DNA of 64,000 nucleotides, taken from contig UYJD01000006.1 in NCBI GenBank assembly GCA_900618795.1, forward strand, positions 1,162,658 through 1,226,657. Direction: 5' to 3'. Shown piece after piece: positions 1-64,000 of the stretch (within the stretch, counting starts at the first letter, position 1; each line of letters opens with the position of its first letter). The notes beneath the pieces were generated by a model. That model saw only the letters and a program-made list of their open reading frames with translations. It was not told where the DNA came from and searched no databases. The position numbers and the translations under genes were made by a program. The DNA comes from Cyanodermella asteris. Its lineage: Eukaryota > Ascomycota > Lecanoromycetes > Ostropales > Stictidaceae.

Positions 1-497
1 CTCCTTCAATAGACCAACAAGCGGCATGCCTGGTGATCACTGCAGAGGAGCGCGGAAAAGGCCCGCCACGAACATATTTTGACAACGACCAAAAGCGCGT
101 CACAGGATAGCGTCCTCGACTCACAATTGTCATGATCACAGACGCTCTATTTATGCTTTAGGGGGTAGATTACACGTGCGAGTGCGCAAACGTGGGCATC
201 TTTCCGAATTGAGTTTCTCCAGGCGGGAGTTCGCCAGACATACCTCGGCTAATGGCACCGAAACCAATCTCTGCAATTCAGGCACCCAACCACCATAAAA
301 CCACACATTCGCATTTTCATACTGGTCATGACCGTTCAACAAGATCAATCAAGAATAAATTCCAATCCCAGTATTCATCATTTTTATTTTTCAGTCATTG
401 CCCCAGCAGCCGGCAAAAAGCCTGAATACAATTCCAATTGAAATTTTTTTTTTGTTCTCCCTCCACACGTCTTCCGATCACAATTTCATCTTCAAAA

Positions 498-983
498 ATG
501 GCGAGCCTGAACCTCATCCTCGACAACACCAACCTGTCCCTCCTGGCCATCCCCGTCTACCACCTCCTCGCCCTGCTCCCCCACGCAATGGCCCTCCGGC
601 TCGTAATCGGCACCCACGGCCTGCGCTACGATAACCGCAACCCGCGCTCCGCCAGCTACCGACAGTCCAACGAGAAGCGCTTCTCGCCCGCGACCTTCGC
701 CAAGTGGGAGCGCCTCGAGGCCTGCCACGCCAACGCCTTCGAGCAGATGCCCCTCTTCTACTCGGCCATCGTCGCCGGAAACCTGGCCGGGCTCGGCAAG
801 GTGCAAGGATCCGGAGGGCTGGACTGGCTGGTCGGAGCGTTCCTCGTCCTGAGATTCGCGTACACGCTGGTGTACGCGTACAACGACACCCAGGCCAAGA
901 GTGCGGCCAGGTCGCTGATTTACTTCACGACTGTCGGGATTTGTTATTCGATCTTGTACAAGGCGGCCAGGGTGTTGGTTTGA
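498..983 (+). CDS. MAPEG-family membrane protein
   Basis: A 161-residue intronless protein starting at the ATG at 498. The frame is open to 438, but the longer start adds only low-quality sequence. It has hydrophobic segments at about residues 9-35, 78-95, 106-125 and 135-158, consistent with a four-helix membrane protein. Between the first two lies a basic loop ending in a WERLEACHANAFE-like stretch, which resembles the E-R-x-x-x-A-x-x-N-x-x-E signature of MAPEG proteins (membrane-associated proteins in eicosanoid and glutathione metabolism). Family members are small glutathione-dependent transferases or peroxidases of endoplasmic reticulum and other membranes. The substrate cannot be told from sequence. 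Length fits the family. Confidence 0.8.
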   Translation: MASLNLILDNTNLSLLAIPVYHLLALLPHAMALRLVIGTHGLRYDNRNPRSASYRQSNEKRFSPATFAKWERLEACHANAFEQMPLFYSAIVAGNLAGLGKVQGSGGLDWLVGAFLVLRFAYTLVYAYNDTQAKSAARSLIYFTTVGICYSILYKAARVLV

Positions 984-1188
984 AGGGATTTGCGAGAACG
1001 TGGGGTGGGGGGAGGGGGGAGGACGAGGTAGACTAATGATTGTGAAACTCGAGCAAATTGAAAAAAAAACCATGGATCCCGAAAATCGCGGGATTCGAAA
1101 TCAGACTTCTTGGAGCCGAATTTCTTTGCCTTTTTAAACGTTGTATCAAGCGAAAAGCTCCCGGGGGGGGGAGGGACGAATTGGAAAC

Positions 1189-1654
1189 TCAATTGGCGAA
1201 TCCCATGCCTTTTCGCCACCAGCCCCAGATCCCTCGCCGCTCCATTTCCGAGCCGAATTCTTTGACGGTGGCGCATTCCATCAGGTGGCCGGGCGACACG
1301 TGGAACGTCTCGAGCGACTTTGACGCCTCCACGCTCTCGCTCACGGGCCCGGGACGTGAAGCGAGTTGGTAATCTTTGTATTTGAGACGCTGCAAATAAT
1401 CAACGTAAGCCTTTTTTTCATCTCCACACAATTTAATTAATCTGGGGGGTTTTTTGGGGGTCGGCGCCAACCTGTACAGTGGCAACCCAGTCCTTGACGC
1501 CGTCTTCTTCGCCCTCGACGTACATGATTCCCGGTGAGCCGCCGCTGCAGAGGAAGCATGAGACGTTGAGGGCCTTGGCTGCTGTCTTGAGGGTTGAGAC
1601 TTTTTTGCGGGACGTGATGTGGTGGGTTCTGATGAGAGCGTGGTAAATGGCCAT
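1189..1654 (-). CDS. Prp3_C/DUF1115-domain protein, apparently lacking its RWD half
   Basis: Two exons (1654-1472 and 1389-1189; intron 1390-1471, donor GTTGGC, acceptor TTTGCAG) give 127 residues. The first exon has the IYH..I....HITSRKK block and a SGGSPGIMYVEG segment, followed across the intron by VQRLKYKDYQL. Together these match the C-terminal domain shared by RWDD2-like proteins and Prp3 (PF06544). Family members normally carry an RWD domain in front. Here the frame stays open without an ATG only to about 1725, and Hsp104 starts divergently at 2022, so there is little room for it. Either a short first exon is missed or this is a reduced copy. Function of the family is poorly known; RWD proteins often act as binding adaptors. 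Confidence 0.6.
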
Positions 1655-1755
1655 GATCTTGCGAAGAAGTTCTGGTTCACATTGGCTTAGGATGCGTGTC
1701 TTATGATGGGACTTTCATCGTGAGCTTTGTGCTGTCAGCAAGGCTATGACGATGC

Positions 1756-1763
1756 TTCCAGAA
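1756..1763 (+). promoter_or_regulatory. Candidate heat-shock element
   Basis: TTCcaGAA forms a tail-to-tail nTTCnnGAAn pair 259 bp before the Hsp104 start. Degenerate GAG and CTC units follow at 5-bp phasing. This is the binding pattern of the heat-shock factor Hsf1, and Hsp104 genes are classic Hsf1 targets. Two good units are below the usual three, so the call is tentative. Confidence 0.4.
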
Positions 1764-2021
1764 GGCGCCCGAGTGCTCTGGCGACCTGCAGCACATTCAG
1801 GTGAGCGCTCGCCCATTCCTGCCCAACTCGCTTTTGTGTATATCAAGGCTTTCCTTCTTACCCTGTTTGCCATTTTCATTGTTTGCTCCATTTCTCTTGC
1901 AAACATCACCATCAAAACGTTTCGGCCTACACACGCCTGATTTTGCTGCACACTACACGCCCCACACCAAGCCTGCGATCGCCTACGCAACCAAGCACAG
2001 CAGCTACACCGACCACCAACC

Positions 2022-4820
2022 ATGGCTGCCTCTGGCATGCAGTTCACTGACCGGGCGCAGAAGGCGCTCGGCGACGCACACGATCTCGCACAGCAATATG
2101 CCCACTCTCAGATCCTCCCTCTTCACCTCGCAGTCTCCTTGCTCGATCCTCCGGTAGACGAATCCAAGGACCAGCAAAACAGTTCGGCCCATGGCTCTCA
2201 TGCCGCAGCGTCGGCCCCGCTCTTCAAGCAAGTCATCGAGCGCGCTCATGGCGACCCCCAACTGCTCGATCGTGCCATGAAAAAGGCTCTGGTGCGCTTA
2301 CCGAGTCAAGACCCACCACCAGATCACGTCTCCGTCTCGCCCCAATTTTCGAAAGTTCTGAGGAAAGCGAACGAGACACAAAAGACCCAGAAAGATAGCT
2401 ATGTCGCCGTTGACCATCTCATCATTGGACTCGCCGAAGATGCCTCCATTCAGCGATGCTTGGCGGATGCCAACATCCCAAAGACAAGCTTGGTCACCGA
2501 TGCCATCAGCTCGATACGTGGCACACGACGGGTGGATTCCAAGACTGCAGACGCGGAGGAGGAAAACGAAAACTTGAAGAAGTTCACAATCGACATGACA
2601 GCATTAGCAAGAGAGGGCAAAATGGATCCGGTCATTGGACGTGAAGAGGAAATTCGCAGAGTCATTCGGATCCTGTCGAGACGGACGAAGAACAACCCCG
2701 TACTCATCGGTGAGCCTGGTGTTGGAAAGACCACGGTTGTCGAAGGCCTCGCTCAGCGTATTGTCAACTCGGACGTACCCGCAAACCTTGCTGCTTGCAA
2801 GCTGCTGTCTCTCGACGTTGGTGCACTGGTTGCCGGCAGCAAATACAGGGGCGAGTTTGAGGAGCGGATGAAGGGTGTCTTGAAGGAGGTCGAAGATTCC
2901 AAGGAGATGATTGTTCTGTTTGTGGACGAGATTCACTTACTCATGGGCGCTGGCTCGAGTGGTGAGGGCGGCATGGACGCCGCAAACCTTCTCAAGCCTA
3001 TGCTGGCGCGTGGCCAGCTCCACTGCATCGGCGCGACGACACTGAGCGAATACCGCAAGTATATCGAGAAAGATCAGGCGTTTGAGCGACGCTTCCAACA
3101 AGTCCTTGTCAAGGAACCATCTATTCCGGAAACGATTTCCATTCTTCGTGGACTCAAGGAGAAGTATGAGGTCCACCACGGTGTCAATATTCTAGATGGT
3201 GCCATCGTCGCAGCCGCGAACCTGGCCTCACGCTATCTTACCGCACGCCGTCTGCCCGACTCGGCAGTCGATCTCATCGACGAGGCAGCTGCCGCTGTCA
3301 GAGTCGAACGAGATTCTCAGCCTGAAGCACTTGACAACCTGGAACGCCGCTTGAATCAACTTCAGATTGAGATACACGCCTTGGAGCGTGAGAAGGACGA
3401 GGCTTCTCAAGCTCGTCTCGCTCAAGCCAAGCAGGAGTTTGCCAACGTCAAGGAAGAGTTGACCCCTCTACGCGAGAAGTACGAGCAAGAAAAGGAGCGC
3501 AGCAAGGAAATCCAAGACGCTCGCCTCAAGCTTGACTCGTTGGGATCCAAGCTCGAAGAGGCAAAGCGCAACAACGACTTTGCCACGGCCTCCGATTTGC
3601 AATACTACGCCATCCCGGAACTGAAAGAACGCATTGAGAAGCTTGAACGCGAGAAAGCGCAAGCCGATTTCGAGGCCGCTTCCAACTACGAGACGGAAAG
3701 CGCCCTCATCACAGACGCAGTTGGTCCCGACCAGATCAACGAGATCGTTGCCCGCTGGACGGGCATCCCGGTCACCAGACTCAAGACCACTGAGAAGGAC
3801 AAGCTCATTCAGATGGAGAGAAACCTGGGAAAGATAGTTGTTGGCCAGAAGGAAGCTGTGACTTCTGTGTCCAACGCTATCCGTCTTCAGCGTTCTGGTC
3901 TTGCTAACCCAAACCAACCGCCCTCGTTCTTGTTCTGCGGTCCATCTGGCACTGGAAAGACTTTGCTCACGAAAGCACTTGCCGAATTTCTTTTCGATGA
4001 TCCCAAAGCTATGATTCGGTTTGACATGTCAGAGTATCAAGAACGTCACGCCCTGTCTCGAATGATCGGTGCACCGCCCGGCTACGTTGGTCATGACGCG
4101 GGTGGACAGCTTACTGAAGCACTTCGACGTCGCCCGTTCTCTATTCTGCTTTTCGACGAAGTTGAAAAGGCTGCCAAGGAGATCTTGACTGTCCTTCTTC
4201 AACTCATGGACGACGGTCGCATCACCGATGGCCAAGGACGTGTTGTCGATGCATCCAACTGCATAGTTGTGATGACGTCAAATCTGGGTGCCGAATTCCT
4301 ATCCCGACAGAATCTCCCATCGGGCAGAATTGACCCCACCACGCGAGAGCTCGTCATGAATGCCTTGCGCAATTATTTCCTGCCAGAATTCCTGAACCGT
4401 ATCAACAGCGTTGTTATCTTCAACCGACTGAGCAGGAAAGAGATCAGGAAAATTGTGGACCTGCGCTTGGCAGAAGTGCAGAAGAGACTGGCTGCCAACG
4501 ATCGCAAGGTGCTCATCGACTGCTCTGACGAGGTCAAGGACTATCTGGGTGAGGCTGGCTACAGCCCTGCATACGGCGCCAGACCCCTGTCGCGACTGAT
4601 TGAACGTGAGGTGCTCAACAGGCTTGCCGTTCTCATTCTCAAGGGGCAAGTTCAGGATGGCGAGACCGCTCGGGTCGAGCTTGTGGAAGGTAAAATCCAC
4701 GTTCTGCCAAACCACACCGATACGGATGAATCTGACGACGCGGAGATGGTTGATGAGGAAGATGCTATGGATGAATTAGAAGACGGAAGAGAACCTGACA
4801 TGGACCTATACGACGACTAA
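2022..4820 (+). CDS. hsp104: Hsp104 / ClpB-type protein disaggregase
   Basis: A 932-residue intronless AAA+ chaperone that, with Hsp70, extracts polypeptides from aggregates after heat stress; cytosolic and nuclear in fungi. Order of parts: Clp_N repeats (residues 1-150), first AAA module with Walker A GEPGVGKT at 230-237 and Walker B LFVDEIH, a heptad-rich middle coiled coil at about 420-540, and a second AAA module with Walker A GPSGTGKT at 640-647. These are followed by the Clp C-terminal domain ([13 protein letters not shown]) and an acidic tail ending DLYDD, like the acidic tail by which yeast Hsp104 docks TPR proteins. The acidic tail and lack of a targeting peptide argue for the cytosolic Hsp104 rather than mitochondrial Hsp78. 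Length fits the family. A candidate heat-shock element lies upstream. Confidence 0.97.
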
Positions 4821-5967
4821 AGGATGACGATTGATGCTATTATGACTGCATTGAAAATGTTCAGCGAGCATGGCGTTTGGAGGGAACAATTTGAAGGAAT
4901 AGATAGTCCTCAATAGCATCTTTCCTGAGCGGAACAGTATGCATGCTAGATATGATCATAAATGCTCTTACGGACCACGCCGCCCGCCAGTGTCTACGCG
5001 ATAACGTGATGTAGATGATTACTTATTGAACCTATTTATTGTTCGACTTCACTACCTGGGAGCAAAGGATGTGGTTAGGCAAATCCGAGAGAGCGGACTT
5101 ATGCAGGCATTCTGACACACACCTATCCTACGACGATTGACCGCTCGCCTGGCCCATTCATTGTCTGACAACAACGACGATCGCATGATACTTGATGCAC
5201 GCAGCCAGTGAAACAGAAGCGCAATAGTATGACGGTNNNNNNNNNNNNNNNNNNNNNNNNNNNNNNNNNGGAGCGTTTACGTCTCAGCGAAACGGACGCC
5301 GTTTTCAGCATACGCTGGCGCCGCTTTCAGCGCCCTTTTCGTCGACCGTCCTCGGGACCGTCAGGTCACGTGTACTATCTACGCCAAGATTTCGATGACA
5401 GAGCATCTTGTCCCTTATAGCGTGCACAGTCTAGTCGTAAATTACTCCAGAGAGAGTCCGCACACCGTTCCGAGTAAGTGCAAGCACGTCTCTGGGTGAG
5501 CAAGCCGGAACGATTGGGTCACAGCTGCTTCCGCCACGTTTCACCTGGAGACCGCTTCTGCGACCACAGCAATGCTATCACATCCTTGGCCTCTCGCCTG
5601 GTTCAACTGTTAGCGATGACGAGTTGTGCCTTACACAAGTCTATCGCATTTTGACCCTACTGACACGACGAATCGCCATGCAACCGTCTTCCAGATTTGC
5701 GATGGTGAATTCAGTTTGATGAAAATGTAGGAGGGTGCCGAAGAAATGTTTGGGTAACATCGACCACGCCAATGAGACCACGTGATGAGCCAGGACCAGG
5801 CAACGCCCTGCCCCAATTGAGGACATGACCTCCACTGTTATTACCGGCAACAGCTCCGAGCTCTGTTGATAGCCGTTGATGTGAAAGACTCGAGGTCTAC
5901 GCCCTTCTAGACTACACCAGTATCGTTCTGAATGAGCACTTATGTTGGTTGATGTCAAGTACAATGA
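4821..5967. other. Intergenic stretch with a 33-bp gap
   Basis: Downstream region of Hsp104 and upstream region of the kinase-like gene. Ns at 5237-5269 mark an assembly gap. No reading frame looks like protein, and no repeat or RNA gene was seen. The stretch just before 5992 (a GCTGACTACTAAAATCCAG-like sequence) looks like an intron end for the kinase-like gene. Confidence 0.5.
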
Positions 5968-7242
5968 ATGCGGCTGACTACTAAAATCCAGTCAACCACT
6001 TCTCCGATGATCTTTCCAGCATCGACTATGATGCGCTCGACGATTCGCTCAAATCTGCAGCTCGGAAAACTTTTCTCACAAAGGACTTATACCTCAAACA
6101 TGTCCGGGAAGGTCCTTCGAGGCAAAAACTGGGACTATCGTGTCTGTAATGCCGTCAACGGTGATGGCACACATGCGTCAGCCGTGTTCAAGGCTGAAGT
6201 GATCCCGCACAATGATGGATCCAATGCTCCACAGTGGTACGCTAGACAACACACTGGACTCAGGTTCCAATGTTTACTTTGAAGTCCAGGGCTTTTATCA
6301 AAGCAGCTTCCCCCAGCAATGCGATTGCGATGGAAAACTTGGGTCGTGAATGCCAAACCTATCTCCTTCCTGGGCTGGCATCATCCACATGCTTCCGCAA
6401 GATCTACGACGTGATCGACAACGGGAACGACGGTAATGGAATATGTGTCGCGCTGGAATGGCTAGACACAACCCTTGCAGAAGTGAAATATCAGCCAAAT
6501 GGGCCTACATACGCCCTCATTGAGTCGGTCTTGTCAGCAGTATTGGACAGCTGTGTCATCCTGGATCGCATTGATCACGTCAACACGGGTACGAGGTCAG
6601 CAACTCCATGTTCAACAACTACTCATTAGCCCAGATTACAAACCTGCCAACATATTACTCTCAAATGCTGGCATTTACAGCGTCAGGGCCAAAGTAGGAG
6701 ATTTAGGACTCGGTTAGTAAATATTGCCAGTGGTCGTGTTTCTGACTGACAAGCCTGCAGTCTTTCCAGTTGACCAACGCATCGAAGCTCAGCCATACTC
6801 TATGCGCGCCCCCGAAGTTTTCCTCGGTAAGCCGTGCGGTAAGGTATCCCCAATTTGGGCTGTTGCCGCGATGCTACTTTGTTGGATCAAGCCCGGCATT
6901 TTGGGCGACTGGGACAGTCCTCATTATCTGGTTGACAGGGCCTGGTCTATGGCAAAGCTGAAGCGGCTCTTCCCTGGTTGGGACATTCCAGCTCTCAACG
7001 AGATCAACAGCGAAGTTCTGGCGGTCGCAGTCACATCTGCCACACGGATGAGTCGCGACGAACCAGACCTGCAGGTCATCGGTCCCTTTGAGCAAGAAGT
7101 ACAAGAAATCGAGGTGCCTGAACAGTTGAGAGCCCTCCTTGGTCTGATGCTGGTGCCGGAAGAGGCCAGGCGACCCTCCGCTTCGGCTGTTCTAGCATCC
7201 AGAGAGTTTCAAGACTTCAAACAATTGTATACATGTAGCTAA
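5968..7242 (+). CDS. Protein-kinase-like gene, 5' end uncertain or frameshifted
   Basis: Four exons: ..6236, 6290-6588, 6635-6712 and 6761-7242, with introns of 53, 46 and 48 bp whose phases all agree. The product has a kinase order: KVLRGKNWDYRV at the ATP loop, AFIKA (the AxK lysine, formed exactly across the first intron), an alpha-C glutamate in AMENLGRE, hinge ALEWLD, NTDYKPANILL (catalytic loop, joined across the second intron), GDLGL in place of DFG, then APEV. Fungal paralogues of this kind are numerous and of unknown role. The 5' end is doubtful. The frame from 5968 is not protein-like up to the ATG at 6100, while another frame from about 5992 reads plausibly (SIDYDALDDSLKSAARKTF) and would join KVLRGK only with a one-base shift near 6110. 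It may be a pseudogene. Confidence 0.6.
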
Positions 7243-7255
7243 ACTGAGCTAGAGA

Positions 7256-7450
7256 ATGAGTCTTGCTCTAAAGTATGCTCAACTAATTTCCTTTGTGCTT
7301 CAGGCCGCTCTGTTGGCAAAGGGATTCCTGGAACCTATTGGGATCGCTTCTTCGAAATCCGATGATGAACGTATTCTTCTTATGTGTGTCAGCCTCACAT
7401 TGTCGAGTCTGGTACTCCTCATCGTCTATCGCTTTGTTATAGCCTGGTGA
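7256..7450 (+). CDS. Possible small membrane protein
   Basis: A 64-residue ORF starting at an ATG 13 bp after the kinase-like gene. Two hydrophobic stretches (about residues 4-24 and 42-63) would fit a two-helix membrane protein. No family recognised. The closeness to the kinase-like stop may mean it is only 3' untranslated sequence. Confidence 0.25.
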   Translation: MSLALKYAQLISFVLQAALLAKGFLEPIGIASSKSDDERILLMCVSLTLSSLVLLIVYRFVIAW

Positions 7451-7571
7451 GACGATTCCGAAAACCCTGACCCACCAGAGAAAAAAGAGACCTTCACGAG
7501 CTTCATGCTGTCGAAGTCAAATCACACATCTAGCTTGCTCTCTGTATTGTCATGTTAGTGGCGCACTCGCT

Positions 7572-7975
7572 TTAAGGCCTTAGAAGGGAAGGACTTCCTG
7601 TTTGCTTAGACGCGTCCTCCGTGACGTGGCCGCCTTTGACTTCCGCACCGACAGCGGTCTCGCCCTGGACAGAGTAGTGCGCATTGGGATCACGCTCGCT
7701 TTGATGAGTCATGTTCCTAGCCATGACCATTAGAAACATCGCAGAAGCGTTGGTATGATCACTCACGTAATGGTGATTCGCTCGATCTGTTTCATGTCCT
7801 CGTCCCTGAACAGCGCGCCATTTTCGAAGCGTTCCTTGACCTTAGCAAGAGCCGCGTCCCTGACATCTTGTGCAATGGCACCAGTGAGGCGTTTGAAGCC
7901 ATCTCCTGACTCGGAAACGTAGACAGAGATGTTCCTGGCAAGAGCCTTGTTGAAGACTTGGCCGATCAGAGACAT
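7572..7975 (-). CDS. Orphan two-exon protein, 117 residues
   Basis: Exons 7975-7767 and 7716-7572 with a 50-bp intron (GTGAGT donor, TTCTAATGG branch, GGCTAG acceptor). The join is in phase and gives 117 codons plus stop. I start at the ATG at 7975; the longer frame to 8008 begins at TTG. The N-terminal half (SLIGQVFNKALARNISVYVSES...) is amphipathic and helical; the tail is hydrophilic and looks disordered. No signal peptide and no recognised domain. The splice structure is the main evidence that this is a gene. Confidence 0.5.
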
Positions 7976-8457
7976 CTTGGTATCGAAGGCGTAGTAATCG
8001 AGTAGCAATTAGAGATCAGGGCGGCAGATGTACAAGACCGGAAAGATGAACAGATACGTGTCTATAAAGACTCGACTCGTGCTTGCAGCAAGTGAATCAT
8101 GGTAGGCAGCAGCATGCACCTCGGATGACAGGCGAAAAACAGCAGTTTGCTGGAAGCGCAATTGTGGCTCCACCAGGCGACCGTTTCTGCAACCGCATGA
8201 AGGCTTGTCACGTCGTGCGCCTGCTCTTGCGCCTGCCCGTAAGTCAACGATGCTATCACAGCCATGCATCGGGAGTCGCGAGCCTTCAAGCCAATACAAA
8301 ATAGCCCAACTGACGACCAACCAGGCATTCAATTGTGATTGCTCATGGATGAGAGAAGCATCAAAGACAACTGAAACATTCTCAACGCTCATGAAGTCCG
8401 TTGAAATTTCCAGACTCGGCCTTAGCAAGGATTTTCGGGGTCGAAATGTAGCCTCAT
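7976..8457. other. No gene supported
   Basis: ORFs up to 150 residues exist on the minus strand but start at non-ATG codons and overlap each other in several frames without protein-like composition. Confidence 0.4.
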
Positions 8458-8706
8458 TCACTCCAGATCACTGATAGCCGCTGGTTGTGCCCCACTATGT
8501 CCACTTACGGCATTGTGCGGCGTCGTCGAGGCCTGATTTCCAAAGGACTGCGCAGCCCAGTCTATTTTAGGCATAGTGCTGCACCCATGATGGGGCAGCC
8601 AGGCAAGCCCTTCAGGATGCAAGTCACAAAAGTCAAATAACTTATCGTGGCACGCAGGGACTATCGTGAAATCACCTCGATGATCCTCATTGAACTGGTC
8701 ATGCAT
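8458..8706 (-). CDS. Possible orphan protein or last exon
   Basis: An 82-residue frame from the ATG at 8706 (MHDQFNEDHRGDF..., DFCDLHPEGLAWLPHHGC...) has protein-like composition and closes cleanly. A second frame upstream on the same strand (9033-8812, basic and Ser/Arg-rich) could be an earlier exon, but I could not find a convincing splice pair joining them. No family recognised. Confidence 0.3.
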   Translation of the reverse strand: MHDQFNEDHRGDFTIVPACHDKLFDFCDLHPEGLAWLPHHGCSTMPKIDWAAQSFGNQASTTPHNAVSGHSGAQPAAISDLE

Positions 8707-9618
8707 CAATGCCTCGTACACAGAATTCGATTAACTTATTGGGCAGCTCAAGACAGTGCTAGCTCACAAGCCAAATTTGCTACTTCACGCACTTCAGTGC
8801 TTCCCTTCAAGTCATTGGAGCATGAGCGCAAAGCTCTTGCGATACGATCCCGAGTCACGAATTTTGATGTCAAGTTCCATACTTTGTCTGACCACCCTGT
8901 GTGATACCGAGCGAATTGCTTTTGCATATTCCTGCGAACACTTGAGTGCAAGCCTTGCATTAGGACCGCGATACTGACCGCCCTCGTCGGTGATGGATTT
9001 CCTGCGACTCTTTTTAGCTCCGACCGCATTCATCGGATGTCACTGCATACCTCTCGATTACATTCGGGGGACACGGCTTGTGGGTTTTTTGGTACGTTAG
9101 ACACCATGCCAAAACGATATGTCGATAATGCCCGCAGCTATATGATGTCAAACTGTGGTCACACATCCTGTGAAGTAGGGCTGATTGATGACGAACACAC
9201 GAGCCGTTGAAGATATGGGTTCAGTGCAAGCTCGAATAAATATCACTACCAACGTTGCGATCAAGGAGGTGGCAAGCTGAAAGACCGCAATCGTGTTCAC
9301 AGCGGCAGCCCGCACATATTTGTACGAGTGTCAATATTCATAAGTTGCTCGATCGGCTGGGCGGCTTGCCTGTGTACCTTTGCTACATGTATGCATTGGA
9401 ACAAAGGTTCCGGTGCAGCCGGACAGCAAAGTACGAGGCACATATTGATCCGACATGGAAGCTGTAGACGCATCACGGAGTCACAGGCAGAACTTGGTTT
9501 ACGCGGGAAGAGAACGTACAAGTACTGACAGAATGATGTGCAGTCATTTCAATGAATATTGAAGTCGCAGCAAGCCCTGACGGATCGAGTGAGTGGGGCA
9601 TGCTACCGCGCCAGATGA
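8707..9618. other. Mostly unassigned intergenic DNA
   Basis: Holds the possible exon at 8812-9033 on the minus strand (about 73 codons from ATG, KKSRRKS-rich start). The rest, 9034-9618, shows nothing I can support. Confidence 0.35.
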
Positions 9619-10221
9619 TCAACGGACGAATATTTCACAGAGAGCCGCCAGCCTGAGCTCGGAGTCAGTCTTCGTCTTGATCTTTGCGAGCGAGGCCATC
9701 AGCTTCCTGATCTCTTCCTCGCTGCCGCCCTCGATACCATCATACATTCTGTCCAGCCAGTGTGCTGCGTGCAAATTTCCGTCAATCACTTTCTCCTTCC
9801 ACTCGTCCAGAACCTCTGTCAAGCTCGACAACGCCACTTGCGAGTCCTCTTCGGCACGCCTGATATCCTGAGAAACCATATCGAGAAAGCCCTTGGACTG
9901 GCTACAAGAGCTCCAATTCTCTGCTTTCGTTGTCCACATATTCACCAATCTCGCCGCTACGGAGAAACGTTCAACTTCGACTTGAGGGATTCGTGACCCC
10001 TGATAGAATGTTCTGTGGCCGAGAGCTCGAAGCTTTTTGGTGTTCGACCAAGGTCTTGGCACATTCTCAACGGCCTCGCGGGATTGACTGCTGCCGAAGT
10101 CGTCTGTGGACGTCTCGCGTACCTGATCAGGATTTACGAGCGTGATCCTGGATCTGCGTGCTGAACATGGTTAGCTCAACATCGGTCGCAGTGAAATTGC
10201 CATACGCTTGAGAGCTTCCAT
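9619..10221 (-). CDS. Orphan two-exon protein, 185 residues
   Basis: Exon 1 is only 16 bp (10221-10206, encoding MEALK plus one base). A 45-bp intron follows (GTATGG donor, GAGCTAACC branch, TTCAG acceptor), then exon 2 at 10160-9619. The join is in phase and total length is 186 codons. The product is soluble and mostly helical, with a long run of E, D, K, L and A (RRAEEDSQVALSSLTEVLDEWKEK, then GGSEEEIRKLMASLAKIKTKTD) that may form helices or a short coiled coil. No family recognised. The very short first exon is common in fungi and easy for gene finders to miss. Confidence 0.6.
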
Positions 10222-10433
10222 GCTTTAATGACACGGAGATGGTCAATCCGGCGAATTTAGCCCGGCGAGGTTTAAGCAAAGAACAAGACAAAGGCTGGTC
10301 TGGAAGGAACGAACGGGGGCCTTTAAATGATTACGCCGATGTCCGCGTCAAGCAATTGCAATGTTTGCTCAACAATGCGAAGCCAGAAGTGTGAAGTCTT
10401 CCGGCCTGGGATCGCCACCTGCGCTTGCAGCTT

Positions 10434-10727
10434 TTATTCGCAATCGGCGGACAAGATTAACTTCGCATATACCTGTTGACAGACAGGCCATAGGGTCGGG
10501 CAGCGGTCACGACCTCCCGTCACTCTTCCACAATTGCTCCAAGTAGTGTGTTTCTGGCCCGCCACGAACCAGTGTGTCGTGCAAATGTCTCCGTGAAAGC
10601 GGAAACAACAGTTGTTGGCAAGCGTGATCGTACAGTCCGCCGGCCCGGTTGAGTCCTTTGGACGGATATCAGCCAGGAATTCTTGCCATGAGGGCGGCGC
10701 CCTAGGGTATTGATCGCTGTGAGACAT
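10434..10727 (-). CDS. Possible small cysteine-containing protein
   Basis: A 97-residue frame from the ATG at 10727 with nine cysteines (ADCTITLANNCCFRFHGDIC..., SNCG..., RCPTLWPVC..., ADCE). The frame stays open 5' through a hydrophobic stretch (YLATFPSSLLLPIA) but without an ATG, so a signal peptide could be supplied by an upstream exon. No family recognised; a small secreted protein is a guess. Confidence 0.3.
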   Translation of the reverse strand: MSHSDQYPRAPPSWQEFLADIRPKDSTGPADCTITLANNCCFRFHGDICTTHWFVAGQKHTTWSNCGRVTGGRDRCPTLWPVCQQVYAKLILSADCE

Positions 10728-11582
10728 TCTTGATGCTGCAATTGGTAAGAGTAGGCTGGAAGGGAATGTTGCAAGGTAGACGACGTAGTGCAGCACTGTT
10801 TATCATAGCTATAGCATTCATTATCCTGAAATTCATGCTGCCAGGCAAAGGAGCCTCTTGCCAGACACTACCATTCTCGGAGCAACGAATCTCGACCCAC
10901 AGGTGTACCAAGAATCAGGGGCCGCCTGTTCCAGGATGCTGTTGCAGGATTTCGCAAATTGCTGCAATTAGCACAACCATGGTTTGAACAAAATATTTTT
11001 GTCTCACGACACGACGTTCCGCTTATCTGCTCGCCTATCAAAATTGAGGCGGAGCAGAGTGTAGGTACACTATCACTCCATCAGGCTGACCAGTACGATC
11101 CGGGTCGATGTAGCGCGCGCAAAACCGCGGTTCTGTAGTTGATGCATTTCGAGGCATGTACTTGATCAAGCTTAGTATAAGTCAATTCCATCCGTGGGTA
11201 AGGTTTGGAAAGCATCGCCTAACATTGATCATGTGCCAAAGCGAAATGACACGGTCCTTACGGAAGCTTTAGTCTGGCAAAAGTCTTGGATTCGCCTGAG
11301 CGGTCGCAGAGGACAAGCAATCCAAGGAAAGAAATCCGCCTCACCAAGAAAGGTGGGCCATGCAAATTTGATTGCGGTTTAGCCATACGAGCCACGTCAA
11401 AGCAAAGACTCAGCATATCTACATAACGTGCAGCTGAGTTTCTTCGATCGAAATTACTGATCAAGCTTATGTCAGTGTTCGCGACTGTCACGTGACAGAC
11501 TAGGAGAAGCATCCCACCGCGGGGCTCTGGAGCATAATTTGCGCATTTGCGCATCTGCCCAGTATCAAGCAAACTGCAAGTC
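10728..11582. other. No gene supported
   Basis: Short ORFs only, on both strands, none with good composition or splice support. Confidence 0.4.
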
Positions 11583-11929
11583 ATGGAACAACTAGTCATG
11601 GAAAAGGTACGCATTGCTGCGAGCGATCCGGGAACTCACGACTGACTAAAGTACAGGACGAAGCCGAGCAGCCGATCCCGGGCAAGTCCTATAGTGTGAC
11701 CAACGTGGTTGAGATACCCGAGATCATGGAGGCCAGGAATTTTCGCATCGAAGAGGCTGCACGTGTGCAAATCTGGAACGCCAAATCAAAGGAGCACGAT
11801 CCATACGATGAGCACGAGAGGACTGAGGACAAGGTGAAGATGAAGGAATTCAATGTTCCAGCAGGTTATAGGCTGAGGATATTCTTTGGATCTTTCACAC
11901 TCCTGGAAAACCACACTCAAAGTTGTTGA
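11583..11929 (+). CDS. Orphan two-exon protein, 98 residues
   Basis: Exon 1 is 24 bp (11583-11606, MEQLVMEK). A 50-bp intron follows (GTACGC donor, GACTGACTAAAG branch, GTACAG acceptor), then exon 2 at 11657-11929. The join is in phase. The product is acidic to neutral with VTNVVEIPEIMEARNFRIEEAARVQIW and a C-terminal GYRLRIFFGSFTLLENH segment. It converges with the minus-strand gene at 11917, whose last codons overlap its stop region by 13 bp. No family recognised. Confidence 0.55.
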
Positions 11930-13192
11930 TTTTGACGGGGCTGTAAGTTGAGTATCTTGATGATCTTGCTTCCTGTTGCTGCGCTGATTCGAAAACTCAG
12001 CGCCATGTCGGCTTGACCGTTCTGAGCACACATCATGGTGATGCAATTGGTGGTCGTCGCGTTCGAAGCTTCTTCGAGCTGATACTGATGGCTCTCTCGC
12101 ACTGCGAGAGCCAGGCTTCGTAATACTTGTTGCAGCAGATCTTCAGATCGCGAACTCTCCGACAAAGAGAATACTGGGAGCTGCCACGACTCATCTGAAT
12201 CTTGTTGCTTCCCAGCGTGCTCTTCCAAATTTTGGAGGTTGTGGTCCTCCGATCCTCGAGAGGAAGTGACCTCATTGTCAGGACTAGCATTTTGGTTGGC
12301 TTCTGGTGGACAAAGATCGCATCCACATTTCCCACTCTTTCGATAGCCAAGGCACTTTTCAATTTCGCACACACTGTCAATCAGCACGTGATAGAGTTGG
12401 AAGATTCTGTGATTTGGGCTTACCTGATTAGCTGCTGAAAGTGCTCGTGCAGAATGAGCGGAATGTATAAAGCGGTCGTAGTGCGGAACCAAGGGCGTGG
12501 AGGTCTTAGCTCAGCCAAAGATTCAACAATGTGGGCGCTGGCCTTCGATGACCCTTCGTTATATGCTCGAGCAAACGATGCTGCAGATGCACCCACTGCA
12601 TTGTGCTTGTCAGCGCTCGTGTAGCAAGTCGTGCTCTGAACTTACTCAAGAATGGCAGATCATAGGACAAATGGCCCCAAACAGTGTCAGTAAGGCTGTC
12701 GATAAGCCCGTGTGCCCATCTTGTCGCGCAAAGAAGTTGTTTTGTGTATTGACAAGCGGGACGGCGTCCATTCCTGTTTCTCGGCATTTTGCATTCAATG
12801 TCCTTTGAAGAAAACCCGTGGTGCAGCAAGATCAGGCAACAGGACACTTGGAGCAAGTTGCGAAAGGCGTTGAGATGGTAGCGATAGTCGTCATGTGCTT
12901 CTTCGCCGTACAAGAACTCCTCGAAATGTGTAGTGATCTGTGATAATTGAGTAGAAACATCGGGTGGAGCAGCATCGAGAACGTTTTGCGGTTGCTGGTT
13001 GGAGGCCTTCTTCCCAAGGATTACGTCGACAGTTTCTAGTCTTGAGGCATCATTATTTATACGCAAACGATCGTATGTATCTGTGAGACTGTTCAGGCTT
13101 GGAAGGGAATTGAGAAATCCTGTCGCTCGTTTCAAATGCTTTGCTGGGTGAACGTCGACTGCAACGACTGCTGGTCTTTTGCGGCTCGCCAT
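11917..13192 (-). CDS. Orphan three-exon protein, 391 residues
   Basis: Exons 13192-12646, 12595-12424 and 12373-11917, with two 50-bp introns whose donors are GTAAGT and GTAAGC and whose acceptors are ATGCAG and TGACAG; all phases agree. The start MASRKRPAVVAVDVHPAKHLKRATG is basic and could be nuclear-targeting. The middle is helical (KQLLCATRWAHGLIDSLTD..., ...LIPLILHEHF). A cysteine cluster CLGYRKSGKCGCDLC sits near residue 255, followed by an acidic, Ser/Gln-rich stretch and a helical C terminus. The layout recalls a fungal regulator, but no zinc-cluster motif is complete and I do not recognise the family. Confidence 0.6.
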
Positions 13193-13801
13193 CGGAATGA
13201 CTGAGGAAGGAAGACTGCGGTTGTATCGCAACAAAGAAGATACCAGATAGCTCCTCTTGAGATCCGGGTGCTGGCGGCTACCACACGGCTCTCATTGGGT
13301 GACACGCCTCCGATATGTGATCTCGCTGAAACGAACGTTCGTCTCAAAGAAACGGCCCGTGCGGTCTCCACTATCTGACGGGACGAGGACTACAGACACG
13401 AAAGGCGCAACGCTAATGTAGCGTACCGTTGATCGAAGCAGCCAGACTGCCTATCAGCGCGGGTCCACAGCGGAAACAGTTCTGTATCGAGCTGTTCGTG
13501 CTCAATGGACTCGTCAGGCTCTAACAAACGGTAACCGTGCACTCGCTAAGTTTGGAGCGGCGGGATTGACCCTGCTCACCTTCACATTCATAACGCTTTG
13601 TACTTTGAGCTGGAAGCCTATCAAAACTATCTTGCTCCCGTTTCGAACCGCACATACATGTGGCCCTATTTCTGCTGGGTCGGCCAAGTCACAGTTCGCG
13701 GTCAATGGATATATGCAGTCAGCGTCTCAAGCGTTGCTTCGTTCGGCAGCTCCCCATGTGCGCCCTAATCCCCTTTTGTACCATTCTTGCCTCTCCCAAA
13801 C
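13193..13801. other. Divergent intergenic region
   Basis: Separates two divergently transcribed orphan genes (start codons at 13192 and 13802), so it must hold both promoters. No clear TATA box or repeat seen. Confidence 0.4.
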
Positions 13802-14857
13802 ATGTCAATATCATTTGAGGTGTCAATTTCTGGGTTGTGTTTCGGGATATCGGTCGGCTATCTCGCTATCCATCTCTACGATTGGGATCCGTTGTTCAAA
13901 ATTCGTCGCCAGTATTGGCCTTGCAAGGCGAGCCTATAACGACTCGGAGTCAATTCACTAGAGCAGGGGAGATTCCGATGAAATTACCTGGCCCACGTAC
14001 AATACAGGCCTGTCTTCCTTTGACCTTCTCACGTCGAAATGAATACGTGTCTGACAGCCGGAGCATTCACCCAGCCGACGACGCGAATATGGATGACAGA
14101 ACCGTGTTCACTGATCATGCCCTGCCGAGCGATTCGACACCTTCGACTTCTGCGCGAGATGAGACGACACGCAGGATTGTGCAACAATTGTCGGAGATGG
14201 ATGAACTGGACGAGGTTCGTAAGCGTTTTGATCGGGCGATGTTCGAAGCACTGTATCAAGGCCTTGATCCGGAGGCACTGGCATGGCGCATCATAAACGA
14301 GGACAGAAAGGAGGCTCTTGAAATCAACGACGGCGAGATTCTGGAGCACCTAATTCAACTTTGCCGGGATGACCCACTTGATACGACCGTCCATGAATGG
14401 AACGTGCGATGCCAGAATCGAGGATTGTTCGCCGGTGCAGCTTACAGAATAGTGCCGGAATGGCGACAATCCATAGCCGAGATCAACAGAGTGAGTTCCT
14501 AGGAAGAGTCGCGAAGACGAGACTGACGATTGGAAGATGCTATACGAGAACAAAGACTTCCAATCTGGGGTCCCTTTTAACAACGATCTGCCAGCCGAAG
14601 TGCAGATAAAGGGACTGCGAATCAGCGATCTGACGATACAAGCGCAACGCCGACCCGCTATTCCCTATCTACCGGAGTGGACGGCGCGTCAGGCTAAGAG
14701 GATCCATACTGAAGTGAGCGCACTCAGATACGTCCTCAATCATGATCCCGACGAGCTCACCGCTCTTCGGTCTTGTGACTGGGAAGACAGCGCTGAAGAA
14801 GGAGCCAGTGTCATCGAGACCATCGTTTCATTTGCCTCTTGTCTTGGTGGGCGCTAG
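13802..14857 (+). CDS. Orphan three-exon protein with N-terminal membrane anchor, 319 residues
   Basis: Exons 13802-13911, 13962-14490 and 14537-14857, with introns of 50 bp (GTATTG...CACTAG) and 46 bp (GTGAGT...TGGAAG). Phases agree and the total is 320 codons. Exon 1 encodes a short N terminus and a hydrophobic segment at about residues 8-25 (VSISGLCFGISVGYLAIHL) followed by charged DWDPLFKIRR, which suggests a signal anchor or leader. The body is soluble, acidic and helical (EMDELDEVRKRFDRAMFEAL...) with repeated Trp and Arg. No family recognised. Without exon 1 the protein would be annotated as soluble from the ATG at 13978. Confidence 0.6.
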
Positions 14858-15061
14858 GATGCGGAACTCGTGCTCCCAAACATTCTGCGTCTGTTGTACT
14901 GAAAACAGTCCAGGTGGATATGATAATTGTTGTTCCTATAACCGTGACACGAGCTTATGATTTGTACCGAAGTCATGAAGCTGCCGTGAGGAGCCTGTGA
15001 GCCGCAAGCAAAATTGGTCGTTTCATCTCAGGTACAATACCTACGACAAAATGCTGGAAAT
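14858..15061. other. Short intergenic stretch
   Basis: Between convergent frames; nothing recognisable seen. Confidence 0.3.
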
Positions 15062-15346
15062 TTAACACCAAATTTGGAAAGTGGGTTTGCAGGCGATAGT
15101 CCATGCGTTCAAGTGACATATTTTGAAAAGCTCGGGCGTACCTTCGAATGGCTCACTTTGAAACAAGCTGAGGTGTTCAGGTGATGGAGATGATCGGACG
15201 ATGTCCATCTCGTGCGTCAGACATCCTTCCGACAATTGGCTATAGAAACAACAAGCTGCGAACCCCTGAACCTGCGGCAAGCAATCACTATGAACAAGTG
15301 AAGGTTTTGTGATGTGCCAAAGCTTGACGACCGGCTCAGTCTCCAT
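15062..15346 (-). CDS. Possible orphan protein, 94 residues
   Basis: From the ATG at 15346 the frame reads METEPVVKLWHITKPSLVHSD and continues with several cysteines. The frame is open a further 30 bp upstream without ATG. Composition is plausible but there is no splice or family support. Confidence 0.25.
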   Translation of the reverse strand: METEPVVKLWHITKPSLVHSDCLPQVQGFAACCFYSQLSEGCLTHEMDIVRSSPSPEHLSLFQSEPFEGTPELFKICHLNAWTIACKPTFQIWC

Positions 15347-15553
15347 GGTGGCCTCGTAGTCGTCCACCCGTATGATGTATCAAGGACGTGGCCCGCTTTA
15401 TTTCGTTTGTGGCAGTGACTAAATATAAGCTGATTGCTACATCTGCACGCAGCTCAGCTGTGCCCCTGCCTTGTGGTTGTTTCAAACCTAAACGCCCGAC
15501 CTGAACGCGTTCGATAACTCGAGGAAATTAGGAGAAACACCTGTCGACAGGAG

Positions 15554-15560
15554 TATATAA
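15554..15560 (+). promoter_or_regulatory. TATA box candidate
   Basis: TATATAA lies 83 bp before the ATG at 15643, a usual distance for a fungal TATA-driven gene. Confidence 0.35.
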
Positions 15561-15642
15561 CTGCCAACGCCTGGCTTGCCAGTCCTCCGCAGCGCAACCA
15601 GAAGCCTTTCAATCAGTCCACAATTGAGATCCTATCATTAAT

Positions 15643-16037
15643 ATGGCATCCAGCAATCCGCAGTTGAAGCGGCAGAGCGCAACAGTCGGCGAGCACTGTT
15701 TGGATTGTGGCAAGCCGAACAATCGAGTAGGGTTCCTCGTGTCTACCATTGTGCAGAGGTTGCTGATGAGATCCAGCCCAGCGAAGACCTGTGCTCAGTC
15801 TGTGAAGCTGAAGTCGTCCACAATGAAAGCTTCCGCAAGGACTGGCTGACGAAAATCTATTACGCAACTGGCGGCAAGAACGGCGAGCAAGGCCTGGATG
15901 GCACACTCGGCCAAGTGGAAACCGTGGTTGAAAAGCACTTGCTCAAGGAGCTGGGCGAAGGGAGTCAATCAGGGCAATCCTCAATTGAATCTTTGTATCA
16001 GCAATGGAGGACCGAGAAATCCAGATCCAGAGGCTAG
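15643..16037 (+). CDS. Small cysteine-motif protein with a frame interruption
   Basis: The ATG at 15643 opens MASSNPQLKRQSATVGEHC, with a CLDCGKPN knuckle. About 80 bp later the good coding sequence moves to another frame (VYHCAEVADEIQ..., LCSVCEAEVV...), which runs to the stop at 16037. Together the CxxC pairs look like a small zinc-binding unit followed by a helical tail. No intron of normal size joins the frames; the gap between them is too short. Either the gene carries an indel, there is a sequence error, or the first ATG is wrong. Family not recognised. Confidence 0.35.
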
Positions 16038-16180
16038 GGCGTCGTTATAAACTAAGTTCAAGGCTCGAAGTGCAGCATGCGGATGGAGGGCCTCCAGATA
16101 TGGCTCGGAACACAATGCTACCAAGGAGTCAAACAGTCTGCCTTGCAAAATTCTTGCATTCAATCGTCCTCGTTCAATTG

Positions 16181-18652
16181 CTACTTGTCTGTGATGGATT
16201 CCAAGCTGCGATCGAAAGCGCCAATCATCTTGTCGTAGAGTAAAGATGGCTCACCATCTGGCAGTCCGGTTCGCAGTGCGCCTCCAAGGAAGAGCATATC
16301 TCTCAAGTCCCTAGCAAGTCCTCTTAGAGACGCAAAATCGTTACCAAACTTGGTAAGCACAGACCTCTCAAAACCGCCTGGCTCCATGGAACCGCGTTTT
16401 GCGACAACGATGTCATCGTATGATCCGGCATACCAATTTTTGAATGGATCCCGTCCCGACTGTCTTGTCTTCTCTGAACTATGGGCCACACACAAAGATA
16501 GAAAGACGTAGAAGAACGACTCCAAGTCATGGCGATAGGTATGCGCCAAATCCCGCTGCGAACCCTGCAGCGCCAGCTCGACAACCTCGATCGCCATGAA
16601 CTTGAGCGTGCCGGTCATGCCCGGGTTGTTCGTGCGCACGTTGTTTCCCTCTTCGTCCACTTGCGTTGCAAGGTCCAGGTCGATAAGCATGCCAGAGAAG
16701 CCGCCGTTCTCGGCCGGATCCGTGATGATGATGTTGTTCTGCGATATGTCTCGGTGGAGAATCTTGCCGTCCAGGAAGAGTGAGCGGTGGGCCTTGATCG
16801 CGTCGCGGAACGCTCTGAGCAGCTCCGGAACCGATATGAAGCTGTCCAGTGGCCTGCCAGCTGGCTTGACCACCAGACATGACAGCACGCGGTTCGTGAA
16901 CGGCGCCTCGCCTTCCGGCAGCAGTGAGACCTGCGAGCCGTCGAAACTGTCGTTGACACCGTGCGCTTGACTCAGCCGTGACACTTGACTGCTCGACCGC
17001 GACCGTTTCGCAGAGAAGCCCTCTTCTGTATGGATTGACTTCCTCTTCTGTCCAGAGAATGACTGGGTGTGGAAAGACTGCGACTTGTTGAGAGCTTCCG
17101 CACGTTCCTGCCGACTAGTGAACCTCCTTCTCTTGACAAATGCCAGGCCCTCGCGAAGCTCAGCCACACTGGCCACTCTCTTGCGACCGACGAGTTGTGC
17201 GACGCCTTTGACGTTCCTTTCGTGAGCAGCAGCCAGTAGATCTGGCTCGGTGAGCCACTTGTCGGCAGCAACCCAGGAAAACTTGGCCACGCGCTTGCCG
17301 TCCATCGTCCTGTAGCAGGAGGTGCCGCGGCAGACCACCGCAGACTGCGTTGCGATAGGCGCCGGCTCCAACTCCATTCGCCTGTCCTCCCCGGTCGTCT
17401 CATCCGTCGCTGTGATGTACTCCCTAATCCCCTCACGCTCGGTGAATGTATCCATGCCGAACTCTTCATCGCTCATTAGGCAGTAGCCTGCCAGGGCCCG
17501 AACAAAGCGCTCGGGCTCGGCATGGATGTCAAAGGGCGCTGCGCTATATGCTCCCGACCTATCGAATACGTAGAGCTCCATGGCTGTTCCTCGCAGCGTA
17601 AAGCCATGCATGAAGCGGCGGCGCGGCTGAGCCTTGAAGGTGTTGCGGGCATACCTCGCCAGCTGCAAAAATTTGTCTTGCGTTGTCGACACGGTGTGTT
17701 CTCCGGCGGCGCGTACATCAGCCCAGTCGTGAAGGTCGGAAGTGTGTCTGCTGCGGGGTTTGATAAGGAGGTCAAGCTGTCCCTCGGCATCGATGCCCGT
17801 CATCTCGCTGCTCTTCTTGGTTGTGTAGTAGATGCAGCGCGCCGATGTGAGGTGGTTCTGCTGGAACTGGGAAATCCACCCCCAGACAGAAGGCTCGGTC
17901 GGATGCTTGGGGAATGTCCTCCATCGCCCGTTGACATGTTCATGTTTGACGGCGTTATAAATGTCCTTGCCCTGCTGTGTCCAGCTCTTGTCGTCGAAAT
18001 ACTTCTCGAAGAAGCCGGGAACCTTTACGTACGCGCGTTTGTACAACTCGTCGCGAAGCGCGGCATCCAGGAGGGCTCGCGTCTGGTCCGCACCTTCGTG
18101 CGACGCTGAGCTGTTGAGACGCGGCGTGCCGGGCAAGGAGGTTCTGCTGCTAGGTAAGGAAGTTCTGCTGCTGGGAGGCGGGGTCGTTCGAGTGGTGCCC
18201 GTGGCGGAGGCGATGAGCTGGAGGACTGCCTTCCATATTTCAAGGTCCGACTCTTCTTGCACGACTGCGTAAGCGAGGGGCAGGAGTAGTGCGATGTCCA
18301 AATCGTCTGAGAGAAGGCGGCCATACAGTGTTCCAAGCTCACCACCGACTATTCTCCCACTATCTGGCGAGCGCAGCTTTGAAGCCACTCTGTGTCCCTG
18401 GAGAGCAATGATAAGCTTGAGGATAGCATCCTTCTTATCTTCCGAAGTCGGCCTTTGAGATTCACCCAGTTCTTCTGTGTCATCCTCAGACTCCTCCTCG
18501 TTTGTGTCTTGGGAAAAAGCAATAGTTTGTTGTGAATCGTCGTCGTCGTCGTCGCCTGTGGCTGCCTGCAGTGGAATCTGTAAGTCTCTGACGCTTGGCC
18601 CAAGAGGCAAGCGCTTGATGAGTAGATATTCGTTGTCAGATAATTGGCCCAT
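16181..18652 (-). CDS. FunK1-type fungal protein kinase
   Basis: A single-exon protein of 823 residues from the ATG at 18652 (MGQLSDNEY); an in-frame ATG at 18784 would add 44 residues of poor composition. It carries the fungal kinase domain PF17667: a long N-terminal part, then VAKFSW, LVVKPAGRPLDSF, catalytic loop HRDISQNNIII near residue 630, GMLIDLDLA in place of DFG, GTLKFMAIEV and HDLESFFYVF. These FunK1 kinases are expanded in ascomycetes and basidiomycetes and their substrates are unknown. An acidic Asp run (DDDDDD) sits near residue 35 and a Ser/Pro linker with a repeated SSRTSLP unit near residue 160. It is divergent from the orphan at 18836. Confidence 0.9.
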   Translation of the reverse strand: MGQLSDNEYLLIKRLPLGPSVRDLQIPLQAATGDDDDDDSQQTIAFSQDTNEEESEDDTEELGESQRPTSEDKKDAILKLIIALQGHRVASKLRSPDSGRIVGGELGTLYGRLLSDDLDIALLLPLAYAVVQEESDLEIWKAVLQLIASATGTTRTTPPPSSRTSLPSSRTSLPGTPRLNSSASHEGADQTRALLDAALRDELYKRAYVKVPGFFEKYFDDKSWTQQGKDIYNAVKHEHVNGRWRTFPKHPTEPSVWGWISQFQQNHLTSARCIYYTTKKSSEMTGIDAEGQLDLLIKPRSRHTSDLHDWADVRAAGEHTVSTTQDKFLQLARYARNTFKAQPRRRFMHGFTLRGTAMELYVFDRSGAYSAAPFDIHAEPERFVRALAGYCLMSDEEFGMDTFTEREGIREYITATDETTGEDRRMELEPAPIATQSAVVCRGTSCYRTMDGKRVAKFSWVAADKWLTEPDLLAAAHERNVKGVAQLVGRKRVASVAELREGLAFVKRRRFTSRQERAEALNKSQSFHTQSFSGQKRKSIHTEEGFSAKRSRSSSQVSRLSQAHGVNDSFDGSQVSLLPEGEAPFTNRVLSCLVVKPAGRPLDSFISVPELLRAFRDAIKAHRSLFLDGKILHRDISQNNIIITDPAENGGFSGMLIDLDLATQVDEEGNNVRTNNPGMTGTLKFMAIEVVELALQGSQRDLAHTYRHDLESFFYVFLSLCVAHSSEKTRQSGRDPFKNWYAGSYDDIVVAKRGSMEPGGFERSVLTKFGNDFASLRGLARDLRDMLFLGGALRTGLPDGEPSLLYDKMIGAFDRSLESITDK

Positions 18653-18835
18653 GGTGTGGCAAGTGCGCAGGTTGTGGAGGTGTAGAAGGCAAGAAGTCGA
18701 GGGACGTTTCGCGACACAAACAGCGGGTGGCCCCACGTGACACGCCTTGGCTGGGCAACCCAGCCTCGCCATCCACAAGCACATCTCATCTTCAAAACCG
18801 TGCTGTCAGTAGGAAATAACATCTACTTTTGAGCA

Positions 18836-19360
18836 ATGCATTCGCTATTGCCAACTCGAGCCCCCACCCCCGGTTCTTCAAGTTCCATTGGGATCTTTAC
18901 ACCGTCTTCCACATCGCCGTCGACGCGAGCTAATACGCCTGAGCATCAGAATTTTGCTTTTGGACATGAATATCATGTGCGCATCATTTGCAGCCGAATT
19001 GTTGGGAACCTGATCATTGAAAACTTATCTCGTGTAGGAACGGTCTCCATCGATTGCGACACCATCGTCGGAAACCTGGTCCTGAACAATGTGTCGGCTA
19101 AGGTTAGGCTGAAAAGCTCGATGAAGCTGATCGGGCAGATTACCGCGAGCGAAGGTCAGGACGTACGGCGTGACGGCCTTGATGAGGGTTCGACAAACTT
19201 CAAGACATCCCAGTCGCTTAATCAGACATCCGTTCCCAAGGTCGTGGGATATCTGCATCTGCAGATTCCACATGCTCCAGATCACAGAGAGATATGTTAC
19301 GTCTACAATCTGGACAACGTGGTCGGAACATTGAGGGTCACTGATGTGCTTCGGCGATGA
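18836..19360 (+). CDS. Orphan intronless protein, 174 residues
   Basis: Starts at the ATG at 18836, 184 bp from the divergent kinase start. The first 35 residues are Ser/Thr/Pro-rich. The rest shows a repeating pattern of short beta-like strands: RIVGNLIIENL, SIDCDTIVGNLVLNNV, KVVGYLHLQI, NVVGTLRV. Each has a [VI]VGxL core spaced about 20-50 residues apart, which suggests a small beta-solenoid or repeated sheet. No family recognised. Confidence 0.6.
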   Translation: MHSLLPTRAPTPGSSSSIGIFTPSSTSPSTRANTPEHQNFAFGHEYHVRIICSRIVGNLIIENLSRVGTVSIDCDTIVGNLVLNNVSAKVRLKSSMKLIGQITASEGQDVRRDGLDEGSTNFKTSQSLNQTSVPKVVGYLHLQIPHAPDHREICYVYNLDNVVGTLRVTDVLRR

Positions 19361-19685
19361 TTGAAGCATTCTCAGTCGCTCCTACCAGCACTGCTTCATT
19401 GCGTTCAGTGACCTGTTTGCAGCTCTAGCCCTTGGAGAATACAAAAGTGAATTCGACCGAAGTTTCCTCAGGGGATTGAATTACACCAGTCATAAATTCA
19501 GTCTCCTTACAAATCAGCATCTTCAAACCAAGGATCTTTAAGGAATTCCTTGGCTGAGACGCTCTCCGCTGGTTCAAGGTGTAGCAGTCTCCGGATGATC
19601 TGATCAAGCCCTTGAATGTCCTTCGGCATAGATTCTGCCTCCTCATCTGCATCAAGGAGTTGCATCCGAGCGGAGAAACCAGATT
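19361..19685. other. No gene supported
   Basis: A 149-residue minus-strand frame (19425-19874) overlaps the better plus-strand ORF and starts at a non-ATG codon. Confidence 0.35.
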
Positions 19686-20000
19686 ATGGGCCACAGACGT
19701 GCCTCCATATTCGAGCAGTGGTATCAGGATCATAAGATCGCTATCGATGTTCAGACACCTTTCCTTGAGGAATCTTCGAGGCCAGAGCTGATGGCGAGTC
19801 TTACCCGCAAGTACTTGCGGCTTGATCCGGATCTGCTCAGATCGCTCTCGGACCAGCAGAGAGCCGAAGCGCACGCTACACCAATGATCAGAAAGCTGCA
19901 GGCGGAGGTGGCCAAACTCGGCCTCCAGCTCTCAAACGACTGGGGCCCGGATTCTACGAGCTTGCATACACTTTCAGCACCAGACCACCTGTACCCTTGA
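19686..20000 (+). CDS. Possible orphan protein, 104 residues
   Basis: From the ATG at 19686: MGHRRASIFEQWYQDHK, then a helical middle (LTRKYLRLDPDLLRSLSDQQ, MIRKLQAEVAKLGLQL). Composition is protein-like but no splice or family support. A minus-strand frame at 19974-20192 overlaps its end. Confidence 0.35.
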   Translation: MGHRRASIFEQWYQDHKIAIDVQTPFLEESSRPELMASLTRKYLRLDPDLLRSLSDQQRAEAHATPMIRKLQAEVAKLGLQLSNDWGPDSTSLHTLSAPDHLYP

Positions 20001-20380
20001 CATAAGCTTTTTTGGAAACCGTGTTGACATTTGCAAGTATCCACCTTCGCTCGTACGTCGTATTTGAGTTGGTTGGGTAAAAATTTTCCATTTCTCATAC
20101 TCATCGCCATCGGTGAAATTTAATGTTTCCAAGTCCAACACTTCGGGCGCTATGGACGCCTTGGATCGCGAAACATTGAGTTCAAGGCTCAAGCTTAAAA
20201 GCTGTCATGCCCCATTATGTGATGATTGTCAAAGTGACCACGAATCCGTTATGTTCATTTCCGCTGCCAGCTCTTGATGTGGAATGCGCTGCCCGACCAA
20301 ACCAACTAGTAGTACGAGGCGCCACCCCCATATTTGTCTTTGCGGACGCTGTAATATTCCACGATTGAGCCTAGGTTGAT

Positions 20381-20740
20381 ATGATGGCGAAACAGCTTTT
20401 TAGACCGTTTGTTGCGGCCACACAGAGTACCTGGGTGGGAGATCTCAGGCCTCAGGGCTTGTGGTTAGGTATCGCTGTGCTTGGGATTCTCGACAGCTCA
20501 ACTCGGGTGCGCATCAACTGCTCAGCGAACCAACTGGGCGGGACACCGATAGATTATCGAAGTTTAAGCTTCCTAGATGAATCAGAAGTTGTTTACGTTC
20601 GCGATTCAGCAACAGTCGATCTAGTGAGCAGTCTGCGGTTTACACAAGTGACTACAGATATTTGCAAAACAGGCCTCACTAATCCTTCGGACCAGAGGCG
20701 CGATCTCTTTCCTCGAATCCCATCTCTAAAGGTCAGCTGA
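20381..20740 (+). CDS. Possible orphan protein, 119 residues
   Basis: Open frame from the ATG at 20381 with no recognised motif. It runs up to the repeat-like stretch that begins near 20750. Weak candidate. Confidence 0.25.
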   Translation: MMAKQLFRPFVAATQSTWVGDLRPQGLWLGIAVLGILDSSTRVRINCSANQLGGTPIDYRSLSFLDESEVVYVRDSATVDLVSSLRFTQVTTDICKTGLTNPSDQRRDLFPRIPSLKVS

Positions 20741-20749
20741 TCTCGCTGA

Positions 20750-21110
20750 CCTCAAGATACAAGCAATCGCACGAGGTTCGAGCTATTCTTAGAGCTGGTC
20801 GATAGGAAGGATGTTTCATCCAGCGATCTTAGTATGGGTAGGATCGCTAATTCTCTATAGTAATTAGCTTTTTTAAGCGCACGGCTATAGTTAACTCGAA
20901 GTACCTACCGAAAGCGGGCTAGATAGATCCACTACGAGTCAGAATTCTCGTATAGTAGCTGCTCTTCGTATAGCATTTTCGAAATCTCGAGCGTTCGTCT
21001 TCTCGCTGCGAGTTCAGACCTGTCCGGGGTCTCTATTTTCCGTGCCGTAGCTCCTCTCGATCTAGTTGGTTTCTAGTGGGCTCTAGGTGCCCCTATCCGC
21101 TGTTACTCAC
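20750..21110. repeat. Degenerate repeat-like stretch
   Basis: Rich in TAG, CTATAG and TCGTATAG-type words and in stop codons in all frames, unlike the flanking DNA. This texture is common in decayed repeats of filamentous fungi. No terminal repeat or target duplication was found, so the family is undetermined. Confidence 0.25.
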
Positions 21111-21632
21111 CTAGAAGCTCCGCTATAATCACGCAGCCCCAGGGAACAATCGCAACTCGGGTCTGAAGGATCAGTGCGGCCTGTTTTGCAAATATCTGTA
21201 CCTTGCGTGTACTATTCATTTCGGTCCGGGCGTTATGATTATACAAGTACTTTGCTTCGACAAATGCTGAACCCTTACATAAACTCTCGCGAACTTCAAA
21301 TCTTTCCAAAATCTGAACGGAGAACATCCTGAGGCTCTGAGGAGTAAAATCCAGAGGTTTTACAATGTTCAGCTATCGATCAAAGCAAATGCTGCAGACA
21401 CTCTGTACGGTGCCTCTCACAGCAGTCTCTGTTGAGTTTACCGTTCGGCGAAGACTGAGGATAAATCATGCGACTGCCTCCCAAGCCTTGCTTCTAATAG
21501 TAGTCACCTCATGTGCTTCCATGTTAGGCATCGTTGATCACTTGGTGCGAAGTTGACTTGTCTGAGAAGGCCGACATGACTAAGCGCACGTTTTGATGCG
21601 ACACGCAAAGACTCTCTTCTACTTGTCGACTT

Positions 21633-21932
21633 ATGATTGAGCCCGAGGAGGTCAGAGCAGCTTGGAACGAAGACTTGCTTCCACGCTGCATCGACATGAA
21701 TGGGCTACTTGGTAGGTTTGGCATACAATCAGTGCATGCAGTATTGGATAGCCGACAATGCAATCGAGCACGGGAGCACGAAGCGGCAGCGAGAGATACC
21801 AACACTCAGACCGGTAAGTTACTGACTATGCGAGTGTGTACGCTGCGATAAATTACTAAAGTTACTAGCGAAAAGCCATCGTGCCTGGACTGCCATACCT
21901 CGACTATTTCACAGACCTCCATAGACGACTAG
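21633..21932 (+). CDS. Orphan two-exon protein, 83 residues
   Basis: Exons 21633-21813 and 21862-21932 with a 48-bp intron (GTAAGT donor, AAATTACTAAAG end); phases agree and give 84 codons. N-terminal part reads MIEPEEVRAAWNEDLLPRC and is helical; exon 2 has a CLDC pair. The stop lies 68 bp before the start of the large gene at 22000, on the same strand. No family recognised. Confidence 0.5.
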
Positions 21933-21964
21933 ATATACATCCACAGCTCGCCGCTTCGCCCGCC

Positions 21965-22042
21965 ATGGCAGACTCCACCATCGTCGCAGTCCGTCCGTCA
22001 TGGCTTCGGCTGCCTCACTGGCCAGCAGTCCACGTTCGTTGA
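21965..22042 (+). promoter_or_regulatory. Upstream ORF overlapping the next start codon
   Basis: A 25-codon ORF from the ATG at 21965 (MADSTIVAVRPSWLRL...) ends in TGA at 22040-22042, out of frame with and overlapping the ATG at 22000. Its start context (CGCCATGG) is strong. If transcribed in the same message it would be expected to reduce initiation at 22000. Confidence 0.4.
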
Positions 22043-25000
22043 CCTTACAGCACGCACACGCCGTCCGAGCAAGCAATGCTGTTGCTCGAGGCGAGACCGT
22101 CGACGCTCCTCCTCCTCCGCCTGCTGGCATTGAACGTCCGCCAAAGGGCCATGAACAGCTGTTCACCTACTTTGCTCCCTCCCTCGTCGGCGGCTCCTAC
22201 ACTGTCACGGCGGTGCAGACTGTCAACGCAAATGGCCAGTCGTTGACGCCCTCTCCGACAACCACCAAGGCCTTCAACGTTGACGCACCGCAGTACACCT
22301 TACCTGCCGATGCTGTGCATTCAGTTTTCCCTCCCAATGGTGCTACAGCCCATGTGGAGACCTTACCCCATGTCCTTTTTACCGATCCGTATCTTCCGTG
22401 GGAGCGTCTTGGGGTCGATGAGGGCAACGAGCGCGAGCGGGCGCCATGGCTTGCATTGTTGGCATTCAGCGAAGACGAGCTCGCGTTGTCACCGGGTGAC
22501 CTTGACGCCAACGCCGGTATTCTAGCTGCCACGGCCGAGGCGAAGAAAGCACGAGATGATGGTAAAACTATTCAGCAAACTCCAACTCTGGCACTCAATC
22601 TCGCGGTTTCCGATATTCCCAACATCAAGTCTACCAAAACCCCCGTTGCGCCCCACAATACCGCACGTACCGATGTCATCCTACTCAAGCCTTCTCTTTT
22701 CACGCTCCTCACCAATGACTATACTCCTCAAGGTTATCCTGTTGCCAGTCAGACGCAAGCCAGCGTGGCGCGCTACAAGTACCTAGCTCACGTACGGTAC
22801 TCAAATGCGGAGGGCATGGCGGCAGCCGGCGATGATGGCCTCTACAGTGCGGCCATATCGCATCGTGTCGGTCCGCTTGCTACAGACCACAACAGTCGGA
22901 CTATCGTGCATCTCGTGTCACTCGAAGGGTGGAACAACTGGGATCGAGCGGCACTAAAAGACACGCAATACGTGGCTCTTTCTTCCCTGTACTCGTGGTC
23001 CTATACCACACTGTCTACAGGAGCAACGAATGTGGCGGAGACTTTCAAATCACTGAGCGAAAGCCGTGGTCCTCTTCGAGTGCCACAAAAGGTGCTCGAC
23101 ACATTCGATGCGTCTCCAGCGGCGCAACGCGTCAAAGCACGCCTCGAAGATGGATATACTCTGGTCAAATATGTGACGCAGACTGGCGAGGAGACGGCCG
23201 CTATCACTCGAGGCCCTTTGACGCCTACCAAACCGCCTAAGAAGCTGGGACCGACGTGGGACTCGATCTCTGTCAGCGGCGCCAATCTTCAGATCTTCGA
23301 CACTGCAACAGGCTTGATGGACCTCACTTACTCCACGGCATGGACTCTGGGCAAATCACTCGCACTTTCCGACCAGGTCTTTCTCGCCGCACTTGGTCGT
23401 ATCCGTGCGACCTGCGATGCGTATGCGCTTGACAAAGCCAAAGCTAAGCTCCTCGCAGCTAGGGGAGCCCATACATCTCGAGAGGCCACAGTGTCGACAC
23501 TTGCAAAGCATGTGGCAGTTCTCGCCGATATTGCGCATGGCACATCTCGTACACCCGATCCGGCTGGAAGCTCAGCTGCGCAGCCTGGTAATACTAGTAC
23601 TTCTCCGCTCGATCTCTCGCGAGACGATCACCATATCAACGCGGAATTTGAGGCTGCGTCGGCCGTCAAAGTGACAGAGCTTACCTCAAGTGCCGACGGT
23701 GACATGTCGAAGATCTTCAACGAGCTCAACAAACCTACCTCTACTGACTGGAACGTGATACTCACGTGGGTGGTCGACAAGCTATACTTGTTCAACGTCC
23801 CCTCACCGTATCTTCTCCCCGAGCCATCGACTCTCCCGAATGAAAGCTTGCGCCTCTTTTGTATTGATCCTCACTGGACGGATGCCCTGATTGACGGAGC
23901 TCTCAGTCTGGCTAACCATATGCACCGCAGTGACGATGTGCTGCGCCGCAAGCTCAAGGATGCCATCAATAACTACTTCACAACCACAGATCCCAGTCTG
24001 GGCTATCGGCCACAGCGTCCGACTTATGGCTTCCTCCTCCGCTCCGATCTTGTGCGTGACTTTCCCGATCTGCATGTGACTGCTCCGATTCCTGCCCCGG
24101 CCAGCGGCAATGCGGATCCGGGCGAGCAGAAGCGGGCACCAGTGCTCCGACACGAACGATTGAACGACGATGTCCTGATGTGCTTGTTCGATCGAAAACC
24201 GAGTACCAAGGAACTAGCATCCCTAACCTTCACACAACCCGCTCACCAGCAGTACTTCAGCGTTGCGGAATTTATAACCAGCGACCTTCTGAAGACTCGG
24301 TTCAAACGCGTGCACTCTCAGCCTCCAAAAGAAGGTCAGACGCAGTACGGATCTTACGACGAGTTCCCACTCACTGCCAAGCGTGACCCAGCAAAGCCCG
24401 ATGAAAGTCGACTCTTCATCTGGGGCGAAGGCGACGATAAGGATAAAGCCCGATTCCTGAATTTGGAGGCCTTCAACAAGCAGGTACTCGCACAACTGGA
24501 TGCAGACCCGGAAAAGCCATTCTCGGACAACATGTCGACATCGGCGCTTGTTGGCTACCAACTTGGTGCACCAGTCTACGAACTCAGTCTGGTTGCTGAT
24601 CCCTCGGCAGATGACTCCACGGATGACTCTGACGATAAGCCAGATGATACGGTCGTGGGACCACTACGCATGTTGCAGCCTCTGCCACAGGACACTAATG
24701 CAGAACCAAACTCAATCAGCAACACAGCCAAGCTGGACGAGAACCTCATCAACGGCGGCAGCGATACGACATCTTCCCGCGAGCTCGTTGAGCCCACGAA
24801 CCCTCCACCACACCACCCCATTGTCCTTGCCGGCAGCAGCAACATCGTCCGCAAAGCCGTAACCGCACGCATCGCCGCCGCGGACTCGGGTCACGACGCG
24901 GCGCCGAAGTTTGAGTTCCTGCTCAGCTCCATCGACCGGTACAACCGGCCGATCGCAACCAACACGGGGTACCAGATGGACCTGGTCTTCTCGATCAAAA

Positions 25001-25389
25001 TCACCGACGCGGACAAGCGCGACGTCAATATCCAGCAGATCCTAGTGCAGGTGCCCATGGGCAAGAAGAGCGACGCCGACGGCGATGCCAAGTTCCTGCT
25101 CGAGGGCTATGACGGGCCGGGCCCGGTCATGGTCAGCAACCTGCGCTGGAACGTCGTCGTCAGCCAGCGCAAGGTCGACGGCGTGCTCGAGCTGACCCTC
25201 CTGCCGCGGTCGACCGGCGGCTCGGTCCACGTCAAGCGTGCGCGAGACTGTAGCTTCATCCTGCCCATGGTGCGCGTCAACACGTATACCGGCGAGACGT
25301 ATGTCAAGATCTCGCAGGTCGTCAGCTATGTCGAGTTGCCGGATATCCCTTCCTCGCTGTCGGTCAGGCTGGAGCCGCTACGGGCTTGA
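22000..25389 (+). CDS. Large intronless protein of unknown function, 1129 residues
   Basis: One uninterrupted frame from the ATG at 22000. No signal peptide or membrane helix. Recognisable blocks: FTYFAPSLVGGSYTV near residue 55, VHSVFPP near 106, LPHVLFTDPYLPWERL near 122, RAPWLALLAF near 148, RTIVHLVSLEGW near 305, YSWSYTT near 335, LEDGYTLVKYVTQTGEET near 385, then RGPLTP and DLTYSTAWTLGKSLAL near 445. A C-terminal beta-rich half follows. Acidic linkers occur near residue 870. From memory, bacterial proteins encoded near contractile tail-like loci share such a VHSVFPP / LPWER / PWLALL order; I could not check this. Single-exon structure at this length is unlike most neighbours, and the last 500 bp are markedly more GC-rich. 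Real gene almost certainly; function unknown. Confidence 0.85.
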   Translation: MASAASLASSPRSLTLQHAHAVRASNAVARGETVDAPPPPPAGIERPPKGHEQLFTYFAPSLVGGSYTVTAVQTVNANGQSLTPSPTTTKAFNVDAPQYTLPADAVHSVFPPNGATAHVETLPHVLFTDPYLPWERLGVDEGNERERAPWLALLAFSEDELALSPGDLDANAGILAATAEAKKARDDGKTIQQTPTLALNLAVSDIPNIKSTKTPVAPHNTARTDVILLKPSLFTLLTNDYTPQGYPVASQTQASVARYKYLAHVRYSNAEGMAAAGDDGLYSAAISHRVGPLATDHNSRTIVHLVSLEGWNNWDRAALKDTQYVALSSLYSWSYTTLSTGATNVAETFKSLSESRGPLRVPQKVLDTFDASPAAQRVKARLEDGYTLVKYVTQTGEETAAITRGPLTPTKPPKKLGPTWDSISVSGANLQIFDTATGLMDLTYSTAWTLGKSLALSDQVFLAALGRIRATCDAYALDKAKAKLLAARGAHTSREATVSTLAKHVAVLADIAHGTSRTPDPAGSSAAQPGNTSTSPLDLSRDDHHINAEFEAASAVKVTELTSSADGDMSKIFNELNKPTSTDWNVILTWVVDKLYLFNVPSPYLLPEPSTLPNESLRLFCIDPHWTDALIDGALSLANHMHRSDDVLRRKLKDAINNYFTTTDPSLGYRPQRPTYGFLLRSDLVRDFPDLHVTAPIPAPASGNADPGEQKRAPVLRHERLNDDVLMCLFDRKPSTKELASLTFTQPAHQQYFSVAEFITSDLLKTRFKRVHSQPPKEGQTQYGSYDEFPLTAKRDPAKPDESRLFIWGEGDDKDKARFLNLEAFNKQVLAQLDADPEKPFSDNMSTSALVGYQLGAPVYELSLVADPSADDSTDDSDDKPDDTVVGPLRMLQPLPQDTNAEPNSISNTAKLDENLINGGSDTTSSRELVEPTNPPPHHPIVLAGSSNIVRKAVTARIAAADSGHDAAPKFEFLLSSIDRYNRPIATNTGYQMDLVFSIKITDADKRDVNIQQILVQVPMGKKSDADGDAKFLLEGYDGPGPVMVSNLRWNVVVSQRKVDGVLELTLLPRSTGGSVHVKRARDCSFILPMVRVNTYTGETYVKISQVVSYVELPDIPSSLSVRLEPLRA

Positions 25390-26605
25390 GGGGCTGGCGA
25401 TGAGTTGATGCGGCTTCTGAATGACGTGTAGATGGCGCCCCAGAGGTCAAGTTGCTAGGAAGGCTTCGTACGACTTGTTGTAGCGCATGCGGAAGTGGTT
25501 GGGGCGACCAAAGGCGGGATGAGCGCTGGTGGCGACAGAACATGAGGGGGAATCTCAGGCTGGCTGTACGGGCGTTCATCACAGAACTGACCCACAGGTT
25601 CGGCTTGTTCGCTGGTTGGGGTAGGAGGTGCATAGAGATATTCAGTCACATCCGATCGACTGACAGGAATCAATCAAGTCATGAACCACACTTGTTCACA
25701 GTAAGACACAGCCTCGACCGATCGCCGGAAAGTGCACTATGCTGTCAGTGAATTGTGGCTGCTAAGAGTAGCGAGCTGAAGGGTCCGGTTAGCCTACCTG
25801 TTTGTGGAGCTTAGAAGTATGAACGACGAGAAGGAGGATCAAGAACATGAGGAGCCTCAAGATTCCACGGACTTCTGACCGGTACCTAGTCGGTATCTAG
25901 CCGCTGCACGCGTGGCAGTAGTCTCGCCGACTGCGAATGGAGAGCTATACGCCCACGAATTGACCACCCTCGCACCTTGGTGGGGATACCTGGGCAAGCA
26001 TATAGCTACATATCCGCTCTATGTACTGTATACATATGTGTATGTTATATATCAGAAGAGCCTGTAATAAATACGAGGGGCACAAGAGAGCGATTTTACG
26101 CTCAGAAAGGCGAGACGCCACGGCCGAGAACGTGGCTGGCTGAGGAAAATGGACTTCTTGATGAGGCAATGCTCCGTCTCGGCTGTGAGGGGTTCGTCTG
26201 TGACCCCTACTTAGCTCTAATGTTGAGGTTCTCGGACAGGCAGGACTGGTGTCTCATTACAATGTGATTGCAGATGCGACGTGTTCGTGGCTCTACTGCG
26301 TGGGTTGTCTATCGACTCTATCCAGAACATCCATCGACTCCCATAATTGCACACGGAACGACCCCACTCCATCCCACCCACACGCGTGCCATACTATCTA
26401 GTATCACCAGAGCTCAGCTTCGTTTGCAAAGTCCAGCGCTTGTATGCTTTCTTGGCTGAGCGCCACGCCATGTCTATGAACATCTCGGCCACGCCGGCAG
26501 CCATACTAGGCTGCCCGCCACCACGATATCTGGACTGTTGCTGCTGAACAAGGCACTTTTGCATATGCAAGCTTCACAGATCTTGAGGCCAAGCGGAAGC
26601 ACAGC
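25390..26605. other. No gene supported
   Basis: Intergenic; only short overlapping frames. AT-rich near 26000-26060 (TATATATC-type words). Confidence 0.4.
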
Positions 26606-26613
26606 TATATAAA
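26606..26613 (+). promoter_or_regulatory. TATA box of the lectin-like gene
   Basis: TATATAAA at 193 bp before the ATG at 26799, placing a likely transcription start near 26640 and the dinucleotide repeat inside the 5' leader. Confidence 0.5.
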
Positions 26614-26739
26614 CGAACACAGGCGGAGCATGATGGACTTGGATCAAGTTCTTGTCCTCGTCTCCAGCTCCAAATTCGGATTCATACTCACATTCAAATC
26701 CGCCCCCTGCCCCTGATTCCTCTCTAACCACAAACCCCG

Positions 26740-26740
<1 letters not shown>

Positions 26741-26788
<48 letters not shown>
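26741..26788. repeat. (AC)24 microsatellite
   Basis: A perfect 48-bp AC run ending 10 bp before the start codon of the lectin-like gene. Confidence 0.98.
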
Positions 26789-26790
<2 letters not shown>

Positions 26791-26798
26791 CTAGCGAA

Positions 26799-27907
26799 AT
26801 GTCGTACACGTCAAGCTGGATCCTGGCGGCCCAGAAGAAGCTGTCCATCTTCAATGTGTCGGACAACCACCACCTGGCGATGCGGACATATGATGCCGAC
26901 AGCGGCTCGACATCGGTAGCAACCAGTCCCGCTGAGCTGGCGGGCGGTCCCATCACTGATGGCTCGGCCATCGTGTCAGTGCCACTTCTCGACTGGGTAT
27001 GTGCGGGCTGCTTTTCCAAGACTTCGTCATTATAATAGTTGTGATGAGAATCCAGAATCTCTTGCTGACATATCATGTTCACCCCTCCAGACGAGGGTTT
27101 TCGGCTGGACCAACGGCAAAGACTCGCAAGGATCAGAGGAGAACCACCTCTTCATGCTGAGCCCGGTGCACCAGTGGATCACCAAGACGGCCACCAAGAA
27201 GGCCAACACCAGTCTTGCGGGCTGCAGCAATGGTAAGACAACCTGGCTATACTACGCGTGAGTCACCCCTATCACAGTGTGATATACAAAGCATGTAGCA
27301 TGATAACTGACAGAGGGTTCCAGTGACAAGGACGAATCGATCCGGGAGCAGCCATACAACGGCATCGGCCAGGGCGGTCAAGCAGGCACTCTCATCAACG
27401 AGTCAGTCCGGCTCCTGCCCCAGACCCGATTTGCAGCAACCTTGACCGATGGCAACGAGCGGCTGGTCGCCTACCAGCCCAAGACGGGCAAGATCGAGAT
27501 CTTCAACATCAGCAAGGGCACAAGTAAGTCAACCCAGTACTCAATCGCCTTCCACCCGCAGCTATCAAACCGCCCTTTCCCTTTCTTTCTAACACCACCT
27601 GCTCACAGGCTCCACCCTCGGCAACACGCATCCCCGGCCGAAGACGCCGCTCGCCCTGACCCAGTACACCAAGGGCACGACGTCGTACGTCGACCTGTAC
27701 TATCTCGGCGTCGACAACCCGGCGCAGCTGCACCGATCCCGCAGCGTCGACGGCAAGGACTTTCAGGACATCATTATCACGAACCTCGGTGCGCCTGACG
27801 CGGCCACGTCCATCTCGGCGACCTGGTCCCACGACTTGCAGCGGGTCGTGCTCACTTTCGTCACTGATGACAGCCAATTGAATACCCAGACGGACGAGAA
27901 CAACTGA
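26799..27907 (+). CDS. Probable beta-propeller lectin (fucose-lectin-like)
   Basis: Four exons: 26799-26996, 27091-27257, 27324-27523 and 27609-27907, with introns of 94, 66 and 85 bp (donors GTATGT, GTGAGT, GTAAGT). Phases agree and give 287 residues. I start at the ATG just after the AC repeat; the frame is open upstream but has no ATG. The product has no signal peptide and is a chain of short beta blocks: SSWILAAQKKLSIFNVSD, TRVFGWTNG, NHLFMLSP, KTTWLYYADKDESIREQPYNG, RFAATLTDGNERLVAYQPKTGKIEIF, SYVDLYYLGVD. Repeats with Trp/Tyr plus Arg/Glu resemble the blades of fungal AAL-type fucose-binding lectins. The family call is tentative; cytosolic defence or storage lectin is the usual role. 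Confidence 0.65.
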
Positions 27908-28441
27908 AGATTACCTAGGCGGTTAAGGTGATGATGTTTTGGGGGAATGATGATGACGAGTGTATGCGAAATGAGATGGCTGGGTGCGTGAGGCAGGATT
28001 GGTAGGATAGAACGTATTCATATTCAAGGTTCAATTTCAAATCTTGATGCATGCAATTCATTAGTAGTAACTGTGAGTTAGAAGGATAGTAGAGTAGCTG
28101 AGGTGATTCAGGCACCTTGCTCAACTTGAACTTTGAACGCCATCTGAACCGATGACGGCCCAAGGGCCTATCGTGCAGCAGGGAGCTAACGCATTTCCAT
28201 CTCGATTCCAAAGCTGATTGTTTCCAGCACATCAGAGCTCGCATGCTTTTGTGGCACGGCACGAGTTGAAAGTCTTTGACGACGAACGAGGCTAGAACTT
28301 GCAAGAGACTCGGGCGCCGGGACGCCACGTCATATGACGACCTTCATAGCAATTATTGTTGGCTGTTCCCTCTGCATCTTGTCCCATTGGAGTACCACCC
28401 GCAATTTCGACTTTCATCTTTGTTCCCACACCTAGGAAGCA
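27908..28441. other. Intergenic region before the hydrolase
   Basis: Holds the lectin 3' end and hydrolase promoter; a minus-strand frame at 27915-28328 lacks an ATG and looks random. Confidence 0.4.
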
Positions 28442-29284
28442 ATGGGAGAACAACCGCCTTTGGCAGTGCGTGAGGTGGGGCAGGGCCTGCCTGTGCTTAT
28501 CGTTCATGGCTGGACCATGTCCGGATCCGTTGAAGCCGATGATTTCGAGCCGGCATTTACCAAGAAGTCTGGCTACAAACGGATCTACATTGACCTTCCA
28601 GGAATGGGAGATACCCCAGCGGGCGATATCAAGGACTTGGATTCCATTCTCAATGTGGTCTCGGCTTTCATTGAACAGACGATACTTCCATCTAAATTTC
28701 TCTTGATCGGAACCTCGGCCGGTGGCTACCTCGCCATGGCATTGGCCCATCGCCACGCCAGTGCTGTCGATGGCTTGCTCCTTCGCGTTCCTCTAGTTCA
28801 GCCCGACAATGCAAAGCGGGATGTTGATCCGTTCAAGCCTGCCATCTCAAACGAAGCGATACTGTCAATACTTCCAGACGCCGATCGTAGGCTGGTCGGA
28901 GATGTTCCAGTTCAAACTCGGGAGTATATTGATATACTCAAGTACAAAGTGGAAAAGGTGTTGGGACCCGCTATCGCTGCGTCAGATTCAGCAGTCCTGG
29001 ACCCGATCCGCAACGATACAAATCGGTACAGGTTGACTGCCCCAATGCACACACCTAGTCAGCCTTTCTCCAAACCAACCCTCATCCTGACTGGACGTCA
29101 AGACACAGTCGTCGGATATCGCGACGCCTTGCCGCTTGTCGATTGTTATCCACGTGCCACCTTTGTGGCTCTCGACCGAGCAGATCATGGCTATCCCGTT
29201 GACGAGACTGAGCTCTTTGAAACATTGGTTCGCAATTGGCTGTGGCGAGTCGAGGAAGTACGGGAACAAGCCGCCACGTGTTAG
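28442..29284 (+). CDS. Alpha/beta hydrolase
   Basis: A 280-residue intronless protein from the ATG at 28442. Typical fold order: VLIVHGW (oxyanion loop) near residue 18, YIDLPGMGDTP near 48, nucleophile elbow GTSAGG with Ser92, LILTGRQD with acid Asp221, and RADHGYP with His249. The complete triad implies an active hydrolase, such as an esterase, lipase-like or C-C hydrolase; the substrate is not predictable. No signal peptide, so probably cytosolic. It is convergent with the Zn2Cys6 regulator and downstream of the lectin-like gene. Confidence 0.9.
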   Translation: MGEQPPLAVREVGQGLPVLIVHGWTMSGSVEADDFEPAFTKKSGYKRIYIDLPGMGDTPAGDIKDLDSILNVVSAFIEQTILPSKFLLIGTSAGGYLAMALAHRHASAVDGLLLRVPLVQPDNAKRDVDPFKPAISNEAILSILPDADRRLVGDVPVQTREYIDILKYKVEKVLGPAIAASDSAVLDPIRNDTNRYRLTAPMHTPSQPFSKPTLILTGRQDTVVGYRDALPLVDCYPRATFVALDRADHGYPVDETELFETLVRNWLWRVEEVREQAATC

Positions 29285-29417
29285 GCATTCCTCACAAGCC
29301 TGAGTTGCACCTGGAAAAGCTTCGAGGTCGGCGGCTGAGTATCGCTGGTATGCACGTAGAGTCTATGCTTAAATACGGAATGTGCTGAGCACAGCTGCCG
29401 GATGGTGTTATGAAGTT

Positions 29418-31108
29418 TCATATTTTCGAACTTGATGATCCGGGGAAATTGAGTCTTGCAAGAACAGCCTGGCGCTCGGCCGCGTCCTCATCACGCCAGA
29501 TCCAGGCTTCTGACATGCCAAGCTCGTTCGAAAACATTTCAGTCATGTTATGGATCCAATCAAGCCTCGCTTGGCAGGCTCCACCTTTTAGAAAAGGTAT
29601 GTTGACGATGTAGCTTTCAACGGTGTGGAGGAGAAGGCTGAGAGCATATGGTGCGGCACCGGGGATGTCGTAGAAAGCGGATGGAGAAGGCCGGCCTTGT
29701 CCTGTTCGATCCAGGCAATAGAAGACGCTACCGCAAATGTCTTCTATGATCTGTGTCGCGGTTGCCATTTTGCTGTTGAAGGCAGTAACAGACATGTACG
29801 CAGGCGTAGTCTGTAGAAGCCGCGCAAGGACGTAAAGATGACCTATCCTGTACTCGTTCCAGACGCCAACTGCGGAGAGGCTGCTATACGAGGGCATTGT
29901 TTTGGGACAGCCTTCATGCTTCGACATCGACCAGAACCATTTCGGGTATGATTCAGGAGACACAAGGGTTGACTCGAAGGGTAGCTGAGCCCGAAGGTCT
30001 GACTCCAACATCGTGTACTGCTTCTCAAATGCAAAGGCCTCTGTGAGCAAACAGTCTTCCAATTCGAAGTCTCCAGTCTCATGTGGCAGATTTTGGAAAT
30101 ATCGTTCCGCAACCTGAAATGCCAATCTTGTTGCCCGAGCGTCGAGGCTGTCCTCGACGTACATCCAGGCCGTCACAGCTGGAGGCAGTCGCACAGTCGC
30201 ATGAATCCTGAAACTTGTGTGCAGCTAAACTTGATCAGCTAGGTTATTGGTGTAAATGATGTGAACACTTACCGCTTGTTTGCACAGCAGACGAGCCAAG
30301 GAATCATATTCTATGGGTCTAGGCCCGTCGCGAGGCTGCAAAACCATATTGACTGCGCCGCAGAAGTGATATACCCAAGAGCCGATCAAATCGGCATCTC
30401 GGCGAACGTTCTATAGAGCATTAGTCGTACGCAGACATCGACTTCGAACCGGATAACCGGAAATAGGCTTGCATACTTGAAAGAGGCCAAGAAGAATTGC
30501 CGTTGTGGCAGCCTCCAGTGATATAGCCTGCTTTGGGTCGCTGAGGAGAGCTCTCAAGTGAGACAAGGCCTGAGCATGCTTGCGAGTAGCTAGTGCATCA
30601 GCCCGACTGTCTTTTCGTCTGCGGCCAAAGTTGGCCAAAGCGACGGCATCGAGTGCCGAGGAGACGCTTTGCTGTCCTTGACTCAAGGCCGTGCTTTGCG
30701 TCAACTCGAGGACTTGGTCCCGCATTTTCCAGCCCAACGGACTGTTCTCAGTTTCGGTGAAATCGTACAGGAAACGCTGGCGAGCCACATCGACAATGTC
30801 GTGTGATATCTGGAATCGAACCTTCTCCGGGGGGTCAAGACTCGCAGAGTTCTTGCCTGAGCGGGCTCTCCACTTTCGGATAGCAAGGGAACTAGCATTG
30901 TCGGTCTCATCACGAAAGCGAATTGTCTTCGCTTCTGGATATGCACACGTTCGTCCCGCTTTCTTGCATTGTTGACATGTCGGCAGGGAACGACAGCACT
31001 ACGAATCGTATCAGTGCGATTGGTCTACTGATAAGGAGTATCAAGTCTCACTTTGATTTTGAGGAGCCGGCAGGACGAGCACGCGCGTTTTGGAGAGGCA
31101 GCATCCAT
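29418..31108 (-). CDS. Zn2Cys6 transcription factor
   Basis: Four exons: 31108-31052, 30998-30477, 30410-30273 and 30224-29418, with introns of 53, 66 and 48 bp. Phases agree and give 507 residues. The first intron falls inside the zinc cluster: CSSCRLLKIK on exon 1 and CCRSLPTCQQC on exon 2 give C10-x2-C13-x6-C20-x6-C27-x2-C30-x6-C37, a perfect binuclear cluster. The body is helical (SALDAVALANFGRRRKD, AISLEAATTAILLGLFQ, AWMYVEDSLDARATRLAF) as in fungal regulators of the Fungal_trans_2 kind. Nuclear DNA-binding regulator; targets unknown. Convergent with the hydrolase, which may be a target. Confidence 0.88.
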
Positions 31109-31893
31109 TAAGCAAATTGGCCTAGTCACGGATCCATGTAGGGTTGTGAGACTTGCGAATCCGCCATCTGAATTTATAGCTACCTAATTCTGGGCACTCG
31201 ATCGAGGACTCGTACATGTCATGCTGCCTGCTGACTCACTGAGGCTGAAGATGACGGGTGGCGAAGTAGCTGAGCAGGTCGGCCCGCCCAATGCGGCGGA
31301 CGGAAACGAGGCCGGCCGCGTTGGCTTCTGGGAGGTGGCCGGGTCTCGAAGCACAATGTCGTTATTGTCGTCCTTCGTCGTCGGCTTCGCCTGGCACACC
31401 ATCGCAGCCAGATGATGGGCCTGACGTCTACAGACAGCAACAAACTGCTGTCGACCAAAGAACGAGCCGCAACCGCTCATGAAATTCGTCAGACATGGCC
31501 GCCCTGCGCGTCACTAGCGAGGTATTGCCCTGCACAAACCAGACGCGCTTTGCCTGAGGCTAATCAACATCTACGGCTCTCTCCGCATGCCCATGACTGG
31601 AGTTTGAGACCCCTAGTCGTTGATCGGGGACTGCTGTCAATTAGCCAGGTGGCGTTGGTGGCATGGTGAGATTGGCTTCCAGCTAAAGTGCTGAGTATAT
31701 GAGGCGCCAGGAACTACACTCGGTGAGTAGAGCATAAAGGCGAGCAAAGCCGATAGCTCTTTTTCTCGCCCCTGATGTGCTGTTTGTAAGTCCAGCTGTT
31801 CCGTTGCTCGCTCTACTTTTTTTCAGATTTCCGCTCAACGAATTGTCCTTTGCTCCCTTTCCGGCAGCAGCCGCCATCATGTTCGGCTGAATC
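31109..31893. other. No gene supported
   Basis: Upstream region of the Zn2Cys6 gene. Overlapping frames at 31184-31480 on both strands have biased but not convincing composition. Confidence 0.35.
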
Positions 31894-32292
31894 TTGGGGA
31901 TAAAGTCCCATTCCCAGATCTCTTGCTCAGCAGCCTCCCTCTCGCTGGCTGCCGCGGCATCGTTAGTTCCCTCAATGGTAACAACATCAGCCGCTAGCTC
32001 TGCCCTCGCCTCCCCTACTGCAAGCGGAAATGCCAACTTCGTCTGCATCCTCACGGAGCCGGATTCGTACGAAGAATGCAGTGATCTTTATAGTTCATAT
32101 CACAGCTATCAAAACTCCGTCTTCTACTCACAATACTCAATATACTTCACCACCGCGGCATCTGGCACTCCGTCGACCTCTCTATTGGCTCCTGCTGCGT
32201 CTTCAAAGCCGGCCGCGACGGCCATGCCGACGTTCTTCATGGGCGCGGCTTCGGCTGTTGGGGCTTTGGGTGACATGGTTGTATTGACTTAA
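31894..32292 (+). CDS. Possible Ser/Ala-rich cell-wall protein fragment
   Basis: A frame of about 132 codons that begins at TTG, not ATG, so a first exon is probably missing. It reads through an Ala/Ser/Thr-rich part, a FVCILTEPDSYEECSDLYSS segment with a Cys pair and many Tyr, and ends in a hydrophobic tail (MPTFFMGAASAVGALGDMVV). That order resembles GPI-anchored wall proteins. A Ser/Ala-rich minus-strand frame overlaps it. Confidence 0.3.
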   Translation: MGIKSHSQISCSAASLSLAAAASLVPSMVTTSAASSALASPTASGNANFVCILTEPDSYEECSDLYSSYHSYQNSVFYSQYSIYFTTAASGTPSTSLLAPAASSKPAATAMPTFFMGAASAVGALGDMVVLT

Positions 32293-32417
32293 AATCCATA
32301 TCACGTCCGAACACAGATTGAATGGCACGTCGAAATTTTGGATGTCTATAGGAGAAAAAGATGACGTTCATAACCATGTGGAAACAAGCAAGCGCATAAC
32401 TGTCGGAGGTTCATGTA

Positions 32418-33415
32418 TGAAGTGTCACGGACAAAGGAAAGACCGATCAGACGTCAGGGACTCTGATCCAATCAGGCACTACTCACGGTACTCGAGGACG
32501 TACCTAGTCGGAGTTAGACTCCGCAACCTATTGCCCTGCTCAACCTATCAAACAGGTTAATAGGTCGAACAGGTTATCTAACTCACCACTTAAGTCTAAT
32601 AAGTATATAGTCGTGCGACTTCGTCGCACTTAGATAGGAGCCCTTAGGCTTAACTTAATAGTATTAATGCTACCTTATTAATCGTAACCTCGCACACCTA
32701 GTTTACCGCACTTAATGAAGACCTAGACCTCCGAGCAACACCTTTAGATGNNNNNNNNNNNNNNNNNNNNNNNNNNNNNNNNNNNNNNNNNNNNNNNNNN
32801 NNNNNNNNNNNNNNNNNNNNNNNNNNNNNNNNNNNNNNNNNNNNNNNNNNNNNNNNNNNNNNNNNNNNNNNNNNNNNNNNNNNNNNNNNNNNNNNNNNNN
32901 NNNNNNNNNNNNNNNNNNNNNNNNNNNNNNNNNNNNNNNNNNNNNNNNNNNNNNNNNNNNNNNNNNNNNNNNNNNNNNNNNNNNNNNNNNNNNNNNNNNN
33001 NNNNNNNNNNNNNNNNNNNNNNNNNNNNNNNNNNNNNNNNNNNNNNNNNNNNNNNNNNNNNNNNNNNNNNNNNNNNNNNNNNNNNNNNNNNNNNNNNNNN
33101 NNNNNNNNNNNNNNNNNNNNNNNNNNNNNNNNNNNNNNNNNNNNNNNNNNNNNNNNNNNNNNNNNNNNNNNNNNNNNNNNNNNNNNNNNNNNNNNNNNNN
33201 NNNNNNNNNNNNNNNNNNNNNNNNNNNNNNNNNNNNNNNNNNNNNNNNNNNNNNNNNNNNNNNNNNNNNNNNNNNNNNNNNNNNNNNNNNNNNNNNNNNN
33301 NNNNNNNNNNNNNNNNNNNNNNNNNNNNNNNNNNNNNNNNNNNNNNNNNNNNNNTGACGCCGACCTTCATTGATCGCCTACATAGTTAACCACCCCGTGC
33401 CCGCGTTACATGAAG
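32418..33415 (+). mobile_element. LTR retroelement insertion (fossil) with target-site duplication
   Basis: The element runs from TGTCACGG at 32423 to GCGTTACA at 33410 and is flanked on both sides by the 5-bp repeat TGAAG (32418-32422 and 33411-33415). TG...CA ends plus a 5-bp duplication are the hallmark of LTR elements. The interior is a gap (32751-33354), so it may be a solo LTR or a full element collapsed in assembly. A related copy lies inverted at 48860-49026. Superfamily not determined. The perfect duplication suggests a fairly recent insertion. Confidence 0.8.
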
Positions 33416-34273
33416 GTGGAAAAGACGGTGTCATTGACCACTTGGAGGCGCCTGGGCGCGCATTACTCGAAGCTGGCGAAAGTTCGGCCATAAGTAGTTT
33501 TTGCGGCAAAGTGTGCGTGACTCGAAGATAATGCGATTTGAGATTTCGTGCCGAAATTGAGGCTAAATGCTAAGTCCTTCGTCGCTAGTCGTGCCAACTC
33601 AAGTTGTGTGAAAGCTCGCTCACGCTGTGTTGATGTCGAAGCACTGACGAGATCGCATGACAATATGATTTGGGGCTATACATAGTTAAAACCCGAATTT
33701 GCTTGGTAGACTTTGCTTCTCCCGCAAGCTTGATACGTCGTTGCAATCAGATATTTTGCTTGACAATGTGAATATTCCGTCTCAGCCCGGTAAAGGCACA
33801 ACTCCCTGCCTCACGCAAGCATCTCCAGGTTCAAAACTGCAGATAAGGATGCTGTCCTGTCTTTTATTGATAAATCATTATTGTGCCATCGAAAATACAA
33901 CGTGAGCTTGATCCGTCGTGCTATCCTTGTCATGTATGTTGACTACTTACCCGCGATCGTCAGCGAGCTAGCCCCAACCGGCAAGTTCTATCTCTAAACG
34001 AGGGGTAGCATCACCCATACACCTCCACTCCGCAGCCAGGACTCGAAATTGCGCCGTGCAAAGTGGTGTTTTGACGATAGGCATGCCGACTGTACGCGAG
34101 AGACACGATGCCTTACCTGGCGATATCCTTGACCATGTTTCATTGGCTACAACGCGATTGGGCCGCCAGTCCCGACTAGAACCCTCCCATAAAAGTTGCT
34201 GTATTTGTTCTTAGTTTTTGTCTGGTTATCTGCATGCTCAATTGTCTTCCTCCTCGGTCGACGCCACTCCGCG
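33416..34273. other. Intergenic region, peptidase promoter
   Basis: No gene supported. A CATAAAAG TATA-like word lies near 34189, about 85 bp before the peptidase ATG. Confidence 0.4.
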
Positions 34274-36042
34274 ATGAAGTTCTCCATTCTGAGCTCGCTT
34301 GTAGCATTGGCGACCTTGGTCACTGCTCAGTCGCCCCCGACAAATTACACCTTATACTCATTTGATCAGCTTGTGAGTCACGCCTCGCATCTTCCCTTCA
34401 TTGTACTGAAGCGATTCAGGTAGACCACTATCCCAAGAGCTCACAATACGTGCCTCACGTCAATGGCACCTTCAAGCAACGCTATGTCGTCGACACAACC
34501 TATTACAAGCCTGGAGGACCAGTCTTTGTGTGCTTGGGCGGCGAAAGCCCCATTGTCGGCAACTATACCGTCCTGAAATCCGGAGTCATGCAAATCTTCA
34601 TGTCCACCTTTAATGCTGCAGGCATTGTCCTCGAGAACCGCTACTATGGCGAAAGCTTGCCTTTCAATTCGACGACGACGGATGAGCTACGATACCACAC
34701 AACGGAGCAGACCATTGCGGACAATGCATACTTTGCGCAGCACGTCAAGATCCCTGGCATCAGCGAGGTGAATGTGAATGCCCCAAAGAGGCCTTGGATC
34801 GTGTACGGCGGCAGCCTTGCCGGTGGGCAGGCTGCGTTCACGGTCAAGGAGCACGGCGATGTTTTCTTTGGTGGGATTGCCAGTAGTGGTCTTACGGTCG
34901 GTCAGGTTGAGTATCCTGCATGGCAAGTGGACATCCAGTGCAATCGCTAGCTTTGACTGACGTTGACAGGTACAACCCTGTTCAGAGGTATGCACCTCAA
35001 GACTGCATTTCCAGTATCAACAACATTGTCGACAAGTTCGATGCACTTGTAGCCGCGAACAACACGGGCGCGATCCAACGATTCAAGGAGCTCTTCGGCT
35101 TGCAAAGCCTGCCGGACATCCGTGATTTCGCAGCCACCATAGCCTTTCCTCTTGGCGGCCCGTTCGTCTATCCGACAGAAACGTGGCAGGAAATCAACTG
35201 GAACCCGGATCATGGCTCGCAAGGATTTTGGGAGTTTTGCCGGAATGTCACCGATCTCGATGCACCTGCTGAAGTCACGGCGATCGATACAGCGCTCTCA
35301 AACTACACGAATGGAGAACCGTGGACGAATTTGGGCAATTATGCGTCATATGTCAAGACATATCTTCTTCCATTGTGTCCTAGCGGTGACTATAACGACA
35401 ACACCAACTGCTTTGGTACTCAGAACCAGAGCTACTGGGCAGATCCCACGCCAAACTATAAGCGGTCCTATTTATATACAACGTGCACAGAGATGGGCTA
35501 CTATCAAACGGCGCCTCATACGGGGCCCTCCTTGATCTCTCGTCTCATCAACACCGCGTACACTCAAGAATGGTGCGGATGGGCCTTTTCAGCAGGGAAG
35601 CACAACAAAATCTCGTCCAATGGACCAAATCTCAACTACTACAACCGCTATGGTGGCAACAATCTGAGCGCAGATCGACTGGCCTTCATAAGCGGATCAG
35701 CTGACGTATGGCGCGACTCTGGTTATCATTCTGAATATGCGCCGGCTCGATACGAACAAGACCCGTTGCACCCTCAGCTGTTCATAAACGGCGGCGGACA
35801 TTGTTGGGACTAGTAAGTATCCCCTTTGACAAGCTTGAATGCTTGACAGGTTCATGCCGAACCACCTGGTGTTCGCGCGCAGTGGTCAAGTATGGAGCTG
35901 ATGTCTGAACAGCGTCGGAATTCGCAACATCGAGGCTGAGCCACAATTCATCCGCGAAGCGCATCTCTGGGAGATCCGAGTCTTGCAGCGCTGGTTCAGG
36001 ACTTTCTCGTCCTGGAAGCCAAGCAATCCTCAAGGACTGTGA
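34274..36042 (+). CDS. Secreted serine peptidase, family S28
   Basis: Four exons: 34274-34372, 34420-34922, 34970-35812 and 35913-36042, giving 524 residues with all phases in agreement. The second intron uses a GC donor (GCAAGT) and the other two GTGAGT and GTAAGTATC. N-terminal signal peptide MKFSILSSLVALATLVTAQ. S28 features: GGPVFVCLGGE, ENRYYGES, nucleophile GGSLAG with Ser165, GSADVWRDSG with Asp446 and GGGHCWD with His478. Numerous NxS/T sites suggest glycosylation. Family members are acid-active prolyl tri/carboxypeptidases that degrade extracellular peptides. The last exon (IRNIEAEPQFIREAHLWEIR) is needed for the family-typical C terminus. Confidence 0.93.
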
Positions 36043-36513
36043 TCGCATTTCGGACGTGGGCAACAGTGTCAGCCTTCCTGCCTCAATATCATGGCAGAGT
36101 CAGAGACCTGTAGCTTTGTCGGACCCCGCCGTAAAAGCGAGTTGGTTCTCCGAGCGCCGCCAAGATGCGAGTAGCAACTTCTCCGATTGTCGGGTTTACA
36201 TGGAGGCCGCGGGCGGGTAGCAAGATCAGAGGCTCCCTCTGGATAATCAAGTCTTGTAAATATACCCGGAAAGGAAAAATTCCCCGCTTTCAAAATATTG
36301 AGGACCCCTCTGCTGAAAGCGAAACCGAAGACTGGCGCTTGATCCATACTGTCTTCTAGAAGTCGAGCGGCACACCTCGTGAAGCTTTTCAAACTCCGCA
36401 GTGCTTCCGGCGTAGCTGAAGGTGTTCAGAAACTCGAAGATGTCCCGGATCTAGGCTGATTCTTTCTTTGGATCGGACTACACCAAGTCCAGTGGAGTCC
36501 GTCTTAGCAAGGC
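36043..36513. other. No gene supported
   Basis: Between the convergent peptidase and Yaf9 genes; only shadow frames. Confidence 0.4.
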
Positions 36514-37351
36514 TCACTTGTCCTTTGCCGCCACGTCCAGTTCGGCCTTGAGCGCCTTGAGTTCATCTTCCCGGTCCTTGTTGACTTGAAGCTGCTCTTT
36601 GATCATTTCCTGAACTTTTTTCTGCGCCACTGCCAACCTCTCCAGCTCGAGCTCTTCTGTCTGGTGACTGAAAGGGTTCTCCTTGGTCGAAGTCATCGGA
36701 ATCTCCGCCGTCCTTCGGTCTTCATCTTTCTTCTTGTTCTTGGCAGCCTTGCCTTTGCCGCCCTTGCTCGGAGGGCCTCCTCCGGTCAGGATGTCATAGA
36801 AGGGCTCGAAAGGCTCCACGAACACTATTTCTGTGTATGTCTCGCTCTTGACCGGCAGGCCCTTGGCCCTGGTCTCTTCCTGGTCCGGTCCATAGGGATG
36901 TAATTTGAGGAAATGGTAAATTGGGGTTGGCTTTTCGTTCGCTTCGGGCACAAAGAAAAGCCTGATGGATATTTCAAACTCGCCCCAACCTGTTTCCGTC
37001 ACTTCGAAGCGGTCCGGAGCTTCGATCGTTCGCGTAGCTTGGGCAAACGACTCGTGTAATTTGAAGGAAACTTTTTTCAACCAGTGTGTGACATCTGCAT
37101 CATCGACGCCACGAACGTAGACCGTCCATCTGTGCGTGTGGTCCGGCGGCAGCTTGGGGTCGCGCTTCGGATCTGTAGCGGGGGGCAGGAGCTCAGCGAT
37201 CGAACCAAAGACTGCATCACGTTAGCACATTCTCCTTGGGCGCGGGAAAACCGGATCGCGTACCGAATGGTCTGTACACCTGGACGCCCTGGATTTGGTC
37301 AACAAGTGCTTTGGCTGTAGGTTGCCGGTTGCGAGCGACGTTTCGCGGCAT
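36514..37351 (-). CDS. yaf9: YEATS-domain protein Yaf9
   Basis: Exons 37351-37264 and 37211-36514 with a 52-bp intron (GTACGC...ATGCAG), 261 residues. Yaf9 is a subunit of the SWR1 and NuA4 chromatin complexes; its YEATS domain reads acylated histone H3. The domain spans about residues 22-150: GVQVYRPFVFGSIAELLPP, DHTHRWTVYVRGV, THWLKKVSFKLHESFAQ, then EVTETGWGEFEI. These are near-invariant YEATS blocks, and one crosses the splice junction. A Lys/Gly-rich linker follows. A C-terminal coiled coil (ELELERLAVAQKKVQEMIKEQ) is the part that contacts the complexes in yeast. Confidence 0.95.
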
Positions 37352-37997
37352 TGTGACGGCGTAAGACTGGGTGGATTTAATTTGCGGAGCGAAACGGCAG
37401 ACTTACCTTTGCCCTCTTTGTGCCAGCTGGCGGTGGCATATCGTGAGTCACGTCCAATGCACTGTGACGCGTTGATGGAAATGCGGGCATTCCAAGTAGG
37501 GACGAAAGTGAAGGTTTCCTTGAGACTGTCGGAGTTCTGGGTCCGCTCTGAGCGATTCGTGAAGATATGATTATAGGCATATCATACCTTGCATATGACC
37601 GGCGGAGCCCACAAAGACACTGCCCCATATCTACCTAGAACCGAGAGTCTATCTGGTTTGTGTTCGTCCAATGGTTTTGATCTCTAACCAACAGGTCTAT
37701 GCCCTACAAAACCACACCATGTACGTTGTTGCGAATCCGAAAGAGGGCCGCTTTATCCACGTGGTGGATCGAAGAGCGGGCCGAAATCTACGAATGATGA
37801 AATCAGACGCCTAGGAACGCAGAGCATACTTGTTGTGAGTGAGAGCGCAGACAGATTTGGTTGCGATATCTGGCGACCTCACAGCGAACTCTAAAAGCCC
37901 TGTCTAATATTGCTGACATGCTGCCTTCATCGAAACTAGATCACATCCAGAAGACATGTGACAGCGGTAGCCGCATTGTTTTGTCACTTTGTTGTAT
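37352..37997. other. No gene supported
   Basis: Upstream of Yaf9 and downstream of the superoxide dismutase; nothing recognised. Confidence 0.4.
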
Positions 37998-38936
37998 TTA
38001 TAGCTTGCCTTGGAGAACCTTGAAAGCATCGGCTCTGCCACCAGCGTACCTCTTCTCAGCCTCTGCCCAATTGATGACGTTCCAGATGTTCTTAACATAG
38101 TCGGGCTTGCTGTTAAGATACTGAAGATAGTACGCGTGTTCCCACATGTCGACACCAAATATGGGCACGTAGTTTGCTGCAACGGGGTCTTGATCCTTGG
38201 TGGTTACAATGTCCAGGCCGCCTCTGTTTTGGTCTTTTACAAGCCAACCCCAGCCAGAGCCTTGGATACCAAGGAGAGTGGCGTTGAAGGTTTCCTTGAA
38301 TTTTCCAAGGCTGCCATACTCGTTGGTGATGGCCTGGACAAGGTTAGGTGCTTGCTCGGGCTTGGCTTGTGCAGAAGAAGCAGGCGTCAAATTTTCCCAG
38401 AATAGGGAGTGGTTGATGTGTCCGCCGCCATTAAACTTGATGGCCTGTTGGTTTGCAATTCGGGCGGGTATGTCGGTTGCGTTGGTGAAAGATGCCTCAG
38501 CCTGGAGCGCCTTGTTTAAGTTGGTGACGTAAGTCTGGTGGTGCTTCGAATGGTGCAGTGTCATGATCTGACCAGAGATGTATGGCTCCAGAGCCTGAGA
38601 CGAGTTAGCACACATCAAAGCGAATGTCGTCCGCTGTTAAACTCGTGGTGATCTCAACATGATCATCTGGGCTACGAGCAATCGCAAGGAAGGCCCGAGT
38701 GGTATTGTCTTCGAGGGTCCAATGACCAATCGGGCGGCAAATTTGCTTACCTCATAGGCATATGGGAGCTTTGGCAAAGTATATTCGACCATTTCTGCGG
38801 TGATTTGATCTCGAAATCGCTCAGGACGCGTTGTATTCACAGATGTTGGTGAGGAAAAGAAAGATACAAGAGAAGATAGCAGGAGAAGGAATGCCCCTCC
38901 ACACCAAGCGACACTGACAAAGGAAAGGCTATTCAT
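37998..38936 (-). CDS. sod: Manganese superoxide dismutase
   Basis: Exons 38936-38751 and 38594-37998 with a 156-bp intron (GTAAGC...TCTCAG). The mature part begins MVEYTLPKLPYAYEALEPYIS at the internal ATG 38792 and is a full Fe/Mn dismutase. It has LHHSKHHQTYV with the first metal His28 (counted from MVEY), GGGHINHSLFWENL, GSGWGWLV and DMWEHAYYLQY with the Asp and His ligands. The WxxxWGWL/GGHINH pattern favours manganese. From the first ATG there are 48 extra residues starting with a strongly hydrophobic stretch (AWCGGAFLLLLSSLVSFF), which is a signal or anchor rather than a mitochondrial presequence. Product is 260 or 212 residues depending on start. It converts superoxide to peroxide. 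Confidence 0.95.
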
Positions 38937-39780
38937 GGTTCATCGACGTCAATTGCGTGATGGCGGGGAAGGGCACTGAGATTATGCGGCACCAATAATG
39001 CCTGAAGGTTAACTGCACCTCGATAGAGCTGGCAGGGTGTGAGACGACAACATGGCGCTCTCCTTCGGTGAAACGGTTTCCCCGGATTTATTTGCTCAAT
39101 CCCGCGCACCACAGCACAAGTTCGAGCAGATTCAGATCATGCGCTTGGAATCGTGCTCAACAATAATGTAACAGCGACATGTATCAACACCTTTTGAAGG
39201 TATATAGAGCTCTTTGCGCTACATTGGCAGGATGCCTGCTTCGTACAAAGGGGGAGACAAGTTGTTCCGTGTACTGACAGCGCTCAAACGCATATCCTCT
39301 TCCCGCACAAGCTTGCAGTAAGAGCAACGACGTGAGCCAACTCGACAGGAAGAAAGAAGTCCACAGGCATGTGTAACGGCTCCTCGACGCGCGTCAGCGA
39401 AGGAGGCTCGGTGGCCATTTTGCATACTCCAGACACTCGCTCGCCGTTCGTTCCAGAATGCAAATTGCTGCTGCAGAATGCAGACCCGCACCGGACAACA
39501 GCCTACCTCTCATGCCCTGAACTCGAGAGTCCCTGGCAGAGCCCTGTCGGTAGCCTTGTCTCCAAGTGGTCCATACTGATACAGTGAGTGATTCTTGTGT
39601 ATCATCGTGGCAACGAAGAAGCAGCCCGTTGATCGCCATACTTTGAAGATCTCCCTTAGCTGACTCAGCGACTCTAGCCGAGATGATCACAAGGACATCC
39701 TCGCTGCGATACCCGTTCCTGACTCTTGTGCCGCGCAAGATGCTCGACACATTTCATTCAACTTGTCGAGTAGAGTGAAT
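38937..39780. other. No gene supported
   Basis: Upstream of the dismutase on the minus strand; overlapping non-ATG frames at 39219-39750 were not convincing. Confidence 0.35.
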
Positions 39781-40075
39781 TTAGGCGTTGGTCACGATGG
39801 TGTCATCGGGAGGCGAGTGCAGCTTGTACAAAACTACCCTGGTCGGCAGGCTCAGGTGCTCCGAGAGGGCCTGATTGGCTGGAACTGAAGGACCAAGTAC
39901 CGTCCAGTCCAGCTCCCCAAACATATTGCCGTTTAGCATGCATGCGGCTTCAAATCCAATAAGCAACGTCTGATTCTGGAGAGTCCTGATGCAATGATAA
40001 CGTGGCGATCAGAGACAAGACGAAACACCTACCAGAACAGGTCTCATACCTCAGACAGTGAAAAGTCTTTGCCAT
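39781..40075 (-). CDS. Orphan two-exon protein, 76 residues
   Basis: Exon 1 is 26 bp (40075-40050, MAKTFHCL plus two bases). A 64-bp intron follows (GTATGA donor, GCATCAG acceptor), then exon 2 at 39985-39781; the join is in phase. The protein has a hydrophobic middle (TLLIGFEAACMLNGNMFG) and a basic, polar tail (LPTRVVLYKLHSPPDDTIVT). An in-frame stop sits just upstream of the ATG. No family recognised. Confidence 0.45.
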
Positions 40076-40525
40076 CCTCACGGCCAGTCATTCTTCAGGC
40101 TCGGATGATCTCTTCTTGACTCTTGCAAACAGGCAAGGACGAGGTGCCTCAAATCTGAGTCTTGGCGTCTAGCTCTGAGCATGGCTTCTGACTCGTACTT
40201 ACTTACGCACGGTAGCATGATAGCGAAAGAGGTCTCAGGTGGAGACATATCGATGGACCGGAGAAGAACGAGTGCACGAGACTGTCTCGCGGGAAGAAGC
40301 TTCAGTGGATTTAGTTCACGAAAGTGCAGGCATGTCGTCGTCCCAGGTATCAAGTAGCAGACGTGGCTCACTCGATCTTTACCTCTCGACTTTAATACCA
40401 AACTCTATTGCGCATCTAGGGATAAATGCTTTCGTAGACTTCAGCGTCCAGGGTACCCGTGCATGCTGAGTGCAGTGTTGACGAGACCAACCCCTAGCTT
40501 AATTCAAGGGACGGCCTCCTGCCTC
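40076..40525. other. No gene supported
   Basis: A minus-strand frame at 40078-40401 contains an excellent donor word (GTAAGTAAG near 40204), so a short upstream transcript is possible, but I could not define a protein. Confidence 0.3.
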
Positions 40526-41278
40526 TCACTTTCCTTTAGTCGAGAAAAGTCTGTCACCCACGTCCCCACAGCCCGGCTTCAGGTATCCCTTTCCATCCAC
40601 ATCTTTATCGACAGCACCAACCCAGACCTCGGTTCCCTCGGGCCATTCTTCGGCCGCTCTCTTGACACCCGACTCACTGCCCAACACACACAGAAACACA
40701 ATCTTCTTCACGCCCCATTCTCGTAGCGTCTGTATCGCAGCGACCGCTGTACCTCCCGTGGCAATGATCGGATCGGCAATGATTGCAATATGCTCTTCAT
40801 CCGGGTTAGGCGGATTCTCGTGGTTAGGAAGGTTGTTATAGTATTCGACTGGTTGCAGAGTTACTGGTTCACGGAACAGACCGAGGTGGTGAATGGGTAC
40901 AGGATCGGGAAGAACAGTCTGTATAGCTTCGACCATGCCAAGCCCAGATCGCAGGATAGGGACAACAGAGATGCGCTGTCTGATGGTTGTGAGTGGGTAT
41001 TGGTAGCCGAGCGGTGATTCACTCTGTTGCGGCAGCAATTAGCTTACAGTGGCCAGGTATATCGACACCACGCATGGCGCATCGGTAGATCAGGATCGTC
41101 TCACTGTACCAGCAGTAATCGTAGTCAACGCTGAACCTAGAGCATCCGAGGCGAGCAGCAACGCGATGTCGTGGACTAGTCGATTAGTATCGCGTGCGGT
41201 CGTGTCCTTGGAGCGGAATTGAGAGATCTTGGCCTGGAGACAAGGGTGTCCCGAAACCTTGATGTTCGGCGCATTCAT
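40526..41278 (-). CDS. fur1: Uracil phosphoribosyltransferase
   Basis: Exons 41278-41105 and 41023-40526, intron 81 bp (GTGAGA...GCAACAG), 223 residues. It makes UMP from uracil and PRPP in the pyrimidine salvage pathway and activates 5-fluorouracil. Start is the ATG at 41278 (MNAPNIKVSGHP); the frame upstream begins at TTG. Family blocks: RDTNRLVHDIALLLASDAL on exon 1, VPILRSGLGMVEA, the PRPP loop IIADPIIATGGTA, and the C-terminal GCGDVGDRLFST which binds uracil. Full length for the fungal enzyme. Confidence 0.96.
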
Positions 41279-42043
41279 GACCGACGGGATAAGGTTCAAG
41301 GTAGAGGTTGGTTATGGGTGTTCAAAGCGGAGAAGAGGAAACGCGTGCTGCGGGAGGTATTTGACAGCAGCTCGTGCCCCTCTTGAGGCGGCGTAGAATG
41401 CTACACGATAAGCCAGCAGCAAGCATGCATGCTTCCTGTCCCACAGTTAAGCTTGGACCAAAGTCTCGCCAAATGCAGTAGGAGATCATGACATCCTGCG
41501 ATATTGATCTTGGCCGTTCCCAGGTCGACCAGATATAGACGAGGCGGAATGGCTCGTTAAGATAGGTATCTGAACGGCCCCACTGAGATAAATCCTAGGA
41601 ATCCCGGCTCGAGGCTCGGCGCATGGCCTCCGCGTGTGCGATTGTGCCTGAGCTTTGACAGACCACTGGAGAAACGCAGCGATCCTGGATGTAGGTCGAT
41701 GACAGACTGAGGGGCATTTGTTGTATGCAGCAACGATGGTTGAACCAAAGTTGTTCCGGTTCGAGCTTTCAACCTCAGCGCAGCCTTGACATCATGCCCA
41801 CGAATCACCTTAGGATCGATCGTTAAGACACTATGTGCTACAGCACTACTAGTAATCACACACTCCCTCACGACAATTCATGCTCCCAGAACTGCGCGCA
41901 CAAATCTCGGGCAACACCGACCGATTGAAGCTGTTCAATCAACGGTTCCCGAATGCACCGTGAAACTACCTAGTCGGATTGTATTGCCGTCAACAAACAG
42001 CCTTTATCCAGAACAAGATAGACTCCTAAGGAGGCCAGTCACG
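41279..42043. other. Divergent promoter region
   Basis: Between uracil phosphoribosyltransferase and the methyltransferase-like gene. A frame continuous with the latter is open from about 41786 but contains no ATG. Confidence 0.4.
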
Positions 42044-43336
42044 ATGGTTCAGGTACAGAATGCCGACGGACGAATAGAACGCTTCGACTCAACTCGATGG
42101 GAGCAAGATGTCGACCTACAAAATGCTGTTCGTGCGCACCTAGACACGGATGAAATCAAGCAAGCACTTGTCGTCGCCTTTGAACTATCGCCTGACGACT
42201 CTTTCGAATACTGGGCACACATGCCCATTACGCTCAGTGAGATGCAACGCCTCGTCAATCTCGGAGATGTCAACGGACTACATCACTGGTACTCCACAGA
42301 TCTATCTGCCCTGAAGCTAGACACAAGCCAAGCCCATCAGCGTGGCCATGATCACTACGATAAACCCTCAGAGCGAGATGTTGATGCCTACGTCTCCGTT
42401 TTTGATCCCTCGACATATCCAGATTCTAAACTCCGCGCTCTCGAAGAAGAAGCCAAAGCCAGGTCGATCAGACGGCAAGTCGGCTCGTATCTGCGTTCTA
42501 AACGCCATATACACGAGTCATTACCAAAGGTCCCACGGCGAAAACAACCACATTGGAATCCTGGACTCGTCTTCTGGGCCTGGTACTGTCGTAATTGTGC
42601 CTGGGCTGGGCCGCTGGAACTCACACAACTCCGAATCGTCAATCACCCCATGTTGCCAATAATGATGCATCATTTCGGATGCGTGCTGCCATCATGGGAG
42701 AGCCTTGAGATCATGAGGCTTGTCACTAGCGACGGTAAGAAGCCCATTCACGAAATTGGTAGTGGAAATGGATACTGGGCGTACATGCTGCGTCGGCACG
42801 GGTTGGACGTGAGGGCGGTCGACAACGGGCAGAGCGTTTTTCGAACGACTTGGATCGTGGATACAATCAATGTTAGCGCGCTCACCTATCTGGCACGGGA
42901 GAACGGGGCCAAGGAAGGAGTGTTGTTGATGGTGTATCCCGTAGTGTCCGGCGACTTTACAAAAAGCGTTCTAGAAGCTTACCGCGGAGACGTGATAGCA
43001 GTGGCCGGCACACAAAACGGGAATGGATATACTGGCTTTAAAAGCATGACGATCGATGAATGGATGGTGATGGAGAGACCTGGCTGGACAAAGCTTGCAC
43101 AACTTCCATTACCAAGCTTTCCTGGCAAGGACGAAGCCTTGTTTATTTTCTGCCGACAATCAGCTCGAGCGACCAATTCGAACGAAATTTCAGAGGCCAC
43201 AGAAGAAACCAAGGGTGTGCAACCGCTGGGTCGCAATGCGAAAGCAAACGCTAGGAAGAAGGCGAAGAAGAAGCAACAAGCTAAGGCAGGTACGGCTAAC
43301 CAGGTAACCCAAAATCTTGTCCATACTGGACAGTAG
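42044..43336 (+). CDS. Predicted SAM-dependent methyltransferase
   Basis: Intronless, 430 residues from the ATG at 42044 (MVQVQNADGRIERFD); upstream frame starts at TTG and lacks ATG. The first half is acidic and has WNPGLVFWAWYCRNCAW near residue 190. A Rossmann motif I, KPIHEIGSGNGYWAYMLRRHGLDVRAVDN, begins near residue 235, with the acidic end of strand 2 (VRAVDN) as in class I methyltransferases. Strand 4 probably is EGVLLMVYPVVSGDF. The C terminus is a basic tail (NAKANARKKAKKKQQAK) that could bind RNA or target the nucleolus. Substrate unknown; homologous fungal proteins are usually annotated only by this fold. Confidence 0.8.
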   Translation: MVQVQNADGRIERFDSTRWEQDVDLQNAVRAHLDTDEIKQALVVAFELSPDDSFEYWAHMPITLSEMQRLVNLGDVNGLHHWYSTDLSALKLDTSQAHQRGHDHYDKPSERDVDAYVSVFDPSTYPDSKLRALEEEAKARSIRRQVGSYLRSKRHIHESLPKVPRRKQPHWNPGLVFWAWYCRNCAWAGPLELTQLRIVNHPMLPIMMHHFGCVLPSWESLEIMRLVTSDGKKPIHEIGSGNGYWAYMLRRHGLDVRAVDNGQSVFRTTWIVDTINVSALTYLARENGAKEGVLLMVYPVVSGDFTKSVLEAYRGDVIAVAGTQNGNGYTGFKSMTIDEWMVMERPGWTKLAQLPLPSFPGKDEALFIFCRQSARATNSNEISEATEETKGVQPLGRNAKANARKKAKKKQQAKAGTANQVTQNLVHTGQ

Positions 43337-43985
43337 GTGAAAGTGGAAATGCAGTGAGAGATCATGCTCTGCTTGGTCACTATCCGTAGCGACCTGCGAA
43401 GAGACCAGACTACGAATGAAGATGCATATGTGCATACAGAATACTCCCTATCGTACACTGATTCCTGTTTAGCCAGACTGAATGTTTATGCTGCTTTAGG
43501 GCCGTTCTCCGCTCATTGTCAATCCCCGAATCCATTTTTTGATTAGCCGTTGTCCCAAAAAGAACCGATCGCCTGGTGAGTGCGAGCAATTTCCGTGTAT
43601 CTCAAAAAGGCGCCCACCAGAAGGATGAACAAGTTCACAAACACCTGTCTCGGTCCCTGACCGATTTGATTAACAGAGACCAAGACTCAAGAGCGCAGAT
43701 TTCAGCAGACGGCGAGAGCCGTAGAAGTCCCGGTGGGCTATAAATAAGCAGTCGCCGTGAAGGCATAAGATACTGCAATGCCAAAGAAAGCCGCGCAAGA
43801 ACGCCAATTGTGGTATCAGTCTATGCTGGTCCAGCCGTCGAGTGAGAACAAAACAGAGTCGTAAGTCGTGAAGGAGCGTGGATGTACCAATGTCGTTTTC
43901 AGTATCCATCCATCTCCAGATCTGGAGGCTGGAGCGGGTCGTGATTGACCGCGGGCTCAAGGGTTGGCGTACTGCCATCCGTACG
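43337..43985. other. No gene supported
   Basis: Between convergent genes. Includes 3' ends only. Confidence 0.4.
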
Positions 43986-46855
43986 TTACGTCACGGCGTC
44001 CTCATAGCCAGAGAGTGCTTGGGCGTGAAGCTTGAAAGATTCACCAAGAACCTTGGTAATACTGAACCTTTGTTAGCATAGACCAGTACATCACTAACAA
44101 TCTGAACTTACCCCCATACAACCACCTCATCAAGCATACTTCCCCACAGTCGAGCGACTGTGGCACTGAGCTTGGATCCGTAATTGTCGACGGAATCTTC
44201 ATCAAACAGATTTCGAACCCTGTTGTACATGGCAAGCTCTTCTTCGGTTGCAGGCTCCTCATCGTGCTCCAGTCTATAGAGCCACAGGCTCAGGATCACC
44301 ATCAAGTCGAGACCACACAACGGGTGCTCAACGCTCCAGTTAGTCGCACAGGTTCTTCCCACCCATTTGATGCCTTGTAATGCAACTATTTCGATGCAGT
44401 CGAAGCATTCTTCGATGACTTTGATCATTTCACCATTGCGCTTGACCTGCTCCCGAGCATTTGTCATGGCGCCTGCCACCTCGTAAGGATCGTGGTATCG
44501 TAGGGCCTCTTGAATCGGCTTGAGGTCGACTTCGAGTCTGGCGCGTGTGTTGCGGTAAACAGCCATGGCGTTGAAGATCAAGGGGTGGCCCTTGTGAGGC
44601 GCACTAAGCTGGACCACAATGGTCTCCGGCTCGCACGACTCAAGCGATTTCTCCCATGTCTCGAGTGCCAGGCGAAGCTTGTATTCGGTGACAACGTCTT
44701 GCAGAGCCTCGAAGCTCCTCTTGTGAGCCCACACATCTAGGAAAAGGGCATTGATCATGATGCGAGTTGCAAAGGCACTGTAGCGTGCAGCTTCACCTTG
44801 GAACAGGCTGTCGTGGGCCTCCCGTGCTGTGGTGATCTGTGAAGCTTCCAAGCTCTCTTTCCAGGCTTCATCGTCCGAGTTCTCGAGGTTCCAAAGCGAC
44901 TCGGACGAGGGGAGGTCAATTTCCTCGAACTCATTGAAGCCCATTGCGGGAGTGTGATTGTACGTCAAGGTAAGCAAACCAAAGAAGATATAGACAGCGT
45001 AATATGTGCGACGACAGCCTTCATCCTCGATCCATTCAGTATGTGTTGGGTGACGGCCTTCTCTTGCTTGATGGCGGAGCTTTAGCTCGTAGCGATTACC
45101 GGCAACCATCTACATCAGGTTAGCGGAGATCTCGTAACCGGGGCGGGATACATACGTTCGCAAGGAGGGACTTGATTGAGCACGCCCATTCCAGACCCTT
45201 GGGGTCGCCGGACCAGCTTGCAAAGATCATGTTGACCAAAGTGCTCTGCATCGTCCACAGGGGGCATTTTCGTGAGCTGTACTCCTCTTTGTTCTGTAAA
45301 AACTGATTGACAAGCAACTTGGATCCAATATGCAACATGTATGCCGAGTCCTGATTAAACGTGTACAAAGCACCGATGGACAGGACAGCAAGGAGAAGAG
45401 GCGGGGATACGTCTGCGGGTCGGAAAGTCTCGGGGTGAAGGAAAGGAAGATGGTGGTGGAACAGATTAAAATAGGTCGACAAGAAATCGTTGACATCTTT
45501 GCGATTTGGCAGGTTCACTTGTGTCGTATTGTCGCCGTCGAATTCTTTGATGTTCTGCAGGATCTGGTTATACTCATCTTCGGAGGTTACCTGTGGCGTT
45601 CGTGCTGATGTTAGCGCTTGACTCGGACCAGGGGACCGACGGTAGTCGACAGGCGAATATGGACCCATCAAGAATGGGAAAGGCGAGAGGCCGCGGCCCC
45701 CATTGGGAGTGTCGATGCCAGAACCAGGCATGCCCGGGAGAGCTGGCGCGAGTGCATCGGCGACGGACGAGGACGGGAAGCGGTCGGTCGAGCCCATCGG
45801 GGCAACTGGCGGAGCTGTAGGCTGGACGGTCGCGGCGCTGTTGAACGAGAGCTGTGATAGTTGCGCTTCAGAATCTTGTGACCCAGTAATACTTGACGCT
45901 ATTGAATGCGCTTTGGGCTTATTTACCGGATGCGCCATGAATGGATCCCACGGCATTTGAGGCAGAGCTGCACTCGACAAATACGGGCCGTTGTCAAACA
46001 TTTGCGTGTGGTCCGGCGAGTAGGGTGTCGGAGGAGCTTCCCCACCGCCGTCCGGCTTGACCTGCGTCGTCGCATGCGTGTGTTGGTTGGTGGCGCCGAG
46101 GGCAGCTTTGTGATGAAGGTCGGTAAGAAACATGGCAGCAGTCTCGAGATCGATCATACCATCACTCGTTGCTTCTATCTGCTCCAACGTCGCAGTGTCC
46201 AAGACAGGTGGTTTCGAGGGCCCGACAGCAGCGACATTGGTAGGCTGGGCGTGAGCCGTGGCCGCCGCCGTCGTGTTGCCGGACTGAGCGTTTGCATTCG
46301 CCTGAGCCTTTGCATTTGCCTTCCTCTTGACCTCGCTGACTAGCGGAACGCCGCCGTCTTTCGCATGGACGGTTCTGTCGTGTCGCAGGAGAAGGTCGCG
46401 CCGGACGAACGTGCTCTTGCATTTCATGCATTTAAACGGACGCTCCTTGGTGTCTGTAGTGCGAAGAGTCAGCACAATGTCTTTATGTAATTTCTGCAGA
46501 GACGTTGAGATGGCATATTGAGCTGGGAGTACTATTGACGGTGTTCCAGCGTATTGTGCTGATGGCCGTTGGAGGTCTTTACTGCCCCGCGACGGCAACA
46601 GCTGGTAACAGCACGAAGGGGGACGACCCCTCGACGCGAACCCCACGTCGTTGAATGCACTCGATGTAAATAGAGGGGCAGATGTGATGATGCGAGATTG
46701 CTTTACTTACGCGACCGCTCGTGCCGACTGCGATGTTCACTTCGACTAAACGCTCGAGAACAAAATTGACACTTGTATTTCTTTTCTGGTGCGGTGCCCG
46801 GCGCCTTCCCTTTTGGCGCCGGGGTGGAGGCTGCAGCAGCGCCCGCGGCAGGCAT
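43986..46855 (-). CDS. C2H2 zinc-finger transcription factor with fungal_trans domain
   Basis: Four exons: 46855-46711, 46453-45156, 45109-44112 and 44067-43986 (introns 257, 46 and 44 bp); all phases agree and give 840 residues. Two N-terminal fingers: C29, C32, H45, H49, and C57, C60, H73, H78. H49 is encoded by a codon split by the first intron, which confirms that junction. A Ser/Pro/Ala/Gln-rich linker follows, then the fungal-specific transcription factor domain (VNDFLSTYFNLFHHHLPFLHPETF through WAHKRSFEALQD). This architecture is that of Adr1/AmdX-like regulators; nuclear activator or repressor with unknown targets. The small last exon adds a plausible helical tail (FSITKVLGESFKLHAQAL). 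Confidence 0.9.
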
Positions 46856-48396
46856 AACAGCTAGCTACGCGAGAGACACTGAAGTTGATTCGAGTCTGTC
46901 TGGCCTCTCGGGGTATATGCAAAACTGATGCTGGGGGACGGGTGGGTGAACAGTAGACGAGATGGTGTGGTGATAGTTTCGGCGAGCAAGCGCGGCGGGG
47001 GGGGAGCAGCGGAGTGCTGCGCTGTGCTGCTCGAGGCAGGCGCGGCTGCTGCTGGCTGGCTGGCTGGGTGTCTGTCGCTCCTTCTCTTTCTGTGCCCGCT
47101 GGGCCTTGCTTTTTCCTTTGCTGTGCTGCTTGTCGCGGGACGGGCTCGGAGGTAATTCTGGGCATAAGATCAATCGCGTGCAAAATTCGGCGCCTGCTGA
47201 TCCGTTCCTGCTAGGCGAGACAGAAGCGTCCGCTTCATATCGTCGCCATCGGGGCTCGCTGCTGATGTTTTTGTTTGGGTCTTCGTTTTGAAATGCTGTG
47301 TCCGCGCTGGACGATAGCGAGGGGGAAAAGGAGGCGAAGAGGAGACAGAGATGAGGGGCGCGAGTCTGCGCAACGACGACAACGAAATAATAGGACGGAC
47401 GACGAACACGATTTAGATTGCTCTGCTGACTACACTGCAACGCCTCGAGCCTGGCTATTGTTGAATCCTCTTCGCCGACGGCGTGCAGCATCGCACAAGT
47501 GCTGGCTGCACCGCGCTGCACCGCCAGCCCGGCAAGCGAATTAAAAGGGGATGGGCCATCCACGCCCAGTCTACGGAATATTACCGTCGATACGGGACAA
47601 CCAGCCCCTGCCGAACCGCGTGGCCAATCATCGAGCCTATACGCGTTCTAGTAATCCTGCTTGGTAGGTAATGGTGGCCCCTACGGTTGCTTCTGTCCGT
47701 CTCCCGGACCGCATCTTTTGCTTCTTGAGCAGGTCATGAGCTGCCCGATTACTGTAATTCCCATTCGCATTTCAGGGCGTGTTAGGAGATCCAAGAACCA
47801 CAAGGCTGGTATCTGTCTACGCGAGCCTCAAATGTGCAGGAGATTCCTGCAACAGCCGTCCCTTTACCTTCTGTTCATCGTGTGGTAGCAGACATCTGTG
47901 CGTGTATCATGTTGCTGGTCCAGCTGCACAACCCTTGGAACGAACCTAGGTCGTCTGTAATTCGTTGCTTCTTCATGCCCGGAACACTGGTTCTGCTGGC
48001 CGCCCCGGCAGGCTGGTAGCCTGCGGTCTTTCACATCTCATTTCGCGACAAAACTCTCTTCAGCGGAGGCTTGTACTGGTCAACTCCGAGTATTCTGTAG
48101 CATGCATCATCGACTCACCCACGAACCACAAGCCGTGATTCCATAGACGAGACCCCAGAAAGGCATCGAGCGATCTAAGAAACAATGATCTGGAGAGCCG
48201 AATGGAGCAAATAGGTGAATTGCTTGTGTGACCTGATGCGCCACCTGGAATCTAGTCTCAGTATACTTCAGTCAGTGTAAATACGTCCGAGCTTTCAAGA
48301 TCGTACCTGAGTCCGTCTTGAATTGATGCATAGTAGAACGACGAGTTGCGCTTCGCATACGTCGGCTTCACGTATGCTTGTGTGCTGGGTGTTTGT
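46856..48396. other. Long upstream region without a gene
   Basis: Contains the promoter and 5' leader of the C2H2 gene. The stretch 46900-47200 is GC-rich with a poly-G block and simple GCTGG repeats. Frames here are compositional shadows. Confidence 0.4.
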
Positions 48397-48434
48397 ACAC
48401 ACACACACTCTCTCTCTCTCTCTCTCTCTCTCTC
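48397..48434. repeat. Compound microsatellite (AC)6(TC)13
   Basis: Perfect AC units followed directly by perfect TC units. Confidence 0.95.
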
Positions 48435-48859
48435 GCGGTCACGAATCCTCTTCTCCAGAAGAAATCGATATCTGTACGTGATTGATTATTCAACCTTTAC
48501 GGAACCGTAGTGTATGCTATTGGAGAGCGAATACGCCATACAGATATCGTAGTAACTAATTTAAACTTATTTCGACNNNNNNNNNNNNNNNNNNNNNNNN
48601 NNNNNNNNNNNNNNNNNNNNNNNNNNNNNNNNNNNNNNNNNNNNNNNNNNNNNNNNNNNNNNNNNNNNNNNNNNNNNNNNNNNNNNNNNNNNNNNNNNNN
48701 NNNNNNNNNNNNNNNNNNNNNNNNNNNNNNNNNNNNNNNNNNNNNNNNNNNNNNNNNNNNNNNNNNNNNNNNNNNNNNNNNNNNNNNNNNNNNNNNNNNN
48801 NNNNNNNNNNNNNNNNNNNNNNNNNNNNNNNNNNNNNNNNNNNNNNNNNNNNNNNNNNN

Positions 48860-49026
48860 TGAGGATAGTTAGGAGAGTGAGGAGAGTCGAACTCTCCTAG
48901 CTCTCCTAGCTCTCCTAGCTCTCCTCGGAGTCCAACTCCGTCGCCAGTACCTCCGTACCTGCTGGATCCCTGATTCATTGGTTCCCGTGAGTCCCAGACT
49001 GACGGTCCCCTCCTATGTCCGTGACA
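48860..49026 (-). mobile_element. Part of a second LTR of the same family (fossil, inverted)
   Basis: Read on the minus strand from 49026 it begins TGTCACGGACATAGG and stays alignable with the LTR at 32423 for about 100 bp, with shared GACCG, GGGACTC, AATCAGG and TTAGACTCCG/TTGGACTCCG words. It then runs into an assembly gap (48577-48859). The other end and any target duplication are not visible. Two copies differing at many sites imply an older family with several insertions. It contains a small 9-bp tandem repeat. Confidence 0.65.
48892..48927. repeat. 9-bp tandem repeat, four units
   Basis: CTCTCCTAG repeated three times and a fourth diverged unit, inside the LTR copy. Confidence 0.85.
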
Positions 49027-49170
49027 CTTAACTGAATACTTAGCTAAGTACTTAGCTAGGTACTTAACTAGGTACTTAGCTAGGTACTTAACTTGGTACT
49101 TAGCTAGGTACGTAGCTGGATACTTGGCTGGGTTCCTTGCTGGGTACCTAGCCAAGTATTTAGCTTGGAA
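49027..49170. repeat. 12-bp minisatellite
   Basis: About eleven degenerate copies of a unit close to GTACTTAGCTAG, starting immediately outside the LTR boundary. On the minus strand it reads as a YLAK-type four-residue periodicity, which is a by-product of the unit length and not evidence of a gene. Confidence 0.85.
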
Positions 49171-49807
49171 GTCGGGAACATCGGCAGCGACTTCTGACCT
49201 CTCGCCTTGAGCTCGGCAAATGCTAGCGGTAACGAAACGGAACTTTACCAAATGATATTCTGCCACGATCTATACTCCTAAAGGTAAAAAATGAGAACGG
49301 GGAACAGCCCGTCCACCGTTCCGGCCCGGACGAAGCTGAGGAGTGGCGCATGGTTTAGTGGATCGTGCTCCTCCCGTCCAGCCGTCACTCGTCAGCAGCA
49401 AATTTCGTCGCATGCAGGCATGTGGCCATGTATCGTGATCGGACGTCGCGCAGTGGGCGTCCAAATTCCTGCAACTGCAACCAATAGAGATCCCCAATGA
49501 ACCGACGATGAAACGTGCGGAGCTTTTAATGTCGCGCCTTGTTTTGTTCGGAGGGTCAACATCGCGCTCAAACCTGGACTATGGCTGGATCCGACGAGTG
49601 CATCTCCTGCACTTCGGCAGAACACAATTCAAGACTTGCATACCGGAAAGCTCGGGATTGAACGTTGTACCAGGGTTCATGGCTACACCCGACAGGCCGT
49701 CCAAACGCGTGCGTCTCCACCATCTCTATTCTACCGCTAGCCTGCAATATGTAGATGATGTCTTGTGGCTGAGGCATGATGTCTGCCGCTCAGAACTGGC
49801 GCGATCC
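49171..49807. other. No gene supported
   Basis: Short overlapping frames on both strands only. Confidence 0.4.
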
Positions 49808-50814
49808 CTATCTGTAGCCACCCAAAAAAAAAAACGGATGCGTGACCAGCAGCAAGTGCGGACACAACGGCACAGCTAGGTATTCGCAATTATTGAATCC
49901 ACGTCGGTGGCGATCAGATTTGACAAAGCTTTTGACTGTCGGCTCTAGTACTCGATAGTATTTGGCACATACTTGGGATATCATTATCTTCTTGATAATG
50001 ATGGTAACGATTTGACCTACCTGTCTGTTCTCCAACTCGTCGCATGCAACGCTAGGCCAAAGCCGTAGGAAGGGCCCGCTGCCGTGGACCAGGTGCGGAA
50101 CGTGTCTGCCACGCGTTATCTGCGAGTGTGAGGCCCTAATGCCATTAGTGCTGTATGATACGTGGTCATGTTTTTTCGATGGTCCACATCTCGGGTTTAG
50201 AAGGCGATTGAGCAGCGACATTGCCTCGCGACTATAAGAGACGGCTCGTTCGACATGAATGGATGGAACTTGCTTCAGACAATGACTGTCCGTTAGCACA
50301 TTGACGAGCAGGGCCTCAATGTCCTGGCTGAACTTTGTGGTAATAAGTAATGAGAAGCATAAGCTAGTTTGCGGGCTCAGATAGCCATCTTTATGATCCA
50401 GAGAAGCTTCGCGCCTCAGCAAATCGACTCTATAAGCGGTTTGTGCCTCCGTCAGCCGGGCATGTGGTTGAACAGCCGTTGAACAGTCCCCGGGTCCTTG
50501 CTTCAACGGCATGATCGGACGTTGCACAGCGACGATGGCAGCTACACCACAGCACGAACTCACCAATACAAGGTCTGAAATTTCCCCATAAGAGATTGCA
50601 AGCAGTTACAAAGGCTAGATAGTGTGTCGTTGGGAAGCGAGCTCAGACGACTGTCCTCAAGAGCGTTCAAGATGGCAAGCTGGCAGGCGGGAGTCGAAGC
50701 TGCTGCATGAGGGGTGCAGGGTAACATCAGACTGCGACAGACCTGCGCGATAGTGGATGACCAATGCTTAACGTGGACTAGAGTCCGGTCTCGTCCTTGC
50801 AGCGAGAAGGACAT
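49808..50814 (-). CDS. Possible split gene, structure unresolved
   Basis: Two protein-like frames lie in order on the minus strand. The first starts at the ATG at 50814 (MSFSLQGRDRTLVHVKHW...) and includes LAILNALEDSRLSSLPNDTLSSL. The second contains MPLKQGPGDC and then DIEALLVNVLTDSHCLKQV with VERAVSYSREAMSLLNRLL. The helical Leu-rich style recalls the C-terminal part of fungal regulators. A GTGAGT donor lies near 50562, but no acceptor gave phase agreement. Family not recognised. Confidence 0.3.
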
Positions 50815-52030
50815 GAGAAGCCCTTTGCAAAGTTAGCCAGCCGGGTCCAAGATTGTAGCAGGCAAAGAAAAGAGTCGCAAGAAGAGCTTCTGCAGCCGCA
50901 CTGTAGAGTACAGGCCAAATATACAAGTACCGACGAATGCCCAAGTAACAAGCCCAGTGTGGACGAAGGATCATTGTGACTACATACTATTGGCAGGAAA
51001 CATCAGACATATCGACGAGGCCGACAAGCGATATCAAGGTTGCGTTGGCGAAGATTTGACTTTGCGGCTGCTGTCAGGCGCTTCCACGTGGTGAGGAAGG
51101 GCTGGAGCCTGAGGGCACCGGAGCAGCAAAAGCACGTTAGGGATGCCATAGCCTATCGCACACTAGAATAACAGATTGTCGATTGGAGAGGCGCGAGAAA
51201 GAGCGCGAGAAAGGCAGACAGGCCTCAGGCACTCAGCTGCAAGGGGGCGCAACTTGGCATAATCTGCAGGCCTTTGAAGGGCGAGCGAAGCATCCTTCTG
51301 TCGTCTGCCGGAGCCCGTCTCCCGTGCCTCCCTGAGACTGTTGCAAAGAAGTAGAGGGATGGAGAGGGAGAGAGAGTCCCGTAAGTATCATACCTGGTAG
51401 ATAACTACGTACTATAGTCTGGAGGCCCGCCCGCGCCTGCCCTGCGCTGCGCTGCATCGCACCGCTCGCGCCTTCCCCTCGCTCGCTTGTTCCGAGAGCA
51501 TCGACTGTGTGCAACACCTGTTGCGCTACCTAACACTGCTAGCCAGCCTTGCCAGCCCGCTCCGTGTCCAACGTTCTGCTGTCCTGCCTCCTCCTCGTCG
51601 TCGTCGTCTACTGTACTATCCTCCTCTCTTCGCTCTTCTGCAAGCGCCGTTTCTTCCCCCCCACTGCCACTTCCGCCTATACGACGCCGACCTCTACAAA
51701 GCCGTGGCCCGCTTTCTGCACAACCCAGCACTGGCCGACCTCCCGCTTCATCTCCCTGTGTGTGCCGGCGCCTGCCCGCTGCGTCCACTCGTTGCTCAGT
51801 ACCAGCCTAAGGCCCCGTCCCTTGCCGCTGAGTCGACCTGCATCCTCAAATCTTCACCCTCTGTTTGCTCTGTCGAGCCCTGTGACCAGGACAGAGTCAC
51901 CGCTCGCAAGCGCTCGACCAGCTTGCCCCTCGTCCGCAGGTGTACCGCAATTCGCATCCCCTTCATCCCTGTCCTTCGCCTGCTGCTCGTCCCAAACTGA
52001 GAGCATGAGGCCGTCAGGCAACGCGGCTTC
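50815..52030. other. Long CT-rich leader/promoter of the Ras GEF gene
   Basis: Pyrimidine-rich on the plus strand from about 51420, with TCCTCGTCGTCGTC-type simple sequence. Long CT-rich leaders are common before fungal signalling genes. No coding frame supported. Confidence 0.4.
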
Positions 52031-55000
52031 ATGTCTTCAGTGATGTACCCCAGGCGCGCCGCTGATCCTCTCACCATTCAGACACAATCCACGGGAAAGG
52101 GGGGCGTATATGCGACAGCAAGCTTTCACTACTCAGAAGACATCGAAGCCACTCCAATAGCTGCCCGAAACTGGACTACCAGTCGAGCAAACTCACAATC
52201 CACGCAGGCCTTGGCCAATCAAGGCACAAGCAGCAAAATGGCCTACGCAGCTGCCCCGTCTCCTCCCGGAATGTACGTGCGCGCGCTGTACGATTATGAG
52301 GCGGACGATAGGACAAGCCTGAGTTTCCGGCAGGGAGACGTTATCCAGGTCATAACTCAGCTCGAAAGTGGATGGTGGGATGGTATCATCAACAATGTGC
52401 GCGGCTGGTTTCCTAGCAATTACTGCGCATTGATATCCAGTCCAGAGGAATCTGGGCCTGGCCGTATGAACAGCATCGAGTCTGATGCATCCGGCACAGA
52501 AAGTGAGCCTGAGGACGGAGCTTGGGCGGAGGGATATCGTAACAGCGACAGGAGGGGAACAGCGGCTTCAGCCTACCCAGAGACTGATGGAGAGGAAGAG
52601 GCCGCCTTCTGGATACCGCAAGCCACGTCGGATGGTAGGCTATATTACTACAACACATTGACTGGAGTTGCTACCCAGGAGTTACCGCTGGAGGCGCCAA
52701 CATCTGCCGACGAGACCGGTCCCCGAGATCGCTCAAACATATCGGCTCCTGACCAGACTCGACCGCCGCCCAACCTGAACCGGGGTGCCCATGACGCGGG
52801 CGACGACGGCCGTCTAGCATCAGAGCTCGGAGACTCATTCCACCACGCCGCAAGGCAGAGGCGCTCATATATATCCGACGGCGCTTCTCCAACGGCGTCC
52901 ATGGAGGATTTGAACCTTTCCAACTACTCTCTGTCACGAAATCAATCCACGGATTTTCAACGACCAGAACGGGGAGCCTCTCTAGCGCCCAATCTATCCG
53001 TCTCAAGCTTCACCGCGGGCCAAGCGCCACGGCAAACAAACGCAGGCGCACACCAATCATATCCAGATACCTCAAGTAATCCACCATTGACATGGAGCCG
53101 TCTTGTGAACAACATGGAGCGTGCGGTTGCCGCTTACAGGGATGCCGTTAATAATGCAGAGCGGAGTGAGTACGTTCGACGGGCAGAAGACATTTCGGAC
53201 CATCTGCGTCTTCTCCTAGCCGCTGGTTCTGGCACGACAGACAATCATTCCGGCAATCCCTCGATCATCAGCACAAACAAGGCTCTATTTCCTCATTTCC
53301 GTGACATGATGAGCAAGTTTTCGAAGCTTGTACTCAGCTCTCACATTGCTGCAGCAGATTGGCCAGCTCCAGACTCTTACTCAAAGTGCCTACAAGAGGC
53401 GGAAGGCGTTCTTCAAGGCGTCTACGGCTATGTTGAAATTGCTAGACAGCAAAGAGGCGATGATTTACCAAAGCTCTGGCCGGGCTTTGTCCTAGGAGCC
53501 TCAAATGGGGGTAATTGGCGCGGCCACAGCGCGGCGAAGCCAACACTAAATCCCGTCTCCGGGGCTTTCGTTGAGCAGGAAGACCTGGGCATAGAGGATC
53601 TCACCAGGCTTGATGTGCAAGCTCTCGAAGAACTTGACGATATTCGTTCGCGTGTCACGTTAGGCTTGACACGCTTGGATGCGCACCTGATTGTTCGGGA
53701 TAAGGTCATATCGATCGCTCTCCACGAAAATATCAGCAATCAAGTCTGTGCCGAGGCAGGAAAGGTCGTCGAGTCCTTCAAAGCCTTCATTGCCGGGATC
53801 GAGAATCTGGACATTAAGCGCATCAAGACTCAGGACACACAAGTCACCACCTTCCTCACTCAGAAGCAAGTCCTCTACGACCTCATCGCAAACCTTGTCA
53901 TCACCTGCCAGAGTGTCGCTGGTCCATTGGGCGATGAATGGGCAGACATACGAGGAGATCCCTTCGAGACGCGTCTGGCTTCGGTCAGACAGATCTCCAA
54001 GCAAATGGAAACAGCACTTACCCACATCACCCAAACTTTGCATGGGATACTGGAGCTTGCTGTGGCAGACCCTCAGGGTAAATTGATGGATGCACAGATG
54101 AATCCGACCGGGAGAATGCGCAGCCCTTCGAAGACATTACAGTCGAGTCCGTTTATGGACGATGATCGTGCCCCCGACATGCGGCCCATGAACACTTCCA
54201 AGATTGGCAAATTTTTCGGCGAAGTGCCTGAACCACTCAGGCAACCTAGGGATCTGGAAGATACGCCAGCGTTCCTGAGCCTTGACCACGAAGGAGAGCT
54301 TGCTTGGGACCAGAAGACAACTCCACCAGTATTGCGTGGTGGCACTCTGCCAGCTCTGGTTGAGCAGCTCACGCGACATAACGGCATGGAACCCAATTTC
54401 AATGACACATTTCTCCTCACATATCGATCGTTCACAACAGCGCAAGAATTATTCGAACTCCTTGTGAAACGCTTCAGCATTCAGCCACCTGCTGCAATAT
54501 CAGTTCAGGATGCTCAGCAGTGGGCCGAAAAGAAACAGAGAATTGTGCGTGTTCGCGTTGTCAATGTCCTGAAGCGGTGGATTGACGTCTTTTGGCTGGA
54601 ACCGAAAGATGATCCTAGCAATGACCTTTTACGCCGGATACTGAACTTTGCCACCGATCACGTTGCGTCAACCAATACGCCTGGGCATACTCAATTGAAG
54701 ACTTCAGTCGAAGCACGCTTACAGGGCAAGCAATCTGGCAGACAGGTGGTCATCTCTACTGAAGGCGCTCCTCTTCCAATACTGCCAAAGAACATGAGGA
54801 AACTGAAATTCCTGGACGTACACGAAACGGAGTTTGCGAGGCAATTAACAATTAACGAGTTCAGTCTTTACAAGAAGATCGTCCCCTCAGAATGTCTCAA
54901 TAAGACATGGCAGAAGAAAGTCGGGCCTGGTGACCCCGAACCTGCTCCAAATGTCAAAGCATTGATTGCTCATTCCAACATGTTGACCAACTGGGTCGCA

Positions 55001-55564
55001 GAGATGATACTAGAGCAGTCAGACGTCAAGCGACGCGTTGCTGTCATCAAGCACTTCGTTGCCATTGCGGACAAGTGCCGGCAGATGAACAATTTCTCAA
55101 CCCTCATGTCGATCATCACTGCTCTCGGCTCTGCCTCGGTTCACCGATTGAACAGAACCTGGGGTCAGGTCAATCAACGGACTAATCACACTTTGGAGAG
55201 CGTTCGCAAGATGATGTCCAGCACCAGGAACTTCTCCGAATACCGGGAAACGCTTCATTCTGCCAATCCTCCCTGCATTCCCTTCTTTGGTGTGTACCTC
55301 ACCGATTTGACTTTTATTGAGGATGGCATTCCCTCGGTTATCAAGAAGACGAACTTGATCAATTTCGCCAAGAGGTCAAAGACCGCCGAAGTCATCCGAG
55401 ATATCCAGCAATATCAGAATGTGCCCTACCAGCTCACACCAGTCACAGAGCTGCAGAACTTTATCAGAGACAATATGGCAAAAGCTGTGGATGTACACGA
55501 TATGTACGAGAAAAGTTTGCAGGTGGAGCCTCGCGAACGTGAGGATGAGAAGATCGCAAGGTGA
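52031..55564 (+). CDS. cdc25: Cdc25-type Ras guanine nucleotide exchange factor
   Basis: Intronless, 1177 residues from the ATG at 52031. It loads GTP onto Ras and so controls cAMP/PKA growth and morphogenesis signalling at the membrane. Domain order: SH3 at residues 81-135 (ALYDYEADDRTSLSFRQGD, GWWDG, WFPSNYC), WW-like at about 191-222 (AFWIPQATSDGRLYYYNTLTG), a long helical middle, RasGEF N domain from about 766 (FLLTYRSFTTAQELFELL) and the catalytic CDC25 domain at about 928-1165 (LTINEFSLYKKI, LIAHSNMLTNWVAEMIL, NNFSTLMSIITALGS, PPCIPFFGVYLTDLTFIEDG). All catalytic blocks are present. SH3-WW-RasGEF is the usual layout in filamentous fungi. Confidence 0.96.
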   Translation: MSSVMYPRRAADPLTIQTQSTGKGGVYATASFHYSEDIEATPIAARNWTTSRANSQSTQALANQGTSSKMAYAAAPSPPGMYVRALYDYEADDRTSLSFRQGDVIQVITQLESGWWDGIINNVRGWFPSNYCALISSPEESGPGRMNSIESDASGTESEPEDGAWAEGYRNSDRRGTAASAYPETDGEEEAAFWIPQATSDGRLYYYNTLTGVATQELPLEAPTSADETGPRDRSNISAPDQTRPPPNLNRGAHDAGDDGRLASELGDSFHHAARQRRSYISDGASPTASMEDLNLSNYSLSRNQSTDFQRPERGASLAPNLSVSSFTAGQAPRQTNAGAHQSYPDTSSNPPLTWSRLVNNMERAVAAYRDAVNNAERSEYVRRAEDISDHLRLLLAAGSGTTDNHSGNPSIISTNKALFPHFRDMMSKFSKLVLSSHIAAADWPAPDSYSKCLQEAEGVLQGVYGYVEIARQQRGDDLPKLWPGFVLGASNGGNWRGHSAAKPTLNPVSGAFVEQEDLGIEDLTRLDVQALEELDDIRSRVTLGLTRLDAHLIVRDKVISIALHENISNQVCAEAGKVVESFKAFIAGIENLDIKRIKTQDTQVTTFLTQKQVLYDLIANLVITCQSVAGPLGDEWADIRGDPFETRLASVRQISKQMETALTHITQTLHGILELAVADPQGKLMDAQMNPTGRMRSPSKTLQSSPFMDDDRAPDMRPMNTSKIGKFFGEVPEPLRQPRDLEDTPAFLSLDHEGELAWDQKTTPPVLRGGTLPALVEQLTRHNGMEPNFNDTFLLTYRSFTTAQELFELLVKRFSIQPPAAISVQDAQQWAEKKQRIVRVRVVNVLKRWIDVFWLEPKDDPSNDLLRRILNFATDHVASTNTPGHTQLKTSVEARLQGKQSGRQVVISTEGAPLPILPKNMRKLKFLDVHETEFARQLTINEFSLYKKIVPSECLNKTWQKKVGPGDPEPAPNVKALIAHSNMLTNWVAEMILEQSDVKRRVAVIKHFVAIADKCRQMNNFSTLMSIITALGSASVHRLNRTWGQVNQRTNHTLESVRKMMSSTRNFSEYRETLHSANPPCIPFFGVYLTDLTFIEDGIPSVIKKTNLINFAKRSKTAEVIRDIQQYQNVPYQLTPVTELQNFIRDNMAKAVDVHDMYEKSLQVEPREREDEKIAR

Positions 55565-56476
55565 TTACCACCCTTACAGATGAGCCAAACATCGGAACTC
55601 TTTTACTGACGGGTCGGCTAGGCTTCTTTCCGAATCTGGTTTCCTGTGAGCGGGAAAGCAGATGACAAACATTCTCCCGTCGACAGTCTCGCCACTTCTC
55701 GCTACTGTACGCGGCTTCTGCTCGATTGCTATGAGCAGGGTGTGACTATGTATGTGTGAAGATAGGAAGACTTTCCGCTCGCCAACTTGGTCTCACGCTT
55801 TCACCACGGTACAAAGTCGACACGCCTAGCTTCCCGACACTCAGCGCCGCACAAGACGAGACGGTACACGCTCTCTGGATGTTTGGTCCCTCCAGGCAAC
55901 CGTTTGCGGTGAGATATCATTGAGCCGGACAGTATCCGGCCGGTTCGGCTTCACATGGCAGCACCCGGGGCCTTGGGAAAAGCTCGATCTTTCCTTACGG
56001 ATGAGAAGCGCCGAAAAGGTTCCACATCTCGAGTCAAGAAATTGGCTCTTATATTCTTAACCACTGAGCCAAAAACACTTTCACATTGGCTTTATCCTAT
56101 GATGACGACAATTACGATTTGGATCGAGGATTAAGCAGGAAATGCTTCAGGTTGAAGCAATACAGCACACGGGGAATCTTTTTCGTGGGAACAATTCTGG
56201 GCGACACTTTGGTGGCGATTTAGAGGCGTCATTCATGCCAGATACTAATGCCATGAAGCTGCTAAACACAGTAGCGTTAACGAATATGATCAACGAATTT
56301 CGGCGCGAGCTATGAGTCGTCTATTGTGGATCCAGCAAGGACAATCGTCTTCCATCTTACCAGTAGGCGTGAAATCCATGAGTGAATCGCCGCGAATCAT
56401 GCACCGGTGTGATGCATCACACCGTTCTGCACTCATGCAAAGCGTTCGTCTATGTAAAGGGAGTCGTTGGTAGCCC
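55565..56476. other. No gene supported
   Basis: Between convergent genes; only short frames, no repeat seen. Confidence 0.4.
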
Positions 56477-58273
56477 TCAACAACCGTACTTCCATTTGTC
56501 ACCAAAGAGCTCGTGAAAGTCTGGTACGCAGATGAACTGCCCTCCGATCACGCCCAAGCAATGTGCCTTGGAATCACCATCGTTCGTCGCAAGCACGCCG
56601 GGCTCCTTCTTCACCCTCTCACCCTCCTCGGCAAGCTCCTTGGTCACCGGCGCACTCGTCAACAGGACATGCTGCAACATGTCCGTCTGCATCCCGGCCT
56701 TGACCATCAACGGCAGCCCACCCCAGTCTAGCTTCGCTTGGCCGGTGTTGTAGACCACCAGATCACCAACGTAACCCGGTTTGAGCAAGCCGTCAGCTGC
56801 TGATGTTTTCGCCTCCTTCTCGGCAGTGACTTCCTCAACGGGCTCTTCCTTGATGATTGGCTCTTGCTTGACCTTCACTTCAGCAGGCGCCGTTTGCTGC
56901 ATTCCCTTTCCCTTCCGTGAGGCTTCGGGAGACCTGACTCGAGGTGTCTCTTCGATTATCTGTAAATCTTCCTTTTCACGGTCGATATCGGCTTTGGATC
57001 TGAGGCCTTCGACGCCTGGAATACCCGGTGGGATCTGAAAGAGGTATACTAGTCCTTCTCTGTTGTCGCGAGCCTGCTTCGCCTGCGCTTCAACATCTTC
57101 GCCGACTTTGGCATCTTTCATCTCCACATCCTCACCAGCTGCGGTGGTATCTTGCTCGGGGTCGGCCTGACTGCTTGTGTCTCGCATCGATTCTCTCGGG
57201 TCGGCCAATGTGGTGTAGATCAACCATTGTTTATGCACGTTGCGGTCCCAATTCGCCGCGTCCTCTTTCGAATCCCATCCCGGCGGTCGAGGCTGTGGTA
57301 AGAAGTTGCACGAATCATGAACGTAAAGCGGTCGTTCGACCGTAATGACTCCTCCTCCTCCTATCGATGGTCCTTGCTGTGGCATTTGCGACGGCGCAAC
57401 CGGCTTCTCATCTAAATCGATCGTAGTTGGTACCGCAGCCGTGCCTTTGTTCACTCGACTGCGAGTTTTCTTCGCCTGAGCTGCATCTTGTATGTCTGAT
57501 TCTCGCTTGATCTTGACGGCGCCGGGCAGAGGTGCTTCCTCATCTTCGATCTTGATCGGCACGGCTTTCTTGTTGCCGATGCTGTCGACATCGCCGGATA
57601 TCACAGCTTTGGCCGCTTCCTTGTCCTCATCTGGCAAGGTATCGAGGTCGATGTTGACTTTCATCCTTCGCGGGATGTGCTCGTGTCGAGTCACACGAAC
57701 CGGGGCCAGGCCTTTTTTGAATTTGGCTTTTGGCTTGTCGTCCGCCGCTTCCATCTCATCGTCGTCGCTAATTAGATTCACGGTCGCGATATCCTCAATG
57801 TTAATCAACTTCCGTGGCTCAGTATCCCGACCAAAGGTCCCGACCCCGTAATCTTTGCCCTGAGATCTTCCTCCTCCGCCTCCACCGGATCCTCCTGAGC
57901 GACCATATTCACCGCCGCCGCCGCCGCCGCCGCCTCCACCACCTCCCCATCCCGAACCTCCAGGTCTCGACCCAGAACCGCCGCTGATGGCACCAGTCAA
58001 ATGACTCATGCCTCCACCCAGCATAGTCCCAGCTCCCCTACCCCTCTCACGATTCCCTCGCCCCCGCTCCGCACGCCTCTCGGCCCTCTTGCGTTCGCGC
58101 TCCGCTGCATCCTGTTCACGCTTGATCTTTGCCGCTTCAGCTTTCTCGTCAGCTTCGCGCTCTTCCTTGCTGCGGCGGGCTGCGGTCTTGGGTTTGAACT
58201 TCAAGCCTGCGGCGGAGGCGCCGCCGCGACCCCCTCGGGCGGAGGACGAGCCTCCCCGGGAGGGAGTTGGCAT
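56477..58273 (-). CDS. rpc53: RNA polymerase III subunit Rpc4/Rpc53
   Basis: Intronless, 598 residues from the ATG at 58273. Rpc53 pairs with Rpc37 in a TFIIF-like module of RNA polymerase III that acts in initiation and termination on tRNA and 5S genes. The N terminus is basic and charged (RRSKEEREADEKAEAAKIKREQ), then an unusual Gly-rich run near residues 95-140. The conserved RPC4 C-terminal domain spans about 480-598: GYVGDLVVYNTGQAKLDWGGLPLMVKAGM, then HVLLT and the end GVIGGQFICVPDFHELF. Multiple acidic psi-K-x-E sites (VKQEP, IKEEP, VKKEP, IKRE) fit the known sumoylation of this subunit in yeast. Confidence 0.9.
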   Translation of the reverse strand: MPTPSRGGSSSARGGRGGASAAGLKFKPKTAARRSKEEREADEKAEAAKIKREQDAAERERKRAERRAERGRGNRERGRGAGTMLGGGMSHLTGAISGGSGSRPGGSGWGGGGGGGGGGGGEYGRSGGSGGGGGGRSQGKDYGVGTFGRDTEPRKLINIEDIATVNLISDDDEMEAADDKPKAKFKKGLAPVRVTRHEHIPRRMKVNIDLDTLPDEDKEAAKAVISGDVDSIGNKKAVPIKIEDEEAPLPGAVKIKRESDIQDAAQAKKTRSRVNKGTAAVPTTIDLDEKPVAPSQMPQQGPSIGGGGVITVERPLYVHDSCNFLPQPRPPGWDSKEDAANWDRNVHKQWLIYTTLADPRESMRDTSSQADPEQDTTAAGEDVEMKDAKVGEDVEAQAKQARDNREGLVYLFQIPPGIPGVEGLRSKADIDREKEDLQIIEETPRVRSPEASRKGKGMQQTAPAEVKVKQEPIIKEEPVEEVTAEKEAKTSAADGLLKPGYVGDLVVYNTGQAKLDWGGLPLMVKAGMQTDMLQHVLLTSAPVTKELAEEGERVKKEPGVLATNDGDSKAHCLGVIGGQFICVPDFHELFGDKWKYGC

Positions 58274-59328
58274 GCTGGCGCTTTCGAGTCCGGCCGGCCT
58301 TGAAGCGGTCGGGAAAGGATAACGGGCCGAGCTGAGGGAGAAGAGTCTTCGTGTTTGTTATGTTGCAGTTGATGATCAATTTGCGTGGGTGGTGGCGCAC
58401 TCCTTGAAGAGAATAGCAGTATTCGCGGATTTAAAATTTATGAATCATCAAAGTCGGTTTTCTGCAAACAATGAATATATGCCTGCGCAGTCAAGGCCTT
58501 GGAGGCGAAGCGGAGAAGGCACACGATTTTTGAATCATTATCGAGGATCGGAAAGTGAGGATAGCTGAGAAATGTCAAAGTAGATAGTTAATGGTCGAGC
58601 ATTTCTACCATTGAAGGTGTGAGACTAAGAGTTGGGCTGGATGCTTGGACCACGTCAGTCGCCAAAGAACAGCCGGTTCCGCTCACCACCAACAGTGCGA
58701 GTCTGAGCCTTTCCGCTCTCTGCGCCGCATTCAAACTCGGCCGCAACGAAGCCATGTTGATCCTCGGCCACCTACTGGGTTGTCGGTCGAATGTGAGACA
58801 AGTCCTCCACCGCATACGCTCATCTTTAGAGATCTTAGCTGTGATGTCGAAGGGCGAGCTTCTATCCAGCGGTACGATGTGTTCTCTGTGATACGAGTTG
58901 GCGCGTTAGAGTTGATAGTCACTATCATGATAATTCTAGCAAAATCTATCGACGAAGATCTCGTTCATCAATCATTATTGCGGATGCCGTCGCCCTATTT
59001 GGTCGCTGCTGCAGTAACAAGAAGGAGCCAACAGCGGGAGTACAAGTCCACCAATCCTCCCCCTTGATGCTACCTCCCTGCCAACTCATTCTGCCGAGCA
59101 CATATTTCTGATCCGTATCCTGACCGTGCTCATAGTCGCTGAAAGACAGCATGTGGGCAGGCTTCTTGCCGGAACGAAACATTGCCGACCAACACAATGC
59201 CTAGTTCTCCAACTCCCAGATACAAATTCACACATGACGCTTCCCCTCCAAACACAGACAAACTCAAAAAGGACGTGCGAAACATCGTGGTCACATGAAA
59301 TATCAATAAAGGCAAGCCCTGATCATAA
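58274..59328. other. Divergent-type spacer, no gene supported
   Basis: A 55-codon minus-strand frame from an ATG near 58755 (MASLRPSLNAAQRAERLRLA...) is the best candidate and is too weak to call. Confidence 0.35.
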
Positions 59329-61378
59329 TCACACCCGCTTCCTCTTTTTCGAAGCACCATCCTCGGGGCTTCCCATGTTGTGCAGAACTGCGCTGGCGGC
59401 TGTCATCTCCGCATCAGGCGTCTGTGCAGGTGGCGATTCAGTCTTCGAGCCAGCTGTGCCCCCGATGCTGGTCTTCTTGACTGGAACGCCCATATGCCTA
59501 CCGTAGCGTCCTTTGCGACCGTTGCCTTCGTCCTCGGAAATGCAGCCGTCAACACCGATGCCAGCATCCTTGCACCTGCCACAAGGTCGCTGCCTGTCAC
59601 ATCCCTTCTTGCTCTTGCGGCAGCGTTGGCACCGAGGTTTGCTGCTCAAATCATCCTCGTCGGCGCCAGGCTGGTGGGCAAATGTGAGGGTTGATGCGGA
59701 CGAAGTCTTGCGCACGCTGTTGGGGGCTGTCATAGTGGTGCTGGTACTTCCTGTGCGCGCCTTGATGGTCTTACTAGAGCGGCTCTTAGTAGTGCTTCGA
59801 CCCCTTGCTGACGCTTTGGTTTTCGCCATTTTGGCTCGAGGCATGTCGTCTTCTTCGATCTCGCTCCTGAAAACACCGTTTTCGTAGTCGCCGTCGGCCT
59901 CGTCGCCTGTGTGTTCTATGCTGTCGTAGGATGGCAACTCGTGCACAGCATTCTTTCGCTTTGGTGCAGTGGGTGTTTCAGTGGTAGGATGCACTGTCGG
60001 TAGCGACTGATCGTCCTCATCGTCACTGGCTGACGAGGCCGCGTCCGCGCGTCCGCTGAAGGCATCATCCAAAGCCGAGGCCGAAGCGCGGCCGTGTGAG
60101 AAATTCGACATGTCGCTCAGGCGCATCAATTGGAGCGCTACATCTTCATCAGAGATGGTGCTGGCCACTGTCGGATCTGGAGTCGGGAGGATGCCATAGC
60201 CGCTTCGACGTCCACCAGCGGTGCCCAGAGAGGACCGGTTGGTGTTGATGGAAGCGCCGCTGTTGCGATCACGAAGGCTGCGGCCATGCTTGGGTACAGC
60301 TGGAATTTGGAAGCCACCAGTAGCAGGGCTTGTGGCTTGTGGTTGTTCGAAGGTGTAACTCTGCGGGGATGGTAATGGTTGTGTCCAAGTGAAGGTCTTT
60401 TGATTGGACTTGTCAAACGGGGACGGGTTATCTTGCCCAGCCGAGCGTCGCTGCGGAGAGACTGATGAGATAGAATTGATGGCTGGCACCTGAGGAGGAG
60501 CAAATAGAGGAAGTTGCTGGTGAGCGTGTTAGCGAGAAACAGAAAGGGGTCAAAGTGAAACTTACCGAACTTTCGAAGTTAGCGTAGTTGCGTCGGCCAC
60601 CTTCGACAATGTTTTCGAGACTTATGTCGGCCGATGCGCCTAGTCTTGAGCTGGAAACAGAGCCTGGGGCGTCGTCTCCGCTGCTGTAGCCGGTGTGTGC
60701 ATCGTCCAACTCATCTAAGCCATCCTGAAAACTGGCTTTTGTATTTCGTGGGCCGTTTCGAGAACGACTTTTCGCCACGCTGGGAGCGGCGCCCAATTTC
60801 GGCGACGCACTCTGTCTTCTCGCAACGCGTGAAGATGGTCGTGAAGGTACATGCTGCAGCACTTGTGATGGCAAGCATGGTAGTGCCTGCGCCGTGCCGT
60901 CAAGGCCCGCCTCTTGAGGGGTCGACCCAGACGGTGGAACAAACATCGGCTGCAGGTTCTTGCCTTGGGGCGCCCCTGGCAAGATCTTGACGACAACAAA
61001 CATGTCGGGGTCGAAGTTATCATAGTGTGGAATCAATACCGAACCCGACTCTTTATCCTCAAAGCTGATACCTGACACAGTGTTGTCGTATATACCATAG
61101 AAGTTTTTGACGACTGCGATAATGGACTCCGTCGCATCATGCGGCGAAATGCCGACACGCAATGGTAGACGTCCCTTGTAGTCCGGTGCTCCTTCGAAGT
61201 GGAGCTCAAATGTGACTGTTTTCTTGTTGCCTTTTGTGGGTGAAGCCATTGCGCCGTTCATGCACGGTCGGCTCAGGGAGTTGACTGGCGGCATCGAGTA
61301 TGGATCCACCGAAGCCCCTCCAAGTTGGAAAGGCATCGAGAAATCGGTCGCTTGATGTTGCTTTTGCTCAGCCTCCAT
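59329..61378 (-). CDS. Regulator with N-terminal PB1/ubiquitin-like region and C-terminal Zn2Cys6 cluster
   Basis: Exons 61378-60566 and 60516-59329 with a 49-bp intron (GTAAGT donor, CGCTAACAC branch, CACCAG acceptor), 666 residues. Near residues 52-130, KKTVTFELHFEGAPDYKGRLPLRVG...SIIAVVKNFYGIYDN...GISFEDKESG resembles a PB1 or ubiquitin-like fold. A long Ser/Pro-rich middle follows with acidic patches. A zinc cluster lies at about 565-597: C-x2-C-x6-C-x5-C-x2-C-x9-C in CQRCRKSKKGCDRQRPC. The tail ends KKRKRV, a nuclear localisation signal. A zinc cluster at the C terminus is uncommon, since most fungal regulators carry it at the N terminus. Nuclear DNA-binding role expected; targets unknown. 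Confidence 0.85.
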
Positions 61379-64000
61379 AAAGTCGGGGCCCTGTTACACA
61401 GGGGGCGCAACAACCTTGTGGTCGTCGCAAGAAGCGGAAGAGGCGGTCGAAATGGGGTCACCGTGTCAAGCAGGAACTTGTCGCTTGGGCCTGATATCAA
61501 GACCTGTAAGTATCTCAAGGTCAGCGGTGTCACAATGGATTCCGGTGAGATGAGATGAGAGGTGGTTATCTTTGTCAGAGTGTTCTCCGTCGCTGACGGC
61601 GAAGCGAATGCCTCAGCCCAGGAGGCGAGCACATGGACGCCGAGAACACCCTTTTCAGAGCAGCAGTGTCAAAATAGGCATTCAGGATCGGATCGCATAC
61701 CAGTACACCTTCATTGACCAAACTCTCAGCAGAACATGCCCGGGTCTACTGGGGTCTGAGTGCGCTGGTGTTGAGCAGCCCTTGGACAAGCCGGATGACC
61801 AAAGCGCTGCAGTGAGTCGCTCAGCGTCAGGATCTCGAGGGCCTGTGTCGATTTCGCCTATGATGCTAGGCTATATGGTTTGAATCACAGAGCTATTGGG
61901 GCGCTGATGAACGGGGTGAAGAGGACGATGAGGAGAGGAAGGTGTAGTAGTTACAAGCGAGTGTCTCAACGCGGGACTTGGCTGCAGGTCTTTGCACGGC
62001 CCTCTACTCTACGGAATGGGCACCCAGCGGACTAATTTGTACACCCACAACTCTACTCGACAGCAATTTCAATCTCGAGTTTCGGTCGCATACTGCTGCA
62101 GAAGTGATTCGAAAGCCGGTGATGCCTATAGAGGCTCTCAACGTGGTCCATGTGTTAGATAGGGCACTTATCACCGTGGCTCTCGTTGAGGGCTGCACGA
62201 CCAAGCCTGCGCTGTGCTCATTTATTCAAGTCGTAGACTATCTAAGCATACGCCGATATTGCCGTGGAGTTAGCGCAGACAAAACGAACCCAACGGGCAA
62301 CAGGCCGAAGCGCACCCAGGCTATTGAGGCAAGCCGTCAAAGAGCTTTGGTATATCGGCGTTGTCGCAAGACGGCTGCTTTAGCTGGCAGGCATTCCATG
62401 TGGTCTCTGTGACGAACAGCACAGAGCAGGTGGATTCGAACGGCAGCATTTGCCAATCGCGCATCTGGACCTTTCGATCATCGAACGCGCCAATTACAGC
62501 GAAGGGAATCACTTGAGCGAGTTTATATGTCCGGCGATATAAGAATTCGCACCAGAGCAGATTGCAGGTTTCGGGGGCTTGCAAGCGCTGGCCAGAATGA
62601 TCAATGGCCGTATGTGAGCTCATGAGAGACGGCGCTCAAAGAGGAGCTCCTAGACGAACGCAAGCGCTGCCCTTGAAGAACCGTGGCCGATTCCAATGGA
62701 GATTGGACCGGACGGTGTGTTGTCTATGAAGCCGGCACTGGTCTCGAGCGGTCACAGGCACAAGCCTTTGACACGGATCCGACCCTGGCAGCAGTGATCG
62801 GCGTAGGCGTGCGATTCTTGAGTGCGTCAAGAAAGAGGGGCTCATGGCTTCATCCGGCATCCTCCCGTTGTCTCTTCTTGCTCAAAACTTGCGCGCCATC
62901 ATGGCACTGGTAGCCAGTGTACGAATTTGCGCCGCACAGAGTTGGGAACCCGATGTGGGCTCATGGTGCGCTCGAGGTCAGTCGTCCTGTGGATCCCGGT
63001 GAAAGTGTACTAGTTGATCCGAATAGGTGGAAGGTCAGCAGATTCCTCACACACCAGCGTCTTGGATGAGAACTTGCGCAGCGGTCACGAATTTCGGATT
63101 ACGGATTCATGCGTGCTGCCCAACACTGAGCCCAACACATTGAGTTCGGCTATGTTGGTGGAAAAGGAGCAGCTGTTCTGGCACAGTAACCAATCCGACT
63201 GATCGCTTTGGAGGCGGTCTGAAGCGGCCAATGGCGGCGGCCGATGCCGCTCGTGATAGATCTTGGGAGCCGGCAATCGAACCGTGTAGGTTGATGCTTA
63301 ACGCAAGGACGAAACGACGGTTGACCATGTATTCTGTTGTCGCTTTGGAGGCCCTTGGACGAGGAATTGGCCAGCAAACGCCAGACTGTTATAGGTACGG
63401 TGGCTTCGGCGCTTCCTCTAACACTGAAAGCGGCGGCGCATTTCCTCATGTTTCGGCTTCGCGCCGGTGCCAAGGTGGGCGCAAGAGGATCGGAGATGCC
63501 CACGAACCGATCGCGACTCCCAACTTTCATTCTCTCTGTGCCATCGAAATGCTAAACGACAAAACCAAGTCGCAGGCGCAATTATGAAAAGTGACTGTAG
63601 TTGGCCAAGCAGGTCACGGGATCTCGCGAATGCGCGCAACGCGAGCGCCTCGCGGCTGAGGCTCAGCCGGCTCCCGAGGAAGACGCGACGAGCGCTGCGA
63701 TGACGTCGTTCTGCTCCTGCGCACTCGAAATGCACAACCGTGCGCAGCTCCTCGATGCATCCCGTCTTCATCTGTCGACAACCTTAAGTGCAGGTGCTGC
63801 TTGGGGCCGGCTCTTCAGCAACCCCACGTGCTTGTTCTGTATCTACGAGTATGGCTCCGAGGATTGCCAGCACCCTACGTATCATGTCGCCTTGATCGAT
63901 AGAGGGAGAGTGCGCACCGAAAGCGGCAAGGCAGCTAAGTACGGCTGCTCATTGTTGCGCTCACAATGTCGTATTGGAATTATGCAGCCCCAATTGTCGT
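61379..64000. other. No gene supported to the end of the window
   Basis: A 144-codon plus-strand frame at 61978-62412 and several others reach 60-130 codons, but all overlap rival frames and show no domain, splice pair or codon preference. Confidence 0.4.

What the first reader, a model, noticed from the sequence alone, without database searches (positions are those of the whole stretch)
22000..25389. Large intronless protein with a bacterial tail-locus-like motif order
At 3.4 kb with no intron it stands out from most neighbours. No fungal family comes to mind. Its block order (VHSVFPP, LPHV...LPWER, APWLALLAF, HLVSLEGW, GYTLVKYVTQTGEET, RGPL, DLTYSTAWTLGKSLAL) recalls, from memory only, uncharacterised proteins of bacterial contractile-tail-like loci. 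A transferred and domesticated gene is possible. The GC-rich last 500 bp also differ from the body.
Basis: partly seen in the sequence, partly recalled or inferred. Interest (0 to 1): 0.8.

Follow-up and report, generated by a model that had tools for sequence, protein, structure and literature searches.

The report
Bacterial gene cassette inside a fungus
The large fungal gene is one piece of a little-known bacterial gene set, other pieces of which this fungus also carries on the same chromosome piece, suggesting that a whole bacterial protein machine, perhaps a weapon, was taken over by a fungus.

Summary
The ORF is real (22000-25389, +, 1129 aa, no stop). It has no Pfam, NCBIfam or PDB sequence match, but residues ~50-860 are homologous (22-29% identity) to a bacterial protein, "B", of Streptomyces, Embleya, Paenibacillus, Azospirillum, Okeania and others. 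In 62 bacterial loci B is preceded by A (DUF6603) in 60, C is found in 58 (after B in 56) and D in 41. The same fungal genome carries A and C side by side at the end of contig C5, 0.6 Mb from B. Fungal B ends in a domain weakly matching bacterial D; fungal A begins with a metallo-beta-lactamase-like domain matching a gene upstream of A in six loci. So the fungus holds five parts in three genes; A has a putative intron, C an in-frame TAG. Function is inferred: the enzyme beside A varies (beta-lactamase fold, subtilase, lipase, RIP-like) and some D tips vary, as expected of a multi-subunit conflict or toxin-type complex. Other fungi could not be searched, so direction, timing and spread stay open.

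The parts
22000..25389 (+). Fungal subunit B: single ORF of 1129 aa with stop codon (B core plus a D-like tail)
   Evidence: (one match in the genome)
22177..24579 (+). B core (residues ~60-860), homologous to bacterial B proteins of roughly 700-830 aa
   Evidence: tblastn to 8 plasmid records, best E 2e-23; 56 GTDB loci; alignments; AF2 model with pLDDT 70 or more in 430 of 1129 residues of the whole protein, no PDB fold match
24781..25386 (+). GC3-rich tail (residues ~928-1129), with no counterpart in the 6 bacterial B proteins of alignment A1
24994..25320 (+). D-like domain (residues ~999-1107), matching the N-terminal domain of the bacterial fourth gene D
   Evidence: Only with HMMER filters off: 17.3 bits for the isolated tail, 14.2 for the whole protein; 2000 shuffles reach at most 7.5, the reversed tail -2.2. 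With default filters no hit. Model pLDDT mostly under 60 there

Best explanation
SHOWN BY SEQUENCE: the ORF is the fungal form of subunit B of an undescribed bacterial gene cassette, [variable enzyme]-A(DUF6603)-B-C-D. The fungus also carries A (with an N-terminal metallo-beta-lactamase-like domain) and C, next to each other at the end of contig C5, 0.6 Mb from B; the tail of B is a D-like domain (weaker evidence). INFERRED: the cassette came from bacteria, probably once and long ago, as a unit; neighbouring operon genes became fused (enzyme-A, B-D), A gained an intron, and B was moved along the chromosome. INFERRED MECHANISM: A forms a large two-faced antiparallel beta sheet or barrel (membrane- or lipid-binding, or a cage) carrying or coupled to an exchangeable enzyme; B and C are large scaffold subunits; D docks on B by its N-terminal domain and presents a recognition tip in bacteria. 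The whole would act as a multi-subunit complex for inter-organismal conflict (exchangeable enzyme + conserved chassis + exchangeable tip), working like Tc-type toxin complexes without being one. In the fungus the tip is lost, so B would be the scaffold of an enzyme-loaded complex; whether it still works is doubtful because C has an in-frame stop.
For: Bacterial homologues of B. Of 62 loci: A before B in 60, C in 58 (after B in 56), B in 62; D in 41, after C in 40 of these. Of 11 DUF6603 genes in carrier genomes that had not been picked through B, 10 have B beside them (my tally; one further partial DUF6603 match inside locus L047 not counted). Fungal A at C5:1782217-1788617: 499.7 bits to DUF6603, cut-off 27; fungal C, open frames in C5:1776696-1781099: 622.8 bits; adjacent, same strand. 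D-like tail of B. N-terminus of fungal A matches the profile of an MBL gene lying upstream of A in 6 of 62 loci, at -130 to 64 nt in 4 and 1.1 and 2.9 kb in 2 (38.6 bits, filters off). A 50-nt GT-AG interval joins the two open frames of A. Trees of A, B and C put the fungus on similarly long branches (2.16, 2.05, 2.62) among or beside the Actinomycetota-rich groups; joint tree 92% SH-aLRT. Enzymes beside or in A: MBL, subtilase, lipase, RIP-like, alpha/beta-hydrolase-like. Tandem D copies in L005 fall from 45-54 identities per window of ~60 to 12/53 at the tip; L018 likewise. Strands of the A model: alternation 2.70 against a maximum of 1.92 in 1000 shuffles; best Foldseek matches ApoB100 and outer-membrane barrels.
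Against: No fungal collection could be searched, so an old fungal family, or transfer from fungi to bacteria, is not excluded; trees have no outgroup and the fungal branches are very long. B lies 0.6 Mb from A and C. C carries an in-frame TAG. The D match is weak and vanishes with default filters. The fungal MBL domain is below Pfam's cut-off (19.4 against 22.7). Of 24 ORFs upstream of A scanned with Pfam (4 + 10 + 10) only 5 reach an enzyme cut-off (MBL 2, subtilase 2, lipase 1); RIP-like (19.7 against 21), the L036 MBL and the alpha/beta-hydrolase matches in A are below. Foldseek TM-scores for A are low (0.04-0.32). In 4 of 6 tandem D pairs the divergence is not confined to the tip. C was not found in 4 of 62 loci and lies elsewhere in 2. 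No evidence of assembly, release or toxicity.
Confidence: 0.55

Rival explanations
1. Same bacterial cassette and transfer, but it is an intracellular immune or conflict system rather than a released weapon: the enzyme is an effector switched on when D, B or C recognises an invader.
For: The L044 MBL protein resembles MBL proteins of anti-phage systems in PADLOC (LmuA 45.5 bits, RTasMBL 33.7) and, far below the cut-offs, in NCBIfam (6A-MBL, Avs1a); the L057 subtilase matches PADLOC subtilase and IetS models. CATRA and CHAT conflict genes lie near L005. A crude hydropathy scan gave B at most 1.09 and the bacterial proteins sampled at most 1.58 per 19 residues; fungal A (1.76, inside DUF6603) and C (1.87, partly before the first Met) have one higher stretch each; no signal-peptide predictor was run.
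Against: One protein each of A, B, C and D match no PADLOC model; no NTPase sensor was seen in the Pfam scans; D looks like a surface fibre (weak FnIII-like match, E 0.064; variable tip in L005 and L018).
Confidence: 0.2
2. A part of phage-tail-derived contractile injection loci.
For: Baseplate-V and DUF4280 genes about 9 kb from one Paenibacillus cassette; below-cut-off tail-collar and Gp10_C matches in an upstream gene of L068; 22 of 28 carrier genomes have gp25 somewhere.
Against: No phage homologue of B; gp25 absent in 6 of 28 carriers and never nearer than about 85 kb where a contig is shared (5 genomes).
Confidence: 0.05
3. An ancient fungal family that bacteria acquired, or an old gene set inherited vertically in fungi.
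For: Long fungal branches; host-like GC3 in most of B, A and C; a putative intron in A.
Against: Spread over seven bacterial phyla in cassette order, with enzyme and D as separate genes there; sporadic presence (6 of 396 genomes of the phylum of G012, a lower bound).
Confidence: 0.1
4. A decaying relic: the cassette was acquired but is now failing, B merely not yet broken.
For: In-frame TAG in C; loss of the D tip; A and C near a contig end.
Against: B (1129 codons) and A (2117 codons after one putative intron) are open over great lengths and keep conserved residues.
Confidence: 0.2

Closest known systems
DUF6603 (PF20248) proteins and their bacterial operons
   Same: Fungal A is a member (499.7 bits); B, C and D are operon partners of DUF6603 genes
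   Different: In the fungus B is unlinked and carries a D-like tail, and A carries the MBL-like domain as a fusion; no paper in the searched library holds DUF6603, PF20248 or IPR046538 (the last number is recalled)
Fungal Tc toxin complex of Metarhizium (PMC13236867; outline, abstract and found passages seen)
   Same: A bacterial-type multi-subunit complex in a fungus, horizontal transfer suggested by its authors, two subunit genes adjacent and the third elsewhere in the genome
   Different: No Tc family was found in window B or fungal A; here the third gene is on the same contig; nothing was tested on function
Conflict and defence systems with exchangeable enzymes (Lamassu LmuA, Avs1a, 6A-MBL)
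   Same: MBL-fold and subtilase partners resemble theirs
   Different: One A, B, C and D protein each match no PADLOC model
Extracellular contractile injection systems of Streptomyces (PMC10020575, PMC8505568; search listing with start of abstract only)
   Same: Occur in the same genus; fibre-like proteins
   Different: No baseplate linkage found
Bacterial genes in yeasts collecting at chromosome ends (PMC13376923; outline and abstract seen)
   Same: A and C lie within 15 kb of a contig end
   Different: B lies inside the contig; that the contig end is a chromosome end is not shown

Membership tests
Bacterial A-B-C-D (DUF6603) cassette | Homologous B protein | tested here: met
Bacterial A-B-C-D (DUF6603) cassette | A (DUF6603) and C homologues in the same genome | tested here: met
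Bacterial A-B-C-D (DUF6603) cassette | A, B and C adjacent on one strand | tested here: not met
   C and A adjacent, B 0.6 Mb away: a dispersed derivative, not the cassette itself
Bacterial A-B-C-D (DUF6603) cassette | D component | tested here: inconclusive
   D N-domain only, as tail of B: 17.3 bits with filters off against a shuffle maximum of 7.5; no hit with default filters
Contractile injection / phage-tail loci | Baseplate (gp25) genes linked to the bacterial relatives | tested here: not met
   distance measurable in 5 of 22 genomes with gp25; one neighbourhood with baseplate V
Contractile injection / phage-tail loci | Homology to phage proteins | tested here: not met
   (best E 0.16)
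Tc toxin complex | TcA/TcB/TcC families in the subunits | tested here: not met
   Pfam scans of window B, fungal A and bacterial A, B, C, D of L004/L005 show none; fungal C was not scanned with Pfam
Metallo-beta-lactamase superfamily (fungal A N-terminus) | Pfam Lactamase_B over cut-off | tested here: not met
   19.4 bits against 22.7; 38.6 bits to the cassette MBL profile with filters off
Known anti-phage defence systems | PADLOC models for A, B, C, D | tested here: not met
   one protein of each
Vertically inherited fungal family | Distribution following fungal phylogeny | not testable with these tools
   no fungal genome collection; G000 has no relatives held

The most novel reading that the evidence does not exclude
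An undescribed, contraction-independent, multi-subunit effector complex (exchangeable enzyme + DUF6603 beta sheet/barrel + B + C + exchangeable D tip) shared between bacteria and a fungus; the fungus took over the whole operon and rebuilt it as three genes by fusing parts (enzyme-A, B-D).
Probability: 0.3. Interest if true: 0.9.

Novelty: new variant of a known kind. Interest (0 to 1): 0.72.

Why it matters
It outlines a bacterial gene cassette around a domain of unknown function (DUF6603) whose parts B, C and D matched no informative family model in the libraries scanned, and shows that a eukaryote carries its components, with parts that are separate genes in bacteria fused into single genes. 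Fusions hint at which parts act together, and the fungal version gives a second system in which to test the function. If it is a conflict complex, it would add a new type of machine beside Tc toxins and contractile systems, and a further fungal case after the Metarhizium Tc complex.

Tried and rejected
Pfam, NCBIfam, PHROGs and PDB sequence searches with B: nothing (PHROG best E 0.16). Profile searches of PDB sequences with A, B and C: nothing at E <= 1; D one weak FnIII-type hit. Foldseek with the B model: no match at E <= 0.001, best 0.13 (small heat-shock proteins, prob 0.14), taken as noise. Foldseek of the A model in the viral library: one match at E 3.7e-8 to an unnamed entry with TM 0.1, not interpreted. 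Contractile-tail membership: rejected (membership test). Contamination: rejected, because B lies in a 1.79-Mb contig with Pkinase_fungal, Fungal_trans and RasGEF genes around it (6 of 10 ORFs scanned had a Pfam family) and A has a putative intron. D tail as the sole cause of the GC-rich end: weakened, since C's 3' part is GC3-rich too (the A row was out of frame and was redone). B-C fusion in L054 (one frame of 2077 aa): not used as evidence, because the B match there is shortened and its length is not a multiple of three, so a frameshift may have made it; the same holds for an A-B frame in L024. The order check for D printed tests nothing; I counted the order by eye from the coordinates printed there.
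Full report
1. Observation. The ORF 22000-25389 (+) has 1129 codons and no internal stop. A search of the window's genome (G000, 28.5 Mb, 25 contigs) finds only itself, at C5:1184657-1188043. Of 10 other ORFs of the window scanned with Pfam, 6 have a family, among them Pkinase_fungal, Fungal_trans and RasGEF. The last 609 nt have GC3 0.87 against 0.57 for the rest; the last 160 codons (0.89) exceed all 750 windows from 11 comparison stretches. Long open frames are not rare here (1187, 959 and 874 aa).

2. Homologues. B has no match in Pfam, NCBIfam or PDB sequences. tblastn against plasmids found 8 records (Streptomyces 4, Embleya 2, Paenibacillus 2; best E 2e-23); against phages none. A scan of GTDB genomes found 56 loci, most of them Streptomyces and other Actinomycetota, also Paenibacillus, Azospirillum, Thiothrix, Paracoccus, Okeania, Bacteroidota, an acidobacterial MAG and Gemmatimonas. 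Identity to the window protein is 22-29%, with 25 invariant columns among 41 rows.

3. The bacterial cassette. In 62 loci (56 GTDB, 6 plasmid), profile searches found A (DUF6603) before B in 60, B in 62 and C in 58. C follows B in 56; in L070 and L072 the C match lies upstream, and L058, L066, L067 and L068 have none; of these only L067 is a short contig. A is missing in L050 (a 3.2-kb contig) and L006. A fourth family, D, was found in 41 of 62 loci, after C in 40 of them. All 28 carrier genomes searched carry DUF6603, none of 14 control genomes does. By my tally DUF6603 genes in these genomes had not been picked through B, and 10 of them have B beside them. B is sporadic: 6 of 396 genomes of the phylum of G012, the centre included and two of the six weak; few candidates per genome were scored, so this is a lower bound.

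4. The same set in the fungus. Bacterial A finds C5:1786692-1788455 (E 5.7e-53), bacterial C finds four pieces in C5:1777464-1780826 (best E 5.2e-6). The two genes are adjacent, on one strand, within 15 kb of the contig end. Fungal A, after removal of a 50-nt GT-AG interval (C5:1783157-1783206), reads 2117 aa, with DUF6603 at 499.7 bits (cut-off 27). Its N-terminus matches the profile of an MBL gene found upstream of A in 6 of 62 bacterial loci (38.6 bits, filters off); to Pfam Lactamase_B it is below cut-off. Fungal C, read as two open frames, matches the C profile at 622.8 bits, with an in-frame TAG in an aligned stretch; whether this is decay, an assembly error or read-through is open. The tail of B matches the D profile with filters off (17.3 bits; 2000 shuffles reach at most 7.5; reversed -2.2), not with default filters.

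5. Origin. Trees of A, B and C put the fungal sequence on long branches (2.16, 2.05, 2.62) among or beside Actinomycetota-rich groups; in the joint tree it falls with them at 92% SH-aLRT, unresolved between the L040/L048/L060 group and the main group. These are quick trees without an outgroup, and the place of long branches is unsure. The simplest reading is one old transfer of the cassette from bacteria, with later fusion and dispersal. No fungal genomes could be searched. That other fungi carry DUF6603 proteins is only a vague recollection, from no call.

6. Mechanism. Shown: the gene before A, or part of A, differs between loci: MBL (over cut-off in L044 and L002, below in L036, none by Pfam in L020), subtilase (L046, L057), Lipase_3 (L070), RIP-like (L060, 19.7 bits against 21), alpha/beta-hydrolase-like parts of A (L065, L071, below cut-offs). 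Of 24 upstream ORFs scanned reach an enzyme cut-off; the others show below-cut-off, other or no families. D has a conserved N-domain, a FnIII-like middle (E 0.064) and, in L005 and L018, a tip that differs sharply between tandem copies; in the 4 other pairs the copies are diverged throughout. The AF2 model of a bacterial A (pLDDT 77) is a run of long antiparallel strands with strong two-faced alternation (2.70 against a maximum of 1.92 in 1000 shuffles); its best PDB matches are ApoB100 and outer-membrane barrels, at low TM-scores. The B model (mean pLDDT 60) has no PDB match. Inferred: exchangeable enzyme, conserved chassis, exchangeable tip, hence a conflict-type complex; A may bind or cross membranes or lipids; D docks on B through the domain that the fungus has fused to B.

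7. Known systems. The Metarhizium Tc complex (PMC13236867; outline, abstract and passages seen) is the nearest precedent for a dispersed bacterial-type complex in a fungus. No Tc, contractile or PADLOC family was met (membership test). No paper in the searched library holds DUF6603, PF20248 or IPR046538.

8. Verdict. That B belongs to this bacterial family and that the fungus carries A and C is near certain (my estimate 0.95); bacterial origin about 0.85; the conflict-complex function about 0.4.

Noticed in passing
window 32701-33386: A stretch of about 0.7 kb with only 3-5% GC in an otherwise ~52% GC region; a second AT-rich kilobase (35% GC) lies at 48-49 kb. Nature not determined.
   Followed up: no
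window 26474-27082: A minus-strand ORF whose translation holds a run of alternating Cys-Val, i.e. a dinucleotide microsatellite.
   Followed up: no
L038, L039 (Streptomyces olivoreticuli chromosome, 66,636-88,720 and 8,721,074-8,743,158 of 8,809,793): What looks like the same cassette near both ends of the chromosome, perhaps within terminal inverted repeats.
   Followed up: no
L016 2554-2556 (C5:1777554-1777556): In-frame TAG in the fungal C gene within an aligned, conserved stretch.
   Followed up: partly
C5, 3' part of the fungal C gene: GC3 rises to 0.85 towards the 3' end of C, as it does in B; cause unknown.
   Followed up: partly
L004 1-4331: DUF4280, baseplate-V, pentapeptide-repeat and GH-E nuclease genes about 9 kb upstream of a Paenibacillus cassette on a plasmid.
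   Followed up: no
L036 4449-9965: This A protein carries a C-terminal lactonase-type beta-propeller.
   Followed up: no
L005 1-3992: CATRA caspase/TPR-associated and CHAT genes lie near the cassette on a Streptomyces plasmid.
   Followed up: no
L054 9983-16213: B and C matches in one open frame of 2077 aa in Streptomyces eurocidicus; fusion or frameshift, not settled.
   Followed up: partly
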